A DNA stretch of 64,000 bases from Natrinema versiforme (GTDB lineage: Archaea > Halobacteriota > Halobacteria > Halobacteriales > Natrialbaceae): the NCBI RefSeq assembly GCF_005576615.1, contig NZ_CP040330.1, forward strand, positions 3,472,001-3,536,000, given 5' to 3'. Numbering within the stretch: position 1 is the first letter of the stretch; every line of letters begins with the position of its first letter. The notes under the pieces are model-generated. The model saw nothing but the letters and a program-made list of their open reading frames with translations, was not told the origin of the DNA and ran no database searches. The position numbers and the translations under genes are program-made. Positions 1 through 64,000 of this stretch are shown piece after piece.

Positions 1-677
1 TTATCCGGCGAGAGGTCGACGTACTGGAGCACCGACCAGACGACCGCGGCGACGACGACGCCGACGAGGAGTCCCGTGCCGAGCCGTTCGGCGAACAACT
101 GGAGGTAGAGTTCGGTGGTCAGCGTCTCCTCCCCGACGGTCATCGCCTTGAACAGCACGACCGCGAGGATCGCCGCCGTCACGTCGTTGACGATCCCCTC
201 CGTCTCGAGGGTCGCCGCGACCCGGTCGCGGACGGGAACGACCTTCAGGATCGGCGTGATGACCGTCGGCCCCGTCGCGATCAGGAGCGCGCCGATCAAC
301 AGCGCGATGTCCCAGCCGGCCCCGAGGAAGAAACGCACCGCGCCGGCGGTCCCGAGAAACGCGATCACCGCGCCGATCGTAGTCAGCCGTAACACGGCTG
401 TCGGCGCTTCTTTGATCTTCTCGATCTTGAGGTGGAACGCCCCCTCGAAGACGATGACGGCGACGGAGAGGCCGACGATCGTCGAGAGACCGCTCTCGCC
501 GAAGGAGTCGATGGTCAACACGCCGAGCCCTTCCGGGCCGATCGCGACCCCGGACGCGATGAGAAAGAGGACACTCGGCACGCGGAATCTGGCCGAGAGG
601 AGTTGCGAGAAGACACCGAGACCGACGATCGACGCGACCAAGAGGAGCAGATCGGCACCGCCTTCCGCCCCCGTCAT
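1..677 (-). CDS. Na+/H+ antiporter, NhaP/CPA1 family (C-terminus beyond window)
   Basis: Monovalent cation:proton antiporter of the cytoplasmic membrane. The 225 readable codons begin MTGAEGGADLLLLVASIVG and form successive hydrophobic helices. The family-typical core is visible: a GPTVITPIL segment where CPA1 proteins carry their discontinuous helix, followed by ETEGIVNDVTAA, which matches the ExxxND motif of CPA1 transporters. The ATG at 677 is chosen because the hydrophobic N-terminus starts directly after it. Many haloarchaeal members continue with a C-terminal TrkA-C domain, which would lie outside the window. The 3' end is cut by the window edge, so total length is unknown. Ion specificity cannot be told from this part. 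Confidence 0.85.
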   Translation of the reverse strand, partial: MTGAEGGADLLLLVASIVGLGVFSQLLSARFRVPSVLFLIASGVAIGPEGLGVLTIDSFGESGLSTIVGLSVAVIVFEGAFHLKIEKIKEAPTAVLRLTTIGAVIAFLGTAGAVRFFLGAGWDIALLIGALLIATGPTVITPILKVVPVRDRVAATLETEGIVNDVTAAILAVVLFKAMTVGEETLTTELYLQLFAERLGTGLLVGVVVAAVVWSVLQYVDLSPD

Positions 678-867
678 GGTCGTCGCCGTCGCCCCGCGAT
701 CGGGTGGCGTATCGCTACTGCTTGTCCGTCCATTCGTGCGAATCCACTCGGTCCAATCGGTTAACTCCTGCGAGAAACGGCCGTAATTTGGTCGAGACGG
801 GTTCCCCAGTCGTCACAGCGAGCGATTCGCGAGGGCGACCGGCGTCACCGCGGCGAGAACGGAGCGG

Positions 868-2865
868 TCAGTCGTCCGCGTAGATCCGGTCGACGCGGTC
901 CTCGAACTGCTCGAGGATGACCCGTCGCTTCTTCTTCATCGTCGGGGTCAGCATGTCGTTTTCCTCGGTGAACTCCTGTGGGACGAGTTCGAACCGCTTG
1001 ATCGTCTCGTGTTTCTCGAAGTTCTCGTTGACCCGGTCGACCTCTCGCTGGATGTGCTCGCGGACCCGATCGTCGTCACACATCGCCTCGAGGTCGTTGG
1101 GGAGGTCGATGCCTTCCTCGTCGGCCCACTTGCGGAGGTGGGTCGTGTTGGGGACGAGCAACGCGCCGATGAACTTCTCGCCGTCGCCGACGACCATCGC
1201 CTGTTCGACGATCTCGCTGGCCGCGAAGGCGTCCTCGAGCGGGCCCGGCGCGACGTTTTTCCCCGTCGAGAGGACGATGATCTGTTTGAGCCGGTCGCGG
1301 AACTCGAGGTAGCCGTCGGGCCGCAGGTGGATGATGTCGCCGGTGCGGAACCAGCCCTCCTGCGTGAACGCGCCCTCGGTCGCGCCGGGCTTGTTCCAGT
1401 AGCCTTCGGTGACGTTCGGCCCCTTGACGAGGAGTTCCCCGGCCTCGCCGGGGTCGTCGGCGAAGGCCTCCTGATCGGCGACGGTCTCGTCGACTTTCAC
1501 GTCGACGTTGACTAAGGGTGCGCCGATCGTCCCGACCTCGACGGCGTCTTGGGGATTCGTCGCGACGACCGGCGAGGTCTCGGTCAGGCCGTACCCCTCG
1601 AAGATGGGCAGCCCCATCGCGTGATAGAGCCGACAGAGCTCCGGCGAGAGGCTCCCGCCGCCGCTGATGAGCAGGTCGATTTCGCCACCCAGCGCCTCCC
1701 GGACCGACGAGAAGACGAGTTTGTCCGCGACCGCCTGTTTGGCCGATAGGATCGGCCCCGGCGAGTCGGTCAGTTGATACTCGACGCCGACATCGGTGGC
1801 CCACTCGAAGATCCGTTCGGAGACCGCCGAGCCGCTGGCCTCCTCGCGGATGCTGTCGTAAATCTTCTCGTAGACCCGCGGCACGCTCGTGGCCGTCGTC
1901 GGCTCGACGATGCTGAAGTCCTCCTGAAGCGTGTCCGGACTCTCCGCGTAGGCGACGCAGGCACCGCTTGCAAAGAGCACGAAGTGACCGGCCGTCCGCT
2001 CGAAGACGTGTGCCAGCGGCAGGTACGACATCGCCACCGACTCCTCGTCTAGCACCGGCACGTCGTCGTCCTTGTCCGGCCGCGGCGCGAACCGCTTCCG
2101 AATGCCGTTGACGTTCGACCGGAAGTTCCGGTGGCTCAACTGGACCCCCTTCGGCTGGCCCGTCGTCCCGCTGGTGTAGATCAGGCTCGCCAGATCGTCC
2201 AACTCCGTCTCCGCGATCCGCTCCTCGTAGGCCTCGAGGTCGAACGTCTCCTCGCCGCGGGCGTAGACCTCGCCGAGGGTCAGGATGTCGTCGCGGTCGT
2301 CGTAGCCGTCGACCTCGTCGATCGAGACGATGAACTCGAGGTCGAGGTCAGCTTCGACTTCGAGGACGTCCTCGAGCAACTCCTCGTTTTCGACGACGAC
2401 GCCGTCGGCATCGGGGTCGTCGAGCAGGTAGCGGACCTGATCGGGCGAGGAACTCGTGTAGACGGTAGTGACGACGGCACCGGCCGAAAGCAACGCGAAG
2501 TCGGATTGGGCCCACTCCATACGGGTGTTCGAGAAGAGCCCGATTCGATCACCCGTTTCGACGCCCAGATCGCGAAAGCCCGCCGAAAGCGTGCGGACGA
2601 TGTCACGCATCTCGGCGTAGGAGATCGTTCGGAACTCGCCGGGCGTCGCGGCGGGGAGGACCGACTCGGTCAGCGATCGCTCGTAAATGCCGCCCTTGTA
2701 CTGCTGTGCCGGCCGGTTTGTATTTCGCTCGGCCGAGTCCTCGAACAGCCGCGCGAGGGTCGTCTCACCGATTACCTCGTCCTCGTACTCTCGTTCGGCG
2801 TCCCGCCAGTCCATACCCTGTGAGAATGGGTCGCGTGCGATAAAACGTGATGAAACGGATTTCAT
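868..2865 (-). CDS. AMP-forming long-chain acyl-CoA synthetase
   Basis: Activates a fatty acid with ATP to an acyl-adenylate and then forms acyl-CoA. The 665-residue protein is full length for the FadD/ACSL family. The P-loop-like adenylation motif SLIYTSGTTGQPKGVQLSH lies near residue 230. The A5-type motif GYGLTETSPVV and the YRTGD-like segment GWFRTGD followed by DRLKQIIVLSTGKNVAP are present in order. The C-terminal catalytic Lys region is TPTMKKKRRVI. It appears monocistronic: the upstream antiporter starts at 677 and the downstream MBL gene is separated by 168 nt. Chain-length preference is not readable. Confidence 0.93.
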   Translation of the reverse strand: MKSVSSRFIARDPFSQGMDWRDAEREYEDEVIGETTLARLFEDSAERNTNRPAQQYKGGIYERSLTESVLPAATPGEFRTISYAEMRDIVRTLSAGFRDLGVETGDRIGLFSNTRMEWAQSDFALLSAGAVVTTVYTSSSPDQVRYLLDDPDADGVVVENEELLEDVLEVEADLDLEFIVSIDEVDGYDDRDDILTLGEVYARGEETFDLEAYEERIAETELDDLASLIYTSGTTGQPKGVQLSHRNFRSNVNGIRKRFAPRPDKDDDVPVLDEESVAMSYLPLAHVFERTAGHFVLFASGACVAYAESPDTLQEDFSIVEPTTATSVPRVYEKIYDSIREEASGSAVSERIFEWATDVGVEYQLTDSPGPILSAKQAVADKLVFSSVREALGGEIDLLISGGGSLSPELCRLYHAMGLPIFEGYGLTETSPVVATNPQDAVEVGTIGAPLVNVDVKVDETVADQEAFADDPGEAGELLVKGPNVTEGYWNKPGATEGAFTQEGWFRTGDIIHLRPDGYLEFRDRLKQIIVLSTGKNVAPGPLEDAFAASEIVEQAMVVGDGEKFIGALLVPNTTHLRKWADEEGIDLPNDLEAMCDDDRVREHIQREVDRVNENFEKHETIKRFELVPQEFTEENDMLTPTMKKKRRVILEQFEDRVDRIYADD

Positions 2866-3033
2866 CGTCGGCTGAGTTTCTCACGCGCTCTCGAGGCCAC
2901 GAAACACGGCTGAGCGGCCGGTTACCGGCCGTTACACGGAGCCGAAGCAACTGATCGATAGTTCGATTGGAGTCGTCCGGCACTGCCGACAGCCGCCCGC
3001 CAACTCGCAAATCGCGACTCGCCGCTCGAGGAC

Positions 3034-3954
3034 TCACTCCCGGTGCTCGAGATAGCCCAGCACGCCCCGCGTGTTCAGTTTCGCCTCCTCGCTCGCTTTC
3101 TCGGCGCCCCAGACGTCGGTCATCTCGGTCGCGTCGGCGAAGTGTTCGACGACCGCCTCGTCGTCTCCGAGCGCCGCCCGCTGCTCTGCGACCGCCTCGA
3201 CCCACTCCTCGAGGACGGCCGCGTACTCCTCGAGGGCCCGGTCGACGTCGTCGTCGACGTACCGCGGGCCGAAGTGGGGATAGCAGAACACGTCCGGATC
3301 GATCTCCGAAAGCGTCTCGAGGTCCGCGAGACACTGCTCGAGGTCGAAGTTCGATGGCGGCGAGGTCTCCCGGATCGCCTCGATTTCGGGGACCCAGATG
3401 CCGGCGGCGTCGGCGACGAAGACCGCGTCGTTGACCGGGTCCTCGAAGACGACCTGATGGGGCGCGTGGCCGGGCGCCGTGTGGACGCGCAGTTCGTGGG
3501 TGCCGAGGTCGACGGCGTCGCCGTCCTCGATCGTGACGATCCGATCCTCGGGAATCGGCTCGGGTTCGACGTAGTACTCCCACTGGTCGCCGACGGCGTT
3601 TTTCGTCCCCGCGACCAGCCGCGACGGATCGGCCAGATGATCGACCCCGATGGGATGGACGTAGACGTCGGCGTTCGGGTAGTCCGCGGCGAGAAAGCCC
3701 GCACTGCCGGCGTGATCGAGGTGGATGTGAGTCAGCGCGATGACCTCGAGGTCGGCCTCCTCGATGCCGACCTCGGAAAGCGCCTCGCGGAGCAGGTCGT
3801 AGTTGGTGCCGATACCGGTGTCGACGACGGCGGGGCATTCGTCGTCGAGGATGTAGACGGCGCCGTACCCGTTCGTGTCGTACATTCCCGTATCGAGGTA
3901 GTAGAGGTCCGAACAGTCGCCAGTAGTGACTTCGCGGACGTCTCCGACTTCCAT
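3034..3954 (-). CDS. MBL-fold metallo-hydrolase
   Basis: Member of the metallo-beta-lactamase superfamily, 306 residues. The metal-binding signature is LTHIHLDHAG, with His76, His78, Asp80 and His81. Further ligand segments are AVVDTGIGTNY (about 43-52), TAPGHAPH (about 155-165) and CYPHFGP near 230. It resembles the widespread haloarchaeal MBL proteins that are only loosely related to glyoxalase II, so the substrate is unassigned. A C-terminal helical segment (EYAAVLEEWVEAVAEQ) follows the hydrolase core. The gene shares its strand with the CDF transporter upstream (79 nt gap), but nothing ties them functionally. Confidence 0.88.
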   Translation of the reverse strand: MEVGDVREVTTGDCSDLYYLDTGMYDTNGYGAVYILDDECPAVVDTGIGTNYDLLREALSEVGIEEADLEVIALTHIHLDHAGSAGFLAADYPNADVYVHPIGVDHLADPSRLVAGTKNAVGDQWEYYVEPEPIPEDRIVTIEDGDAVDLGTHELRVHTAPGHAPHQVVFEDPVNDAVFVADAAGIWVPEIEAIRETSPPSNFDLEQCLADLETLSEIDPDVFCYPHFGPRYVDDDVDRALEEYAAVLEEWVEAVAEQRAALGDDEAVVEHFADATEMTDVWGAEKASEEAKLNTRGVLGYLEHRE

Positions 3955-4039
3955 ATCGGTAGCCCGTCGTCGGACGGGATAAAAGCTCGCGTCGCGGCGA
4001 CTCGAGGCGAGTGCGGCGGGAATCGGCCGGTACCCCGTC

Positions 4040-4960
4040 TCAGTGCTCGTCGGCCGAGTCCTTCCACTCGCCGATCCCGGAGGGATCGAGGTGGACGTGT
4101 GCGTCGCCGACGTCCTCGACGCCCCGCAGCCGATCGACCAGTTCTGACTCGATGTCGTGGGCCTCCCGGAACGGCATGTCGCCGTCGACCTCGGCGTGGA
4201 CTTCGACCTCGAGGACGGTGCCGTCGTAGAAGACGGTCAGGTCGTGGACGCCTTCGACGGCCGCGTGACTCCGCAGGCGGTCGGTGATCTCGGCGCGTTT
4301 CTCGGGGCCGGGCGCGGCACCGATGAGGTAATCGACGTTCTCCCTGCCGATCTCGACGCCCTGATAGACGACCAGCAGGCTGACGAGGCCGCCGGCGACG
4401 GGGTCGAGTATCGGGTAGCTGACCAGCACGCCGAGGACGCCGACGATGGCGGCGACCGAGGTGTAGATGTCGTTCAGGCAGTCCTTGGCGAGCGCCGCGA
4501 GGGCGGTCGACTGTAGCCGCTCGTTGATCCGGACCGTGTAGCGATAGACCAGATACATGTCGACGATCGAGAAGCCGAGCGCCGCGAGGAGCAGGACACT
4601 GAACTCGATGTCGGGCTCGGCGATAAGTCCCCGGACAGACCGATAGAGCAGGTTCAGTCCGAGCAGCGCGATGAGGGAACCGACGAACAGCGCCGTGAGG
4701 GGCTCGATCCGGGCGTGGCCGTGGGGGTGGGTGTCGTCCGGTTCGTCGAACGCGCTCCGGCCCCAGACAAGGACGACGACGCTGGCGACGAGGTCCGCGA
4801 GCGAGTGAGCCGCGTCCGCGAGCAGCGCGACGCTCCCGAACACCAGCCCCGCGCCGCCCTCGGCGACGATCTTCGCGACGTTGCCGAGGACGTTCGCCCA
4901 CGACGCCCGCGCGAACGCGCCCCGCCCGCCGTCGCCGTCCGCGCCACCCTCTTCGGACAT
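4040..4960 (-). CDS. Cation diffusion facilitator (CDF) family transporter
   Basis: Exports divalent metal ions such as Zn2+, Mn2+ or Fe2+ in exchange for protons; six membrane helices are expected. The 306-residue protein shows the CDF metal site LLADAAHSLADLVAS (Asp49, His52, Asp56) in helix 2 and a second acidic pair in AKDCLNDIYTS in helix 5. It also has a His/Asp-rich loop DEPDDTHPHGHARIEP and a soluble C-terminal alpha/beta domain with the ferredoxin-like fold of CzcD (DLTVFYDGTVLEVEVHAEVDG). The ATG at 4960 is preferred over upstream in-frame starts because the upstream extension is Arg-rich and unlike the family. Metal specificity is not readable. Confidence 0.9.
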   Translation of the reverse strand: MSEEGGADGDGGRGAFARASWANVLGNVAKIVAEGGAGLVFGSVALLADAAHSLADLVASVVVLVWGRSAFDEPDDTHPHGHARIEPLTALFVGSLIALLGLNLLYRSVRGLIAEPDIEFSVLLLAALGFSIVDMYLVYRYTVRINERLQSTALAALAKDCLNDIYTSVAAIVGVLGVLVSYPILDPVAGGLVSLLVVYQGVEIGRENVDYLIGAAPGPEKRAEITDRLRSHAAVEGVHDLTVFYDGTVLEVEVHAEVDGDMPFREAHDIESELVDRLRGVEDVGDAHVHLDPSGIGEWKDSADEH

Positions 4961-5078
4961 GTATCGGTTTAGAGCCAGTCTAACCTTGGATCTTTTCCTT
5001 CCCCGCCTCGAGCCGAGAGAGCCCGCCCGGACGGCTTTCGCAACGCTCATTTCGATCCTGTGAGAACGCCGCCGTATC

Positions 5079-5166
5079 CGGGCGATGGGGCCCGCCTGAT
5101 CCAACCGCCGGAGGAACGCCGGACCCGCTGGCATCGTGCCGGCACGGGCCGAGCGTCGGTCGGCTG
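5079..5166 (+). promoter_or_regulatory. Candidate fluoride (crcB) riboswitch
   Basis: Upstream of the crcB pair, positions 5080-5096 read GGGCGATGGGGCCCGCC. This closely matches the 5' hairpin of crcB-motif RNAs, which read GGGCGAUGAGGCCCGCC in the Thermotoga petrophila aptamer. A second stem can form between GCCGG at 5107-5111 and CCGGC near 5139-5143. It is followed by ACGGGCC, whose GGGCC can pair with GGCCC in the first loop to give the expected pseudoknot. The element ends about 24 nt before the crcB start codon. The 5' half is convincing; the 3' half is drawn by hand and its boundary is approximate. Confidence 0.6.
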
Positions 5167-5189
5167 ACGGTCCCTGCGACCAGCCAGCC

Positions 5190-5597
5190 ATGACAGACGC
5201 TCACCCGCTCGTCCGACTCGAGACGCTCGCACTGATCGCCGTCGGCGGCTTCGCCGGCTCGAACCTCCGTTTCTTCGCGATGGGGGCGCTCCCGGACGTG
5301 CCGTCGATCGTCCTCGTCAACGCCGTCGGAAGCGCCGCGCTCGCCGTTCTGGTCTACGAGGCCGAATACGCGGGGTACGTTGGACCACGGGCCCGACTCG
5401 TCTTCACGACCGGCTTCCTCTCCTCGCTGACGACCTACAGCACATTCGCGCTGCAGACCGCGCTCGCGTCGGCCCCGCTCGCGCTGCTCGGTATCGTCGC
5501 GGCCAACTACGGGTTCGGTACCATCGGCGTGCTCGCGGGGCGGGCGCTCGCTCGCCGCATCGGCGATCCGCGACCCACCGGTGGTGAGACGGCGTGA
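5190..5597 (+). CDS. crcB: Fluoride ion channel CrcB/FluC, first of two
   Basis: Small membrane protein (135 residues, four hydrophobic segments) of the Fluc family that lets F- leave the cytoplasm. Family landmarks are the N-terminal GGFAGSNLRF, the mid-protein VNAVGSAALAVLV (asparagine of the NxxG motif) and FLSSLTTYSTFALQT, corresponding to the conserved TTFSTF pore segment. The ATG at 5190 is chosen because family similarity begins there. It ends in GTGA shared with the second crcB gene (4-nt overlap), so the two are certainly co-transcribed. Paired genes of this type are thought to make heterodimeric channels. Confidence 0.92.
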   Translation: MTDAHPLVRLETLALIAVGGFAGSNLRFFAMGALPDVPSIVLVNAVGSAALAVLVYEAEYAGYVGPRARLVFTTGFLSSLTTYSTFALQTALASAPLALLGIVAANYGFGTIGVLAGRALARRIGDPRPTGGETA

Positions 5598-6013
5598 GTG
5601 CGACGGCGTTCGATCCGATCGTCGGCGCGCTCGTCGCGATCGATCCCGAACCCGCCCACGTCGTCGGCACCGGCGGCGCGATCGGCGCAGTCCTCCGATA
5701 CTGGGTCTCTCAGTGGCTTTCCGCTCGGGCCTCGAGCGATCGACTGCCACTTCCGACGTTCGCGGTCAACGTCCTCGGCAGTTTCGTCTTCGGGCTCGCG
5801 GTGTTTGCGGGCGCGAACGAGTCGACGCTGTCGCTCGTCGGCACCGGAATCTGCGGTTCGTTTACGACCTTCTCCTCGTTTTCGGTCGAGACGCTCCAGT
5901 TGTACGAGCGCGGCGACCGGGCCCTCGCGGTCGGCAACGCCGCGGCCAATCTCGCGGGTTCGCTCGCAGCGATCGGGGTCGCGTGGGCGCTCGTCGCTGT
6001 CGGCCCTGTCTGA
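5594..6013 (+). CDS. crcB: Fluoride ion channel CrcB/FluC, second of two
   Basis: Second Fluc subunit, 139 residues with four hydrophobic segments. It is the more canonical of the pair: GGAIGAVLRYWVSQ, FAVNVLGSFVFGLAVF and GICGSFTTFSSFSVETL match the GAxxRY, NxxGSFxxG and TTFSTF landmarks. The GTG start at 5594 lies inside the stop region of the first gene, so translational coupling is likely. The N-terminus carries about 20 extra residues before the first helix. With its partner it probably forms an antiparallel heterodimer, a common arrangement when crcB occurs as two adjacent genes. Confidence 0.93.
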   Translation: MSATAFDPIVGALVAIDPEPAHVVGTGGAIGAVLRYWVSQWLSARASSDRLPLPTFAVNVLGSFVFGLAVFAGANESTLSLVGTGICGSFTTFSSFSVETLQLYERGDRALAVGNAAANLAGSLAAIGVAWALVAVGPV

Positions 6014-6144
6014 GTCCGCACCGGCGGTCCCGGTCGGGACCCGTTAGCGATCGGTCACGTGCGGTAGTGGTTCGCACGCACTCGAGCGATCGCATCGCGT
6101 TCGATCCGTGGTAGGTTTATGTTCGGGGCGCGTGAAGCGACGCT

Positions 6145-6720
6145 ATGGAGGCTCGCCAAGAGGCGTGGCGCATCTACCGCGAGTCACTCCCGATTCTCGC
6201 AGTCAGCCTCGCCGGCGGGATCTTCGCGGGGTCGGTCCTCGGATCGGAGGGGATGACGGAAGGGTTCGAGCGGTTTCCCGGACTGCTGTTGTTGCTCCCC
6301 GCCTTCCTCGCGACTCGAGGGAACGTCTACGGCGCGATGGGGGCGCGGATCTCGAGCGGACTCCATCAGGGGATGATCGATCCGTCGTTCTCGTGGGACC
6401 GACGGCTGGTCAACGCGGTCGCTGCCTCCTTTATCAACGGCATCGGTATCTCGGTGTTCATCGCCGTGCTCTCGTGGGGGATCTTGCACGTGTTAGGGCG
6501 CGAATCCGCGAGACTCGTCGAACTCGTCGGCATCATGCTGGTCTCCGGCGTGCTGACATCCGTGACGTTGATCTTCGGACTGCTGGCGCTCGTGTTCGCG
6601 AGTTACGAGTACGGGCTCGACCCCGACAACCTGATCGGCCCGATCGTCACCACGCTCGGCGACATCTTCGGCGTCGTCTTCCTCTTCGTCGCGATCACCG
6701 TCGTCGGGGGGATCTTCTGA
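6145..6720 (+). CDS. MgtE-like integral membrane protein, half transporter 1
   Basis: 191-residue membrane protein equivalent to the transmembrane domain of MgtE/SLC41 Mg2+ transporters, without the cytosolic N and CBS domains. The signature block LLLLPAFLATRGNVYGAMGARISSGLHQG (about 48-76) matches the Pro-Asn-Arg pattern of the first MgtE helices. Further helices include NAVAASFINGIGISVFIAVLS and VGIMLVSGVLTSVTLIFGLL. It ends with LDPDNLIGPIVTTLGDIFGVVFLF, typical of the metal-binding pore helix with Asp residues. A TATA-like GGTTTATG at 6112-6119 sits about 28 nt before the ATG, which suggests a leaderless transcript. The stop overlaps the next start by one base. Confidence 0.88.
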   Translation: MEARQEAWRIYRESLPILAVSLAGGIFAGSVLGSEGMTEGFERFPGLLLLLPAFLATRGNVYGAMGARISSGLHQGMIDPSFSWDRRLVNAVAASFINGIGISVFIAVLSWGILHVLGRESARLVELVGIMLVSGVLTSVTLIFGLLALVFASYEYGLDPDNLIGPIVTTLGDIFGVVFLFVAITVVGGIF

Positions 6721-7301
6721 TGGCGGCGACGGAGCCCGACGACTCGCTCGACTCGTGGTCGATCCGCAACATCGTCGCCACGATGTTCCCCATTCTGGTC
6801 GTCCTCTCGATGCTCGAGATGGGGTCGGGCTACGTCCTCGAAGAACTCGAGGAGACCTACCTCTCCAATCCGACGCTGCTGGTGCTCGTCCCCGTGATGA
6901 TCGGGATGGGCGGGAACCTCGGCGCGATCCTCTCCTCGCGGCTCTCGACGCGACTCCATCTGGGCTTACTCGAGTTCGATCTGCGGGACGAGGTGTTATG
7001 GACGAACGTGATCGCAATTATGGGCCTCGCGCTCACGATCTTCTCGGCGCTCGGACTCATCGCGTGGGTCGTCGGTCAAACCATCGCCGCACCGATGGCA
7101 CTCGCCGATCTCATGCTCATCTCGGTCGTCAGCGGCATGCTACTCGCCGCGATCGCGACCGTTCTCAGCATCGCCGCGACCTACGTCTCCTATACGCAGG
7201 GGCTGGATCCGGACGACACGACGATCCCGGTGGTGACGAACGTCTGTGACATCCTCGGCGTGATCGTCCTCTCAGGAGTCGCCATCGTCGTGTTGAACTG
7301 A
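6720..7301 (+). CDS. MgtE-like integral membrane protein, half transporter 2
   Basis: 193-residue paralog of the preceding gene. The same landmarks recur: LLVLVPVMIGMGGNLGAILSSRLSTRLHLG (about 57-86), helices around LALTIFSALGLIAWVVGQTIA and LMLISVVSGMLLAAIATVLS, and the C-terminal LDPDDTTIPVVTNVCDILGVIVL. Together the two genes probably form one two-part divalent cation transporter, since SLC41 proteins contain two such domains in tandem. The TGATG junction (ATG at 6720) indicates coupled translation. Cation selectivity (Mg2+ or another divalent) is inferred from family only. Confidence 0.88.
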   Translation: MAATEPDDSLDSWSIRNIVATMFPILVVLSMLEMGSGYVLEELEETYLSNPTLLVLVPVMIGMGGNLGAILSSRLSTRLHLGLLEFDLRDEVLWTNVIAIMGLALTIFSALGLIAWVVGQTIAAPMALADLMLISVVSGMLLAAIATVLSIAATYVSYTQGLDPDDTTIPVVTNVCDILGVIVLSGVAIVVLN

Positions 7302-7533
7302 GTCGCCGAGAGCACATACAGAGCACGCTACGATTCGCGCGTTCTTACGCCGACGAGAGGTTGCAGAAATCTGCCGCAACCGTTCAAGTGTCGTGTCGGA
7401 CTGGGTTTTTAATTTAGATAGATGAACTTATATAAAATACGCTCCGGAATCTTGTATCATAATTTCCGAGAGAGCGGTATGGTCATTCCGGGAAACAATC
7501 GAGATATGGTTAGCAACAACTCGTTTTCACCTA
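7302..7533. other. Intergenic: edge of an AT-rich island
   Basis: Composition changes here from GC-rich to clearly AT-richer. Positions 7359-7381 can fold into an interrupted hairpin (GGTTGCAGA / TCTGC...AACC), with a T-run at 7406-7410 downstream; this may end the MgtE-like operon. The remainder (ATAGATGAACTTATATAAAA) has TATA-like strings but no gene I can support. Confidence 0.4.
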
Positions 7534-8166
7534 TTAACAGCCATTCACAATACAGTTCGGGCATTCAACCGTTTCCTCATTCCTACTCCAGCCGAGCGGA
7601 CCACAGCAGGCCACACAGCTCGTACAACTCCGGTAATACGGTGGCCCACATTCACTTCGATCTGCACTGAGAGTTGCTTCTTGGAATTCCTCTCCCTGGT
7701 AGTAATTGTCCGGTGCGTAGATGATTTCGGGACCGTTTTCTTGATGGAGATAGGCAGTAGGTGTGAAATCAGAGAGTGGCAACATAATTTCCAGCCTGTC
7801 TCCATCGATAGGAATGTGGTAATTATACTGTTCAAACTCTCCATTGACCCGAATCCGTTCAATACCGCCTGACTTTGATTCGTCGGCTAACGTCTTGAAG
7901 GGGATCGCTTCAACTGACGGCTCCGAAAGATATCCATCAGCTTCTAGGCTATCAAATAACCTTGAGGACATTACCTCCTCAATATTTTCCCTTGCAGTTT
8001 CAAAGTCAACGGAGAGAGGCTCAACGTCAGTATCATCTGGTTTTTCATCGTGGCCTACAACTGCTGAGGCAGATCCGCTAAGGCCAATTGAGGAAGCCGC
8101 ACCAATCGCTAGATTACGGAGTAATCGATGTCGTTTTCCCGAGTACTGTTCCTCATTTGACCCCAT
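7534..8166 (-). CDS. Secreted precursor with C-terminal Cys-rich peptide (halocin C8-like architecture)
   Basis: 210-residue protein of unknown function. Residues 11-36 form an export signal (KRHRLLRNLAIGAASS, then GSASA before a likely cleavage site); the basic part is KRHR rather than a strict RR Tat motif. Residues about 45-165 form an acidic domain without recognised motifs. The last 38 residues hold eight Cys (173, 181, 184, 187, 188, 202, 205, 210), including CTSCVACCGP and CPNC. Signal, middle domain and Cys-rich tail recall halocin C8 precursors, where the middle part gives immunity and the tail is the bacteriocin, but this tail is shorter than the 76-residue HalC8. A TATA-like GATAAATAT lies about 27 nt before the ATG (leaderless). 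Low GC suggests transfer. A metal-binding secreted protein is the alternative. Confidence 0.7.
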   Translation of the reverse strand: MGSNEEQYSGKRHRLLRNLAIGAASSIGLSGSASAVVGHDEKPDDTDVEPLSVDFETARENIEEVMSSRLFDSLEADGYLSEPSVEAIPFKTLADESKSGGIERIRVNGEFEQYNYHIPIDGDRLEIMLPLSDFTPTAYLHQENGPEIIYAPDNYYQGEEFQEATLSADRSECGPPYYRSCTSCVACCGPLGWSRNEETVECPNCIVNGC

Positions 8167-8323
8167 ACGGCTATTACTTCTCGCAATTGCGATTGGATAT
8201 TTATCTCGTTAACACTCAAAATTATACCATACTAACCAGTGATTTATTCCCCATCATATATCTGAGACATATCTGATTAGAAACTCAACAGATTTTTTGT
8301 TGTTGGTATATGGATTGATTTGC

Positions 8324-8554
8324 ATGAGTAGGATAGGTCACTGGCGCACATGGGCCAACATCGGATTGATAGCATTTTTGCTTCTATTTATGTCCATGGT
8401 GACACAATACACAGTAGGAGGATTAAATGGTACACTCAAATCAGTGGGCATCTCTCCAGTAGTGTATACCCAAGCGCTAATCGGAATCGCAATTCTATCA
8501 ATGTTTATGATGATGATTTTCCTAAACGAAAGCGAGGAAGAGGTCGAGTACTGA
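8324..8554 (+). CDS. Small two-helix membrane protein
   Basis: 76-residue protein of unknown function with two hydrophobic segments, ANIGLIAFLLLFMSMVTQYT (about 11-30) and TQALIGIAILSMFMMMIFLN (about 49-68), and an acidic tail ESEEEVEY. The ATG at 8324 is preferred to the TTG at 8297. It is divergent from the Cys-rich precursor gene with about 157 nt between the starts and shares its AT-rich composition. Small membrane proteins next to bacteriocin-like genes often act in export or immunity; here that is only a contextual suggestion. Confidence 0.65.
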   Translation: MSRIGHWRTWANIGLIAFLLLFMSMVTQYTVGGLNGTLKSVGISPVVYTQALIGIAILSMFMMMIFLNESEEEVEY

Positions 8555-8687
8555 TATTTTGAGTGACGAGATGTAGAGATGTTTCAGAACACCTATCATT
8601 TACGGCGTTTTGATTCCTAATAAGAGTATAGATAATATTTATAGATGGTCGAAATCATTCATCTAATGACTACAGAAACCGTGCTGG

Positions 8688-9896
8688 TTATGCTGCGGCT
8701 AGATTCCGGAAATCCGCTGCAGCGGTGCGAGTCCCCTTCGAGATGAGCACGTCGCCGCCGCGCAGTTCGGCGTCGGCGTCCGCGACCAGCAGCCACCCGT
8801 CGCCGGGCCGGCGGATGGCGATCACCGACATCGTCGAATCGGCGTCGGGAACGCCGGCGGTCACCGCGGTGCCGTCGAGGTCGCTCCCCTCGCCGACCTC
8901 GACGCGGGTGATGATCTCGTCGCTCTCCTGGACGGCCACCTGCACGACCGGGTGGACATCGATGTCCCGAAGGACTCCCTCGCTGATCTCGATCGCGGCG
9001 TCGCTGATCCGCTCCGTACAGTTGCCGAGCTGGATCAGCCCGCGCAGGACGACCGGATCGGCCGCGTCCGCGGCCGCCCGAAGCGTCCACGCCTCGAACC
9101 GCGACTGCATCGCGTCGACCTCGACCTCGAGGTTGCGGACCTCTTCGGCGAGTTCCTCGCTGTCGAACAGCACGCTGCTGTAGGCCAGATCGACCGCCAG
9201 TTCGGAGAAGTCCTTCATGTGGACGATCGTGTCCACGGCTCGCTCGAGGTCGTCGATATCGGGTGTCTCGACGCTCGGGGCCTCGTAGACCTCGCCGGTC
9301 AGCTCCTCGCAGACATCGCCGATCGCCGACTCGGGGCCCCGGAGGAGCGCGACGTCGTCGGCTTCGACGCAGGTCGTCGGCCCCGGGTTGAGCAGCCAGT
9401 CGCTGCCCCGCCGGAGCGCGATCACGCGCACGCCCGTCTCGGACTCGAGGTCGATGTCCTCGAGGGTGCGCCCGGCATAGGACGAGTCCGGCGCGACGAC
9501 GCCCCGGAGGAGCGCTTCGGCGGCGTCGGGCAACGCCGCTCGCATCGCCTCGGGCAGGCCCATGTCCTCGAGGACGATCTTCGCGATGTCGCCCGCGGCG
9601 TCGCTGATGCCGTCGGCGGCCCCGACGATTCCCAGCACGGGGGCGAGCTGTTCCGCGTCGGCCGGCTTCCGGGCGGCCATCAAGAGGCTCATCCGCGCGC
9701 GAAGCTCGAGGACGTCCATCCGCTCTTCGAGTCGGAGCACCTCCGTCGCGAGCTCCTCGCTCTGGTGGAGCACGGCCGAGTACGAGAGGTCGATCAACAG
9801 CTCGGCGGTGTCTTTCATCTCCACCAGCACGTCCTTGACGCTGACGGGCTCGTACTCGATCGGGGCCGACGATGTCTCGCCCTCGAGCGGGTCCAT
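8688..9896 (-). CDS. PhoU / TrkA-C domain protein, duplicated (channel-regulator family)
   Basis: 402-residue cytosolic protein built of two similar halves, each a PhoU-like helical domain followed by a TrkA-C (RCK-C) domain. First PhoU-like block: VLVEMKDTAELLIDLSYSAVL (about 22-42). First TrkA-C: GRTLEDIDLESETGVRVIALRRG (about 140-162). Second PhoU-like block: IVHMKDFSELAVDLAYSSVLFDSEELA. Second TrkA-C: DLDGTAVTAGVPDADSTMSVIAIRRPGDGWLLVADADAELRGGDVLI. RCK-C domains bind small ligands and gate cation channels or transporters. In haloarchaea such proteins are often found by MgtE-like half transporters; here those lie at 6145-7301 across the AT-rich island. Confidence 0.88.
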   Translation of the reverse strand: MDPLEGETSSAPIEYEPVSVKDVLVEMKDTAELLIDLSYSAVLHQSEELATEVLRLEERMDVLELRARMSLLMAARKPADAEQLAPVLGIVGAADGISDAAGDIAKIVLEDMGLPEAMRAALPDAAEALLRGVVAPDSSYAGRTLEDIDLESETGVRVIALRRGSDWLLNPGPTTCVEADDVALLRGPESAIGDVCEELTGEVYEAPSVETPDIDDLERAVDTIVHMKDFSELAVDLAYSSVLFDSEELAEEVRNLEVEVDAMQSRFEAWTLRAAADAADPVVLRGLIQLGNCTERISDAAIEISEGVLRDIDVHPVVQVAVQESDEIITRVEVGEGSDLDGTAVTAGVPDADSTMSVIAIRRPGDGWLLVADADAELRGGDVLISKGTRTAAADFRNLAAA

Positions 9897-10019
9897 ACCT
9901 CGAGAGAGGCGGGCCCGCGGAAAAAGCGTTTCCCGCTGCGCCGGCCGCGGCCGAGGATGGGACGACGCGGCCTTCCGACACGGTTTTGCCCGGGCGCAAA
10001 GAACGCACGACCAATACCA

Positions 10020-11399
10020 ATGCTCGACCGGACCTATCTGCGCGAGAATCCCGACGAGGTACGCAACGCCCTCGACGCCCGCGGGGCCGATGTCGATCTC
10101 GACGAGGTACTCGAACTCGACGAACGCTGGCGGGAGCTGAAAGCCCGCGGTGACGACCTGCGCAACGACCGCAACCAGATCACAACGCGGATCGGCACGC
10201 TCGTCGCCGAAGGGAAAGACGAGGAGCGGGAGGAGGCCATCGAGCGGTCGCGGGAACTCAAAGCCGAAATCGAAGATGTCGAGGACGAGGCCGCCGAACT
10301 GCAGGAGGAACTGCAGGAACGGATGCTCGAGATCCCGCAGATACCCCACGAGAGCGTCCCGCTGGGGGTCGACGAACGCCACAACGAGGAGGATCGGCGC
10401 TGGGGCTTCGACGACCTGCGCGACCTGCCCGACGAGGTCACCCCCCACTACGACCTCGGCGAGGAGATGGACATCATCGACGAGGAACGCGCCGCCAAGA
10501 CGACCGGTGCCGGCTTCTACTTCCTCAAGGGAGAGGGCGCACAGCTCGAGCACGCCCTGATCCAGTTCATGATGGACGTCCACCGCGACCAGGGCTACGT
10601 CGATCTCTTCCCGCCGGTGCCGGTCAAGAGCGCCTCGATGCGGGGGACCGGCCAGCTCCCGAAGTTCGCCGACGACGCCTACCGACTGGGCGGGAGCAAC
10701 GAGGAGGAGTACGAGGAGGAAGACCTCTGGCTCTGTCCCACCGCGGAGGTGCCGGTCACCAACATGTACGCGAACGAGATCCTGCTGGACGACGACCTCC
10801 CGCTCAAACATCAGGCCTACACGCCGAACTTCCGGCGCGAGGCCGGCGAGCACGGCACCGAGACCCGCGGGATCGTCCGCGTCCACCAGTTCAACAAGGT
10901 CGAACTCGTCAACTTCGTCGAGCCCGAGGAGAGCTACGACCGCCTCGAGAACCTCCTCGAGGAGGCCGCGGACATCCTCGAGCGGCTCGGGCTCCCCTAC
11001 CGCATCCTCGAGCTCTGTACCGGCGACCTGACCTTCGCCAGCGCCAAGACCTACGACATCGAGGTCTGGGCCCCCGGCGACGACATGGACGACGGCCCCG
11101 AGGACGGCGGCCGCTGGCTCGAGGTCTCGAGCGCGTCGAACTTCGAGGACTTTCAGGCCCGGCGCGCCGGCCTGCGCTACCGGCCCGAGCGCCACGAGTC
11201 GGCCGAATACCTGCATACCCTGAACGCCTCGGGACTGGCGATTCCCCGCGTCATGGTCGCCATCCTCGAGTACTACCAGAACGAGGACGGCACGGTGACC
11301 ATCCCCGAGCCGCTGCAGCCGTACATGGGCGGGAAAGAGGTCATCGAAGGCCACGAAAAGGTCGGCGAGAGCGCGCTCGGTGCAGGCGAGCGGGAGTAG
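10020..11399 (+). CDS. serS: Seryl-tRNA synthetase
   Basis: Charges tRNA-Ser with serine. The 459-residue length is normal for the bacterial/haloarchaeal type of SerRS. The N-terminal tRNA-binding coiled coil runs from about residue 28 to 100 (EEREEAIERSRELKAEIEDVEDEAAELQEEL). Class II motif 2 is visible as NFRREAGEHGTETRGIVRVHQFNKVELV, and motif 3 near the end as LNASGLAIPRVMVAILEYYQ. The start ATG at 10020 begins MLDRTYLRENPDEVRNALDARG, the usual SerRS N-terminus. It is divergent from the PhoU/TrkA-C gene (123 nt between starts). Confidence 0.97.
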   Translation: MLDRTYLRENPDEVRNALDARGADVDLDEVLELDERWRELKARGDDLRNDRNQITTRIGTLVAEGKDEEREEAIERSRELKAEIEDVEDEAAELQEELQERMLEIPQIPHESVPLGVDERHNEEDRRWGFDDLRDLPDEVTPHYDLGEEMDIIDEERAAKTTGAGFYFLKGEGAQLEHALIQFMMDVHRDQGYVDLFPPVPVKSASMRGTGQLPKFADDAYRLGGSNEEEYEEEDLWLCPTAEVPVTNMYANEILLDDDLPLKHQAYTPNFRREAGEHGTETRGIVRVHQFNKVELVNFVEPEESYDRLENLLEEAADILERLGLPYRILELCTGDLTFASAKTYDIEVWAPGDDMDDGPEDGGRWLEVSSASNFEDFQARRAGLRYRPERHESAEYLHTLNASGLAIPRVMVAILEYYQNEDGTVTIPEPLQPYMGGKEVIEGHEKVGESALGAGERE

Positions 11400-11474
11400 A
11401 CTGGGGCGTCGTTTCGCGGATCGTCCAATTCTGTCAACGAGAACGATTATAGTGGTGAAATCGGATCTACGGGT

Positions 11475-11621
11475 ATGTACATCGATCTCCGTCAGAAGGT
11501 ACTCGCCTCGGTCATCGGCGTGCTGTTCGTCGTCGGTGCGTTCGTACTGTTCTCGTGGTGGCTCGCGTTGCTGGTCTTCTTCGTCATACTCCCCTTCTTC
11601 ATGAAGGTGCTGACGGCGTGA
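11475..11621 (+). CDS. Small hydrophobic protein, 48 residues
   Basis: Short gene encoding MYIDLRQKVLASVIGVLFVV... with one or two closely packed hydrophobic stretches (about residues 10-42) and a Lys-containing end. A TATA-like TTATAGTGG at 11447-11455 lies about 25 nt before the ATG, fitting a leaderless transcript. No homology can be read; it is kept because promoter, start and composition agree. It follows serS by 75 nt on the same strand. Confidence 0.6.
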   Translation: MYIDLRQKVLASVIGVLFVVGAFVLFSWWLALLVFFVILPFFMKVLTA

Positions 11622-11775
11622 CGACGTACCGAGGCGAACCACCGCTCAGTGACCTATCGAAAGAAGACGAAGAGCCGCTCGCGACGCGTGCGGACGACGC
11701 GTTCCGAGACGATCAGTCTCCGAGAAGTGCACAACGGCAGCGAGCGCACCCGAAGAAAAGCGGTGAGAACGGCGT

Positions 11776-13962
11776 TTAGATGTAGTCGATGCTCGGCGGC
11801 AGCTCGAGCTTCATGCCCTTGCGCTCGCGGATCTCCATGATCTTGTCGCGCTGGAGCGAGTCGGACATGACCTCGAAGCCGGCGTTCTCGGTGTTCCAGG
11901 AGGCACGGCCCTCAGTCGCGGAGCGGATGTCGCTCGCGAAGCCGATCATCTCGCCGACGGGCGCGATACCCTCGACGACCATCAGATCGCCTTCCTGATA
12001 CATGTCGTCGACGCGGCCACGACGGCCCTGAATCTCGCCCGAGGCAGCGCCCATGTGGTCGTTGGGCACGTCGATACGGACGTCCTGCATCGGCTCGAGC
12101 ATCTTGATCTTGCCGTCGATCAGCGACTTGTGGACAGCCTCGCGGGTCGCGGGGATGACCTGTGCCGGACCGCGGTGAATGGTGTCCTCGTGGAGTCGGG
12201 CATCGTGCAGGCGGATGAGCGATCCCTGCACCGGCTCGTTGGCCAGCGGACCGTTATCGAGAGCTTCCTCGAGCCCCTCGATGACGAGTTCCATCGTCTC
12301 GTTCAGGTGCTGGATACCCTTCGTGTCGTCGATGAGGATGTTGGTTCCGTGGATGTGCTCGACTTCCTGGGAGTCGTCCTTGTCCATGCCGGCATCCTGC
12401 AGGGCCTCACGGCGGTCCTGCTCGGGCATGTCCATCGAGGCTTCGCCCCGCTGGATCGTCTCCACGAGCTCGTCGTTCATCGGCTCGATGGAGATGTAGA
12501 AGCGGTTGTGGCGGTTCGGCGAGATACCCTCGACCTGGTCGCTCGCCTGCTGGGGCTGCTCGCGGTAGACGACGATCGGTTCGCCGGTGTTGACCGGAAT
12601 GCCCTGGTTCTTCTCGATACGCTGGGTGATGACCTCGAGGTGAAGCTCACCCTGTCCGGAGATCAGGTGCTCGCCGGTGTCCTCGTTGATGTTGATCTGG
12701 ATCGTCGGGTCTTCCTTGGAGACTTGTCGAAGCGTCTCGATCAGCTTCGGCAGGTCGTCCATGTTCTTCGCCTCGACGGACTTCGTAATGACCGGCTCGG
12801 AGATGTGCTCGATCGACTCGAACGGCGTCATCTCGACGCCCGAGACGGTCGAGCCGGCGATTGCGTCTTTGAGGCCGGTGACGGCGGCGATGTTCCCGGC
12901 GGGAACTTCGTCCACTTCCTCGCGCTCGCCGCCCATGTAGACGCCGACGGACTGGATGCGGTTCTTGCCCGCTGTCCCGGAGACGTACAGCTCCTGGCCC
13001 TTCTCGAGGGTGCCCGAGAAGACGCGGCCGGAGGCGACTTCGCCCGCGTGGGGGTCCATCGCGATGTCGGTGACCATCAGGACGACTTCGCCGTCCTCGT
13101 CAACCAGACGCATCTGTTCTGCGATCTCGGACTCGTCGTCGCCACGCCAGACGCGGGGAATACGACGGGGCTGGGCGTCGACCGGGTTCGGGAAGTGCTC
13201 ACAGACCATGTCGAGCACGACGTCCGACAGCGGGGTTCGCTCGTGGAGCTCTTGGCGCTTGTCGGCGCGCTCGAGTTCCATGATCTCGGCGAAGTCCATG
13301 TCGGTGCGCTGCATCGAGGGCATGGAGACGCCCCACTTGTAGAGTGCGGAACCGAAGCCGACGGTTCCCTCTTCGACTGAAACGGTCCAGTCGTCGATGT
13401 CGTCCATGTCCTCGGTCATCCCGCGGATGAGCTCGTTTACGTCGCGGATGACCGAGAGGAGTCGCTCCTGCATCTCCTCGGGTCCTTCCTGGAGCTCGGA
13501 GATGAGGCGGTCGACCTTGTTGATGAACAGAGTCGGCTTGACGCCCTCGCGCAGTGCCTGTCGCAGCACCGTCTCGGTCTGGGGCATGGCCCCTTCGACG
13601 GCGTCGACGACGACGAGCGCACCGTCGACGGCGCGCATCGCTCGCGTGACGTCGCCACCGAAGTCGACGTGGCCCGGCGTGTCGATGAGGTTGATCAGGT
13701 GGTTCTGATCCTCGTACTCGTGGGTCATCGAAACGTTGGCCGCGTCGATGGTGATCCCGCGTTCCTGTTCGTCCTCTTCGGTGTCCATCGCGAGCTGCTC
13801 GCCGGCAGTCTCGTCGGAGATCATGCCGGCACCAGCCAGGAGGTTGTCCGTAAGGGTCGTTTTTCCGTGGTCAACGTGAGCGGCGATGGCGATGTTCCGG
13901 ATGTTCTCCGGGTCGTCCATCAGCCGTTCACACTCTTGGACGATCTTCTTGCGTCGGCCCAT
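11776..13962 (-). CDS. fusA: Translation elongation factor EF-2
   Basis: GTPase that moves the ribosome along mRNA (archaeal aEF-2), 728 residues. G1 is [17 protein letters not shown] (about 26-42), with switch [24 protein letters not shown] and NKVDR for guanine recognition. Domain IV carries [19 protein letters not shown], in which His596 is the position converted to diphthamide in archaea and eukaryotes. The C-terminus [22 protein letters not shown] is typical. In many haloarchaea fusA follows rps12-rps7; here the order holds but about 4 kb of other genes lies between. A run of short ORFs on the opposite strand is codon-bias shadow. Confidence 0.97.
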
Positions 13963-14222
13963 ATACCCCCCAATACCGCCAGCGGGGTCAAAAGGGTAGT
14001 GTTTCGTCGCCGCCGGATTTCGTCGTTCTTTCCGGTCCGAGCGTTTGAATATCCAGTTTGAGTGAGTGAACGGTTCTCATAATTCCGCGACCGGTCGGAC
14101 CGCCACGATCCGCCGCGACCGCCGAGGTCGCGATCGATCACCGGCGTTCGGGTCGAAGACGGCGGTTGAAGCCCGACACCGGTAACAACATTCATCAATC
14201 TGTGACAGAAACGCAGGATGAC

Positions 14223-15755
14223 ATGGTGGACTCGAGCCGACGGGCGTTCCTTGCGGGGGGTATCGCAGCGGGAAGCGTGGGGATAGCCGGGTGTACGGGC
14301 GACATACCCGGGTTGAGTGAGGACGAGACCGACGACGGCGACGGTGACGAGGGGCCGGCGTTGCCGGCGTTTCACAGTTGGTTGTACGCGCCCGAGACGA
14401 TCGGGATGGGGTCGTACACCTACACGTACGTCGACGACCGGTTCGAGGACTCGAGTCGCGAACTGCCGTCTCGGAACGTCGACTGGGCGACCGAGACGGT
14501 CACCTACGTCGACAACGAGCAGTTCGACGGCATCGATCACGCCGTCTCGATCGATTACCGCGAGGACCGAACTACGTTCGGGCTCGCCGTCGTAGACGGG
14601 TTCGACCCGGCGACGATGCGGTCGGAACTCGAGGACGCGATCACCGACGAAGACGGCGTGGAAACGGAAACGTACGCGTCCCACGACGTGTACTTCGACG
14701 AGGAGTACGCCGTCGCGATCGGCGACGGCACTCCCGCGACGTACCTCGTCGGGAGCGCCAACGCGGATCGTGAGGCGACCGGTCGCGACATCGTCGAGGC
14801 GATGATCGACGCGCGAGCGGGGACCGCAACGCGGCTCCACGAGGGCGACGAGACTGCCGCGCGACTCCTGCGTCGACAGGACGAGCGGGCGGTCGTTTTC
14901 GGCGCGCCGACGTTGCAGGGCCGCGCCGAATCGCTGTTCGAACCCTCGAGCGGCGACGGGACCGACACGCCGTCGGTCGAAGCCGCCGGCTTTAGCGTCG
15001 ACGCGGACGAATCGGGCAGCCGCTACCGGGTAACCGTGATCACCGAAGAGCCCGTCGAGGACCCCGACGGGTTGGCCGCTGATCTCCCCGTTCTCGAGCG
15101 GGTCGACGAGCCGTCGGTCACGCAAGACGGGGTCGTACTCACGTACGAGGTAGAACGCACCGCGGACGGGACCGACTCCGGCGACGAGCGGTCGGGCCCC
15201 AAGGCGAGGTTCGAGGTCGAAATCGATGGCGACACGGCGGAAATCACGCATACTTCCGGCGATTCGATCCTCGCCGACGAACTCGAGGTGCGGATCGAGA
15301 CCGGTGGGCGGACTCGGACGATTCCCTTCGGCGTACTCTCGAGCGCCGACGAGGTGCAGGCGGGCCACACCGCGAGCGTCTCGGTCGGCGACGCTGACCC
15401 GGGGTCGGACCTCCGAATCGTGTGGACGCCCGGACCGACCGTGCTCCACGCCGAGACGCTTCCGGAGGAGACGAGTCGCGTCCCGGACGCGTCGTTCGAG
15501 ATCGAATTCGATCGTACTCTCGATACCGCGACCGTCCAGCACACGGGCGGTGATTCGATACCCGCCGCGGAACTCGATATCGTCATCAATAGACGAACGC
15601 TCAACTGGCCCAAGCTATCGAACGAGCAGACCGTCGAAGCGGGCGATTCCGTCACGGTCGATCTGACCGAGGACGACTACGGCGAGTCCATCTTCGTCGG
15701 CTGGCAAGTCGAAGGGGAAATCCTCGCGAGTTGGTCGGTGCCGCGGTCCCAGTGA
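14223..15755 (+). CDS. Tat-exported lipoprotein with two tandem pilin-like beta modules
   Basis: 510-residue surface protein of unknown function. It begins with a Tat signal and lipobox: SSRRAFLAGGIAAGSVGIAGC, then an acidic linker (EDETDDGDGDEG). Residues about 30-320 form a domain I do not recognise. Two consecutive repeats follow, about 327-418 and 421-510. Each starts F-E-V/I-E and then A-x-I/V-T/Q-HT-S/G-GDSI-x-A-x-ELxxxI, and each closes with a VxAG(H/D)-containing strand pair ending in W. This ITHxGGDxI...VWxP pattern is also seen in the C-terminal domains of archaeal type IV pilins (DUF1628). An in-frame GTG at 14202 is an alternative start. Confidence 0.8.
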   Translation: MVDSSRRAFLAGGIAAGSVGIAGCTGDIPGLSEDETDDGDGDEGPALPAFHSWLYAPETIGMGSYTYTYVDDRFEDSSRELPSRNVDWATETVTYVDNEQFDGIDHAVSIDYREDRTTFGLAVVDGFDPATMRSELEDAITDEDGVETETYASHDVYFDEEYAVAIGDGTPATYLVGSANADREATGRDIVEAMIDARAGTATRLHEGDETAARLLRRQDERAVVFGAPTLQGRAESLFEPSSGDGTDTPSVEAAGFSVDADESGSRYRVTVITEEPVEDPDGLAADLPVLERVDEPSVTQDGVVLTYEVERTADGTDSGDERSGPKARFEVEIDGDTAEITHTSGDSILADELEVRIETGGRTRTIPFGVLSSADEVQAGHTASVSVGDADPGSDLRIVWTPGPTVLHAETLPEETSRVPDASFEIEFDRTLDTATVQHTGGDSIPAAELDIVINRRTLNWPKLSNEQTVEAGDSVTVDLTEDDYGESIFVGWQVEGEILASWSVPRSQ

Positions 15756-15891
15756 CGACGAACCCTGTCGACGACCGGACGGGAACCGGTCTCCGCTGAC
15801 GACCGGGAGTCCCCGGCAGGTGGAGAACGGTTCGGTTCCGTGCAACCGCACAAAAGAGTCAAATCCCGTCGGACTCTTGGTACTGCTACAC

Positions 15892-16647
15892 ATGGATATT
15901 CGCGTACAGGGACCGGGACCGACTTCTCCATTCCTCAGCGCCCGCGACCTCTTCGAAACCGAACAGGACCTCTCGCTGCCGGTCCACGTCCGCCTGCGGG
16001 ACGACCCCGACGAGCGGACGTGGGCCGCCCACTACGACGACCACCACGTCCTGAACATCTCGAGGCAGGCCGCCTCGTCGGCGATGGCCCGTGAACTCGC
16101 GCTCCACGAGTTCGCCCACATGGCCCGCCACGAACAACAACATCCCTCCCACACCCAGTCCACCGAAGAGGTGCTCTACCTCGCGCTGGCCGGGAAGAGC
16201 GTCGAGCGGCGCAAGCTCTCACACTGCTACCAGATCGCGAACCACATGAAAGACATCTACGCCGACGACATCACGCTCTCGGTCGGCCCCGGCGAGAAGC
16301 TGCTCTCCTTCCTCGAGTCGAGTCTCGCAGCGGCCGTCGCCGACCGGCCGGAGACGCCGCCCAGACCGGGATTCGAGCGACTCTCCGCGAGCGCAGATCC
16401 CGAGATCACGGCGGTGAACGCGGCCTTCGCGCTCGCACTCGCCGAGCGACACGATCTGGTCGACGAGGACCACCGGCTGTACGATCTCGCGCACGCGGCT
16501 GCGATGGACGCCCCGGAAATCGACTTCGACGGGTTCAAACGCCGGTTTCGGGAGCTCGCACGGGAACCCGACACGAGCACGTATCGGCAGGTGCTCGTCG
16601 ACGCGACGCGCTCCTACGTCGGCAGCGGGAGTCGCGCCGCGGACTGA
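15892..16647 (+). CDS. DUF5781-like protein with HEFAH metal motif
   Basis: 251-residue protein, probably of the haloarchaeal DUF5781 family. It contains MARELALHEFAHMARHEQQHPSH (about residues 64-86). HEFAH fits the HExxH zinc-protease motif and further His residues follow within 10 residues, so a zincin-like peptidase activity is plausible but unproven. No signal peptide or membrane segment is seen, so it should be cytosolic. The ATG at 15892 gives MDIRVQGPGPTSPFLSARDLF; an upstream in-frame ATG at 15820 adds a poorly conserved-looking leader. It sits between two Tat-exported proteins with no evident operon. Confidence 0.72.
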   Translation: MDIRVQGPGPTSPFLSARDLFETEQDLSLPVHVRLRDDPDERTWAAHYDDHHVLNISRQAASSAMARELALHEFAHMARHEQQHPSHTQSTEEVLYLALAGKSVERRKLSHCYQIANHMKDIYADDITLSVGPGEKLLSFLESSLAAAVADRPETPPRPGFERLSASADPEITAVNAAFALALAERHDLVDEDHRLYDLAHAAAMDAPEIDFDGFKRRFRELAREPDTSTYRQVLVDATRSYVGSGSRAAD

Positions 16648-16747
16648 CTCGGCGGCAGGAGTCGTCGCCGATGGCCTGACCCTATGCGACCGACGAGCCG
16701 ACGGCGACCGACGAATCGGACGCCGATCGCACATCCGACTGCCCATC

Positions 16748-17737
16748 TCAGTAGTACATCGCGGTGACGCCGCCTTTGAGGAGGTACCTGATCGCAGTTC
16801 TGAAGCCGAGCGTCCCGGAGTGTTCCCAGTGCCCGCTGACCTCGAGCGTCGTTCCCGACACGCTCGTGGACTGGGAGTGTGAGACCCTCGTCTCCGGGAT
16901 AACGGGAAAGTCGATGTTGTAGTAGTCCGCGGCGGCGGACGTGCGGTCGTAGTCCCGGTCGTCGGTGTGCCACGTGGTGTTGAACGCATCCGGGATCGAA
17001 CAGTCATAGAGCGACGGAATCTCCGCACAGGGGAACCGATCGCCGAACTCCTCGCCGTCGCACGTGGAGCCGTCCACCGTTTCGAAGCGGCCGGTCGAGT
17101 CCGCGATGGAATAGTCCGTCGCGTCGCTTCGGTCGATATCGACCACCAGATTGGTCCGACAGAGCGGTCCACACTCGCTCGAGCTCGTCTCGACTGCCGT
17201 CACCGCGTCGCCGAGGTGTTCGAAGGCCGGCTCGTCGAGCCCCTGCGTACTGACCTGACCCGTCTGATCGCGGTCGGTACCGTCGAACTGCTCGGCCGGG
17301 TCCACGGTGTCTACGTCCCGCTCGAGCGCGACCGCATCCGAACCGAGATCGGCGATGCTCGCGTCGCTCCACGTCGTCTCGTCGCTGTCGGGTCGAATCG
17401 AGTCCGGCTCGAGCGAGAGGGAGTGACTGACTTTCGTGAGATCGGCGTCGCTGCGCGTCTCGGACGCGTCGATCTCGTGACTGGCTTTGATCTCCCCGCG
17501 AACGACGTTCTGTCGACCGCGCCGAAGGAACGTGACGGATGCGCGTTCGACCGCTGGGTGCCCGTCCGTCTCGACGGCGAGTTCGGTGAGCACGGTCTCG
17601 TCCGCCGATCGGTCGTGCCGGTCGTGGTCGCGGGCGGCAACGCCGGCCGTCCCGATAAGTGCGAGCGACGACGTCGCGCTCGCGCGTTGCAACAGCGATC
17701 GGCGGTCCAACTCGAGCGGCGTGGAGTCGTCAGACAT
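16748..17737 (-). CDS. Tat-exported hypothetical protein with Cys pairs
   Basis: 329 residues, not recognised. The N-terminus has a Tat-type signal, LDRRSLLQRASATSSLALIGTAGVAA, without lipobox. The mature part is strongly acidic. Cys residues cluster in SSSECGPLCRTNLVV (about 188-202) and in TCDGEEFGDRFPCAEIPSLYDC (about 224-245), suggesting disulfides or a metal site. The C-terminal 50 residues (VSHSQSTSVSGTTLEVSGHWEHSGTLGFRTAIRYLL) look like a beta-rich end. TATA-like CTTATATCTGG is seen on the minus strand at 17767-17777, about 30 nt before the start. It is convergent with the HEFAH gene and upstream of nothing related. Confidence 0.75.
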   Translation of the reverse strand: MSDDSTPLELDRRSLLQRASATSSLALIGTAGVAARDHDRHDRSADETVLTELAVETDGHPAVERASVTFLRRGRQNVVRGEIKASHEIDASETRSDADLTKVSHSLSLEPDSIRPDSDETTWSDASIADLGSDAVALERDVDTVDPAEQFDGTDRDQTGQVSTQGLDEPAFEHLGDAVTAVETSSSECGPLCRTNLVVDIDRSDATDYSIADSTGRFETVDGSTCDGEEFGDRFPCAEIPSLYDCSIPDAFNTTWHTDDRDYDRTSAAADYYNIDFPVIPETRVSHSQSTSVSGTTLEVSGHWEHSGTLGFRTAIRYLLKGGVTAMYY

Positions 17738-17973
17738 GACGTGTCGGCCACTGTCATTGTCATCCCAGATATAAGTATCGTCAGAACTGAGTGTTTATCT
17801 ATCCGACTGCACAGCTGATTCATCCTCGCTCAGTGAGTGACGGTTCCGGAAGGGATCGATACTCCTCGAGTCGGCGCTCGAAGCATCGGTTCTCGACCGC
17901 GAGTCGGACCGACGGCTGGAAATGTCGATAGCGAGCCGCAACCTCGAGAGAAAACAACCGAAAGACGCTCCGC

Positions 17974-18582
17974 TTAGCGGGCGGCCGCCGCGACGCGTTC
18001 TTTCTCTTCTTTCTGACTGACCGCGTAGGTCTGGACGTCGTAGTTGGCCGCGCCGATGAGCTGGCGGGCGATGGCCTCGTCGACGTCGGTCGTCGTCTTG
18101 AACGAGTCGTTGTAGACGCCCTCCGCGAGGAACTTCAGCGCCTGGTCGACGCGGCGCTGGGGCGCAACGTCGACGGCCTTCGGGACCGAGATGCCACCGT
18201 ATTTCAGGCGGACGGTCTCCTCCCGCGGGGCCGCGTTCTCGACTGCCGTGACGAGCACCTGAATGGGGTTGTCCTCGGTACGCTCGTTGATGATGTCGAA
18301 GGCGTCGCGGACGTAGTTGAGCGACTGCTGTTTCTTGCCCGTGTTCTCCTCGGTCTGCATCAAGCGGTTGATGAAGCGCTCGACGATAGAGATCTCGGAC
18401 TTCTTGAACTGTTTGCTGGCGTGGCGACCCGCGGTGTGAGCGACGGGCGAGACCGTGATGTAGCGCTCGGTCGAGGGGTCGGCGTACTCGATCTCGACGA
18501 GGTCCCACGTGCCGAAGAGCTTCGCCGAAACGTCTGCACCACCGGCCGGCGCGTCCGGATCTGGTTGATCTTCTGCAGCCAT
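17974..18582 (-). CDS. rps7: 30S ribosomal protein S7 (uS7)
   Basis: Head protein of the small subunit that nucleates 16S rRNA 3' domain assembly. The 202-residue protein is archaeal length. It contains VVERFINRLMQ-like SIVERFINRLMQTEENTGKKQ, DAFDIINERTEDNPIQVLVTAVENAAPREETVRLKYGG, and ends with ARQLIGAANYDVQTYAVSQKEEKERVAAAAR. Only 2 nt separate it from rps12, so both are one transcript. The haloarchaeal N-terminal acidic extension MAAEDQPDPDAPAGGADVS is present. Confidence 0.97.
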   Translation of the reverse strand: MAAEDQPDPDAPAGGADVSAKLFGTWDLVEIEYADPSTERYITVSPVAHTAGRHASKQFKKSEISIVERFINRLMQTEENTGKKQQSLNYVRDAFDIINERTEDNPIQVLVTAVENAAPREETVRLKYGGISVPKAVDVAPQRRVDQALKFLAEGVYNDSFKTTTDVDEAIARQLIGAANYDVQTYAVSQKEEKERVAAAAR

Positions 18583-18584
18583 GA

Positions 18585-19013
18585 TTATCGCACCGGTTTC
18601 TCCGCGTTCCCGCGAACGAGTTCCTTCAGCGCGACGCCGTTGACCTTGTCGACCTTGTAGTTGACACCGGAGAGGTCACCCATCGCACGACCCTTCGCCC
18701 CACCGATGCCGGCGATGGTGACTTCGTCGTGTTCGTCGATGAACGAGATCGCACCGTCACCGGGACAGAACGCGGTGACCTGCTTCCCGTTTTTGATCAG
18801 CTGCACTCGGACGCACTTTCGGATCGCCGAGTTGGGCTGTTTGGCTTCGATGCCGACCTTTTCGAGTACGATACCGCGAGCCTGAGGTGCGCCCTCGAGC
18901 GGGTCGGACTTCTCGCGAAGTCCACGGGCGCGGCGCGCGTAGTCCGAGTCGGACCACCGCTGATTCTGGCGGTCCTTCTTGAGCTTGCGCGCGGCGTATT
19001 TGCCGTTTGCCAT
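18585..19013 (-). CDS. rps12: 30S ribosomal protein S12 (uS12)
   Basis: Decoding-centre protein of the small subunit, 142 residues as in other archaea. It begins [20 protein letters not shown] and contains [46 protein letters not shown], including the PNSA loop that reaches the decoding site. The ATG at 19013 is chosen over longer in-frame ORF starts because archaeal S12 starts here. A CTTAAG TATA-like string on the minus strand at 19036-19041 gives a start-proximal promoter. It is first in the rps12-rps7 pair. Confidence 0.97.
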
Positions 19014-19457
19014 AGGGGCCGCTATCCGTCGAAGGCACTTAAGCGACCTGTTTCGACCCGGCGTTACGGCTCGAGAACGGTCGATCAGGGTCAACGAAGG
19101 GATATGAGACGGTTTCACCACCGCACGGCAGCTCTCGGGCTGTCCGCTGCAGTCTCCTGTCCGGAACCCAGCCGAAAGTGCGGAATTATAGGGAGAGCGG
19201 GTGATTCGGCGATCATTTCGTTCGATCGCTGAGGTGCCGTTCTCGAGTCTCATGGATGCAGACTGCTCCGGACAAGCAATCGACGGCCGATTCCGATCGG
19301 CACGTCGAATCGGAAACTGCCGTCTTCGATCTGATCCATCGACCGAGACACAGAGGTCCCACGGACAGCGAATCGGCTCCCGGATACTGACAGCCTGCTC
19401 TCATACCGAACAGTAACGAGAGGATATTAGTTATATGGTTCATATTCTGTACTCGCT
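19014..19457. other. Intergenic region between rps12 and the V4R-type gene
   Basis: 444 nt between divergent genes. The left end holds the rps12 promoter (CTTAAG at 19036-19041). The right end has TTAGTTATATGG at 19427-19438, about 25 nt before the ATG at 19458, a good promoter for a leaderless transcript. Between them I see no convincing gene or RNA; the small ORFs here lack haloarchaeal codon and composition signature. Confidence 0.5.
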
Positions 19458-20111
19458 ATGAGTACAATCACTACGGTATTAGTTACCACGTCTTGGCTCA
19501 AGCGACTACTCGGAGGCGGCGACGAAGAGTCCCAGTCCGAGACCGAATTACCCGCTGTGAACGACCGAATCGGCTACGACGGATCGCTCGAGGACGCGGA
19601 AGTGATCGGGCGGAGTCCCGTGTCGTATATCGCCGCGGGCGAATCGGTCTCGTCGTTCGTCGGAAAACAGATCACCAACAAACTCGCCGAACACGGACTC
19701 GAGGACATCGAGCCCGAAGAGTGGTATCCGCTCGCCATTCCGCTGGCCATGTTGTACGATATGCGTGACGAGTACGGCGGGGTTAGGATGCGAAACATGG
19801 GACAGAACGTCCCCGAGCACGTCGAATTCCCGCCGGAGCTCTCCGACGTCGAGAACGCGTTACGAGGGATCGATCAGGCCTACCACCAAAACCACCGCGG
19901 CAGCGGGATCGGGTCCTACGAGTTCCAGCTGGACGGGGAAACCGAAGGCGTGATGACCTGTGAGAACCCCTATCCGTGCGAGTTCGATAAGGGACTCATT
20001 CAAGGGGTCGCCAGAAAGTTCGCCGACAGTCCCGTCGAGGTCGAGGAAGTCGGCGACCAGTGTCGATCGGACGGCGGGCAACACTGTAAGTATCGCGTCG
20101 ACTGGATCTGA
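19458..20111 (+). CDS. V4R-like (4-vinyl reductase fold) domain protein
   Basis: 217-residue cytosolic protein. The C-terminal half resembles V4R/heme-NO-binding-fold sensor domains: VMTCENPYPCEFDKGLIQGVARKF then VEVEEVGDQCRSDGGQHCKYRV. Four Cys (168, 174, 202, 210) are arranged as in V4R domains, which bind small ligands or metals. The first 35 residues are a low-complexity acidic leader with a basic patch (WLKRLLGGGDEESQ). The function is a guess at ligand or redox sensing. It is alone on its strand with its own promoter and sits inside what is usually a compact ribosomal/RNA polymerase region. Confidence 0.7.
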   Translation: MSTITTVLVTTSWLKRLLGGGDEESQSETELPAVNDRIGYDGSLEDAEVIGRSPVSYIAAGESVSSFVGKQITNKLAEHGLEDIEPEEWYPLAIPLAMLYDMRDEYGGVRMRNMGQNVPEHVEFPPELSDVENALRGIDQAYHQNHRGSGIGSYEFQLDGETEGVMTCENPYPCEFDKGLIQGVARKFADSPVEVEEVGDQCRSDGGQHCKYRVDWI

Positions 20112-20178
20112 TCGCGCCCCCGTCACAACGGATAATCAGTCTCGAACAGCTCTCCAGTCTCGGGTGTCGAACCCAGGG

Positions 20179-21690
20179 TCAGTACGGGTACTCCCGCGGC
20201 TCGCGCTGGATCGAGATCCACTTCAGCGTCGTCAGGGTATCCATGATCCACTCGTCGTTGTACCGCCCCATCCCTGACGCGCCGACGCCGCCGAACGCGA
20301 CGTGTGGCTCGTCGTTTAACGGCTGATCGTTGATGTGGACCATGCCCGTCTCCATCGCGTCAGCCACGTCGCGCGCTCGAGCCACGTCCGTCGAGTGAAC
20401 GGATCCCGAGAGACCGTACTCGGTGTCGTTGGCGATACGGATCGCTTCCTCGTCGTTCTCGAATGGGATAACCGGCGCGACCGGTCCGAAGTGCTCGTTG
20501 CAGGCGACCGGCATGTCACTGGAGACATTCGATAGCACCGTCGGTTCGACGAACAGGTCGTCGTGGTTCCCGCCGGTCTCGACCGTCGCACCGCGCTCGA
20601 CCGACTTCTCGACGAAGCCGACGATCTTGTCGCGCTGGCTCTCGTTGATCACCGGTCCGACGAGAGTCCCTTCCTCGAGCGGATCGCCGATGGGGAGCTG
20701 CTCGGCGCGGTCGGCCAGTCCGGCCACGTACTCGTCGTACAGCGACTCGTGAACGAGGTGGCGATTGATAGAGATACACTCCTGTCCCTGATGGGTGAAC
20801 GACCCGAACGCGCCGGCGTCGATCGCCCGCTCGAGGTCGGCGTCTTCGAGCACGACGTGAGCGTTGTTGCCGCCCAGTTCCAGCGCGGGCTCCGTGTACG
20901 AGCCGACGGCGCGCTGGCCGACGCCGCGTCCGACTTCCGAGGAGCCGGTAAACGACATCACCGACGGAACGTCGTGGCCCGAGAAGTGATCGCCGATTTC
21001 GTGGCCGTATCCGGGGACGACGTTCAGGACGCCCTCGGGAAGACCGGCCTCCTCGAAGACCTTCGCAAGCACGAGCCCGCCCGTCAGCGGAGTGTGCTCG
21101 TCGGGCTTTAGCACGACGCTGTTGCCCAGCGCGATGGCGGGTGCGACGACACGACTGGAGAGATACAGCGGGAAGTTCCACGGCGTGATGACGCCGACGA
21201 CGCCGGCCGGTTCGCGCACGAGCAGGTTCTCCTTGCCCGGCGTGACCGAATCCTTGCGGCGGCCGCCGTCGCGCATCGCCAGCCCGGCACCGACCTCCAT
21301 CGTCCCCTGTGCGAGCTGGGTCTCGAAGCCAGCCTTCAGTTGGACGCCGCCGCACTCGACCGCGAACAGCGTCTCGAGGTCGGCGGCGTACTCGCCGAGT
21401 AGCTCACAGGCCTCGGAGACGATCGCGGCTCGCTCCTGTGGGGGTCGCTCAGCCCACTCCTCTTGGGCTGCCGCCGCGACGGCGTACGCCTCGTCGACAT
21501 CGTCCTCGGTTCCCGATGGCACCGTGGTCACGGTCGTCCGCCTCGCGGGATTTTCGACATCGATCGAGTCGCGGTCGCCAGCGGGAACCCACTCCCCGTC
21601 GAGATACAGTGCGTTCCACCCGTCTTCCGGTGCGATATCGAGTTCGTCTACGTCTCGCTCGTCAGCAGATTGCGTCTCCGTACCCGTCAT
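20179..21690 (-). CDS. NAD(P)-dependent aldehyde dehydrogenase
   Basis: Oxidises an aldehyde to the acid. The 503-residue protein carries all catalytic landmarks: VITPWNFP with Asn172, the cofactor-loop FTGSSEVGRGVG (about 247-258), the general base Glu271 in ALELGGNNAHVV, and the nucleophile Cys305 in HQGQECISINRH. The C-terminal GGVGASGMGRYNDEWIMDTLTTLKWISI is typical. QGQECIS recalls benzaldehyde/vanillin- and salicylaldehyde-type ALDHs, but substrate is not assigned. The ATG at 21690 is chosen because the upstream extension has no family similarity. It lies between nusA and rps12, usually adjacent in archaea. Confidence 0.93.
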   Translation of the reverse strand: MTGTETQSADERDVDELDIAPEDGWNALYLDGEWVPAGDRDSIDVENPARRTTVTTVPSGTEDDVDEAYAVAAAAQEEWAERPPQERAAIVSEACELLGEYAADLETLFAVECGGVQLKAGFETQLAQGTMEVGAGLAMRDGGRRKDSVTPGKENLLVREPAGVVGVITPWNFPLYLSSRVVAPAIALGNSVVLKPDEHTPLTGGLVLAKVFEEAGLPEGVLNVVPGYGHEIGDHFSGHDVPSVMSFTGSSEVGRGVGQRAVGSYTEPALELGGNNAHVVLEDADLERAIDAGAFGSFTHQGQECISINRHLVHESLYDEYVAGLADRAEQLPIGDPLEEGTLVGPVINESQRDKIVGFVEKSVERGATVETGGNHDDLFVEPTVLSNVSSDMPVACNEHFGPVAPVIPFENDEEAIRIANDTEYGLSGSVHSTDVARARDVADAMETGMVHINDQPLNDEPHVAFGGVGASGMGRYNDEWIMDTLTTLKWISIQREPREYPY

Positions 21691-21894
21691 ACGAATTCGT
21701 TCTAGGTGGCGTCCGTTTATTGGTTTGGTTATGATAGTCTCGAGCAGAAATGGGAGGACAGACTCGCAGGAAGGCGCTACTGCGTCGAGGTGAAACCGAT
21801 CACTGGTCGCGCAGCATCTCAGCTGCCAGTCACTAACCGCTACCAAGTGTTGTGTATCGACGGACGGTAACGAAGGGAGGGGGAGAACGAACGC

Positions 21895-22320
21895 TCAGAT
21901 CAGCTGCACGTCGTCGATCCCGAAATGGCGCGCCGCGAGCGTTCGGGCGGCGTCGATCGTCCGCCCGTTCGTGCCGATCGCGACGCCGTGGTCGTCTTCC
22001 GCGACTTCGACGTAGGCGACGGTATCGTTGTTCTCGCTGATGGTGACGTTGTACACCGCCGCGGGCGCGAGGAGGTTCGCGACGAACTCCTCGGCCGTGT
22101 CCGCCCCTTCGACGAGGCGAACCTGCGCGTTGACTCGGTCCTCGAGGCGCTCGACCGTGCGGCCGCCGGGGCCGATCGCCTCGCCCATGCCGCCGCGTTC
22201 GACGACGATCAGGAGCCTGTCATCGCCCTCGGTGACGAGACAGTCCCGGCCGTCGACACCCGTCACGTCCTCGAAGGCGGCGAGATATCGACGGGCGTCG
22301 TCATCGAGGGTAACGCCCAT
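21895..22320 (-). CDS. nusA: NusA-like transcription factor (archaeal NusA, KH domains)
   Basis: 141-residue archaeal NusA, consisting of two KH domains without the bacterial N-terminal and S1 parts. Visible KH signatures are VVERGGMGEAIGPGGRTVERLEDRV (about 49-73) and VAEDDHGVAIGTNGRTIDAARTLA (about 109-132), each with the GxxG loop. It is encoded directly after rpoA2 (3 nt gap), the standard archaeal position, and probably binds nascent RNA at RNA polymerase during elongation or termination. Confidence 0.95.
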   Translation of the reverse strand: MGVTLDDDARRYLAAFEDVTGVDGRDCLVTEGDDRLLIVVERGGMGEAIGPGGRTVERLEDRVNAQVRLVEGADTAEEFVANLLAPAAVYNVTISENNDTVAYVEVAEDDHGVAIGTNGRTIDAARTLAARHFGIDDVQLI

Positions 22321-22323
22321 CGA

Positions 22324-23520
22324 TCAGTCGGCCTGACTGCTACCGGAAGTGGTCGATCCCATCCGGAGGTCGACGTCGCCGGTCCCGAGCTTGATCGGCT
22401 TGCCGACGATGACGTTCTCCGTCACGCCGTCGAGTTCGTCGACCTCACCGTGGATCGCGGCGTTGAGCAGGTGATTGACCGTCACCTCGAACGCCGCGCG
22501 GGCGAGGACGGACTCCTTCGAGCCCGAGATGCCGTGGCGACCGATCGACTCTATCTCGCCGCGGTTGGTCATCATGTCCGCGACCAACATCAGGTGCCGA
22601 ACGTTCACGTCGTCGAGGCCCTGTTCGGCGAGCGTGTTGTTCGTTTCCTCGATGATGGCTTCGCGGGCGGCCTCGATCCCGAGTTCGCGGTGGATCTCGT
22701 GGATGTTGTTACACGTCGTCCGCGAGGCGTCGACGCCCTCGATCTCGAGGGCATCCCCGAAGGCCGATCCCTCGGTGTAGAGGACGAACTCCTCGTTGCC
22801 GTTATCGAGTTCCTCGCGGCGGATGACGACCCGCGAGACCTCCTCGATTCCCTTGAACGTGATGTCGCGGAGCTCCTCGACGAGTTGGAGGAGATCGCGG
22901 TAGGACGGCTCTTCGGGGCCGAATTCGATCTGGGACCCCTGCTGGACCGTACTCACGCCGAGCGAGTCCTCGATGATCTCGGCGACCTCTTCGGCCGTGA
23001 TCATCCGTTCCTGAAGCGTGTCCTCGTTGAGCGAGATCTGGACGCGCATGTCCGCGACGTTCGTCGAAACGTCGCCCAGCGCGAGAATCTGGGTCGCCTC
23101 GATGTTCCAGACGACCTCGTGGGCCTTCTCGCGTTCGGTCGCGTACTCGCCCTCGAGGTAGACGGTCATCATCGGCGTGTCCGGGGTCTTCCGAGCGTCG
23201 ACCAGCTCGATCAGCCGGGGCAGCCCCTGGGTCACGTCGATCTCCGCGACGCCGGCGTAGTGGAACGTGTTCATCGTCAGCTGCGTTCCGGGTTCGCCGA
23301 TCGACTGGGCCGAGACCGTCCCGACGGGGTCGAGCGGGTCAACGCGCGTGTCGAGATAGCGGGTCTCGACGGCCTTCGCGAGTTCGTCGGCCTCCTCGAC
23401 CGTCGCGCCATCGCGGGCCTCGAGCGTCTCGTAGACCTCGTCTTTGAGCCGGCGGGGAAGGTCGGTGTCCTCGACGACCGCGATCGTGTCGTCGTCGACG
23501 GCGTACTCGACGTTAGTCAT
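22324..23520 (-). CDS. rpoA2: DNA-directed RNA polymerase subunit A''
   Basis: C-terminal part of the largest RNA polymerase subunit (beta' homolog), 398 residues. It includes the trigger-loop/bridge region [49 protein letters not shown], one of the most conserved RNAP segments, and the [34 protein letters not shown] cleft end. Its start overlaps rpoA1 by 8 nt, meaning coupled translation of the two halves. Confidence 0.97.
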
Positions 23521-26440
23521 CGGAGGTCACCTCCGTGCCCTCGGTCAGTCGATCGTCGGCGTGTTCCGAGAGGTTCGTCGGTCGCGGTCTGGACCCGAGG
23601 AACTCCTCTCGCTCCTCGGCCGAGTCGAACTCGGAGTCGAGCACACGGCTGGCGATGTGCTCGACGTCGATGTCGTTGTCCTCGTCGGAGGAGACCTTGA
23701 CCGGCGAGGTGCCGTCCTCACCGAACTCGAACTGAACGATCGTGTCCGAGGTGTCCCGAACCGTACCGTCGTACTGCGTCTCGAGTTCGGAGAGGGCGTT
23801 GATCAGCCGCCGCTGCAGGTACCCGGACTTGGAGGTCCGGACTGCCGTGTCGACCAGGCCCTCGCGGCCACCCATCGCGTGGAAGAAGAACTCCCGCGGC
23901 GTGAGCCCGCTCGTGTAGGAGTTCTCGACGAAACCGTGTGCCTCGGCCGAGAGGTCGTTAGGCTCGTAGTGAGAGAGGGTGCGGTCCTCGTAACCGCGGT
24001 TGATTCGCTCGCCCCGAACCGCCTGCTGGCCGACTGCACCGGCCATCTGGGTCAGGTTGAGCATCGATCCGCGGGCACCGGAGTCCGCCATGACGACGGC
24101 CGGGTTGTCGTCGTCGAAGTGCTCGTCCGCGATGTTCCCCGCGTTGTCGCGGGCACGCGAGAGCGTCTGCATGATCTTCATCTCGAGGGTCTCGTCGAGG
24201 GTCCGACCGGGAAGGCTCTCGAGTTCGTTGTTCTCGTAGGCCTCGATCAGCTCTTCGACGCGGTCGTTCGCGTCCTCGATGGTCTCGTCGATGCGGTCCT
24301 GTGCCTCGCCAGGGATGGTCTCGTCGTCGATCCCGATCGAGAACCCGAAGTGCATGATGGCACGCATCGCCAGCGTCGAAACCTCGTTGACGAAGATCCG
24401 GGCGCGGGTGTTGCCGTAGACCTTCGTGATCGTGTCGACGATCTCGCCGCCGAACTCGCCGACCTCGTCCTCGGCGATCGTCCCCTTGAGCAACTGGCCG
24501 TCCTCGACGACGACCTCGTCGCCGACGGTGCCGGTGAACTCGAGGTTCAGATCGTCTGGCAGCAGTTCGGAGAAGACGTCGTACCCGGTCCAGAACGGTT
24601 CGCCCTCGTCGTCGATGCCGCTGGGTTCGGGCAGTTCGTCGATCCGGGTGGCACGCAGCAGGTCCAGTGCCTGTGTCTCGTTGAACCGGGGGTTGTCGTG
24701 GGTCAGGAGGTACATCCCACTGATGTGGTCCTGAATGGCCCCGATGATGTTCTCGCCGAACCGCGGCGAGAGCATCTGTTCTTGGACACGCATGAGGACG
24801 CGCGCTTCGGCGCGGGCCTCCTCGTTTTGGAGCGCGTGCATGTTCATCTCGTCGCCGTCGAAGTCGGCGTTGTACGGCGGACAGACGACGGTGTTCAGCC
24901 GGAACGTCTTGTACGGCATGACCACGACCTCGTGGGCCATGATCGACATCCGGTGGAGCGACGGCTGGCGGTTGAAGATGACGATGTCGCCGTCGATGAG
25001 GTGGCGGTTGACCTCCCAGCCGGCCTCGATCTTCTCGGCGAGCTGTTCGCAGTTCTTCTCGGTCACCTTCAGCCGACGACCGTCCGGTCGTCGGACGTAG
25101 TTCGCGCCGGGGTGGCCCTCGGGGCCGTTCGAGACGAACCGGCGGGCGTCCGCGACGTTGCGCTCGGTGACGTTCATCGTCTGGGTCATCTCCTTTGCGA
25201 CGCGGTCCGGCACGCCGACCTCGTTCAACGAGAGGGTCGGGTCCGGCGAGATGACGGTTCGGGCGGAGAAGTTCACGCGCTTGCCCGAGAGCGAGCCCCG
25301 GAAGCGACCCTCCTTGCCCTTGAGCCGTTGGGAAAGGGTCTTGAGCGGCCGGCCGGAGCGGTGTCGCGCCGGCGGCGTCCCCGAGATTTCATTGTCCATG
25401 AAGGTGGTAACGTGGTACTGGAGCAGTTCCCAGAGGTCCTCGATGATCAGCTGGGGCGCACCGGCCTCGCGGTTCTCCATGAACCGCTGGTTGATCCGGA
25501 TGATGTCGACCAGCTTGTGTGTCAGGTCGTCCTCGGAGCGCTGACCGTTATCCAGCGTGATCGACGGTCGTGCGGTGACCGGCGGTACCGGAAGGACGGT
25601 GAGGATCATCCACTCGGGCCGGGAGCGTTCGGGGTTGATCCCCAGTACCTCGATGTCCTCGTCCGGGATGTTCTCGAACCAGTCCCGGATGTCGCTCGGC
25701 ATCAGCTTGTTCGTGTCCTCCTCGGTCAGGTCGATATCCAGCGCCTTCTCGATGGCCTTGCGCTGACTCTCCCGCGGGCGGAACGAGCCCGAGAGGATCT
25801 CGTTGACTCGAGTGAGTTCGATCTCCGTTTGCTCGGCGAGTTCGTCCGGCGTCGTTCGCTCGACGCCTTCCTCCTCGTCGCCCTGCATCGCGCCGGCGAT
25901 GCGCTGGGAGTACTCGCTCGTGAGAACCTGCTGGACCTCGTAGTAGGTGGTCGGCTTCTCGTGGTCGATGTCGTACTGGATCTCGCCGCAGAACGGACAC
26001 CGGTCTTTCTTGCGAGCCTGCCGGATCGCCGCCTTCGTCACGTCGTTGAGATCGCGGCTCAGCTTCCGGGACTCGTCGAGTTGGCCGTGGAACTCGTCGC
26101 GTTCGTCCTCGGTGAGGAGGAGCTTCGAACACTCCCGACAGGTCCCTCGCAGGAGCCGCCGGATGAGCTTCGTGAAGCCGACGTGGATGACGGGTGCGGC
26201 CAGTTCGATGTGGCCGAAGTGGCCGTTACACGAGCCCGAGTGCTTCCCGCAGGTCTTGCACTCGAGGCCGGGGTCGATCACGCCGAGACGCGGGTCCATC
26301 AGCCCCATGTCGATGGGGAATCCGTCGTCGTCGTAGGTGTCGGCGGTGATGATCTTCGTCGCGCTCATCTCCCGGTACTCCTCGGGCTCCATGAGCCCGA
26401 AGGAAAGTTGTCCGATGTCTTTTGGTGTCGTGTCTTGCAT
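23513..26440 (-). CDS. rpoA1: DNA-directed RNA polymerase subunit A'
   Basis: N-terminal two thirds of the largest RNAP subunit, 975 residues. The catalytic Mg2+ loop is [15 protein letters not shown] near residue 520. Zinc sites appear as [20 protein letters not shown] (about 61-80), CRECSKLLL and CPFCGE. The clamp/rudder region [38 protein letters not shown] is intact. It is translated 3 nt after rpoB1 in the RNA polymerase operon. Confidence 0.98.
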
Positions 26441-26443
26441 GGT

Positions 26444-28273
26444 TTAGACGGCGTCCTCCAGTTCGAGTCGCGGTGCGATACCCAGCGCCTTCATCTCGTC
26501 TAACAGGAGCTTGAAGGCGTAACTCATCTCGATCTCGTGGATATCGGTTTCCTCGTCGCAGTTCGGACAGTAGACACGCCGTTGTTCGACGTTTTCGACC
26601 GCGCTCATCCCGCAGTTCGCACAAATGTGGATGAACTCGCGGTCGGACTCGTCGAGGAGTCGTTCCTTCAGCGTCATCGCGGCCCCGTGACCGATGAACA
26701 CGTCGCGTTCCATCTCCCCGATACGGAGTCCGCCCTCGCGGGCGCGCCCCTCCGTCGGCTGCCGGGTCAGCACCTGCACCGGCCCGCGAGAGCGGGCGTG
26801 CAGCTTGTTCGAGACCATGTGGTAGAGCTTCTGGTAGAAAATGACGCCGACGAAGATCTCGGCCTCGATCTTCTCGCCGGTGACGCCGGAGTACATGGTC
26901 TCCTTGCCGGCCGAATCGAAGCCGGACTCCTCGAGTCCGCCACGGAGTTCGTCCTCGTCCTCGCCGAGGAACGGCGTCCCGTCGACGCGGCGACCCTCCA
27001 TCGCGCCGAGTTTGCCGCCGATCATCTCAAGGATGTGACCGACCGTCATCCGCGAGGGCAGCGCGTGCGGGTTGACGATGAGGTCCGGAACGACGCCCCC
27101 CTCGGTGAAGGGCATGTCCTCTTGGGGTGCGAGGTGGCCGATGACCCCCTTCTGTCCGTGTCGCGACGCGAACTTGTCCCCGAGTTCGGGGATCCGCTCG
27201 TCGCGCACTGAGACCTTCGAGAGCTTCGAGCCGTCCTCGCCCTCCATGAGCGTGACGGTGTCGACGATCCCGGATTCGCCGGATCGCATGGTAACGGAGG
27301 TCTCGCGCCGTTTCTGTGGCGAGAGACCGCCCATGTCGTCGGGCTCCTCGAGGAATCGCGGCGGGGAGGTCTTCCCGAGCAGGACGCTGTTCTCGTCGAC
27401 CGTCGTCTCGGGGTTGACGAGGCCGTCCTCGTCGAGGTGGTTGTACGCTTCCTCGCCGCGGGCACCGCGGACGTCCTGTGAGGGGATCTCGAAGCGGTCT
27501 TCCTGTCCGCCGGGGTAGCGGCGTTCCTCGCCCTCGTAGGTACGGAAGAAGTGCGAGCGCGCGAGTGCACGTTCGACGCTGGCCTTGTTCATGACCAGCG
27601 CGTCCTCGATGTTGAACCCTTCGTAGCTCATCACGGCGACGACGAAGTTCTGTGCCGCCGGCCGCTCGTCGTAGCCGATCTGTTCGGTGGTCTGGGTCTT
27701 CACCATCGAGAGCTGCGGGTAGTGCAGCAGGTGCTGGCGCGTGTCCGGCCGGATCCGATAATTGGCCGAGGGGAGCCCCAGCGACTGCTTGATCATCCCG
27801 GCCCCCATCGTAATGCGGGGCGAGGCGTTGTGCTCGGGGTACGGAATCATCCCCGCACCGATCGAGAAGATCAGCGACGGGTCGATCTCGAGGTGGGTGT
27901 GTTTCTCGGTCAGATCGCCCTCGTCGACGGCGACGAGGATGTCCTCTTCCTCCTCGGCGTCGATGAACTCGATGTAGCCGTGATCGACCAGATCCTCGAA
28001 CTCGAGGTCGCCCTCTTGGAGCGCGTCCATCTCCTGCTCGGAGATGCGCGGCTCGCCGTCCTCGACGACCAGTAGCGGTCGTCGGGCCCGTCCCGCGTCG
28101 GCGTTGACGATCACTTCGCGGGTGCGATCTTTCACCGAGACGTTGACCATCTCGCTGACATCGCCGATGCGTCGCGCTTCCCGGATCTGTTCTGCCAGTT
28201 CGTGCGGATCGGGGTGTGTCCCCACCAGCGATCCGTTGACGTAGACTTTCGCCTCTCGTTGTTGGCTGCTCAT
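26444..28273 (-). CDS. rpoB1: DNA-directed RNA polymerase subunit B'
   Basis: C-terminal part of the second largest RNAP subunit (beta homolog), 609 residues; haloarchaea split B into B'' and B'. Conserved blocks are [15 protein letters not shown]-like [41 protein letters not shown] (about 361-375) and the C-terminal [34 protein letters not shown] zinc finger [22 protein letters not shown] is near the end. It is separated from rpoB2 by 3 nt. Confidence 0.98.
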
Positions 28274-28276
28274 GAT

Positions 28277-29857
28277 TTAGTCGTCCCCTGAGGCCGCCGT
28301 TCGTTCGATTCCCTCGAGGCCGGGAATGCCCTCGACCCCCATGGATGCCAGTTCGCGTTTGAGTTCCTGTTCGTCCTCGACGTTCTGGGAGAGCTCCATC
28401 GACTGCGCGAAGTTCTTCACCAGTCCGCAGTTCGGTCCCTCCGGCGTCTCCGATGGCCCGATGCGACCCCACTGGGTCGCGTGCAGGTCCCGCGCTTCGA
28501 AGTGTGGCTGCGAGCGCGAAAGCGGGCTGCGAAGCCGGCGCAGGTGCGAGAGAACGCCCATGAAGTCGGTCCGGTCGACCAGCTGGCTCACGCCGGAGCG
28601 GCCGCCGACCCAGTTCCCCGTCGCGATCGGGTGCTCGAGGCGCTCGGTCAGGACGTCCGAGCGGACGACCGTGTTCACCGAGAGCTGTCGGTTACGCATG
28701 TTCGCACGCTCGAGCTGGTATTTCACGTCCCGCGCCAGCTTGTTCAGCGCGGTCCGGAACAGGTCCTTCATCAGGTCACCGCTGACCTTCAGGCGCTTGT
28801 TCGCGTAGTGGTCCTTGTCGTCGGACTCGCGCCGACCGAGCGCGAGTTCGAAACAGGCCTCGGCCATCCGACAGAGGTAGTGGGCCTTGTTGATCCGCAC
28901 GTCTTCCTCCTCGACGCCGTCCTCGTGGAGGTGGGGCAGCAGATAGCGGTCGATGACGTAGTTGGCCCGCTTGAGCTGGTAGTTTTTCCCCTGGCCGGAG
29001 GCGACGCGTTTCCCGAGTTCCTCGATGGCCCCCTCCTCGGTCTGGACCTCCGCTTCCTCGAGGTTTTCCAGCATGTACTTGACGACCTCGGGATCGTTCG
29101 AGACCTTGTGAACGATCTCCTCGTCGCTCTCGAGCCCGAGTGCACGCACGAGGGTGACGAAGTTGATCGATCCCGAGACCGACGGGAACGAGACCTCGAG
29201 CAGCCCTTCGCGGTTCCGTTCACACAGCACCAGTGCACGGTAGCCACGGCGCTGCGAGAAGGTCTTTGCGACCTGAATCTCGTCGCCGTACTTGCTGTCG
29301 TACTCCGCGAGGATCTTGTTCGGTGCGAGGTCCTCGCTCGTCATCAGGACTCGCTCGGAGCCGTTGACGATGAAGTAGCCGCCGGGGTCGGCGGGGTCCT
29401 CGCCGATCTCGATCAGCTCCTCGTCGGAGAAGCCGGCGATGTTACACTTGTCGGAGCCGACCATGATCGGCATCCGGCCGATCTTCGTCTCGGTCGAGTC
29501 GACGACCCGCTGGTCGCCTTCCTCGCCCTTGACGATGGACATCTCCATGAACACCGGCGCGGAGTAGGTGATGTTTCGGAGTCGAGCCTCCTGTGGGTAC
29601 AGCAGTTCTTCGGAGCCGTCAGCCTCCCGAACGCGGGGCGTGACGACGCGGACATCGCCCAGTTCGACGTGGACCGGTTCCTCGCCTTCCTTGTCGCCGA
29701 TATCCGTGTCGATCGTCGCCTTCTCGTCGACGACCTCCTGCATCCCCCGGTTGAGGAAGGCGTTGAACGAGCGGTAGTGATGTTCGGCGATCCGTTCCTT
29801 CGAGAAGTATTCGCGCGAGATCTCTCGTCGTTTGTCGCGGTTGAGTTCTGTTGCCAT
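28277..29857 (-). CDS. rpoB2: DNA-directed RNA polymerase subunit B''
   Basis: N-terminal part of the second largest RNAP subunit, 526 residues. Family segments include YFIVNGSERVLMTSEDLAPNKILAE and the fork region LSHLRRLRSPLSRSQPHFEARDLHATQWGRIGPSETPEGPNCGLVKNFA. The ATG at 29857 abuts the rpoH stop region, consistent with one operon rpoH-rpoB2-rpoB1-rpoA1-rpoA2-nusA. Confidence 0.98.
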   Translation of the reverse strand: MATELNRDKRREISREYFSKERIAEHHYRSFNAFLNRGMQEVVDEKATIDTDIGDKEGEEPVHVELGDVRVVTPRVREADGSEELLYPQEARLRNITYSAPVFMEMSIVKGEEGDQRVVDSTETKIGRMPIMVGSDKCNIAGFSDEELIEIGEDPADPGGYFIVNGSERVLMTSEDLAPNKILAEYDSKYGDEIQVAKTFSQRRGYRALVLCERNREGLLEVSFPSVSGSINFVTLVRALGLESDEEIVHKVSNDPEVVKYMLENLEEAEVQTEEGAIEELGKRVASGQGKNYQLKRANYVIDRYLLPHLHEDGVEEEDVRINKAHYLCRMAEACFELALGRRESDDKDHYANKRLKVSGDLMKDLFRTALNKLARDVKYQLERANMRNRQLSVNTVVRSDVLTERLEHPIATGNWVGGRSGVSQLVDRTDFMGVLSHLRRLRSPLSRSQPHFEARDLHATQWGRIGPSETPEGPNCGLVKNFAQSMELSQNVEDEQELKRELASMGVEGIPGLEGIERTAASGDD

Positions 29858-30085
29858 TTATTCCACCACGTATCGATAGACGACTGACTGCTCGGTCGTC
29901 CGCGAGTCGCGAACGATCTTGATTACGTCGCCGATCTCCGCGTCGTCCGGCAGCGCGGCATCGTTGCGCTTGATCTTCGGTAAATCTGTACGGTCGATAT
30001 CGTATTCCTCGAGCACCTCCTCGAGGGCCTCTTCCTCGAGGATGGTGTGCTCCGGAACCAGTTCGTGTTGGCTTACGTCTACCAT
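29858..30085 (-). CDS. rpoH: DNA-directed RNA polymerase subunit H (Rpb5 C-terminal homolog)
   Basis: 75-residue archaeal RpoH, first gene of the RNA polymerase operon. It shows the characteristic [30 protein letters not shown] and [40 protein letters not shown], matching the C-terminal assembly domain of eukaryotic Rpb5. It is preceded by an unusual CA-rich leader (in mRNA sense). Confidence 0.97.
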
Positions 30086-30414
30086 GTATTGGTGTGTGTG
30101 TGGGTGTGCGTGTCGGCTATTGGGAGAGAAGCGGCTGTCACGAGATACTACAGGCAGGTAGCGGCGGGAGGCATTTAACGGTTACTAACTCGACGCACAA
30201 GCAGGGCTACCCGGCCGGGCGAACCTGACCGGAACCGTCGATCACACTCGAGAGTATCCGGTTCTCAGTTATATTCCTTGTGGGTCGTGGGGTTCGGTAT
30301 CACGGATCTGGAATCTGTGACGGGCTCGAGCCGATAATCACGGGGCGGCTGCCCGTACCATACGGCGTTTAATTGAAAAGCCTTAATACCAGTAGCGGGC
30401 AACGATGTGATGGA
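30086..30414. other. Intergenic: RNA polymerase operon promoter and leader, tRNA promoter
   Basis: On the minus strand a TATA-like CCGTTAAATGCC at 30168-30179 is the likely promoter of the rpoH operon, giving a leader of roughly 60 nt. The last part of that leader (plus-strand 30090-30113, GT-rich) reads in mRNA sense as an almost pure CA/CC run, with no Shine-Dalgarno element. On the plus strand CCTTAATACC at 30381-30390 sits about 25-30 nt before the tRNA-Asp gene and is its likely TATA box. No further gene is seen. Confidence 0.55.
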
Positions 30415-30487
30415 GCCCGGGTGGTGTAGTGGCCCATCATACAACCCTGTCACGGTTGTGACGCGGGTTCAAATCCCGCCTCGGGCG
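30415..30487 (+). tRNA. tRNA-Asp (GTC), copy 1
   Basis: 73-nt tRNA read directly. The acceptor stem GCCCGGG pairs with CTCGGGC (one G-T pair), discriminator G73. The anticodon stem/loop is CAACC CTGTCAC GGTTG with anticodon GTC, and the T arm is GCGGG TTCAAAT CCCGC. CCA is not encoded. A TATA-like element lies about 28 nt upstream. Confidence 0.95.
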
Positions 30488-30488
30488 C

Positions 30489-30539
30489 TTTTTCGAGGAA
30501 CAAATCGACGAGCGGAGCGAGTCGCTGTTCCTCGAAAAA
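30489..30539 (+). terminator. Perfect 14-bp hairpin after tRNA-Asp copy 1
   Basis: Arms TTTTTCGAGGAACA (30489-30502) and TGTTCCTCGAAAAA (30526-30539) are perfectly complementary around a 23-nt loop. The T-run directly after the tRNA 3' end also suits archaeal termination. It is read as a terminator or processing element of the tRNA transcript. Confidence 0.6.
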
Positions 30540-30603
30540 CGGAACGAAGGATTTGAAAACAAAGAGACGCATGCACGGAACGGTCGAACGAAGTGAGACC
30601 GCA

Positions 30604-30644
30604 GCCCGGAACGTCTCTGTCGGGTTCAAATCCCGCCTCGGGCG
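30604..30644 (+). pseudogene. tRNA-Asp remnant lacking D and anticodon arms
   Basis: A 41-nt segment repeats the two ends of tRNA-Asp: GCCCGGA at 30604-30610 and, from 30621, the T-loop strand and 3' acceptor identical to the intact gene (repeat continues to 30648). The D arm, anticodon arm and variable loop are missing and replaced by about 10 nt. The ends can still pair as an acceptor plus T-arm minihelix, with two positions weakened (acceptor A7-C66, first T-stem pair). It lies between the two intact copies. A direct-repeat attachment-site remnant is the alternative reading. Confidence 0.6.
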
Positions 30645-30923
30645 CTTTCTGTCGACGTTACTCCTCGAGTGAATACTGTACCGACGAGAAGAGTCCGTGA
30701 TCGGATTGGACAATGAAAACGTCGCGTCTCGTATTCTCACCGGGAAGAATATTCGCTCCGACTATGCTGAGTTGTCGATGTGATGATGCAATCTCGAACG
30801 CACAAAATCGTGGATGCCGCTCGGAAATGATTCGGCCTGATGGACCAGTTTCTGTCACTGAACCGTCCAAACGATCCTGGAACAAAACCCTTAATACTGT
30901 GACCGGGAAACCAAGAGTTGCAA

Positions 30924-30996
30924 GCCCGGGTGGTGTAGTGGCCCATCATACAACCCTGTCACGGTTGTGACGCGGGTTCAAATCCCGCCTCGGGCG
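30924..30996 (+). tRNA. tRNA-Asp (GTC), copy 2
   Basis: 73-nt gene identical in sequence to copy 1 (anticodon GTC, discriminator G). CCCTTAATACT at 30888-30898 is a TATA-like box about 28 nt upstream. The immediate 3' flank (CGCTTTTTCGA) also matches copy 1, so the unit was duplicated with some flank. Confidence 0.95.
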
Positions 30997-31164
30997 CTTT
31001 TTCGAAGATCAAACCGATGAGCGTTTCGTGCGGCAGTACGAAAACGAAGCGGCACTCCGTGAGCGAAGTAAGCGGTGGTTTCAACAAAACTGCAGCTAGA
31101 ACAGCACCGCTACGACTGGTTTGCCGCCCAATTGTTCTTACCCGATCCCGCGGCGTATCTCGAT

Positions 31165-31614
31165 ATGCGGAACTCGAAAGCGGTCGGCGACGAAACCGAA
31201 GCGAGAGCGATTTCCGAACTCATCGCGTCCGGCTACAGCGTCTCGATTCCGTTTGGCGATAACGACAAGTACGATTTGATCGTCGACGACGGGACCGACC
31301 TGTACCGAATTCAGTGCAAAACAGGGTGGTCGAATAAACCGGAAACGCTCCGATTCAACACGCATTCACAGACGACGAAAGACGGTACCTATCACGAAGA
31401 GACGTATCACGGGTTGATCGACGCGTTTCTGGTCTATTATCCTGAAAACGAGCAGTTTTACTGGATCCGTGCGGCCGACGCAACGGGACAGAAGATGGAA
31501 CTTCGGTTCGAGTCCGAAATAGATCACCCATCGATAAACTGGGCGATGGACTACGAATTCGACGGCTGTATCCCGTGCACTCCCGAATCCGGCCCAAACG
31601 AGACGACTAGGTAA
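31165..31614 (+). CDS. Small PD-(D/E)XK-type nuclease-like protein
   Basis: 149 residues, resembling the group I intron-associated PD-(D/E)XK endonuclease/Holliday-resolvase-like domain. Motifs visible: Glu12 in GDETEARAISELIASGY, Asp37 in KYDLIVDD and the QxK core Gln50-Cys-Lys52 in LYRIQCKTGW. Acidic aromatic-rich middle (HEETYHGLIDAFLVYYPENEQFYWI) follows. The ATG at 31165 is supported by a TTCTTAC TATA-like string about 27 nt upstream; a GTG at 31075 would add 30 residues. It stands alone directly after the tRNA-Asp cluster, a common site for mobile DNA, but no integrase is nearby. DNA target unknown. Confidence 0.72.
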   Translation: MRNSKAVGDETEARAISELIASGYSVSIPFGDNDKYDLIVDDGTDLYRIQCKTGWSNKPETLRFNTHSQTTKDGTYHEETYHGLIDAFLVYYPENEQFYWIRAADATGQKMELRFESEIDHPSINWAMDYEFDGCIPCTPESGPNETTR

Positions 31615-31698
31615 TTCGAACGAACGATAGTCGAATGCTAATCGTTTAGTCACTCCTCATCAGTACGTCAGGAAACGCTCGCGTGGGAATTCAGATCA

Positions 31699-33852
31699 AT
31701 GACGGAACCGATCACCGTACTCGTCGTCGATAACGAACCGGGATTCGCCGATCTCGCCGGAGAGATGCTCGAGCGAGAGCGCGATTCGATCGTCGCCGAG
31801 ACGGCGACGGACGGCACGGCGGCGCTTGACGTACTCGAGCGCCGCGATGTCGACTGTATCGTCAGCGATTACGAGATGCCCGAAATGACGGGTCTCGAGT
31901 TGTTAGAGCGCGTTCGCGAGGACGATCCCGATCTGCCCTTCATCCTGTTTACGGGGCGGGGATCGGAGGAGATCGCAAGCGAGGCGATCGCAGCAGGCGT
32001 CACCCAGTACCTCCAGAAGGAGTCGGGGAAGAAGCAGTACGCGTTGCTGGCGAATCAGATCAGGAACGCCGTCGCGCAGTATCGCACGGAAACGGAACTC
32101 CGCGAGAGCGAGCGCCGCTACGAGCGGACGTTGACGACGTTACACGAGACGACGCGGGACCTGATGCGGGCGGAGACCAAAGACGAGATCTATCGATCGG
32201 CGGTCGAAACGGCGGGCGAGATCCTCGACGTGACGGTCGCCGCGGCCTACGCGTTCGAGCCGACGGCCGGCAGCCTCGAGCACGCGGCCTCGACGGGGCG
32301 ATCCCCCGAACTGGGCGATCCGGAGCAGACCTTCGAGCGGGGCGAAGGACTGGTCTGGGCGACGTTTTCGGAGGGCGAGAGCGCCTACTACGAGGACGTG
32401 ACGTGCGAGGACGGCGCGGAGGCATCGGCCCCGCTGGAGGACGGCATCGAACCCGCCGAGACGTTGGGCCGGAGCGAGCTGATCGTTCCGCTCGGGACCC
32501 ACGGCGTCTTGGTCGCAGGTCGCGAGGAGGTCGACGGGTTCGACGAGACGATGATCGAGCTGTTGCACATTCTGGCGGCCAACACCGAGGCCGCACTGGA
32601 TCGGGCCGAACGCGAGCAGTTGCTTCGGGATCACGATCGCACCCTGACCCGGCAAAACGAGGAGCTGACGCGGCTCAACCACACCAACGAGATCGTCCGG
32701 GAGATCAATCACGGGATCGCGCAGGCATCGACGCGCGCGGCGATCGAGGAGACGGTGTGCGATCGCCTCGCCGAGACGGACCGGTACCGCTTCGCCTGGA
32801 TCGCCGCGGACGACGACGAGCCGCCCGCACCGACCGCTTGGTCCGGGATCGACGCGGCCTACATCGACCGGATCCGCGGCGACGGCGCGTGCGCGCCCGA
32901 GATCACGCTGGCCCGCGAGACGCTCGAGACCGGGCGGGTGCAACTGGTACGCGACGTCCTCGAGGACGGCCGCTGGGAATCACGGCGCAAAGCGGCGTTG
33001 ACCTACGGCTATCAGACGGTGCTCGGGATTCCGCTGATCGCCGACGACCGCCGGTACGGCGCGCTGGTGGTCCACGTCTCGGGGGCCGATTCGGTCGGCG
33101 AGAGCGAGCGGGAGGTACTGGCTGAACTCGGGGAGACGACCGGGCACGCGATCCGGTCGGTCGAGCGGACACGGGCGATGGTGACCGACAGTCGCCTCGA
33201 ACTCGAGCTCGCCGTGAGGGATTCGCGGCTGCTGCTCAATCGGCTCTCGGCGTACGTCGAGACGGCGGCCCCGATCACGCTCGAGGGCGTCATCGACCGC
33301 GGCGAAGACGGGATCGTCCTGTTCGTCAGCGCGCCGGCGACGGCGTCGCTCACCGACCTCGAGACCGAGTGGGCGTCGATCGAGACGCTGTCGGTAGTGT
33401 CCGACGGTGACGAAGAGACGCTGTTCGAACTCACGGTCACGTCGACCCCGTTCCTCGACGTGTTGCGAACGTACGACGTCCAGATACGGCTGGCGACGGC
33501 CGAAGACGGTGCCTCGACGCTCGTCCTCGAGGTGCCACAGGGCGTCGAGACGCGGTCGCTGGTCGAGGCGATCGAGGCGGAGTACCCCGAGACGGAACTG
33601 GTGGCGAAACGGGAGACGACGCACACGCGATCGGCGCGGCGGCTCGATGCTTACCTCGCGGAGCGGCTCACCGACAAGCAGTTCGAGGCGTTACAGGCGG
33701 CACACTACAGCGGCTTCTTCGAGTGGCCCCGAGAGAGTACCGGCGAGGATCTCGCGGACGCGCTCGGCGTGTCGCCGCCGACGTATCACTACCACTTGCG
33801 GGCGGCCGAGCGGAAACTCGTGACGCTGGCCTTCGACGGGTATTCTACGTAA
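31699..33852 (+). CDS. Bat-type regulator: receiver, GAF domains, bacterioopsin-activator HTH
   Basis: 717-residue signal-responsive transcription regulator. Residues 1-125 form a CheY-like receiver domain (ITVLVVDNEPGFADLA; phosphoacceptor Asp in DCIVSDYEMPEMTG; FILFTGRGSEEI; Lys in YLQKESGKKQ). GAF-like domains occupy about 150-320 and 335-500 (TVAAAYAFEPTAGSLEHAASTG; FAWIAADDDEPPAPTAW). The Bat/HTH_10 part runs from about 505 to the end, with the helix-turn-helix LTDKQFEALQAAHYSGFFEWPRESTGEDLADALGVSPPTYHYHLRAAERKL. No His-kinase domain is present. The partner kinase and targets are not in the window. Confidence 0.92.
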   Translation: MTEPITVLVVDNEPGFADLAGEMLERERDSIVAETATDGTAALDVLERRDVDCIVSDYEMPEMTGLELLERVREDDPDLPFILFTGRGSEEIASEAIAAGVTQYLQKESGKKQYALLANQIRNAVAQYRTETELRESERRYERTLTTLHETTRDLMRAETKDEIYRSAVETAGEILDVTVAAAYAFEPTAGSLEHAASTGRSPELGDPEQTFERGEGLVWATFSEGESAYYEDVTCEDGAEASAPLEDGIEPAETLGRSELIVPLGTHGVLVAGREEVDGFDETMIELLHILAANTEAALDRAEREQLLRDHDRTLTRQNEELTRLNHTNEIVREINHGIAQASTRAAIEETVCDRLAETDRYRFAWIAADDDEPPAPTAWSGIDAAYIDRIRGDGACAPEITLARETLETGRVQLVRDVLEDGRWESRRKAALTYGYQTVLGIPLIADDRRYGALVVHVSGADSVGESEREVLAELGETTGHAIRSVERTRAMVTDSRLELELAVRDSRLLLNRLSAYVETAAPITLEGVIDRGEDGIVLFVSAPATASLTDLETEWASIETLSVVSDGDEETLFELTVTSTPFLDVLRTYDVQIRLATAEDGASTLVLEVPQGVETRSLVEAIEAEYPETELVAKRETTHTRSARRLDAYLAERLTDKQFEALQAAHYSGFFEWPRESTGEDLADALGVSPPTYHYHLRAAERKLVTLAFDGYST

Positions 33853-33916
33853 GTAGTACCGTGAGGGAAGCGGCTACAAACAGGTAGGACGTATTCTTAT
33901 TTCGCATCGGTTCCTA

Positions 33917-33976
33917 CCGAATAGTGGCGATCTGAAACCACTCGTCGCCACCCTCATCCCCACCCCTTTCCGAACC
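33917..33976. repeat. Hairpin repeat copy A
   Basis: Starts TACCGAATAGTGGCGATCTG; inverted arms GTGGCGA (33924-33930) and TCGCCAC (33945-33951), followed by a C/T-rich tract ending TTTCCGA. It matches copy B at 34304-34366 in the arms, the AGTGGCGATCTGA block and the pyrimidine tail. Only the loop and tail spacing differ. Confidence 0.6.
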
Positions 33977-34230
33977 GATTTCCGATAGCGACGGCGTTCT
34001 CTTCGATCCGCTCGAGGCCTCGGTAGCGAAACCCGGACAGCCGCGGCTGGCGACCGAGACTGAGACGATGGGTCCCGCGACCGATTCGTGAACCGAGTAC
34101 CTGTGGGTCGAGACAATCGTCACTGCGGTCTCGAGAGCGCGATGAGCGCGTGATCCGCTATCGATCTCACGCGTCGGCTGAGTTACTATGGGTATCGGAA
34201 AGCGATCACCGTAGCAAATTGGGTGAGTAG

Positions 34231-34244
34231 GTACTAATTAATTA
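34231..34244. promoter_or_regulatory. 14-nt perfect palindrome, operator-like
   Basis: ACTAATTAATTAGT is self-complementary and lies in a short AT-rich stretch upstream of repeat copy B. It could be a binding site for a dimeric HTH protein, but no gene start follows it closely. Function unassigned. Confidence 0.35.
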
Positions 34245-34303
34245 GTGCCACTCGTCAAACGCCACTAAAGAATTAGAAATTACGTTTAACCCCCACCAGT
34301 GTG

Positions 34304-34366
34304 TACCCGTAAGTGGCGATCTGAGACAGACTGTCGCCACCCCCTTTCCCCCACCCCCACTTTCCG
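34304..34366. repeat. Hairpin repeat copy B
   Basis: Starts TACCCGTAAGTGGCGATCTG; arms GTGGCGA (34313-34319) and TCGCCAC (34334-34340), followed by a C-rich tract and TTTCCGA. Second copy of the element at 33917, about 390 nt away in the same orientation. On the minus strand it reads as a G-rich run followed by the hairpin. Confidence 0.6.
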
Positions 34367-34550
34367 ACGTACTGAAACTGTGAGTGGCATCGGTCCGTCG
34401 CGCTACCCGTTGAGACGACGGTCTGCTGTGCGCTCGAGAAACGCCAGTCGTCGGGACTCGCGTCTTCTGGACGAAATCCATCGAGAAGTACCCGTCAGAA
34501 TCGGTTCCGAACGCGGCTCTCGCTCTCACACTCGCCAGAGAGCGGCTGTG

Positions 34551-35321
34551 CTACTGTGATCGGCTCCGTTGGGACTGCCGGTCGATCGTCTCGTCCCACT
34601 CGATCCAGTCCTGTTCCCAGCCGCGGCGGGATTCGGCGCGTCGCTGTGCCCGTTCGCGATCCTCGCGGGCCATTCGGTTGCGTTCGACGGCACCCGACTG
34701 TTCGCCCTCGACCAACAGCGGATCGAACGAAACGGCGTCGAAGCGATCGATCTCACCGTCGGCCGAGACCGCCTCGAGTCGCTGTTGGTGGGTGCCGCGC
34801 GGAAAGACCAGTCGCCCCTCGTCAGTCAACTGCTCGAGCAGCGCGCGAGGCGGATCGACGGCGGCGGCCTCGAGGAGAATGCGGTCGAACGGCGCGTATT
34901 CGGGCAGGCCGTCCGCGCCGTCGCGACGGTCGACGAGGACGCCGTCGTAGCCCGCTTCGGCGAGATTCCCTCGCGCTTCGACGACGAGCGGCCGGGAGAT
35001 GTCGACGGCGTGGACGTTCGTCTCGCCGACGATTTCGGCCGCCACGGCGGCGGTGTAGCCGACGCCGACGCCGACGATCAGTACCGACTGGTCGTCCTCG
35101 AGGGCGAGGGCCTGCAGCAGTCGCGCCACCGTCCGCGGCGCGAGGACGCGAGTGCCGAGCGCCTCGTGGTCGCGGTCCGCGTAGGCCGTCCGTTCCTCGT
35201 CGATGAACGCGTGGCGAGGCACGTCGCGCATCGCGACGGCGAGATCCTCGTCCGCGAGGATGTCCCTCGGTGGGGACTCGAGGCCGTCGACCATATCCTC
35301 TCGCAGTACCGCGGGGTCCAT
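34551..35321 (-). CDS. pcm: Protein-L-isoaspartate O-methyltransferase family protein 1
   Basis: Repairs isoaspartyl residues by S-adenosylmethionine-dependent methylation. 256 residues. PCMT landmarks: VPRHAFIDEERTAYADRDHEAL and the SAM-binding motif I VLIVGVGVGYTAAVAA (about 80-95), then HAVDIS (post I) and PFDRILLEAAAVDPPRALLEQLTDEGRLVFP. It diverges from the canonical sequence (GVGVGY instead of GTGCGY) and carries a long basic C-terminal tail (RMAREDRERAQRRAESRRGWEQDW), so activity may be altered. It is just downstream of its paralog on the same strand. Confidence 0.88.
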   Translation of the reverse strand: MDPAVLREDMVDGLESPPRDILADEDLAVAMRDVPRHAFIDEERTAYADRDHEALGTRVLAPRTVARLLQALALEDDQSVLIVGVGVGYTAAVAAEIVGETNVHAVDISRPLVVEARGNLAEAGYDGVLVDRRDGADGLPEYAPFDRILLEAAAVDPPRALLEQLTDEGRLVFPRGTHQQRLEAVSADGEIDRFDAVSFDPLLVEGEQSGAVERNRMAREDRERAQRRAESRRGWEQDWIEWDETIDRQSQRSRSQ

Positions 35322-35409
35322 ACCCCAGCTATCGGGGCGGCTGTTATGAATGACGCGCTTGCGCGGTCACCCACGACGGGGCTCGAGTCGGCGGCGTCGC
35401 AGCGCCGAC

Positions 35410-36054
35410 TTAGCCCCGCATCTCAACGAACCGAACGCCGCCGTGCTCGGTCCGCTCGAGCGAGCCGTCCGCCCGCTTCGTGGCACTGACGAGTCGCTGA
35501 CTCCCGATCCCGGCCCCGATCGGCGCGAGAATCTGACCCCCGGTTCCGACCTGCTCGACGACGGGATCGGGAACGGAAGACGCCGCGCAGGTAAAGTAGG
35601 CCGCGTCGTAGGGCGCGCGGTCGGGCCATCCCTCGCGGCCGTCGCCGGCGCGGACCGAGACGCCGTCGTAGCCGAGTTCCGCGAGTCGATCGCGGGCCCG
35701 ATCGGCCAGTTCCTCGCTGTATTCGACGGTGTAGACGCCCTCGTCGCCGACCAGTTCCGCCGTGACCGCGGCGTGATAGCCACAGCCGGTCCCGATCTCG
35801 AGGACATCGTCGCCGGGGGCGACCGCGAGCAGATCGGCCATGATCGCGACCATGTGCGGCGCGCTGATCGTCTGGCCATCGCCGATCGGCAGCGGGCGGT
35901 CGGCGTAGGCCCTGTCCCGGCGGTCGGGCGGGACGAACTCGTGGCGCGGGACCGCCTCGAGCGCCTCGAGGACGCGGTCGTCGTCTACCCGCGGTGCGAC
36001 GGTCTCGACCATCCGCTGGCGCGGAGCCTCGTCGCTGTCGGAATTGTCGAACAT
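35410..36054 (-). CDS. pcm: Protein-L-isoaspartate O-methyltransferase
   Basis: 214 residues, canonical PCMT. VPRHEFVPPDRRDRAYADRPLPIGDGQTISAPHMVA covers the conserved substrate loop (about 38-73). DVLEIGTGCGYHAAVTAELVG (about 85-105) is the SAM-binding motif I, and YTVEYSEELADRAR is motif post I. It precedes the divergent paralog by 88 nt on the same strand, so the pair is probably one transcript. Confidence 0.94.
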   Translation of the reverse strand: MFDNSDSDEAPRQRMVETVAPRVDDDRVLEALEAVPRHEFVPPDRRDRAYADRPLPIGDGQTISAPHMVAIMADLLAVAPGDDVLEIGTGCGYHAAVTAELVGDEGVYTVEYSEELADRARDRLAELGYDGVSVRAGDGREGWPDRAPYDAAYFTCAASSVPDPVVEQVGTGGQILAPIGAGIGSQRLVSATKRADGSLERTEHGGVRFVEMRG

Positions 36055-36133
36055 GGGTGACCGAGTACGCCCTCGAGAACCGTATGGTACCGGGTAGCAA
36101 ATACGGGGCGGTGTCAGAAACCGGGAGAACCGC

Positions 36134-36787
36134 TTACCACGCCGACCAGGCGCTGCTCTGCTCGTCGTAGGCGTAGACGCGCTTGACGTCCTTCGCGAAG
36201 GCGGTGTCGCCGCCCTCGTCGAAGCGGTCCCGTCGGTAGCCCTCGGCGTCGCCGCGGACGACGAAGGCGTCGATCTCGAACTCGTCGTCGCCGAAGGACT
36301 CGACCGCGCCGACCTCGAACTCGTAGTCGCCGGGGACGTGGACGGTGATGCTCCGGCTGTCGTCTCTCGAGCCGTCTTGGGGATGGACGGTGACGTTGAC
36401 GCCGACGTTGTCGACCTCGCGGGTCCAGACGGTCTCGATCTCGTCCGCGGGAGCCTCCTCGACTCGCTTCTGGCCGTCGAGTTCGACGCTCGTTACGCGA
36501 ACCGTCGAGAGGACTTCCTCGGTCTCGAGGATGAACTCGTCGCCGACCTCGATCGTCTCGTCTTCGGGCGTGGTGACGTTCGCCGTAAAGGACTCGCCGC
36601 CCTGCGAGACGACCACGTCGACCGTGACCTCGCTCTCGCGGTCGGGCTGGACTTTGTGAACGTGACTACACTCGCTGCACCGAACGGTGAGGGTACCGCC
36701 GCCTTCCGTGAGTACCTCGTGGACCGTCTCGAGGTCCGGCGAGCACGAGGGACAGGGCGTCGGAACCCGATCCGGGATTTCGCTCAT
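36134..36787 (-). CDS. HVO_0476-family zinc finger protein
   Basis: 217-residue cytosolic protein of the haloarchaeal HVO_0476 family. The N-terminus has a zinc ribbon: Cys12 and Cys15 in TPCPSCSPDL, and Cys37 and Cys40 in VRCSECSHVHKVQ. The rest is beta-rich and acidic. The biochemical role is unknown; a nucleic acid or translation-related role is only suggested by the zinc ribbon. It is on the same strand as the pcm genes (79 nt upstream of them). Confidence 0.85.
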   Translation of the reverse strand: MSEIPDRVPTPCPSCSPDLETVHEVLTEGGGTLTVRCSECSHVHKVQPDRESEVTVDVVVSQGGESFTANVTTPEDETIEVGDEFILETEEVLSTVRVTSVELDGQKRVEEAPADEIETVWTREVDNVGVNVTVHPQDGSRDDSRSITVHVPGDYEFEVGAVESFGDDEFEIDAFVVRGDAEGYRRDRFDEGGDTAFAKDVKRVYAYDEQSSAWSAW

Positions 36788-36913
36788 AACCCATCGTAGC
36801 GGCTACGCACCTAAAAGCCGATTGAACCGGTCGTCGCCGCCTGCGATCCTCGACTGTCGACCGAACCGGCCGACTGCATCGGGTTCGGTTCGGGAGGCGG
36901 GCGTGAGACGCGG

Positions 36914-37495
36914 TTAGTTCCCCTGAATCGCGTCGATGACCATCGCCGCGGCGACGATGGGCTCTTTCGGGACGGAGCTGGCGTCGTCGATGACGATCTC
37001 GTAGCGGTCCCGCAGCGAGAACTGGCCGTCGATCGAGCCGACGTGATCGCCCGTCTGGTCGGTGATCTCGTACTTGTGGGGAATCAAGCCGCCGAACGGA
37101 ACGACGTTCCGAGCCAGCGTCACCATCGCGCCGCGGGAGTTGATCTCGGCCAGTTTCTCCTCGGTCGTCGCGTCGCGGATCTTCCACGTATCCTGGAGCA
37201 GCGAGTAGTCGTTGTCCAGAATGATCAGATCCTCGCCGGTTCGGGCGTCCGTGAGGACGTAGTTCCCCGCCACGTCGATGATGCCACCGGCTTTGACCGT
37301 GAACACCTCGTCGCCGTCGGCGTCGACGAAGGGGAACTCCTCTTTCATCTTCAGCATCTTCTGTTTCCCCCGGAGGACGACGTTCCCGTCGCGGTCGAGC
37401 GCTCGGTACTTGTTTCGAATAAAGCCCTGTTCGACCGTGTAGCGGTCGTCCGTAAGTTCGATACCCTCGATATCGTACCCTCGAGTGTCGCTCAT
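36914..37495 (-). CDS. LURP-one-related (tubby-like fold) protein
   Basis: 193 residues starting MSDTRGYDIEGIELTDDRYTVEQ. The pattern of short strands with FIRNKYRALDRDGNVVLRGKQKMLKMKEEF and YVLTDARTGEDLIILDNDYSLLQDTWKIRD fits LURP-one-related proteins, whose 12-stranded barrel resembles Tubby/scramblase. The C-terminal VPKEPIVAAAMVIDAIQGN looks like the central helix of that fold. The ATG at 37495 is used rather than the one at 37504; the difference is 3 residues. Function in archaea is unknown. Confidence 0.82.
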   Translation of the reverse strand: MSDTRGYDIEGIELTDDRYTVEQGFIRNKYRALDRDGNVVLRGKQKMLKMKEEFPFVDADGDEVFTVKAGGIIDVAGNYVLTDARTGEDLIILDNDYSLLQDTWKIRDATTEEKLAEINSRGAMVTLARNVVPFGGLIPHKYEITDQTGDHVGSIDGQFSLRDRYEIVIDDASSVPKEPIVAAAMVIDAIQGN

Positions 37496-37633
37496 CGTCC
37501 TCACTCAGACAATGCCCATACTTGAATCTACCAGGTTCAGACAGGAATACTGATGTGTTAGACGAGCCGATACGAGGACTTCTCCGGCTCGAGACCGGGT
37601 CCGCTCGAGAGGCGCTGAGAGAGCGCGTTCCGG

Positions 37634-38638
37634 TCAGTCGGATTCCGGCGTCGGCAGTTCGATCGGATCGCCGTCGGCGAAGACCGTCGGCTCACGGAGG
37701 ATGCCGTCGAGGTGGATCGGCGCTTCCGTCTCGCCACCGATCCCCGCGTTGTCGCCGATCGCGATGTGGACGGTACCACCCGCCTTCTCGTCCAACAGGA
37801 CCGAGCCGACGAGTTCGGTGACGGCGACGTTCGTGCCGATGCCGAGTTCCGCGAGGTTGTACGCGGCGTCGCCGACCGTCTCCGCGGCTTCGCCGCTCCG
37901 TTCCGAGGCGCTTCGCGCCTCGCTTTCCTCCGCCGCGTTCTCGACCGTCTCGCGGATCTCGTCGTCCGAGATGTGCGTGACGAGACCGTCCTCGACCTCG
38001 AAGGTGAGCCGGTGACCGTCCGCGAGCAGCCCGTGGGGCCGCATCGTCCCGTCGACGACGAAGGTGCCGTCGGCGGTCTCGGGGCTGATGAAGACCTCTC
38101 CCGCGGGAAGGTTCGACATCTCGCCGGGCTCGTGGACGATGCCGGTATCGGAGAGCCACTCGCGGTCCGCGACGCCGAACGTGATATCGGTTCCGGCGTC
38201 GGTCGTCACCCGAATCTCGTCGGCTCCGGCGACCTGTTCCCGGACCGCCTCGCAGTGGGCCGCGATCGACTCGTAGTCGGCTGCCAACCCGGTCGTGAAA
38301 ACGTCCTCGGTGATCCCCGGGAGCGTCGCGACCCGTGCCCCAGCCTCGTTTGCCTCAGTCCGGGCGCGGGTGTGACTCAGGCTCTTGGTCGTCGGCGCGA
38401 GGACCACGTCAGCCGCCGCCATCGCGGCCGCGACGGGCTCGGGAGGCTCGCTGCCGTGGGTCTCGCCCGGCGGATAGCGGACGATCACGGCGTCGTCGGT
38501 GATCTCGCTCGCAACCTCGTAGATCGCCTCCCCGATCGGTTCGCGCTCGTCGTCCGTCACGACCGCACACGACTCCTCCCCCTCGAGATTCAGACACTGG
38601 CGGACCGCCGTCTCCGCCGCGGCTCGAAGTGCTGTCAT
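37634..38638 (-). CDS. Aminopeptidase, M29 (thermophilic aminopeptidase) family-like
   Basis: 334-residue metallo-aminopeptidase candidate. Family-like segments are GEMSNLPAGEVFISPETADGTFVVDG (about 191-216), NLAELGIGTN (about 264-273) and GTVHIAIGDNAG (about 291-302), where the Glu/His/Asp residues would bind the two metals. It is shorter than classical 400-residue M29 enzymes, so the assignment is to the clan rather than to a defined enzyme. No signal peptide. Single gene, with the LURP-like gene downstream. Confidence 0.78.
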   Translation of the reverse strand: MTALRAAAETAVRQCLNLEGEESCAVVTDDEREPIGEAIYEVASEITDDAVIVRYPPGETHGSEPPEPVAAAMAAADVVLAPTTKSLSHTRARTEANEAGARVATLPGITEDVFTTGLAADYESIAAHCEAVREQVAGADEIRVTTDAGTDITFGVADREWLSDTGIVHEPGEMSNLPAGEVFISPETADGTFVVDGTMRPHGLLADGHRLTFEVEDGLVTHISDDEIRETVENAAEESEARSASERSGEAAETVGDAAYNLAELGIGTNVAVTELVGSVLLDEKAGGTVHIAIGDNAGIGGETEAPIHLDGILREPTVFADGDPIELPTPESD

Positions 38639-38876
38639 ACGTGCGTGTGCGGCGAGCGGACCGATATGTCTTGCCCTCGGCCGCGATCGCGGGCGCTCTG
38701 CCGGTTTCTCCGTGAGGGTGCCAGCGACGGGAGCGACGGCTCGAGTCGCCGGCTCGAGATCCGTGCGACTGAATGTCGAGATCGGGCTCGAGACCGATTG
38801 AGAACTCCGATCCGAGTGAATATCGGCTGAGAGGCCTCGAAACGATTATCCCGCTCGGTGAGTCACTCTCGGGTAT

Positions 38877-39890
38877 ATGCAACAGGTCGCCATCAACGGC
38901 TACGGCACGATCGGCAAGCGCGTCGCGGACGCCGTCCGACAGCAGCCCGACATGGAGGTGCTGGGCGTCGCGAAGACGCGCCCGAACTTCGAGGCCGAGA
39001 CGGCCATCGACAAGGGATTCTCGCTCTACGCGGCCGTCGAGGAACGCGAGGAGCTGTTCGCCGAGGCCGGTCTCGACATCGCTGGGCCGGTCGACGACCT
39101 CGTCGCCGACGCCGATGTCGTCGTCGACGCCACGCCCTCGGGCATCGGGGCCGAGAACAAGGACCTCTACGAGGAACACGACACGCCCGCGCTCTATCAG
39201 GGCGGCGAGGACGCCGACCTCGTCGACGTGAGCTTCAACGCGCGCTCGAACTTCGAGAACGCCGTCGACGCCGACCACGTCCGCGTCGTCTCCTGTAACA
39301 CGACCGGACTCTCCCGAGTCATCGCGCCGCTGCGCGAGGAGTACGGCGTCGAGAAGGTCCGCGCGACGCTCGTCCGGCGCGGCGGCGACCCCGGCCAGAC
39401 CTCTCGCGGGCCGATCAACGACATCCTGCCGAACCCGGTGACGATCCCCTCTCACCACGGTCCCGACGTCGAGACCATCTTCCCCGATCTGGACATCGAC
39501 ACGCTCGGGATGAAGGTGCCCGCGACGCTGATGCACATGCACAGCCTCAATGTCACGCTCGAGGAGGAGGTCGACGCCGCCGAGGTCCGCGACCTGTTCG
39601 CCGACGAGTCGCGGCTGTTCCTGATCCCCGAGCGGATGGACATCGACGGCAGCGGGAAACTCAAGGAGTACGCCCTCGACGCGGGTCGGCCGCGGGGCGA
39701 CATCTGGGAGAACTGCATCTGGGAGGAGTCCGTTTCGACGGAAGGACGGGACTTCTACCTGTTCCAGGGCATCCACCAAGAGAGCGACGTGGTTCCGGAG
39801 AACGTCGATGCCATCCGCGCCGTGACCGGGACCGCCGACGCCGAGGAGAGCATCGAGACGACCAACGAGTCCCTCGGAATCGGGCTGTAG
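38877..39890 (+). CDS. gap: Type II glyceraldehyde-3-phosphate dehydrogenase
   Basis: Archaeal phosphorylating GAPDH, 337 residues. It begins [20 protein letters not shown] with the Rossmann GYGTIG loop. The catalytic Cys140 lies in [15 protein letters not shown], and [21 protein letters not shown] follows. [14 protein letters not shown] and the C-terminal [20 protein letters not shown] complete the family. It functions in glycolysis/gluconeogenesis. It stands alone between divergent M29-like peptidase and the Hsp20 gene. Confidence 0.96.
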
Positions 39891-40091
39891 AGGGTCTCGC
39901 GCGCGTCGCAGTCTCGTTTCGTGCGGTTGATTGCTTCCGGTTTCGCGAAATCGTCCCGGTTCCGTTCTCGCGCCGCTCGAGCCGAGTACCGGACAAACGG
40001 CCCGTTTCGAGAACCACAGACGGCGACGACGGTTCTCGGATCGTATAGCAACGACAGAAAGTTTTTGCCACGCGATACCCTAGACACCCCC

Positions 40092-40493
40092 ATGCGCCGA
40101 GACGACCGCGACGAACCCTTCGACGATCTGTTCCGCGAAATCGAACGAATGATGAACGAGATGATGAGCGGCGCGGACGGCAACGTCAATTTTGACTCCT
40201 CGAGCAGCGTCGACAACGGCTTCGGGATGGACACCCACGTCGACATCCACGAGACCGACGAGGAGGTTCGCGTCGTCGCGGACCTCCCCGGCGTCGAGAA
40301 GGACAACATCGAACTCGAGTGCGACGGCAAGACGCTGACTATCTCCGCCGAAAGCGAGCACCGCCAGTACGACGAGCGCGTCTCCCTGCCGACCCGCGTC
40401 AACGAACACACCGCATCCGCGACCTACAACAACGGCGTCCTCGAAGTCGTCTTCGATCGCGCCGAACAGTCCTCGGACATCAGCCTCGAGTAG
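40092..40493 (+). CDS. Hsp20/alpha-crystallin small heat-shock protein
   Basis: 133 residues. The alpha-crystallin domain covers about 45-125: HVDIHETDEEVRVVADLPGVEKDNIELECDGKTLTISAESE, then RVSLPTRVNEHTASATYNNGVLEVVFDR. The N-terminal MRRDDRDEPFDDLFREIERMMNEMMSG is the usual helix of haloarchaeal Hsp20. ATP-independent holdase that keeps unfolding proteins soluble. The ATG at 40092 lies about 28 nt after a GTTTTTGCC string. Confidence 0.93.
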   Translation: MRRDDRDEPFDDLFREIERMMNEMMSGADGNVNFDSSSSVDNGFGMDTHVDIHETDEEVRVVADLPGVEKDNIELECDGKTLTISAESEHRQYDERVSLPTRVNEHTASATYNNGVLEVVFDRAEQSSDISLE

Positions 40494-40522
40494 TCGGGCC
40501 GTCGCGGTCGTAGTTTTTCCGA

Positions 40523-41395
40523 CTACCGGTCCCCCGCAGCGGTGCGTATCGCGGCCGCCAGCCGATCGTAGAAGTCCGGTTCGTACTTCGTCTCCTCGTC
40601 GATCGTCGGCCGCGCGTTCGTCTCGTTTATCACCAGCCGGTCGTCCGTCTCGAGCAGATCGACGCCGAGGAACGGGATCTCGAGCGCCGCCCCAACCCGC
40701 TCGGCCAACTCGCGGTACTCATCGGGCAACTCGACGCCCGTCGCCTCCGCGCCGCGGTGGACGTTGTGCTTCCACTGGCCCTCGCTGACCGCCGCGTCGG
40801 GTAGCCGGCGCTCGACCGCGCCGACGTACTCCCCCTCGAGTATCATCACCCGGTAGTCGGTCGCGTTCGGGAGGTACTCCTGGACGAGAAACGACTGGTC
40901 GCCCGTCGCCTTGTAATCGTGGACCAGCGAGAGGTAGTCACAGATGCCGAGAAACGAGTCCAGATCGTGGGCCTTCGCGACGCCGACCCCCCGCGTCGTC
41001 GAGTTGGGCTTGACCACGACCGGCGGCTCGAACCGCTCGAAGACGTCGGCCAACTCGTCCGCTCCGACATCGTTAGAGACATAGACCGATTTCGGGACCG
41101 GCAGCTCGGCCCGCCCGAGCCGCGCCAGCACCTCGGCCTTGTTCCGCGAGGTCAGCACCGTCTCGTGATCGTTGAGCCACGGCACCTCGAGCAAGGCGTC
41201 GGCGACCCCTCCCTCCATGAGTCGGCCGGGGTAGACGAAGCCGACATCGTACGCGTCGGGCTCCCACGGCGGGTCGTCGAGCGCGACCGTGCGCTCGCGC
41301 ACGGGCACGTGATGAACCCGTATCCCCCGCTCGGCCAGCGGCTCCCCCATCCGCTCGAACGTCTCCTTGTCGTTCGCAACCGCGAGATCGATCAT
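40523..41395 (-). CDS. RimK-like ATP-grasp ligase
   Basis: 290 residues. ATP-grasp fold visible: NKAEVLARLGRAELPVPKSVYV (about 87-108), the Lys-containing PPVVVKPNSTTRGVGVAKAHD, and the catalytic end FLGVDLLETDDRLVINETNARPTID, where the Glu/Asn pair binds Mg2+. RimK-type enzymes join an amino acid to a carboxyl group of a protein or small molecule; the substrate here is not known. The start at 41395 is chosen because the longer in-frame ORF begins in non-coding-looking sequence. Confidence 0.86.
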   Translation of the reverse strand: MIDLAVANDKETFERMGEPLAERGIRVHHVPVRERTVALDDPPWEPDAYDVGFVYPGRLMEGGVADALLEVPWLNDHETVLTSRNKAEVLARLGRAELPVPKSVYVSNDVGADELADVFERFEPPVVVKPNSTTRGVGVAKAHDLDSFLGICDYLSLVHDYKATGDQSFLVQEYLPNATDYRVMILEGEYVGAVERRLPDAAVSEGQWKHNVHRGAEATGVELPDEYRELAERVGAALEIPFLGVDLLETDDRLVINETNARPTIDEETKYEPDFYDRLAAAIRTAAGDR

Positions 41396-41633
41396 ACCCG
41401 GTACTCGGGAGGAGACGAGCAAAAAGGTGCTCGAGACGGCCGTCCTCGAATCGCGGGTTCGGTGGCCGGGAGTGCGTCTCGAGCATCGGCGAGAGACGTA
41501 CGACTCGGGGGAGGGCAGGCGGTTCACCGAACCGACCGCGAGTGAGTGCCGAAGGCACGAACGAGCGGGCCGACGACTGATGTGAACGAGTGACTAACAG
41601 GAACGAGTGAACGGAGGGAGGAGTGCTTTTAAT

Positions 41634-41688
41634 CGAATTTTTGCTCTGCGTGCGGTCGCAAAGCGACCGCACGCAGAGCAAAAATTCG
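41634..41688 (-). terminator. Perfect 26-bp hairpin after rpl10e
   Basis: Arms 41634-41659 and 41663-41688 are exactly complementary over 26 bp around a 3-nt loop (AAA on the plus strand). It begins 2 nt after the rpl10e stop codon and is by far the strongest inverted repeat in the window. In the rpl10e mRNA it would be followed by ATTAAAAGC. It may terminate the transcript or protect its 3' end. Confidence 0.75.
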
Positions 41689-41690
41689 TT

Positions 41691-42221
41691 TTACGCGATA
41701 AGCTGTTCCTCGCCGCGCTCGATGACGACGCGACACGGCGGCGAGATCTTGTTGTAGGAGCGTCGAAGCGCGTCCTTGGCGAACTCGGCGTCGTCGACGT
41801 CACACCAGATGGTGAAGATGCGCTCGCCGGCGTCGATGCGAGCGGCGGTGCCGACGATCTTCCCGAAGGCCTGTCGCATCCCGTCGGACACACGGTCCGC
41901 ACCCGCACCCGTCGCCTGCTTGTTCTCCCGGATGACGTGGTGGGGGAACTTGCGCAGGACCATCTTGTAGTTGTTCTCGCCGGCGTTTTTCAGCATGTGA
42001 CGGTTCGCCGAAAGGCGCGAGGCCTCGAGGCTTCCGTGGCGGATCTGGACCTCTTCCTCGGTGATCAGGCTGATCTGGACGGGGTAGTCCTCGGCGTTCG
42101 CCTGAGCGTCGCCCATCTTGTGCTGTGCGATCTTCGATCCGGGGATGCCAGTAATGTATTCGCGGCGCGTGTAGGCCGGCTTACTGATCTCCCGGTACAT
42201 GGAGGCAGGTTTGTCGGACAT
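41691..42221 (-). CDS. rpl10e: 50S ribosomal protein L10e (uL16)
   Basis: 176 residues. Archaeal/eukaryotic L10e pattern: [31 protein letters not shown] at the start and [55 protein letters not shown] in the middle, which holds the P-loop-like part near the peptidyl transferase centre. [35 protein letters not shown] closes it. It is immediately followed by the 26-bp hairpin. Confidence 0.96.
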
Positions 42222-42324
42222 GGTGGTTACTTACGAAAACGGAAGCCCACCGAGCGGATAAAGGCTTCGAAGCGCCGCGTCGAGTCCGTTCCGCCGACAG
42301 TCGGTGACTGACCGTAACCGGAAC

Positions 42325-42555
42325 TCAGTTCGCGGGGACGTATTCGGCGTCGGACTGCTCGATCAGCCCCTCGCCCTCGAGCGAGGAGAGCACGCTCAGA
42401 ATCGTGAGTTTCTGCATGTTCAGCAGCCGGCTCAGGTCTGCGGTCGTCGCTCCCCCGGTCGCCTCGAGGGTGAGGTAGACGAGTTTGCTTTGGGCGGAGT
42501 CGAGTTCGGTCGGGAGCTGTTCGAGTCGATCGGTCGTCTGCGCGTCTCGCAACAT
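42325..42555 (-). CDS. Small winged-helix protein (TrmB/MarR-like)
   Basis: 76 residues, probably a DNA-binding winged helix: SKLVYLTLEATGGATTADLSRLLNMQKLTILSVLSSLEGEGLIEQSDAEYVPA contains the recognition-helix pattern and wing. A GGCTTATACACG TATA-like box on the minus strand at 42581-42592 lies about 28 nt upstream of the ATG at 42555, so that start is preferred to an in-frame GTG at 42573. It is upstream of rpl10e on the same strand; whether it regulates anything there is unknown. Confidence 0.75.
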   Translation of the reverse strand: MLRDAQTTDRLEQLPTELDSAQSKLVYLTLEATGGATTADLSRLLNMQKLTILSVLSSLEGEGLIEQSDAEYVPAN

Positions 42556-42751
42556 CGTACGAACGGCGACCACGAACTCGTGTATAAGCCTATGGGAGAG
42601 TGGGTATATAGACGCTAGTAGATATTATTGTGTATATATGCCGCATGAGAGTGAACGCGAGCGACGGAGGACGCGATTCGGGCACGCGAATTCGCGGTCG
42701 AACTCGCATCTCGGCGGCGTGTTTAAGGTTCCGCCGCCGAAACGGGTTCCC

Positions 42752-43984
42752 ATGAGGAGTTTTCGGATCGGGTCCCTGTTCGGGATCCCGATTAAACTGG
42801 ACCTGACGTTCCTGCTGGTGCTCCCGCTGTTCGCGTATCTCATCGGGGCCCAGATCGAGGGCGTCGCGACGATACTGAACGAGGGGTTGATGGCCGGAAT
42901 CGACGTCGGCGCAATCACCGGCGGCGCGATGCCGTGGCTACTCGGGTTAGCCGCCGCGGTCGGCCTGTTCGTCGGCGTCGTACTCCACGAACTCGGCCAC
43001 TCGCTGACCGCCCAGCGGTACGGGTTTCCGATCGAATCGATCACGCTCTGGCTGTTCGGCGGGATCGCCGCCTTCTCGGAAATGCCCGAAGACTGGCGAC
43101 AGGAACTCAACATCGCCGTCGCCGGTCCCATCGTCAGCGTACTGGTCGGCGTCGGATCGTACCTGCTCTTCGTGGTCACCCCCGAGAGCCTCAGCGGCGT
43201 GCGGTTCGTCCTCGGCTATCTCGCCGTGTTGAACGTCGCACTGGCCATCTTCAACATGGTACCAGCCTTCCCGATGGACGGCGGGCGAGTGCTGCGAGCG
43301 CTGCTGGCCCGCAACCAACCGTACGCGCGGGCGACCCAGCAGGCCGCAAGCGTCGGTAAGCTCTTCGCGGTCGGCATGGGGCTGTTCGGGCTGTTCGTCA
43401 CGTTCAACCCGCTCCTGATCGGCGTCGCCTTCTTCGTCTACATCGCCGCCTCGAGCGAGGCCCAGCAGGTGACGATGAAGGCGGCCTTTCAGGACGTCAC
43501 CGTCGGCGATATCATGACGCCGGCGAGCGAGCTTCACACCGTCGAACCCGATACGACGGTCGCGACGTTGATCCAGCGGATGTTCACGGAGCGCCACACC
43601 GGCTATCCGGTCATCGACACCAACGCGTTCGAGGGCGAGCGGCTCGTCGGGCTCGTGACGCTGAGCGACGCCCGTGAGATCGACCCGGTCGAGCGCGACA
43701 CCTATTCCGTCGAAGACGTGATGACGCGGGACCTACAGACGATCTCGCCCGACTCGGACGCTATGACCGCGATCGAGCGGATGCGAGAGCACAATATCGG
43801 ACGGCTACTCGTCGTCGATAGCGCGGAACATCGTTCCGCTGACCGTTCGCGCGGCGAGACGCCGCGCGAAGACGACGCCGATCTCGTCGGACTGATCTCG
43901 CGGACCGACGTGATGACCGCCTTCGACATCGTCCAGCAAAGCGGTGCGATCGCGCCGTCGGGCCGACCGCGAACCGCGGACTGA
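42752..43984 (+). CDS. Site-2 protease (M50) with CBS pair
   Basis: Intramembrane metalloprotease of 410 residues. Residues 79-83 are HELGH (zinc site HExxH). The third ligand Asp is in NMVPAFPMDGGRVLRA (Asp176). Several membrane helices surround these. A CBS domain pair follows from about 250 (TVGDIMTPASELHTVEPDTTVATLIQRMF) and 320 to the end (SVEDVMTRDLQTISPDSDAMTAIERMREHNIGRLLVVD...LVGLISRTDV). Residues about 357-377 between the final strands are an acidic/Arg insertion coded by palindromic DNA. GTTTAAGG at 42721-42728 supports the ATG at 42752 as leaderless. S2P-CBS proteins release membrane-bound regulators or sense nucleotides. Confidence 0.9.
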   Translation: MRSFRIGSLFGIPIKLDLTFLLVLPLFAYLIGAQIEGVATILNEGLMAGIDVGAITGGAMPWLLGLAAAVGLFVGVVLHELGHSLTAQRYGFPIESITLWLFGGIAAFSEMPEDWRQELNIAVAGPIVSVLVGVGSYLLFVVTPESLSGVRFVLGYLAVLNVALAIFNMVPAFPMDGGRVLRALLARNQPYARATQQAASVGKLFAVGMGLFGLFVTFNPLLIGVAFFVYIAASSEAQQVTMKAAFQDVTVGDIMTPASELHTVEPDTTVATLIQRMFTERHTGYPVIDTNAFEGERLVGLVTLSDAREIDPVERDTYSVEDVMTRDLQTISPDSDAMTAIERMREHNIGRLLVVDSAEHRSADRSRGETPREDDADLVGLISRTDVMTAFDIVQQSGAIAPSGRPRTAD

Positions 43985-44081
43985 GTCCCCGAGGCAGTGT
44001 GAGAATCGATACCGGCAGTAACGGCCGGCTCGAGTGCCGAGACCAACATTCTTAACCGCGACCGGGGCCGACGATTCGGCG

Positions 44082-45092
44082 ATGCCACCGGCCATCGAGA
44101 CCGTCGACCTCGTGAAGGAGTACGGTGATTTGCGCGCCCTCCAAGAGCTGTCGCTGACCGTCGAGGAGGGCGAATTCTTCGGCCTGCTCGGCCCCAACGG
44201 CGCGGGGAAGACGACCTTTATCAACACGCTGGTCGGCCTGGTCCGCAAGACCGGCGGCGACGCGCGGGTCTTCGGCTACGACGTCGAGGAGGACTACCAG
44301 CAGGCCCGCGATGCGATCGGCCTCGCACCGCAGGAGTTCAACGTCGACCGGTTCTTCTCGATTCGGGAAGTGTTGAAGCACAAGGCCGGCTATCACGGCG
44401 TGCCCGAAAGCGAAGCCGCCGAACGGGCCGACGAGGTGCTCAAGCGGGTCGGGATCTACGACAAGCGCGACGAGCGCTTCGACTGGCTCTCCGGCGGGAT
44501 GAAACGCCGGCTGCTGCTCGCTCGAGCCCTCGTCACCGAGCCGGATCTGCTCATCTTGGACGAGCCGACCGCCGGCGTCGACGTCCAACTGCGCCACGAC
44601 CTCTGGGAGCTGGTCACCGAACTCAACGAGGAGGGGACGACGATTCTCCTCACGACGCACTACATCGAGGAGGCCGAACGCCTCTGTGACCGCGTGGCGA
44701 TCATGAACGAGGGCCGGAAGGTGACCGTCGCGACCCCGGACGAACTGAAGGGGCGAGGCACCGACACTATCGCCGTCCGCCTCGAGTCGGCACCCGCCAG
44801 CGCGCCCGATCTCGGCGCCTACGCACACGAAACGACGGTCTCCGGGGAGCGGCTCGAGGTCCGCGTCGACGACGGCGGCTCGACCGCGCCGCGGTTGCTC
44901 AACGACCTCGAGGCGATGGGCCACGAGATCGCCGACCTCGAGATCACGCGCACGTCGCTCGAGGAGATTTTCGTCGATCTCACCCGCAGCGAGGATCGGA
45001 CGGTGACGCGGTCGTCAGCGGAGAGTTCGGACGACGGCGAGACCGCGACCGATGGACGCGAACCCGAGCGCGAACAGGAGGGGGTCGCCTGA
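44082..45092 (+). CDS. ABC-2 type transporter, ATP-binding protein
   Basis: 336 residues. Walker A GLLGPNGAGKTTFINTLVG (about 37-55), signature DWLSGGMKRRLLLARALV, Walker B LLILDEPTAGVDVQLRHDLW, and the H-loop TTHYIEEAERLCD are all present, matching DrrA/NodI-like exporters of ABC-2 systems. A C-terminal acidic extension (RTVTRSSAESSDDGETATDG) is present. Its stop overlaps the permease start by one base. Likely exports a lipid, polysaccharide or drug; substrate unknown. Confidence 0.94.
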   Translation: MPPAIETVDLVKEYGDLRALQELSLTVEEGEFFGLLGPNGAGKTTFINTLVGLVRKTGGDARVFGYDVEEDYQQARDAIGLAPQEFNVDRFFSIREVLKHKAGYHGVPESEAAERADEVLKRVGIYDKRDERFDWLSGGMKRRLLLARALVTEPDLLILDEPTAGVDVQLRHDLWELVTELNEEGTTILLTTHYIEEAERLCDRVAIMNEGRKVTVATPDELKGRGTDTIAVRLESAPASAPDLGAYAHETTVSGERLEVRVDDGGSTAPRLLNDLEAMGHEIADLEITRTSLEEIFVDLTRSEDRTVTRSSAESSDDGETATDGREPEREQEGVA

Positions 45093-45895
45093 TGCTGTCG
45101 GTCGGCTTTCGCGCGCTCTTCCGGCGGGAGATACTGCGGTTCGTCCGCCGGCCCAAGAACACGTTCATGCCGCCGGCGATCACGAACGTGCTCTACTTCG
45201 CCGTTTTCGGGCTGATCCTCGGCGGTCGGATCGACAAGATCGCGGGCTTCGATTACATCCTCTTCATCGTGCCCGGTCTCGTCGTGTTAGGCGCGATTTC
45301 CAACGCCTTCGAGAACGCCTCGTTCTCGATCTTCCACGGCAGGTGGAACGAGTACATCCACGAGACGCTGACCTCGCCGCTGTCGTACGTCGAGATGGTC
45401 GTCGCCTACGTCGGTGCCAGCGCGGTCCGAGGACTCATCGTCGGCGTCATCATCGCCGTCGTCGGCCGGCTGTTCGTGCCGATCAGCATCAAGCACGGCC
45501 TCTATCTCGTCGCCACCATGGTCGTCATCACGTCGCTGTTCGCCGGCTTCGGGATCATCGGCGGGCTCGTCGCTCGAGACTTCGACGATCTGACCGTGAT
45601 GAACCAGTTCATCCTCCGCCCGCTGGTGTTCTTCGGCGCGGTCTTCTACTCCCTCGAGACGTTCGAGCAGGCGTGGCAGGTGAACCTCTCCCTGCTCAAT
45701 CCGATGGTCTACATGGTCGACAGCGTCCGGTTCGGCCTTCTGGGCTACTCGGACCTGATCTCGGTCGGCGTCCTCCCCGAACCCTACACCGACTTCGCGC
45801 CGCTCGCCTCGCTCGCGGTGCTCACGGCGTGTACGCTTCTCGTTTTGGGAATCGACGTCTACCTGTTCAAGACCGGCTACGGGCTGACCGATTGA
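45092..45895 (+). CDS. ABC-2 type transporter, permease
   Basis: 267 residues with six hydrophobic segments. Features such as FRREILRFVRRPKNTFMPPAITNVLYFAVFGLILG and the late LRPLVFFGAVFYSLETFEQAWQVNLSLLNPMVYMVDSVRFGLLG are typical of DrrB/NodJ-type ABC-2 permeases. It is translationally coupled to the ATPase gene and forms the membrane part of the same transporter. Confidence 0.93.
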   Translation: MLSVGFRALFRREILRFVRRPKNTFMPPAITNVLYFAVFGLILGGRIDKIAGFDYILFIVPGLVVLGAISNAFENASFSIFHGRWNEYIHETLTSPLSYVEMVVAYVGASAVRGLIVGVIIAVVGRLFVPISIKHGLYLVATMVVITSLFAGFGIIGGLVARDFDDLTVMNQFILRPLVFFGAVFYSLETFEQAWQVNLSLLNPMVYMVDSVRFGLLGYSDLISVGVLPEPYTDFAPLASLAVLTACTLLVLGIDVYLFKTGYGLTD

Positions 45896-45941
45896 GGAGC
45901 GGTCGGAGCGGTCGGCGGCCCTCGAACTCGAGGCCGAGGAG

Positions 45942-46958
45942 TCAGTCGCTGCGCTCGGCGACCTTGACCAGTTGCTTGCCGATGTTCTCGCCTTCGAACA
46001 GCCCGAGGAACGCGTCGGGCGCGTTCTCGAAGCCCTCGACGACGTTTTCGCGGTAGCGGATCTCGTCCTCCCCAACGAATTTCGAGAGTCGCTGAAGCGC
46101 CTCGCCCCAGCGGTCCTGATAGTCGCCGACGAGGAGGCCCTCGACTTTCGCGCGGGTTTCGATGAGTTTGGCGAGCTTTCGGGGACCGGTCGGTACCTCG
46201 GTCTCGTTGTACAGCGCGATCTGGCCGCAGACCGCGACCCTCGAGTGGACGTTCAGCTGGGGCCAGACGGCGTCGGTGATCGGGCCGCCGACGTTGTCGA
46301 AGTAGACGTCGATCCCGTCGGGACAGGCCTCGGCCATCGCACTGCCGAGGTCGTCGGTCTCCTTGTAGTTGATCGCGGCGTCGAAGCCGAGTTCCTCGGT
46401 GAGCCACTCGGTCTTCTCGTCGCTGCCGGCGGTACCAACCACTCGCGCGCCGTTGATCCGGGCGAGCTGGCCGACGACGGAGCCGACCGCGCCCGCGGCG
46501 GCGGAGACGACGACGGTGTCGCCGGGGTTCGGGTCGCCGACGTCGAGCAGCCCCCAGAACGCCGTCACGCCGGGCATGCCGAGGACGCCGAGGGCCGTCG
46601 AGATCGGCCCGAGTTCGGGGTTCACTCGCTGGAGTTCGTCCGCGTCGGCGACCGCGTGTTCCGCCCAATAGAGGTCGCCGGTGACGACATCGCCCGCCGA
46701 GAACGCGTCGGCTTCGGACTCGATGACTTCCCCGACGACGCCGGCCTGCATCGGATCGCCGACGTCCCACGGCTCGGCGTACGACTCCGCATCACGCATT
46801 CGCCCGCGCATGTACGGGTCGACTGACTGGTACAGCGTCTTGACGAGGACCTCGCCGTCGTCCGGCTCGGGCCGGTCGACAGTCACGAGTTCGAAGTTCT
46901 CCGTGGTCGGTTCGCCGACGGGACGGCTGGCGAGTCGCCACTGTCTGGTTTCTGCCAT
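45942..46958 (-). CDS. NADP-dependent oxidoreductase (medium-chain, quinone/prostaglandin-reductase type)
   Basis: 338 residues. VVSAAAGAVGSVVGQLARINGARVVGTAGSDEKTEWLTEELGFDAAINYK (about 145-194) is the Rossmann segment of medium-chain reductases, without zinc ligands; VDPYMRGRMRD and DVYFDNVGGPITDAVWPQLN fit the leukotriene B4 dehydrogenase/CurA-like branch. Probably reduces alpha,beta-unsaturated ketones or aldehydes with NADPH. The ATG at 46958 is chosen by family N-terminus; convergent with the ABC-2 operon. Confidence 0.92.
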   Translation of the reverse strand: MAETRQWRLASRPVGEPTTENFELVTVDRPEPDDGEVLVKTLYQSVDPYMRGRMRDAESYAEPWDVGDPMQAGVVGEVIESEADAFSAGDVVTGDLYWAEHAVADADELQRVNPELGPISTALGVLGMPGVTAFWGLLDVGDPNPGDTVVVSAAAGAVGSVVGQLARINGARVVGTAGSDEKTEWLTEELGFDAAINYKETDDLGSAMAEACPDGIDVYFDNVGGPITDAVWPQLNVHSRVAVCGQIALYNETEVPTGPRKLAKLIETRAKVEGLLVGDYQDRWGEALQRLSKFVGEDEIRYRENVVEGFENAPDAFLGLFEGENIGKQLVKVAERSD

Positions 46959-47090
46959 ACACATACATGAACCCGCCAACAGGTGAAGATTGGCTTCGCG
47001 GAACCTCGGGACGGCGGTGCTGTCGATCGCCGTCTCCCGTCCGGCTCGGCGGGCTCGAACCTTTTTCTTCACCGTTCGTGTAGGTCGAGT

Positions 47091-47813
47091 ATGGGACCCG
47101 ATCGCAGTACTCTCGAGCGGCTCCTCGCCGGGAACCGGCGCCACGTCGAGTCGCTGCCCGACGAGTACTTCGCGGACGTTCAGATCGGCCAGCACCCGAC
47201 CGTGGTCGCGGTCTGTTGTTCCGACTCGCGGGTCTCCCACGAGGGGATGTGGGGGATCGATCGGCCGGGTGGGATCTTTACGCCGAGCAACATCGGCAAT
47301 CAGGTCTGGGACGAAGACGACGGCGAGCGGATCATCGACGGCGGCGTCCTCTATCCGATCCACCACACCGGCACCGACGCCGTGGCCGTCGTGGGCCACA
47401 CCGGCTGTGGGGCCGTCACCGCGGCCTCCCACGTCGCGGCCGGCGCGGAGCCACCGGGGCCGCAGGGCGTCGACAAGTGGGTGGACATGCTCGTCCCCGT
47501 CGTCGAGGAGGCCCTCGAGAGCGGTCTGATCGACGCCGACGCCCACGACAAGCGGGTGATCAACCAACTCGTCGAATACAACGTCGGCTATCAGGCCCGC
47601 TCGCTGTGCGAGGCCGACGAGATCCCAGACACTGCTTCAGTCTACGGCTTCGTCTACGACTTTCAGGGCGTCTACGGCGACCGCCCCGGCCGGACCTACC
47701 TCGTCAGCGTCGACGGGGAAACCGACCCCGACGCGCTCATCGAGTTGGTGCCGGACGGCTACGAATCGACGGTGAAGAGCCTGCTGTACGGCGGCGAGGT
47801 CTCGACCGACTGA
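47091..47813 (+). CDS. Beta-class carbonic anhydrase
   Basis: Interconverts CO2 and HCO3-. 240 residues; beta-CA zinc ligands Cys43 in AVCCSDSRVS (with Asp45-Arg47 dyad), His103 and Cys106 in GHTGCGAV. No signal peptide, so cytosolic. It faces convergently the dabA stop with 12 nt between. That places it in the same locus as the DabA-DabB transporter and fits bicarbonate uptake followed by conversion inside the cell. Confidence 0.94.
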   Translation: MGPDRSTLERLLAGNRRHVESLPDEYFADVQIGQHPTVVAVCCSDSRVSHEGMWGIDRPGGIFTPSNIGNQVWDEDDGERIIDGGVLYPIHHTGTDAVAVVGHTGCGAVTAASHVAAGAEPPGPQGVDKWVDMLVPVVEEALESGLIDADAHDKRVINQLVEYNVGYQARSLCEADEIPDTASVYGFVYDFQGVYGDRPGRTYLVSVDGETDPDALIELVPDGYESTVKSLLYGGEVSTD

Positions 47814-47825
47814 CCGTCGGGGCGG

Positions 47826-50276
47826 TCAGTCGTCGGCCGCCGACTCCGCGACCGGTGTCGTCGGTTCCGGGACCGTCGCGTCCGTCGTCTCGCTCGCCCA
47901 CTCGAGGTCGCCCGCGTAGTGGAACGCCTCGTTGTCCTGCTCGGGATCGACGGCGGTCAGATCGCCGATCCAGCCGTTCTCGAGGAGTTCGCGGACGTCC
48001 TCGTGCTCGCGGAGGATCTCGGTCACGCGCTCGACCGGCGCGTGGATCACCGCGGTCAGCCGCAGCGGCTGGTGGAAGGGGCGCTCGTCGTCGCGATTGA
48101 GCGACTGCAGCGGGAGGCCGGTCAGGAGGTCGCCGCCGTTGCCCTGGACGACGCCAACGTTGCCGACCGGGTTCTGGGTGACCTTCGAGCCGCTCCCGTA
48201 GGCGGCGTTGTCGACCGTCGCGAAGTAGTACTGGTTGTTGATCCACTGGGTGACCACGAGCGGGCCCGTGAAAATCGCCTCGAGGGCGTCGCCGTCGGGG
48301 TCGGTCGACCAGTCGTAGGAGTGGAGGAACGCGCGACCGTCGAGGTTCCGGTCGGCGGTCAGTTCGCGCGGTCCGATGACGAAGGAGGCGTTGCCGGCCA
48401 GCCCCCACTCGGGGCGGGTTTCGGCCCAGTCGGCCGCCTTGCGCTCGACCTCGTCGACGGCCGCCTCGCTCTCGACCGATGCGGTGCGCTCGGCCGCGGC
48501 CCCGGCACGGGCGCGGTCGAGGTTCTCGCGCAGGGACTCGAGGTCCGCGCGGTGGCTCTCGGGCACCGAATCGTCGAAGAGGGAGATCTCGTCGGTCGTC
48601 GTGTTGTGTTCGCCCGCGAGGAAGACGGTGTCCTCGGGGATGTCGATCCCGCGCTCGCGCAGTTCGGCCTGCACGTCCTCGTCGTTACAGATCGTCGCGA
48701 GCACGCGGGCGTTGGGGCCGCCGGGGTTGCCGGCGCAGGCCCCGCAGTCCAGACTCGAGCCGAAGGGGTTGTTCGTCGTCTCGCTGGCGTGGCCCGCGAA
48801 GACGACCAGTCGGGCGAACTCCGTCCAGCCCATGAGTTCGAAGGCGGTTTGTGCGTACTCGACTTTCTCCTCGTGGCTCATCCCCTGCGGGAGGTCGTGG
48901 TCGGCGTGATCGTGGTCGTCGTACGCGTCGTAGTCGATGGCGGGCGCGGCGACCTCGGGAACGCTCGGGACGCGGTCCTCGAGGGCGGACTCGAGTGTCG
49001 CGATCGACGACGGCGACAGCGTCCGCGCGGTCATCGCCGAGCCGTAGGCGCTGCCGGCCCCCTCGACGAAGGTAAAGGCGGCGACGAGGTTCGATTTGAG
49101 CGTCTTGAAGTGCTTGCGGGCCGCCGTGGCGAGCCCGGTCCAGCGGTCGCGATCGGCGGCCGCCTCGGCGTCGTCGGGCCGATCGACGATCCGGTGTTCG
49201 GGGTCGACGATCGGCGGGCAAGCGTCGGTGTCGGCCGCGGCCTCGTGGCCCCGGTAGCGCATCGGGACGCCGAAAAAGCCCGCGTAGCCGTGGGTCTCGT
49301 AGGGGCCTTGGGCCTCGATGTGGCGGCGGATCACCTCCGAGCGCGTGTCGATACAGAACACGAGTTGGGCGGCCGGCCGGTCGGCGGCAGCGTCGCCGGG
49401 CTCGGTCACCGAGTCGTCGATTCCCTCGAGAAGTCGCTCGCGATAACTCTTCTCCCACGCGGTCAGCCAGATCTCGGGTAGGGGAACGTCGTCGCCGTCC
49501 GCATCTGATTGGGCGGTCTCGGAGCCCTCGGCGAGGTCGATCGGCGCGGCCAGCAGGTCCGCGAGCGTGAGCCGCACCGCGAGGTACTGGGCCAGCGTAA
49601 TCGGGTACGCCTCCTGCCACGGGTCGACGTCGTCGTCGGTCCGCTGCTTGATGAACCCGCTCCAGCCCGGGAGGGCGGCGAGGTGCGCTTCGAGGACCTC
49701 ATCCCAGCGCTCCTCGGGGTAGTCGCCGAGTGCCGACTCGAGGGCCTCGAGCGCCGTCGCCGGGAGGTCGTCGGCGTCACAGCCCGGGATGTCAGCGTCG
49801 TGGGGAGCTATCGTGCGCCACGCCCGATAGAACCCGTCCTCGCGGTTGGGCATCGGCCACTTGGCCTGTCCCTCGTCGAGGAAGGCCGCGAGCCACTTCG
49901 AGAGGACCCGATCGACGGCTTCGGTCGCGTCGTCGGGCTCGGTGGCGGTGCGCTCCGACTCGGCCTCAGCCATCGCCTCGAGGAGCGTCTCGGGATCGCG
50001 GTCGATCCCGTGGGCCTCGAGTTCGACCCGGAGCGTGTCGACATCGATCCGGCCCGACTCCCACGCGCGGCGGAAGACCGACGGGTGGGGATACCCCCGC
50101 CCGCCGAACAGGTCCTCGGCCTCGGCGACGGCCCGGTGGAACGGCTCGTCCTCGAACCCCGAAAGGGGGTTTGCCGTGACGAACGAGTGCAGCGGCCAGA
50201 CCGAGCCGATGCGTTCGGCCGCGCTGTCGATGTGTTCCTCGATGCGACGGGTGTCGTCGGGTTCCTTACGCGTCAT
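47826..50276 (-). CDS. dabA: DabA-type inorganic carbon transporter subunit (DUF2309)
   Basis: 816-residue cytosolic/peripheral protein of the DUF2309/UPF0753 family, now known as DabA. The predicted zinc site is complete: Cys308 and Asp310 in AQLVFCIDTRSEVIRRH, His496 in VVFAGHASETTNNPF and Cys511 in SSLDCGACAGN. The His-to-Cys spacing of 15 equals that of the characterised Halothiobacillus protein. With DabB it is thought to couple cation influx to vectorial CO2 hydration, trapping bicarbonate in the cell. Its start overlaps dabB by 11 nt. Confidence 0.92.
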   Translation of the reverse strand: MTRKEPDDTRRIEEHIDSAAERIGSVWPLHSFVTANPLSGFEDEPFHRAVAEAEDLFGGRGYPHPSVFRRAWESGRIDVDTLRVELEAHGIDRDPETLLEAMAEAESERTATEPDDATEAVDRVLSKWLAAFLDEGQAKWPMPNREDGFYRAWRTIAPHDADIPGCDADDLPATALEALESALGDYPEERWDEVLEAHLAALPGWSGFIKQRTDDDVDPWQEAYPITLAQYLAVRLTLADLLAAPIDLAEGSETAQSDADGDDVPLPEIWLTAWEKSYRERLLEGIDDSVTEPGDAAADRPAAQLVFCIDTRSEVIRRHIEAQGPYETHGYAGFFGVPMRYRGHEAAADTDACPPIVDPEHRIVDRPDDAEAAADRDRWTGLATAARKHFKTLKSNLVAAFTFVEGAGSAYGSAMTARTLSPSSIATLESALEDRVPSVPEVAAPAIDYDAYDDHDHADHDLPQGMSHEEKVEYAQTAFELMGWTEFARLVVFAGHASETTNNPFGSSLDCGACAGNPGGPNARVLATICNDEDVQAELRERGIDIPEDTVFLAGEHNTTTDEISLFDDSVPESHRADLESLRENLDRARAGAAAERTASVESEAAVDEVERKAADWAETRPEWGLAGNASFVIGPRELTADRNLDGRAFLHSYDWSTDPDGDALEAIFTGPLVVTQWINNQYYFATVDNAAYGSGSKVTQNPVGNVGVVQGNGGDLLTGLPLQSLNRDDERPFHQPLRLTAVIHAPVERVTEILREHEDVRELLENGWIGDLTAVDPEQDNEAFHYAGDLEWASETTDATVPEPTTPVAESAADD

Positions 50277-51762
50277 TGTATTCCTCCGTACTGGTGAGGA
50301 CGGTCGTCGGGTCCGGTTGCGAGACGTTCAGCAGGGCGACGTAGAGGCGTTCGCTCGAGCGGAGCCAGCCCAGTTCCGCCGCGAGATACGCGCCGATAAA
50401 GAGAGCGACGACGAGGTAGTGGACGGGCGTCATCGCGGTCGAAACGTGGGTCATCGGGACGCCCGAGAGCATCGACGAGACGGCGTTGAACGCGACGGCG
50501 TAGCCGCCGATCGCGGTCAGGACGATCAGCGGGACGCTGACGAACCGGACCGCCGTCGGCAGGGTCGACCGCTGGAGGATGTCTCGAGCCGCGGTCAGCG
50601 TCGTGAGGACCACGACCAGCGTCAGGATGGTGCCGCTGTTCAGCGTCAGGCTCGTCGCCTTTCCGGTGAGGACGCCGAACAGCACGCCGCCGCCGACGGC
50701 CGTCAGGAAGCTGACGGCGATCCCCGAGAAGCCCAGTTCGGTGTGGGCCGCGTCCTTCGGGGCCGCGCGTTCGACGCCCGCTCCCGACGAGAGGAAGAGG
50801 TATGCCTTGTAGAAGCCGTGCAGGATGAGGTGGGCGATCGCGGCGGCGAAAAAGCCGAGCCCGCACTGGAGTATCATAAAACCCATCTGGGCGATTGTCG
50901 AACTGCCGAGCTTGCGTTTGATGTCCGTCTGGACGAGGATCATCGCCTGTCCGAGCAGGGCGCTGACCGCGCCGACGAGGACGATCGCCGACATGATCAC
51001 CAGTTGGTCCCCGATCAGCGGCGCGAACCGAGTCAGCAGAATCCCGCCCGCGTTGACGAACCCGGCGTGCATCAGGGCGGAGGCCGGCGTCGGCGCGGTC
51101 ATCGACGACAGCAGCCAGCCGTGAAACGGCAAGAGTGCAGACTGGATGATCGCCGCGAGGACGATCCCCGCGGCGGCGACGAGCCCGACCGTCGGCGAGA
51201 CGCCCTCGAGACCTTCAAGCAGGCCGGTGAGCGTGGTCGCGCCGGTCGCCCAGACGAGCAGCGCCACGGAGCCGGCGAGTAACGCGGTGCTGGCGAGGAA
51301 GTAGCGGCGGGCAATGTGGCCGGCGGCGCGGGCCTGCGGCCAGTCGCGAACGTGACCGATGAGCCCGGCCATCAGCAGCCCCATCGCCAGCCACGCGGCC
51401 ACGAACAGCGCGACGTGGTTCGCCGCGGTCATCGTCATGACGGCGAGGGTAAAGCCGAAGACGCGACCGAAGAACCGCTCGAGGTCGCGATCGCCGGCCA
51501 TGTAGCGCCGCGAGTAGCTGTGGACGATCCCGCTGAAGAACGTGACCACGACCCACATGACCGCGGTCAGCCCGTCGATCCGCAGGAGCGTCGGGAACTC
51601 CCAGCCGGCTCCGCCCCGGATCGCCAGCGCGAGGACGCCGAGACTGGCGATGAAGAGCGTCCAGACCGTCCAGGTCGACGCTCGAGGGACGGCCGAACTC
51701 GGCGGCGTCGGTTCGGGGCGCGGTGCGATGTCGTCGTCGATCGTTGCTGTGTCCTCGGTCAT
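50266..51762 (-). CDS. dabB: DabB-type NuoL/MnhA-like membrane subunit
   Basis: 498 residues, about 13 membrane helices, of the proton-conducting NuoL/MrpA superfamily that partners DabA. The superfamily motif is visible as helix residues with conserved Lys/His (e.g. HGWLLSSMTAPTPASALMHAGFVNAGGILLTR and IAHLILHGFYKAYLFLSSG). Member identity follows from its overlap with dabA. It probably supplies the cation gradient energy for the complex. The ATG at 51762 is preferred over an upstream in-frame one. Confidence 0.9.
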   Translation of the reverse strand: MTEDTATIDDDIAPRPEPTPPSSAVPRASTWTVWTLFIASLGVLALAIRGGAGWEFPTLLRIDGLTAVMWVVVTFFSGIVHSYSRRYMAGDRDLERFFGRVFGFTLAVMTMTAANHVALFVAAWLAMGLLMAGLIGHVRDWPQARAAGHIARRYFLASTALLAGSVALLVWATGATTLTGLLEGLEGVSPTVGLVAAAGIVLAAIIQSALLPFHGWLLSSMTAPTPASALMHAGFVNAGGILLTRFAPLIGDQLVIMSAIVLVGAVSALLGQAMILVQTDIKRKLGSSTIAQMGFMILQCGLGFFAAAIAHLILHGFYKAYLFLSSGAGVERAAPKDAAHTELGFSGIAVSFLTAVGGGVLFGVLTGKATSLTLNSGTILTLVVVLTTLTAARDILQRSTLPTAVRFVSVPLIVLTAIGGYAVAFNAVSSMLSGVPMTHVSTAMTPVHYLVVALFIGAYLAAELGWLRSSERLYVALLNVSQPDPTTVLTSTEEYNDA

Positions 51763-52040
51763 GTGTCGTAGCGGCGACCAGCCCGTCACCGGCTCCCGTC
51801 GTGACGTGTCGTTCGCGGCAACAATTGCCCAACTGGTCGTCTCTACCCCATATATGAACAGAGCGGTTATTATAGCCTTTGGTTCGAACAATTCGTTCGA
51901 ATATCGCCAAATACGAACGTCATGTTATACCATTGCATATCTATGGATGGTGCATAGAGCGGCTGTACCCAACGAACAGGAAAACGAGCGGCGTCTCGTA
52001 CCGTCGGCGACGCGGTGCCGGGAGACTGTCGCCCACGATA
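51763..52040. promoter_or_regulatory. dabB upstream region with inverted repeat
   Basis: Minus-strand promoter region of dabB. On that strand TATA-like strings GCTATAATAACC (51866-51877) and CATATATGGGG (51847-51857) precede a leader of 70-85 nt. Just upstream, an inverted repeat TTCGAAC (51883-51889) / GTTCGAA (51895-51901) with a 5-nt spacer is a likely operator. The rest lacks a gene. Confidence 0.5.
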
Positions 52041-52505
52041 TCAGCGGGAGGAAAACTCGTCGAACGAGGTCGATTGGTGGCTGCGAACGAGTACTTCGTC
52101 CGTGATCGTCAGTCCCATGTCCGCGAGCTGCTGTGCGATCGGGGTGACGTCCCTGTCGTTTTCGACGACGACCGTCACGAGGAGGTTCTGTTCGCCCGTG
52201 ATCAGTTCCTGCACCGAGACGACACCCGAGATCTCGAGCAGGTCGTCGATGTACTCCCCGCGTTCGGGAATCGACGCCGTACAGAAAAGCAGCATCCGGA
52301 TCGGATAGCCGGACTTCGTGTAATCGATGTTCGCGCTGTAGCCCTTGATGACCCCTTCCGACTCCAGTCGCTGAATGCGCTTGCGGACCGTACTCGAGGA
52401 GGCGTCGGTCCGGTCGGCGATCTCGCTCGAGGAGAGGTTCCGCGCCTCCTCTTGGAGCGCATAGAGGATTTCCCGATCGACCGCGTCGAGGTCGTAGTCC
52501 GCCAT
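52041..52505 (-). CDS. Lrp/AsnC family transcription regulator
   Basis: 154 residues. N-terminal winged HTH: LDAVDREILYALQEEARNLSSSEIADRTDASSSTVRKRIQRLESEGVIKGYSANIDY (about 5-60). C-terminal ligand-sensing RAM domain follows (MLLFCTASIPERGEYIDDLLEISGVVSVQELITGEQNLLVTVVVEN). TATA-like TATCTTATAGC on the minus strand about 26 nt upstream supports the ATG at 52505 (leaderless). It is codirectional and upstream of dabB, so it is a candidate regulator of the dab genes, sharing no operon evidence beyond position. Confidence 0.92.
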   Translation of the reverse strand: MADYDLDAVDREILYALQEEARNLSSSEIADRTDASSSTVRKRIQRLESEGVIKGYSANIDYTKSGYPIRMLLFCTASIPERGEYIDDLLEISGVVSVQELITGEQNLLVTVVVENDRDVTPIAQQLADMGLTITDEVLVRSHQSTSFDEFSSR

Positions 52506-52589
52506 ACGCTCCCGTTGGTCGTGGCAGCTATAAGATACTTCGGCTCCCAAGACTTCGAATACTTATACGGGGAACCGAATGGGACACGC

Positions 52590-52808
52590 ATGCGAGAACG
52601 CCTCGAGTCGGATATCGCCTTCTACTACGCCGTCGGTGTCTTCATCATCGCGGTGTTCGTCGTCGGAATGGCGGCCTTCGCCGTGTTCAACCCCGGGGGC
52701 GTCGGGACCGTCGAACTCGTCGGGCTCTCGGGCGGATTCTTCCTGTTCATGTTCGTCTACTTCATCGCAATCTCGATCCAGCGGCTGGAGGACGGGGACA
52801 GTATTTGA
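52590..52808 (+). CDS. Small two-helix membrane protein
   Basis: 72 residues with two hydrophobic segments (about 11-34 and 45-64) and polar ends. GAATACTTATACGG at 52557-52570 places a TATA-like box about 26 nt before the ATG (leaderless). It is divergent from the Lrp gene, and downstream of it lies cspA with 98 nt between. Function unknown. Confidence 0.7.
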   Translation: MRERLESDIAFYYAVGVFIIAVFVVGMAAFAVFNPGGVGTVELVGLSGGFFLFMFVYFIAISIQRLEDGDSI

Positions 52809-52906
52809 GACCGCATTGCCCACAGATACCGGCTCGAGCGGGCCAGTAGCGGGGGAGAACCCGATTCGGAGGGTTTATGACTTTTCGGCGCCTCTCTTTA
52901 GAAGCA

Positions 52907-53101
52907 ATGGCGAAAGGAACCGTTGATTTCTTCAACGACACTGGCGGCTACGGATTCATCGAGACTGAGGACGCGGACGACGACGTGTTCTTCCACATGG
53001 AAGACATCGGCGGCCCGGACCTGGAAGAAGGACAGGAACTCGAGTTCGACATCGAGCAGGCCCCCAAGGGCCCGCGCGCGACGAACGTCGAGCGCCTGTA
53101 A
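52907..53101 (+). CDS. cspA: Cold-shock domain protein CspA
   Basis: 64 residues, complete cold-shock domain: MAKGTVDFFNDTGGYGFIETEDADDDVFFHMEDI contains the RNP1-like GYGFIE and RNP2-like VFFH motifs that bind single-stranded RNA/DNA. PKGPRATNVERL ends it. TATA-like GGTTTATGAC lies about 30 nt upstream of the ATG at 52907. Nucleic acid chaperone. Confidence 0.95.
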   Translation: MAKGTVDFFNDTGGYGFIETEDADDDVFFHMEDIGGPDLEEGQELEFDIEQAPKGPRATNVERL

Positions 53102-53295
53102 GGTTCATCGATTCGTAACGGTATCGGCACTTGACTGCAGTATTTTACTACCCCTGAGCGACAGCGCCGTCGCTACTGACGGTGATCGGTTACCCACCCA
53201 ATACGACCGCATCGCCGGTAGCACCACAGGATGATTTTGAAATAACAGTAGTTCCCAAGCGGGAGTTTATATCCTGGTGACACGAAGGGCGTCAC

Positions 53296-53772
53296 GTGGT
53301 GGATCGCCCCAGCGCGGTCACGTGGTCACGCAGCGCGTCAGCGTCAACGGCTGGCCGTCTCTGCCGGTACGTACAGGTAGGGTTTTTCGGCGGACTGGCG
53401 GTCTTGGTCGCCGGCTTCGTCGTCATGGGTGTCGTCCTCTCCGTCGCGAGCGGGGCGTACGAAGGGCTCGCAGTGTTCGCCCTGCTCCTGCTGATCGGCG
53501 GCCCGTTCTCGCTGCTCTATCTCCTCCCGCTGCTCGAGGACCGAACGGCGCAATCCGCGGTTGGCGACTGGATGGTGCGTGCAGGGTACGATCGGCTGAG
53601 CCTGTCCCGGCTGGCGACGAGCGTCCTCGTCGGCGCGCTCGCCGGTGCGGTCGGTGCTACGTTCATCGGCCTCGAGCGGGGCGGCGATGCGCTCGTGATC
53701 CTCTTGTACGTCGCTCTGCTTGCGGGCTGTTTCGGAGCCGCGTTCCTTGCGCTGGCCGTTCGAAGGCCCTGA
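53296..53772 (+). CDS. Hypothetical membrane protein, four helices
   Basis: 158 residues with four hydrophobic segments (about 28-51, 57-78, 108-125 and 131-153) and no recognised motif. TTTATAT at 53266-53272 is centred about 27 nt before the GTG at 53296, favouring a leaderless start there. It is preceded by 194 nt without another gene and followed by the cupin gene; roles unknown. Confidence 0.6.
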   Translation: MVDRPSAVTWSRSASASTAGRLCRYVQVGFFGGLAVLVAGFVVMGVVLSVASGAYEGLAVFALLLLIGGPFSLLYLLPLLEDRTAQSAVGDWMVRAGYDRLSLSRLATSVLVGALAGAVGATFIGLERGGDALVILLYVALLAGCFGAAFLALAVRRP

Positions 53773-53865
53773 CTCGACTGCGCTCGAGCGACCGACCGTC
53801 GCTTCCCAGTGGGGTCAGCGTTCGGCGACCCGGACGGTTTTGTGGCTCGGACGCCGACTCGCAGT

Positions 53866-54231
53866 ATGACCGAGCCACTGCTTCGCCGCGGCGAGGAAAT
53901 CGAGTACGAAACGGTCTCCGCCGCCGACGGCCTCGAGAAGGGCGTTTTGATCGCCGACGATCACGGTGCGCCGAACTTCGCGATCCGGCGGTTCACCCTC
54001 GAGCCCGGCGCAGAAGTGCCGAAACACACGAACGACATCGAACACGAGCAGTACGTCCTCGCGGGCGAGTACACGGTCGGGATCAGCGATGAAGAACACG
54101 CGGTCGAGCCCGGCGACTCGCTGTTGATCCCTGCCGGGACGGTCCACTGGTACCGCAACGAGGGCGACGAGCCGGGCGCATTCATCTGTGCGGTTCCGAA
54201 CGGCGACGACGAAATCGACCTGCTCGAGTAA
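53866..54231 (+). CDS. Cupin-domain protein
   Basis: 121 residues. The cupin core is FTLEPGAEVPKHTNDIEHEQYVLAGEYTVGI (His and Glu ligands, motif 1) followed by DSLLIPAGTVHWYRNEGDEPGAFICAVPN (motif 2). Metal-binding single-domain beta barrel of unknown substrate, often found in isomerases or dioxygenase-like small proteins. Upstream in-frame ATG at 53809 gives a low-complexity leader, so 53866 is chosen. Confidence 0.88.
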   Translation: MTEPLLRRGEEIEYETVSAADGLEKGVLIADDHGAPNFAIRRFTLEPGAEVPKHTNDIEHEQYVLAGEYTVGISDEEHAVEPGDSLLIPAGTVHWYRNEGDEPGAFICAVPNGDDEIDLLE

Positions 54232-54348
54232 CGGCGTTCGCAGGATAGGAGACCGTATACGCGCGCTGATGCTGTCTCGGCGTATCGACGCCAACGCCTT
54301 CGTCGGTCGTTGCCATATCGTCTCGCAACCGCAACTACTATACGCTTT

Positions 54349-54362
54349 TTAGGGCTACCTAA
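54349..54362. promoter_or_regulatory. DtxR/IdeR-like palindrome at the FecCD permease start
   Basis: TTAGGGCTACCTAA overlaps the region between a TATA-like CTATACG (54338-54344) and the ATG at 54363. Matches the TTAGG...CCTAA half-sites of iron-dependent DtxR/IdeR repressor boxes, so occupancy would block transcription when iron is plentiful. Confidence 0.72.
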
Positions 54363-55478
54363 ATGACGATGGGAGAAGCGCAGTCGGTCAATGGGCACGG
54401 GTCCGCCCGGGAGCGAGAGGGATGGGTCACGGGGGCGCTCGTGCTCTTCTGTCTTGGGAGTACGATCGTCACTGTCGTTGCCGGACTGATACAGGTGAGT
54501 TTCGGCGAGTACTCGATGACGTTCGTCGAGGCCTGGAAGGCCGTCTTCAACCCCGCGGTGGTCTTCAACCTCAACGCGTGGTCGGCGTTCCTGTTCGGAA
54601 CCGAACTGCCGGAGATGAGCACCGGCAGCATCGTCATCTGGAACCTCCGGCTGCCGCGGGTGTTCGTCGGGATCATCGCCGGTGCGACGCTCGCGATTTC
54701 CGGAGCGATCTTTCAGGCCGTGACGCGGAACGAACTGGCGAGTCCCTTCGTGCTGGGAGTCAGCTCCGGGGCCGGATTCGCCGTACTGGCGACGCTCGTC
54801 GTCTTCAGCGGGCTCGCGCCATTCCTTCCGCTGATCGCCGCGTTAGGCGGCACGATCGCGTTCGTGATCGTCTACACGATCGCCTGGAAGGGCGGCACGA
54901 ACCCCGTCCGGCTCGTGCTCGCGGGCGTGATCGTCAACATGGTCTTCCAGTCGCTCCAGCAGGGACTGTTCTTCTTCGCGGACGATCTGGGCGTCGTCCA
55001 GACGGCGATCGCGTGGCTCACGGGATCGCTCACCGGTACCGGCTGGGGAGAGGTTCGGATCGCGATCCTGCCGGCGGCCGTCGCGATCGCGATCGCGCTC
55101 GCCGGCGCACGACAGTTGAACGTCCTCATGCTGGGCGAGAGCACCGCGCGATCGCTCGGCATGCGCGTCGAACGAGTCCGGTTTTTCCTCTCGGCCGTCG
55201 CCATCTTGGCCGCCAGCGTCGCGATCGCCGTCGCCGGCGTCGTCAGCTTCTTCGGCCTCGTCGTCCCCCACATCGTCCGGAACACGGTGGGCGGGGACTA
55301 CCGACGACTGATGGTCGGCTGTCTCTTCGCCGGTCCCGCACTGATGGTGACCGCCGACGTGGGCGCGCGGCTCGCACTCGGCGGGACCCAGATTCCGGTC
55401 GGCGTCGTCACCGGGCTGATCGGCGGCCCGTACTTCCTCTATCTGATGCGAAAGCAGCAATCGATGGGTGAGCTATAA
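54363..55478 (+). CDS. FecCD/BtuC-family ABC permease (iron-siderophore type)
   Basis: 371 residues with about ten hydrophobic segments; FecCD family blocks are LRLPRVFVGIIAGATLAISGAIFQAVTRNELASPFVLGVSSGAGF, LMLGESTARSLGMRVERVRF and VAVAGVVSFFGLVVPHIVRNTVGGDYRRLM. Imports a metal complex, most likely ferric siderophore. The DtxR-like palindrome directly at its start indicates iron repression. Stop overlaps the ATPase start by one base. Confidence 0.94.
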   Translation: MTMGEAQSVNGHGSAREREGWVTGALVLFCLGSTIVTVVAGLIQVSFGEYSMTFVEAWKAVFNPAVVFNLNAWSAFLFGTELPEMSTGSIVIWNLRLPRVFVGIIAGATLAISGAIFQAVTRNELASPFVLGVSSGAGFAVLATLVVFSGLAPFLPLIAALGGTIAFVIVYTIAWKGGTNPVRLVLAGVIVNMVFQSLQQGLFFFADDLGVVQTAIAWLTGSLTGTGWGEVRIAILPAAVAIAIALAGARQLNVLMLGESTARSLGMRVERVRFFLSAVAILAASVAIAVAGVVSFFGLVVPHIVRNTVGGDYRRLMVGCLFAGPALMVTADVGARLALGGTQIPVGVVTGLIGGPYFLYLMRKQQSMGEL

Positions 55479-56341
55479 TGTCACGCACACAGCAGGACAC
55501 GAACCGAGAACGGGAGCGGATCACGGACGACAACGGCGTCGCGATCGACAGCGCACTGGTCGGCGACGGTCTCGAGCTCAGTTATCCGACGAGCGAGGAG
55601 ACGATCGTCGACTGCGCTCGCCTCGACGTTCCCGAGGAGGCGGTGACCGCCCTCGTCGGTCCGAACGGCAGCGGCAAGAGTACGCTTCTCAAAGCGCTCT
55701 CGAACCACCTCGAGCCGGATACGGGGTCGGTGCAGATCCACGGCGAGGACCTCGACACCTTCGATCGGAAGGAATTGGCGCGCGAACTGGGCGTCCTCTC
55801 ACAGGAGAACGACTCGCTCAGCTCGATCTCCGTCGAAGACCTCGTCTATCACGGTCGCTACCCGCATCGGGACTTCTTCGACGGCGTCAGCGAAGCGGAT
55901 CATCAGGCGGTCGAACGGGCGATCGAACTGGCGGGAATCGAGGAGATCCGGGACACCGAACTCGGCCAACTGAGCGGCGGGCAAAAGCAGTTGGCCTGGA
56001 TCGCGATGGTACTGGCACAGGACACCGACGTCCTCCTGCTCGACGAGCCGACCACGTTCCTCGATGTCCACCACCAGTTCCGGGTCCTCGAGACGATCCG
56101 CCAACTCAACGAGGAGAAAGGCGTTACCGTCGCCGTCATCCTCCACGACATCTCGCAGGCGGCCCGCTTCGCGGACTATCTGGTCGCGATGCGCGACGGC
56201 AAACTCTACGACTGGGGGCCGCCCGAAGAGGTCGTGACCGAGCAGTTGCTCGCCGACGTCTTCGGCGTCGAGGCGACGGTCACGTACGAGCCCGAACTGC
56301 AGGTGCTGCCCAAGCGAGCGCTGCCGGAGAGCCGGACGTAG
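55478..56341 (+). CDS. ABC transporter ATP-binding protein (FecE/FhuC type)
   Basis: 287 residues; Walker A VGPNGSGKSTLLKALSNHL (about 64-82), signature LGQLSGGQKQLAWIAMVLAQ, Walker B DVLLLDEPTTFLDVHHQFRVL and H-loop VILHDISQAARFAD. Powers the iron-type importer. It is translationally coupled (TAATG) to the permease, and its neighbours supply permease and binding protein. Confidence 0.94.
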   Translation: MSRTQQDTNRERERITDDNGVAIDSALVGDGLELSYPTSEETIVDCARLDVPEEAVTALVGPNGSGKSTLLKALSNHLEPDTGSVQIHGEDLDTFDRKELARELGVLSQENDSLSSISVEDLVYHGRYPHRDFFDGVSEADHQAVERAIELAGIEEIRDTELGQLSGGQKQLAWIAMVLAQDTDVLLLDEPTTFLDVHHQFRVLETIRQLNEEKGVTVAVILHDISQAARFADYLVAMRDGKLYDWGPPEEVVTEQLLADVFGVEATVTYEPELQVLPKRALPESRT

Positions 56342-56375
56342 CGCCGTTTAGGACGATCGCATCGTCTACGACGGC

Positions 56376-56498
56376 ATGACCGACCATCCATCTCTACCAA
56401 CTCAGCGAGCGGCGCGGGGTATCTACCCGGACGAGTTCGGCGACGAGGGGTTGTTCGACCGACGGGCCGCCGCCGATATCGTCATCGGCGATCAGTAG
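56376..56498 (+). CDS. 40-residue ORF, possible gene remnant
   Basis: MTDHPSLPTQRAARGIYPDEFGDEGLFDRRAAADIVIGDQ, encoded 35 nt after the ATPase gene. The amino acid composition is haloarchaeal, but nothing identifies a family. It may be the truncated N-terminus of a former gene between the ATPase and the binding protein, or a small protein. Confidence 0.3.
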   Translation: MTDHPSLPTQRAARGIYPDEFGDEGLFDRRAAADIVIGDQ

Positions 56499-56551
56499 CG
56501 CTCGAGCGGGTCGAGCCGCCGTCGCGATCGGATGCGGAATACTTTTGTTGT

Positions 56552-56567
56552 TTTAGGCTAGCCTAAA
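56552..56567. promoter_or_regulatory. Perfect DtxR/IdeR-like palindrome before the binding protein
   Basis: TTTAGGCTAGCCTAAA is a 16-nt perfect palindrome ending 4 nt before the ATG at 56572. It contains the TTAGG...CCTAA halves of iron-repressor boxes and matches the variant at 54349. It places the substrate-binding gene under its own iron control. Confidence 0.78.
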
Positions 56568-56571
56568 GATA

Positions 56572-57687
56572 ATGAGTGACGAACGGACGTGGACGCGACG
56601 CAACGTGCTTCGAACGAGCGGGACCATCGCGGGCGTGAGCGCACTGGCCGGCTGTATCAGCGGTGACGGATCGGACAACGACGACAGCGAGGATGTCGAT
56701 CCGTACACGGTCTCGATGCAACCGGTCGGCGATGTCGAGTTCGAGTCGGTTCCCCAGACATGGGCCGCCGGCACCGCGGATTGGGCCGACATGGGGATCG
56801 CACTGGGTCAGGAGCCGCCGTCGGACCTCTATCTCACGCGGCGGCTCCATACGGGGTATTACGAAGATATTCCCGACGTGAGCGTCGATCCGGACGAGAT
56901 CGATTCGCTCTGGGACGACGAACTGACGCGCGAAGAGTTCCTAAACCTTGCCGAGGAAGTGGATCTCTTCGTCATGGATCCGAAATTCCTCAAGGGACGG
57001 GCCGACTGGAGCGACGACGACATCGAGCAGGTCGAAGCGACGGGGACACCGTTCTTCGGGAACAGTATCACCTCTCGGGACTACTCGTGGCATCAGGACT
57101 ACGACTACCTCACGATGTACGAGGCCTTCGAGAAACTCGCCGAAGTCTTTCAGGAACAGGAACGCTACGACGAGTTCGAGACGCTGCACGAGGAGTTCCA
57201 GTCGGAACTCGAGACCGTCGTTCCCTCGGGCGACCGACCTGAGGCAGCAGTCCTGTACCCGCAGATGGAGGACGACTCGTTTCTCCCCTACGTCATCGAC
57301 GAGTCGACGAGTTACAAACACCTGCGGGACCTCGGCGTCGAGGACGCGCTCGCGAACACCGGTGTCAAGGACTTCCACAGCGACCGCGGGGCGATCGATT
57401 ACGAGACCCTGCTCGAGGTCGACCCGGAGTATATCCTGCTTCGCACCGAACAATACCTCACCGAGGAGGAGTTCCAGCAGAACTTCGTCGGACCGATGGA
57501 AAACCACAACGTCGGTCGGGAACTGACGGCCGTCCAGGACGGCAACATCTCCAAGGCGCTCCCGTTCTATCAGGGCCCGATCATCAACCTCGTCGCCACT
57601 CAGCGGTTGGCCCAGCAGCTCTACGGCGTCGAGGATGCCCTGTTTGACCCACAGGAAGTCAGCGACATCGTCAACGGCGACTTCTGA
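56572..57687 (+). CDS. Iron-type ABC transporter substrate-binding lipoprotein
   Basis: 371 residues. Signal TWTRRNVLRTSGTIAGVSALAGC combines Tat twin Arg and a lipobox; mature part is anchored outside the membrane. The rest fits FepB/FhuD-type binding proteins (VEATGTPFFGNSITSRDYSW; VVPSGDRPEAAVLYPQMEDD; LEVDPEYILLRTEQYL). It probably captures a ferric siderophore for the FecCD permease. A palindromic terminator at 57690-57707 follows. Confidence 0.88.
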   Translation: MSDERTWTRRNVLRTSGTIAGVSALAGCISGDGSDNDDSEDVDPYTVSMQPVGDVEFESVPQTWAAGTADWADMGIALGQEPPSDLYLTRRLHTGYYEDIPDVSVDPDEIDSLWDDELTREEFLNLAEEVDLFVMDPKFLKGRADWSDDDIEQVEATGTPFFGNSITSRDYSWHQDYDYLTMYEAFEKLAEVFQEQERYDEFETLHEEFQSELETVVPSGDRPEAAVLYPQMEDDSFLPYVIDESTSYKHLRDLGVEDALANTGVKDFHSDRGAIDYETLLEVDPEYILLRTEQYLTEEEFQQNFVGPMENHNVGRELTAVQDGNISKALPFYQGPIINLVATQRLAQQLYGVEDALFDPQEVSDIVNGDF

Positions 57688-57689
57688 AC

Positions 57690-57707
57690 GGCCCGCTCGA
57701 GCGGGCC
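57690..57707 (+). terminator. Palindromic hairpin after the binding-protein gene
   Basis: GGCCCGCTCGAGCGGGCC is a perfect 18-nt palindrome starting 2 nt after the stop codon, and a short T-run (TTT at 57715-57717) follows. A likely transcription end for the iron operon. Confidence 0.5.
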
Positions 57708-57754
57708 CGATACGTTTCAAAACGCATTTGATGGTCTAAATACATTTATCAGTA

Positions 57755-58981
57755 ATGGATGGTGATCGCGGGTGGAAGCGACGCGACCTCCTTCGAACGG
57801 GTGGAGTCGTTGCCGGTGGAAGCGCAGTGGCGGGCTGTCTCAGCGGTGACAGCGATGAAAACGACGGCGAGAGCGACGATACTAACGCCACCGGTTACGA
57901 GAACAACGAGGACAGCGGTGCGGTCGACGATGCTGACGACATCAGTAGCGCTGAGAGAGAAGAAAACGACGAGAACACGGAAGACGACGAGGACGCCGCG
58001 ATCACGGTATCGATGCCGCCGGTCGGCGAGGTCGCGTTCGAGTCAATCCCCGAGACGTGGGCCGCGAACAACGGCTCCTGGGCCGACATGGGGATCGCGC
58101 TCGGACAGGACCCGCCCGAAGCGGTCTATCTCGCCAATCGGTACCACACGCAGTACTACGACGAAATCCCCAAGGTGAGCGTCGATTCAGGTGAGACCGA
58201 CTCACTCTGGAACAACGAACTGACCATCGAGGAGTTTCTAGCGTTGAGCGAGGATGTGGATGTCTTCGTCATGGACCCGAATTTCCTCGTACAATGAGGC
58301 GGCTGGAGCGACGATGGCATCGACGTAATCGAGTCGACGGGGACACCCTTTTTCGGGAACAGCAGCTTCTCGCGGGGCTACGAGTGGCACGACTACGAGC
58401 ACCTCTCACTGTACGAGGCGTTCGAGAAGCTCTCGCAGGTCTTCGACGAGAGCGATCGGTACGCGGCGTTCGAGTCACTCCACGCCGAGTTCCAGTCTCG
58501 TCTCGATGAGATCGTCCCACCAGTGGACGAACGGCCCGAGGTCGCGATCTTGTGGCCGGTCACGGAAGCAGAGTTTCTCCCGTACGTGATCAACGAGGGG
58601 ACGAGTTTCAAACAGTGGCGGGACCTCGGCGTTCGCGACGCCTTCGCCGAGGCCGACGCGGTCGATAGCGCCGCTTTGGCGGGATCGATCGACTACGAAC
58701 CGTTGCTCCGAATCGATCCCGACGTGCTGTTGCTCCGCGGAAATGAGGACAAGAGCGCTGAAGAGTTCTGGAACACGGTCGTCGAACGGATGAAGCGACA
58801 CGACACCGGGAGCGAGCTGACGGCCGTTCGGAACGATGCCGTCTACCGCGGCGGCCCGCTCTATCAGGGTCCGATCAGCAACCTCGTCGTTACCGAGCGC
58901 GCGGCCGGACAGCTCTACGATGTCGACGACGAACTGTTCGATCGACAGCGGGTCAGCGACATCGTCAACGGTACCTTCTGA
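57755..58981 (+). pseudogene. Second substrate-binding lipoprotein gene, broken by an in-frame TGA
   Basis: The reading frame from 57755 to 58981 (409 codons with final stop) is a paralog of the gene at 56572. The signal WKRRDLLRTGGVVAGGSAVAGC and a longer acidic linker are intact. TGA at 58295-58297 falls where the paralog has Arg (FLKGRADW versus FLVQ*GGW). Both sides remain in the same frame, and the 228 codons after the stop encode the full C-terminal domain (VIESTGTPFFGNSSF; PEVAILWPVTEAEFLPYVIN). One CGA-to-TGA change, a sequencing error or read-through could explain it. As written it gives a 180-residue fragment. Confidence 0.82.
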
Positions 58982-59084
58982 ACGGCCGTCGACCGGCTTC
59001 TCGAGCAGTGACCCGAGGCCCCGCTCGAACTATTGGGGCCGATCTCTCAACTCCCTAGCTACGAACAGCGTCGACCGCAGCCGG

Positions 59085-61433
59085 TTACTGCGACTCGGCC
59101 CACGTGAATTCCTCCCGATCGTCCCCTGATGACTCGCCAGTCCCGTCAGCCGTTGATTCGTCCGCATTGCGAGACCCTGCCTCATCTCCCCCGCGGTGAG
59201 CCGGTTCGAGATCAGTGGTCGGCTCGCTCGAGACCTCGAAGGACGACAGCGCGTCGGAGAGATCTCGCGCACGGTCGGACAGCGACGTAGCGGTGTGGGA
59301 GACTTCGACGAGCGACGAGGTCTGTTCTTCGGCGGCCGCCGCGACCGTCTCGGCCTCGGCGCTGGTCTCCTCGCTGATCGCCGTCACGTCCTCGGTCATG
59401 GTCACGACCTCTTGGGTCGCGCCGGCCTGCTGTTGAGTCGCCGCCGAAATCTCCTGAACCCCGTCGTTGGTCTCCTCGGCGAACGCCGATATCTCCTCGA
59501 GGGCCGCGACCGAGGACTCGACCGCGCTGCGGTGGTCCGCGATCCGGTCGTCCGTCTCCCGAACCACGGTCGCGACCCGCTCGGTTCGGGTGCTGACCCG
59601 CTCGAGCCGTTCCTCGATGGTCGTCGCCGCCTCTTGGGTGTCCTCGGCGAGCGACTTGACCTGATCGGCGACCGCGGTGAACTCCGCGTCTCCCGAACTC
59701 GAGCGCGCGGCCTCGATGCTCGCGTTGAGCGCGAGCATGTTCGTCTCCTCGGTCACGTCGCCGATGAACTCGAGGAGGTCGTCGATCGCGTCGATCTCGT
59801 CCTCGAGCCGCGTCACTTCCGCGACGGCCTCGTCGGCCTCGTCCTCGATGGCGTTCATGCCGTCGATCGCACGGCGGGCGGACTCGCGAGCGTCCGCGCT
59901 CGTCGTGGCAGTCCGCTCCGCGAGAGACGCGACCTGCGAGGCGGTCGCGGCGATCTGTTCGGTCGTCGTCGAGAGGTCGTCGATCTCGGTGCTGATCGCG
60001 GCGAACTGGTCGCTCTGGCGCTCCGCCCCGTCGGCGATCTGCTGGATCGACGTGGTCACCTGTTCGGAGGCCGACCGCACCTCGACGACGCCCTCGGCCG
60101 TCGAATCGGCCGTCTCGTCGACCGCGTCGGCGAAGGCCCGCGCCGCGGCCACCGTCGCCTCGATGTCGTCCATCATCTCATTGAACTCCGCGGCGACCGT
60201 CTCCATGGCCTCGCTCTCGGCGTCGGGCTCGAGTCGCCGCGTGAGATCGCCCGCGGCGCAGGCCCGCATCGTCTCGCCGTACTCGTCGGCCGTCCGCTCG
60301 AGGTGGCGGGAGAACTGCTCGGACTCGGATCGCGCCTGTTCGGCCTCCGTGCGGGCCATCTCGGCCTCCTCGAGACGGTCGCGCAGCGACCGGCGCATCC
60401 GGTCGATCGACCGGTGGAGGTCGCCGAGTTCGTCGCGTCGCTCCGACTCGACGGGGTCGTCGAGTTTGCCGTCCTCGATCGCCGCCGCGCGGGCGGAGAG
60501 CGACCGCAACTCACCGGCGGTGTTCCGGCCGACCGTCAGGCCGAGTACGAGCATGCCGCCGAACGTAACGGCGAGCATCGCAAGGATCCAGTTCGAGATG
60601 CTCGACTGGAGCGCGTAGGCCTCCGAGGCGGGGACGCGGGTCGTCAGTGTCCAGCCTTCGTTCCCGACGGCCGCGTAGCCGACGACGGTCTCGCCGTCAT
60701 CTTCCTCGAGCGAGATCGTCCCGGATTCGGCCGCGGTCTCGCTCGACTCGAGGACGTCGTCTTCGAGCAGCAGCGAGTGGTCCTCGGCGAGGACGACCGT
60801 CCCGTCCTCGTCGGCGACGATGACATCGGCCGTCTCGTCGGTGCCGATCATGTATCGGGACAGCGACTCGAGATCGACTAACCCGACGACGACGCGGTCG
60901 GACTCGCCCGGGACCTGACTGACGGCAAGTATTGCGGGCCGGCCGTCATCGGTCTCGAACGGCTCGGAGAAGACGACCTGTGACCCGTCGGCCGTTGCAG
61001 CCGAAACGTGTTCCTCAACTGTGGCACTGAGAGTGGTGTCGTCGGCGATGATTTCGTTCGCGCCGGCGTTCGCGTGCACGGTCCCCGTCTCAGCGTCGAC
61101 GTAGTATGCCCCCTCGAACGCGGTCCGGTCGGTCACCCGGTGTAAGGAGTTGGCGATCGCGACCCGCTCGTCGTTGCGAAACGCCGTCGATCGGGGCAGC
61201 GATCCCAGATACCGTTCGGTCGACGTGAACCAGATGTCGAGCCGGTTCGCGTCCTGCTCCGCATCGGTGACGAGTTGCGATTCGACGTCGGATTGGAGTT
61301 CGTTGCCGGTGTGTGCGTAGATACTGCCGCCGAACAGCCCCACGATGAGGACGATGACGACGAGCGCAGCGAGGAATCGCAACGCGTAGCTGCGACGAAC
61401 ACCCGGAATTCCCTCCCACGGATTCGGACCCAT
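59085..61433 (-). CDS. Methyl-accepting chemotaxis protein (transducer)
   Basis: 782 residues. A first helix (about 15-40, YALRFLAALVVIVLIVGLFGGSIYA), an extracellular Cache-like domain, a second helix (about 278-301), a HAMP region, and the signalling domain with the hairpin tip IGDVTEETNMLALNASIEAARSSSGDAEFTAVADQVKSLAEDTQEAATTIEERLERV. Controls flagellar behaviour through CheA/CheW in response to an external ligand not predictable here. Acidic C-terminal tail. It is convergent with the binding-lipoprotein pseudogene. Confidence 0.95.
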   Translation of the reverse strand: MGPNPWEGIPGVRRSYALRFLAALVVIVLIVGLFGGSIYAHTGNELQSDVESQLVTDAEQDANRLDIWFTSTERYLGSLPRSTAFRNDERVAIANSLHRVTDRTAFEGAYYVDAETGTVHANAGANEIIADDTTLSATVEEHVSAATADGSQVVFSEPFETDDGRPAILAVSQVPGESDRVVVGLVDLESLSRYMIGTDETADVIVADEDGTVVLAEDHSLLLEDDVLESSETAAESGTISLEEDDGETVVGYAAVGNEGWTLTTRVPASEAYALQSSISNWILAMLAVTFGGMLVLGLTVGRNTAGELRSLSARAAAIEDGKLDDPVESERRDELGDLHRSIDRMRRSLRDRLEEAEMARTEAEQARSESEQFSRHLERTADEYGETMRACAAGDLTRRLEPDAESEAMETVAAEFNEMMDDIEATVAAARAFADAVDETADSTAEGVVEVRSASEQVTTSIQQIADGAERQSDQFAAISTEIDDLSTTTEQIAATASQVASLAERTATTSADARESARRAIDGMNAIEDEADEAVAEVTRLEDEIDAIDDLLEFIGDVTEETNMLALNASIEAARSSSGDAEFTAVADQVKSLAEDTQEAATTIEERLERVSTRTERVATVVRETDDRIADHRSAVESSVAALEEISAFAEETNDGVQEISAATQQQAGATQEVVTMTEDVTAISEETSAEAETVAAAAEEQTSSLVEVSHTATSLSDRARDLSDALSSFEVSSEPTTDLEPAHRGGDEAGSRNADESTADGTGESSGDDREEFTWAESQ

Positions 61434-61617
61434 CGAGTTGGAAATTCGACCACCCTCGTATGTAAGTCGCTAAGAGCGGTATATACTGCTATAGACCACA
61501 ATTACCGCTCGATACCGGTACGGTTAGATACCGATCCGACCGCCGAGCGGACGGCGATCGATCGGCGGGTCAGCGCAGTCCGAACCGCTGAAATACCGTC
61601 CCATCCTAGTGGGGTTC

Positions 61618-63684
61618 GTGTCGAAGCAGGTCCAGCAGGTCGAAACGATATTCTGTCACGAAACGGGCGACGACTACCTCGTCGTCGTCGAACGTGACGG
61701 CAAACGGCTGTTCCGTGCGAAACTCGGACTCTCCGAAACCTCGGCCGGCCCCCGCCCCGCCAAGTTCCGGCTGAAGCAGGGCTCGAGCGAGGAGCCGCGC
61801 CAGCCCGACGAGTTCGTCGAACTCGCCCGCCGAGCGAAGCGGATCCGCATCTCCGAACAGACCTCCGCCGCCGGACGACGGGATCTACGGGAGATGCTCG
61901 AGGGCTACCAACTCGAGGACAAGGCAAAGACCGTCAGGACCTGTCGCTACTGCGCCTCCGCGGGCCGATACTCGCCGATCACGACCGAAACTGCCGTCAA
62001 GGACGACAACGACTGGATCTGTCGGGACTGCGCCCGGCAGGAACTCGAGCGCCAGCTCTCGTTTTCCGGCGGCGGTGCGGTATCGGGCGCCGCAAAGGAA
62101 CGACTCGAGGATCTCATGATGGAGGTCCAGGATCTCGAGCGGATCGTCAATCTGCTCAAGGGCCAGCTGGATCCCGATCTGACGAAGTTCGATACCATCT
62201 CGGCGACGACGGACGAGGTCGATCCCGTCCGCACCGACTCGCTGAACCTGCATCCGGGGCTCCAGAACCTGCTCGAGGACCGGTTCGATACCCTGCTGCC
62301 GGTCCAGAGCCTCTCCGTCGAGCACGGCCTTTTCGATGGTGACGACCAGTTGGTCGTCTCCGCGACGGCGACCGGGAAGACCCTCGTCGGCGAACTGGCA
62401 GGGATCAATCGCGTGTTGAACAACAAGGGGACGATGCTCTTTCTCGTTCCCCTCGTGGCGCTTGCAAACCAGAAGTACGAGGACTTTCAGGACGAGTACG
62501 GCCACCTCGTCGACGTCTCCATTCGGGTGGGCGCGAGCCGAGTCGCCGACGAGGGCGAGCGGTTCGACCCCAACGCCGACGTCATCGTCGGCACCTACGA
62601 GGGGATCGACCATGCCCTGCGGACGGGCAAGGACATGGGCGACATCGGGACCGTCGTCATCGACGAGGTCCACACGCTCAAGGAGGAAGACCGGGGCCAC
62701 CGACTCGACGGCCTGATCTCCCGGCTCAAGTACACCTGCGAACAGCGGGCGACGCGCCGGGACGACTACGGCGGCGCACAGTGGGTCTACCTCTCAGCGA
62801 CCGTCGGCAATCCCGAACAGCTCACGGAGGCTCTCGAGGCGACGCTCATCGAGTTCGAGGAGCGACCGGTGCCGATCGAGCGCCACGTCACCTTCGCGGA
62901 CGGCCAGGAGAAGGTCCGCGTCGAGAACAAACTCGTCAGACGCGAGTTCGACAGCGAGTCCTCGAAGGGGTATCGCGGCCAGACGATTATCTTCACCAAC
63001 TCCCGGCGGCGCTGTCACGAGATTTCGCGGAAACTCGACTACTCGGCCGCGCCCTACCACGCCGGCCTCGACTACAAGCGCCGGAAGGAGGTCGAACGGA
63101 AGTTCGGCGAGCAGGAACTGTCCGCGGTCGTCACGACCGCCGCGCTCGCGGCGGGGGTCGACTTCCCCGCCTCGCAGGTGATCTTCGACTCGCTAGCGAT
63201 GGGCATCGAGTGGCTCTCGGTCCAGGAATTCCACCAGATGCTCGGCCGCGCGGGCCGGCCCGACTACCACGACAAGGGCACGGTGTACGTCCTCGTCGAA
63301 CCCGACACGGCCTACCACAACTCGATGGAGATGACCGAAGACGAGGTCGCCTTCAAGTTACTCAAAGGAGAAATGGAGTCGGTCATGACCCACTACGACG
63401 AGGCCGCCGCCGTCGAGGAAACGCTTGCGAACATCACGGTCGGCGGCAAGGCCGCGAAGGCGCTCAACGACCGCATGCTCGGCGAAGTCCCCACGAAACA
63501 CGCCATCGGGAAGCTCCTCGAGTACGACTTCATCGACGGCTTCGAGCCCACGCCGCTGGGTCAGGTCGTCACCGAACACTTCCTGGAGCCCGGACAGGCC
63601 TTCATGATCCTCGACGGTATCCGGAAGGACGCCCACCCCTACGAACTCGTCGCGGACCTCGAGCTTCGCGATACCGATCTGTAA
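61618..63684 (+). CDS. DEAD/DEAH-box helicase with N-terminal zinc module
   Basis: 688 residues. The N-terminal part carries CRYCASAG (about 104-111) and WICRDCARQ, a probable zinc ribbon. Helicase motifs follow in order: Walker A VVSATATGKTLVGE (about 244-257), DEVH box VVIDEVHTL, LSATVGNPEQL (motif III), and the C-terminal half with IIFTNSRRRCHEISRKL, TAALAAGVDFPASQVIFDS and QMLGRAGRPDY (motif VI). Ski2/Hel308-like superfamily 2; role in RNA or DNA metabolism unresolved. Start GTG 61618 or 61609 are both possible; the family usually begins at the former. Confidence 0.9.
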   Translation: MSKQVQQVETIFCHETGDDYLVVVERDGKRLFRAKLGLSETSAGPRPAKFRLKQGSSEEPRQPDEFVELARRAKRIRISEQTSAAGRRDLREMLEGYQLEDKAKTVRTCRYCASAGRYSPITTETAVKDDNDWICRDCARQELERQLSFSGGGAVSGAAKERLEDLMMEVQDLERIVNLLKGQLDPDLTKFDTISATTDEVDPVRTDSLNLHPGLQNLLEDRFDTLLPVQSLSVEHGLFDGDDQLVVSATATGKTLVGELAGINRVLNNKGTMLFLVPLVALANQKYEDFQDEYGHLVDVSIRVGASRVADEGERFDPNADVIVGTYEGIDHALRTGKDMGDIGTVVIDEVHTLKEEDRGHRLDGLISRLKYTCEQRATRRDDYGGAQWVYLSATVGNPEQLTEALEATLIEFEERPVPIERHVTFADGQEKVRVENKLVRREFDSESSKGYRGQTIIFTNSRRRCHEISRKLDYSAAPYHAGLDYKRRKEVERKFGEQELSAVVTTAALAAGVDFPASQVIFDSLAMGIEWLSVQEFHQMLGRAGRPDYHDKGTVYVLVEPDTAYHNSMEMTEDEVAFKLLKGEMESVMTHYDEAAAVEETLANITVGGKAAKALNDRMLGEVPTKHAIGKLLEYDFIDGFEPTPLGQVVTEHFLEPGQAFMILDGIRKDAHPYELVADLELRDTDL

Positions 63685-63831
63685 CGCTCGATTCAGATCG
63701 AATCGGGACCGACCGATGGCGACCCGTTTCGCGGCCACAACCGTTTTTACTGACCTGTCGGCGGCCGGAACGGTAAAGAGCGAGAGGAACCAATCGATGT
63801 CCAACGCGGGGATGTCCCCGAGACTGTCACT

Positions 63832-64000
63832 ATGGAACCGAGTACGCCAGCCGCGATCGATCCGCCGGCAAACGTCCTGCTCGTCCACCCGAGCTGTGAC
63901 GAGTCGGCCGCCTGCGAGGAGCTGTGTCACGACGACGGCGGCACGGCCCATCTGACGGTGACCTTCGCGGACGAGGAGCCGGACCGGCCGGACGAGGAGA
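63832..64000 (+). CDS. DUF7504-family protein, N-terminal part
   Basis: Only 56 codons are in the window. They read MEPSTPAAIDPPANVLLVHP, then Ser-Cys-Asp-Glu-Ser-Ala and a Cys-containing segment leading to LTVTFADEEPDRPDE. The NVLLVxPS...C...LTVTF pattern fits DUF7504, a haloarchaeal RecA/KaiC-like family often close to signalling genes. Function unknown. The remainder lies beyond the right edge. Confidence 0.6.
   Translation, partial: MEPSTPAAIDPPANVLLVHPSCDESAACEELCHDDGGTAHLTVTFADEEPDRPDEE

Follow-up and report, generated by a model that had tools for sequence, protein, structure and literature searches.

A predicted haloarchaeal DAB inorganic carbon pump in Natrinema versiforme and its proposed dedicated Lrp/AsnC-type regulator

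Here, we focus on a DAB-type inorganic carbon locus of the haloarchaeon Natrinema versiforme. The window is a stretch of 64,000 nucleotides from contig NZ_CP040330.1 (positions 3,472,001 to 3,536,000), and all coordinates given below refer to it. The four genes named in the initial annotation, dabA, dabB, a carbonic anhydrase (CA) gene and an Lrp/AsnC regulator gene, are all present. Together with their surroundings, they are arranged as follows.

45942-46964, minus strand: NADP-dependent oxidoreductase (curcumin reductase/PTGR-like; NF058644, E=1.1e-125, below the NCBIfam cut-off), divergent from CA; old flank
47091-47813, plus strand: cytosolic beta-carbonic anhydrase (CA), 240 aa (Pfam PF00484, Pro_CA, E=1.7e-22); associated neighbour, not core
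47826-50276, minus strand: dabA, beta-CA-like catalytic subunit, 816 aa (Pfam PF10070, E=1.6e-271, full model)
50266-51762, minus strand: dabB, NuoL/Mrp-like membrane subunit, 498 aa, ATG start (Pfam PF00361, E=9.3e-40; PF00662)
51856-51898, minus strand: candidate operator-promoter element, 43 bp, GAACGAATTGTTCGAACCAAAGGCTATAATAACCGCTCTGTTC, conserved across haloarchaeal dab loci
51883-51901, no strand: perfect inverted repeat TTCGAAC-N5-GTTCGAA; in Natrialbaceae, the candidate operator takes this form in its upstream half
52041-52505, minus strand: Lrp/AsnC gene, proposed 'DabR', 154 aa (Pfam HTH_AsnC/HTH_24), wHTH and RAM-like C-terminal domain
52590-52808, plus strand: TM72, a 72-aa membrane protein, divergent from Lrp; one edge of the Lrp-dabB-dabA block
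52907-53101, plus strand: cold-shock protein (Csp), 64 aa; old flank

The Lrp gene lies upstream of dabB on the same strand. The end of dabB (stop codon at 50266-50268) overlaps the start of dabA (ATG at 50274-50276) by 11 nt, and the dabB start is placed at the ATG at 51762, as opposed to the TTG of the open reading frame list. CA and dabA are convergent, with 12 nt between their stop codons.

The initial reading of a DAB CO2/bicarbonate system, with a DabA that carries zinc ligands and an accompanying DabB, is borne out by domain assignments and by alignment to DAB2 of Halothiobacillus neapolitanus (DabA2/DabB2, PDB 9rd0; PMC13144422), whose two subunits are both homologous to those found here. 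DabA is a PF10070 protein that matches DabA2 (9rd0_A, E=9e-115) and keeps the Cys2His zinc site (C351, H524 and C539), the D353-R355 dyad and the finger residue E444, all of which are invariant in 81/81 haloarchaeal DabAs compared. The adjoining DabB, a PF00361 protein with DabB2 as its best PDB match (9rd0_B, E=3.7e-38), shares the proton-path residues H339, H343 and K347, which are likewise invariant among the haloarchaeal DabBs compared. The two systems differ in that there is no RuBisCO or carboxysome here, that the regulator is Lrp and not LysR, and that Lys235 in TM7 of DabB is replaced by Gln (79/80 haloarchaeal DabBs) and Asp185 by Ser, Thr or Gly. The idea that the Lys235 replacement marks a uniquely archaeal loss of coupling is weakened by the bacterial DabBs, two of nine of which also have no Lys or Arg at this position. 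By homology, the N. versiforme proteins are predicted to function as a DAB pump. An orthologous pair from the same class, Halobacteria, is already annotated as dabAB of Haloferax volcanii (HVO_2410/HVO_2411) and predicted to be a CO2 transporter, in an account whose excerpt mentions no regulator, operator or CA for these genes (PMC8305020). Taken alone, a DAB in this archaeon is ordinary; the new part is its regulator.

Why a heterotroph would need such a pump had been left as an open question, and the literature largely answers it: at the CO2 level of air, MpsAB/DAB supplies the anaplerotic carboxylation of heterotrophs (PMC6689103). The N. versiforme genome encodes one PEP carboxylase (PEPC) and one CA, and a search of it for RuBisCO gave no PF00016 match. 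A RuBisCO-linked CO2-concentrating mechanism was rejected on this ground and on the lack of association between RuBisCO and DAB presence over 61 genomes (14/28 versus 15/33; Fisher p=0.8). The DAB homologue MpsAB of Staphylococcus aureus, also a heterotroph, is needed at air CO2 for anaplerosis; it differs from the haloarchaeal DAB in belonging to another phylum and in the Na+/HCO3- symport proposed for it (PMC6689103, PMC8552792). In N. versiforme, the membrane potential would drive vectorial CO2 hydration at the DabA zinc site through the NuoL-like DabB, and the bicarbonate trapped by DabA would feed anaplerotic and biosynthetic carboxylases such as PEPC.

The regulator gene accompanies the pump throughout the class. 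Among 155 near-complete haloarchaeal genomes, DabA is found in 99 and the Lrp orthologue in 99, with both in 98 and neither in 55 (Fisher p=8e-40, a value that is not corrected for kinship and overstates independence because the orthologues are related by descent). One genome has DabA only, at a contig end, and one has Lrp only; the sole orphan Lrp orthologue adjoins CO dehydrogenase. The two genes lie within ~6 kb of each other in 97 of the 98 genomes with both, and in 79/80 named loci Lrp is upstream of dab and shares its strand, the remaining locus being cut by a contig end. Some loci have an amidohydrolase gene between Lrp and dabB, and in genome G082 (locus L209) the Lrp gene is 56 kb from dabB. 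We know of no Lrp linked to MpsAB of S. aureus. LysR adjoins DAB in seven of ten bacterial plasmid loci inspected, and with Lrp in 98 of the 99 DabA-bearing haloarchaeal genomes, the initial suggestion that an Lrp-type protein takes the place of LysR is upheld.

Membership of the protein in the Lrp/AsnC (FFRP) family follows from an AsnC-type HTH identified by Pfam and a RAM domain supported by a moderate-confidence model and by Foldseek matches to full-length Lrp proteins; Pfam gave no match to the RAM domain in this protein. The AlphaFold model (pLDDT 71, pTM 0.54, moderate) consists of a wHTH and a beta-alpha-beta-beta-alpha-beta domain, and its best Foldseek matches are the archaeal Lrp/AsnC proteins 7fby, 9w4w and 2cyy. 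The same wHTH and RAM-like fold is found in PH0140 (7fby/9w4w), PH1519 (2cyy), P. furiosus LrpA (1i1g) and a halophilic Lrp (8q90), with identities of about 20-29% by fold search. What sets the dab-linked Lrp apart from these regulators is its proposed dedication to dab, with a single exact candidate operator per genome, and its ligand pocket, where the Asp of the PH0140 TGAHD motif aligns with N107 of TGEQN, an Asn that is invariant in the dab-linked clade. The recognition helix, S-x-STVRKRI, is invariant in 32 orthologues.

Upstream of dabB, a palindrome had initially been marked at 51880-51905. It corresponds to TTCGAAC-AATTC-GTTCGAA at 51883-51901 and overlaps a deeply conserved 43-bp element with the pattern GAAC-N5-G...TATA...GTTC, whose outer arms, GAAC at 51895-51898 and GTTC at 51856-51859, lie on either side of the BRE/TATA at about 51867-51875. 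The dabB transcript is predicted to have a leader of ~60-85 nt. The site at 51856-51898 has no mismatch to this pattern, and no second match appears in the window when as many as three mismatches are allowed. The element precedes dabB in 78/79 scorable named loci, and the top match of the PWM falls at the dab promoter in 78/78 cross-validated loci; a Bradymonadaceae locus (L142), which looks like a mis-binned haloarchaeal contig, was excluded from the motif. Across 61 whole genomes, 23 exact sites were found and all 23 are at dab, in a search of exact-spacing sites next to which targets with other spacing may exist. The arm bases are each kept in 77-79 of 79 sequences, as strictly as the TATA, and upstream of dabB in the 79 loci GAAC-N35-GTTC occurs 74 times (1.6 expected) and GAAC-N5-GTTC 27 times (2.1 expected). 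Where the amidohydrolase gene intervenes, the site stays with dabB. Both arms are also intact at dabB in G082, with its distant Lrp gene, and in genome G068 (locus L212) they are preserved around a diverged TATA stretch. The palindrome TTCGAAC-N5-GTTCGAA alone was rejected as the general operator, since beyond Natrialbaceae it holds in just a few others; in its general form, the operator reads GAAC-N5-G...GTTC around TATA.

The conserved Lrp and promoter site point to a dedicated control system for DabAB, so far undescribed. On balance, we consider it probable that the unit Lrp-dabB-dabA encodes a haloarchaeal DAB pump together with its own regulator. This Lrp ('DabR'), with essentially a single target, would bind the two-part operator through GAAC-N5-G on each side of the dabB BRE/TATA, the outer halves being inverted. 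Since the operator encloses the TATA box, repression would be the likeliest action, presumably by blocking TBP/TFB, and scarcity of inorganic carbon would lift it.

Amino acids are the usual ligands of the RAM domain in Lrp/AsnC regulators, and the protein could be an ordinary regulator of amino-acid or nutrient status that happens to control dab along with nitrogen or carbon metabolism, its signal being something other than inorganic carbon. This we find doubtful: unlike what is expected for global regulators, all exact copies of the operator in the 61 genomes are at dab, the position of the PH0140 Asp is occupied by the invariant N107, and the single orphan orthologue adjoins CO dehydrogenase. 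A bolder version of the preferred, dab-dedicated reading, in which Lrp is a direct CO2/bicarbonate sensor with a repurposed amino-acid pocket, devoted to one operon across Halobacteria and moved in one lineage to a CO dehydrogenase locus, is speculative and in our view unlikely.

Lrp/AsnC proteins can also act as activators, and Ptr2 is an archaeal member of the family that recruits TBP/TFB. With the same pump and the same dedicated Lrp, an activator would bind 51883-51901 and work like Ptr2, and the best palindrome in Natrialbaceae does lie directly upstream of the BRE/TATA. However, the arm downstream of the TATA, ahead of the expected start site, is equally conserved across the class, and outside Natrialbaceae only the outer halves are kept; we regard activation as improbable.

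The CA was initially taken to be part of a self-contained module with DAB, a view that was not supported. It is a beta-CA (Pro_CA, CxDxR and HxxC) that keeps CxDSR (here CSDSR) and HTGCG when aligned to solved CAs, and it is the sole Pro_CA in the genome. In the DAB-less congeners L187, L188, L193, L194 and L195, CA, TM72 and Csp are contiguous with no Lrp-dabB-dabA between them, and in L194 and L195 the oxidoreductase adjoins CA as well. CA and DAB are thus not gained and lost together. From this empty-site comparison and the lack of a nearby CA at most loci, CA was rejected as an obligatory part of DAB; the block that genomes either have or lack is Lrp-dabB-dabA. A CA that is nevertheless a functional partner in a true module, equilibrating or recapturing internal CO2 while DAB supplies bicarbonate, would fit the finding that 33/80 loci have a CA gene no more than 10 kb from DAB, against an expectation of about 0.8% for each locus. 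It would also fit the diversity of DAB-linked CAs, which belong to several lineages (supported branches require no fewer than three changes of linked/unlinked label; parsimony gives nine) and occupy four positions: 3' in convergent orientation, 3' in the same direction, between Lrp and dabB, and upstream of Lrp. Among Firmicutes, a CA gene is reported to follow mpsAB immediately in B. subtilis, B. anthracis and S. sciuri, but staphylococci did not benefit from co-expression of MpsAB with CA (PMC8552792). With CA in the same position in congeners that lack DAB, absent from the vicinity of most loci and carrying no copy of the operator, such a partnership seems unlikely.

Finally, the 43-bp element contains BRE/TATA and may in part act as a strong basal promoter, and conserved promoters exist, but that it is merely this, with Lrp a passive hitch-hiker, is highly improbable, as the arms outside the BRE/TATA are conserved at least to the same degree, persist with TATA diverged (L212) or Lrp far away (L209), and Lrp presence tracks DabA nearly perfectly.

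In the literature searched, we found no regulatory study of HVO_2410/2411/2412 or of Lrp with bicarbonate, and no experimental work on H. volcanii dabAB. DAB pumps are present in many phyla, and their control outside LysR-bearing bacteria is apparently not described in that literature. Here, the genetic unit is delimited as Lrp-dabB-dabA, which CAs came to adjoin repeatedly, though their co-expression was reported to be useless in staphylococci (PMC8552792). A system of one regulator and one site across a whole archaeal class would provide a very clean test case for the question of whether inorganic carbon is read out by an Lrp-type protein.

The four genes named in the initial annotation are all real and intact in the window. 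They are arranged as follows, together with a 43-bp element upstream of dabB.

47091-47813, plus strand: beta-carbonic anhydrase (CA) gene
47826-50276, minus strand: dabA, full-length PF10070 match (E=1.6e-271)
50266-51762, minus strand: dabB, product aligns with DabB2
51856-51898, minus strand: 43-bp element GAACGAATTGTTCGAACCAAAGGCTATAATAACCGCTCTGTTC, upstream of dabB
52041-52505, minus strand: Lrp/AsnC gene

The dabB and dabA genes overlap by 11 nt, CA and dabA converge with 12 nt between their stop codons, and the nearest DabA among the named loci (88%) is from Natrinema versiforme, which points to a Natrialbaceae haloarchaeon as host. The window DabA aligns with DabA2 of Halothiobacillus neapolitanus, whose structure is solved (9rd0). 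The DabA2 residues shown to matter, C351, D353, R355, H524, C539 and the finger residue E444 (PMC13144422), are kept in the window DabA and in all 81 aligned haloarchaeal DabAs. DabB retains H339, H343 and K347 of DabB2, whereas the TM7 lysine K235 (NuoL K229) is replaced by glutamine in 79/80 haloarchaeal loci (window 50266-51762; L071-L150) and its partner D185 by Ser, Thr or Gly. As bacterial DabBs mostly, but not always, have Lys or Arg at the K235 position, the glutamine is recorded here as a lineage trait and not a defect. The K235/D185 replacement may bear on ion coupling.

In 79 of 80 named haloarchaeal DAB loci, dabB is preceded on its own strand by an orthologue of the Lrp gene (64-99% identity); in the remaining one the contig stops inside dabB. 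Of 155 near-complete genomes sampled from the class, 99 encode DabA and 99 encode the Lrp orthologue, with both present in 98 (Fisher p=8e-40, a statistic that ignores relatedness), with 97 of the 98 pairs at most ~6 kb apart as read from coordinates. The sole DabA-only genome, G046, has a contig that stops just upstream. Plasmids of H. marismortui (pNG700) and Halorientalis litorea have the same three genes, with no CA within the stretch opened. In bacterial DAB loci, the adjoining regulator is LysR in 7 of the 10 opened. The sole Lrp-only genome is G045, without DabA, where the orphan orthologue (68% identity; L186:5515-11061, G045:C1) is convergent to genes for a CooC-like ATPase and an anaerobic Ni-CO dehydrogenase (TIGR01702, E=1.6e-183). 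UspA and MFS transporter genes adjoin it, the latter with a partial operator-like site (score 26) upstream.

The 43-bp element is found in 79 of 80 sequences scored (78/79 named loci and the window). Its outer arms, GAAC (51895-51898) and GTTC (51856-51859), are conserved in 77-79 of 79 sequences per base, equal to the enclosed TATA box. With G10 invariant and C34 common, each side reads GAAC-N5-G, so the sides are inverted copies whose centres lie ~30 bp apart on the same helix face. GAAC-N35-GTTC was seen upstream of dabB 74 times against 1.6 expected. In cross-validation, the top match of the operator matrix was the dab promoter in 78/78 loci (median score 60 versus -6 for the runner-up), and all 23 exact matches in 61 whole genomes are at dab, with 0 elsewhere. 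The site remains at dabB where an amidohydrolase gene separates it from Lrp, and also in G082 (L209), where Lrp and amidohydrolase are 56 kb off and both arms are still present; in G068 (L212) the TATA stretch has drifted and the arms are retained. These cases tell an operator apart from mere linkage or a mere promoter. This is strong indirect evidence that a trans-acting DNA-binding protein would act at this element; the Lrp inherited alongside it is the obvious candidate.

The only exception among the 80 scored sequences, L142, has a degenerate operator in a haloarchaeal-type Lrp-dabB-dabA-CA locus on a contig labelled Bradymonadaceae bacterium (MAG), which is probably mis-binned. The conserved amidohydrolase (~338 aa) is antiparallel between Lrp and dabB in L094, L098, L099, L101, L102, L104, L111, L190, L191, L208, L210 and others, and in L210 it accompanies Lrp when Lrp has moved from dab. 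In some lineages (L120, L125, L146, L101 and L098) the dab operator is preceded, at a distance of ~30 bp, by a second palindrome of type AGAACATAATGTTCT. This may be an extra regulator site and could perhaps serve the divergent amidohydrolase.

Since the arms flank BRE/TATA, with the inner arm between TATA and the expected start (~51845), we favour, by inference, repression of dabB by Lrp; occupation of the operator would hinder TBP/TFB. The main alternative is that Lrp activates from the upstream palindrome (51883-51901), which is strongest in Natrialbaceae. Inorganic carbon status would be the most economical guess as signal, given the single target. The predicted 5' leader of dabB is ~83 nt (window 51762-51845; median ~63 across loci), an unusual length as leaderless mRNAs prevail in haloarchaea. 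In the predicted Lrp model (pLDDT 71), a winged HTH is joined to a beta-alpha-beta-beta-alpha-beta domain, and structures of archaeal Lrp/AsnC proteins match it; the recognition helix does not vary among 32 orthologues. In place of the Asp in TGAHD of PH0140, these orthologues have an invariant Asn (TGEQN), which at most hints at an unusual ligand.

Where congeners and family members lack DAB (L187, L188, L193, L194, L195), CA directly adjoins the genes for TM72, a 72-aa membrane protein, and Csp, a cold-shock protein. These are the window flanks joined without Lrp-dabB-dabA, and CA therefore holds its site independently of DAB. The Lrp-dabB-dabA block is instead between TM72 and Csp in two loci, that of Halopiger goleimassiliensis and that of a related MAG (L087, L092). 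Nevertheless, co-location of CA and DAB is not chance, as CA genes are found within 10 kb of DAB in 33/80 loci, from several lineages (at least 3 changes of the linked/unlinked label are needed on supported branches, and 9 by parsimony) and in four placements. L128, a would-be 34th locus, was dropped as a spurious weak match over the Csp gene. Some Firmicutes have CA directly downstream of mpsAB (PMC8552792). In L123, L134, L192 and L211, the operator and dabB are closely preceded by the gene for a divergent CA (30-34% to the window CA), of a lineage separate from the 3'-neighbour CAs.

The host genome encodes one DabA, one PEP carboxylase and a single Pro_CA, which is the window CA. A search of it for RuBisCO found none, the Haloferax volcanii genome giving a positive match as control, and among 61 relatives RuBisCO is equally common with and without DAB. 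MpsAB of S. aureus, a DAB homologue, was proposed to serve anaplerotic/biosynthetic carboxylation (PMC6689103). With no RuBisCO found in the host and its frequency the same without DAB, anaplerotic and biosynthetic carboxylation would, by analogy, be the most likely role of the pump here. The pump itself is not new, since PMC8305020 has dabAB annotated in H. volcanii; the proposed dedicated regulator-operator pair, previously undescribed in the literature searched, is kept across Halobacteria.
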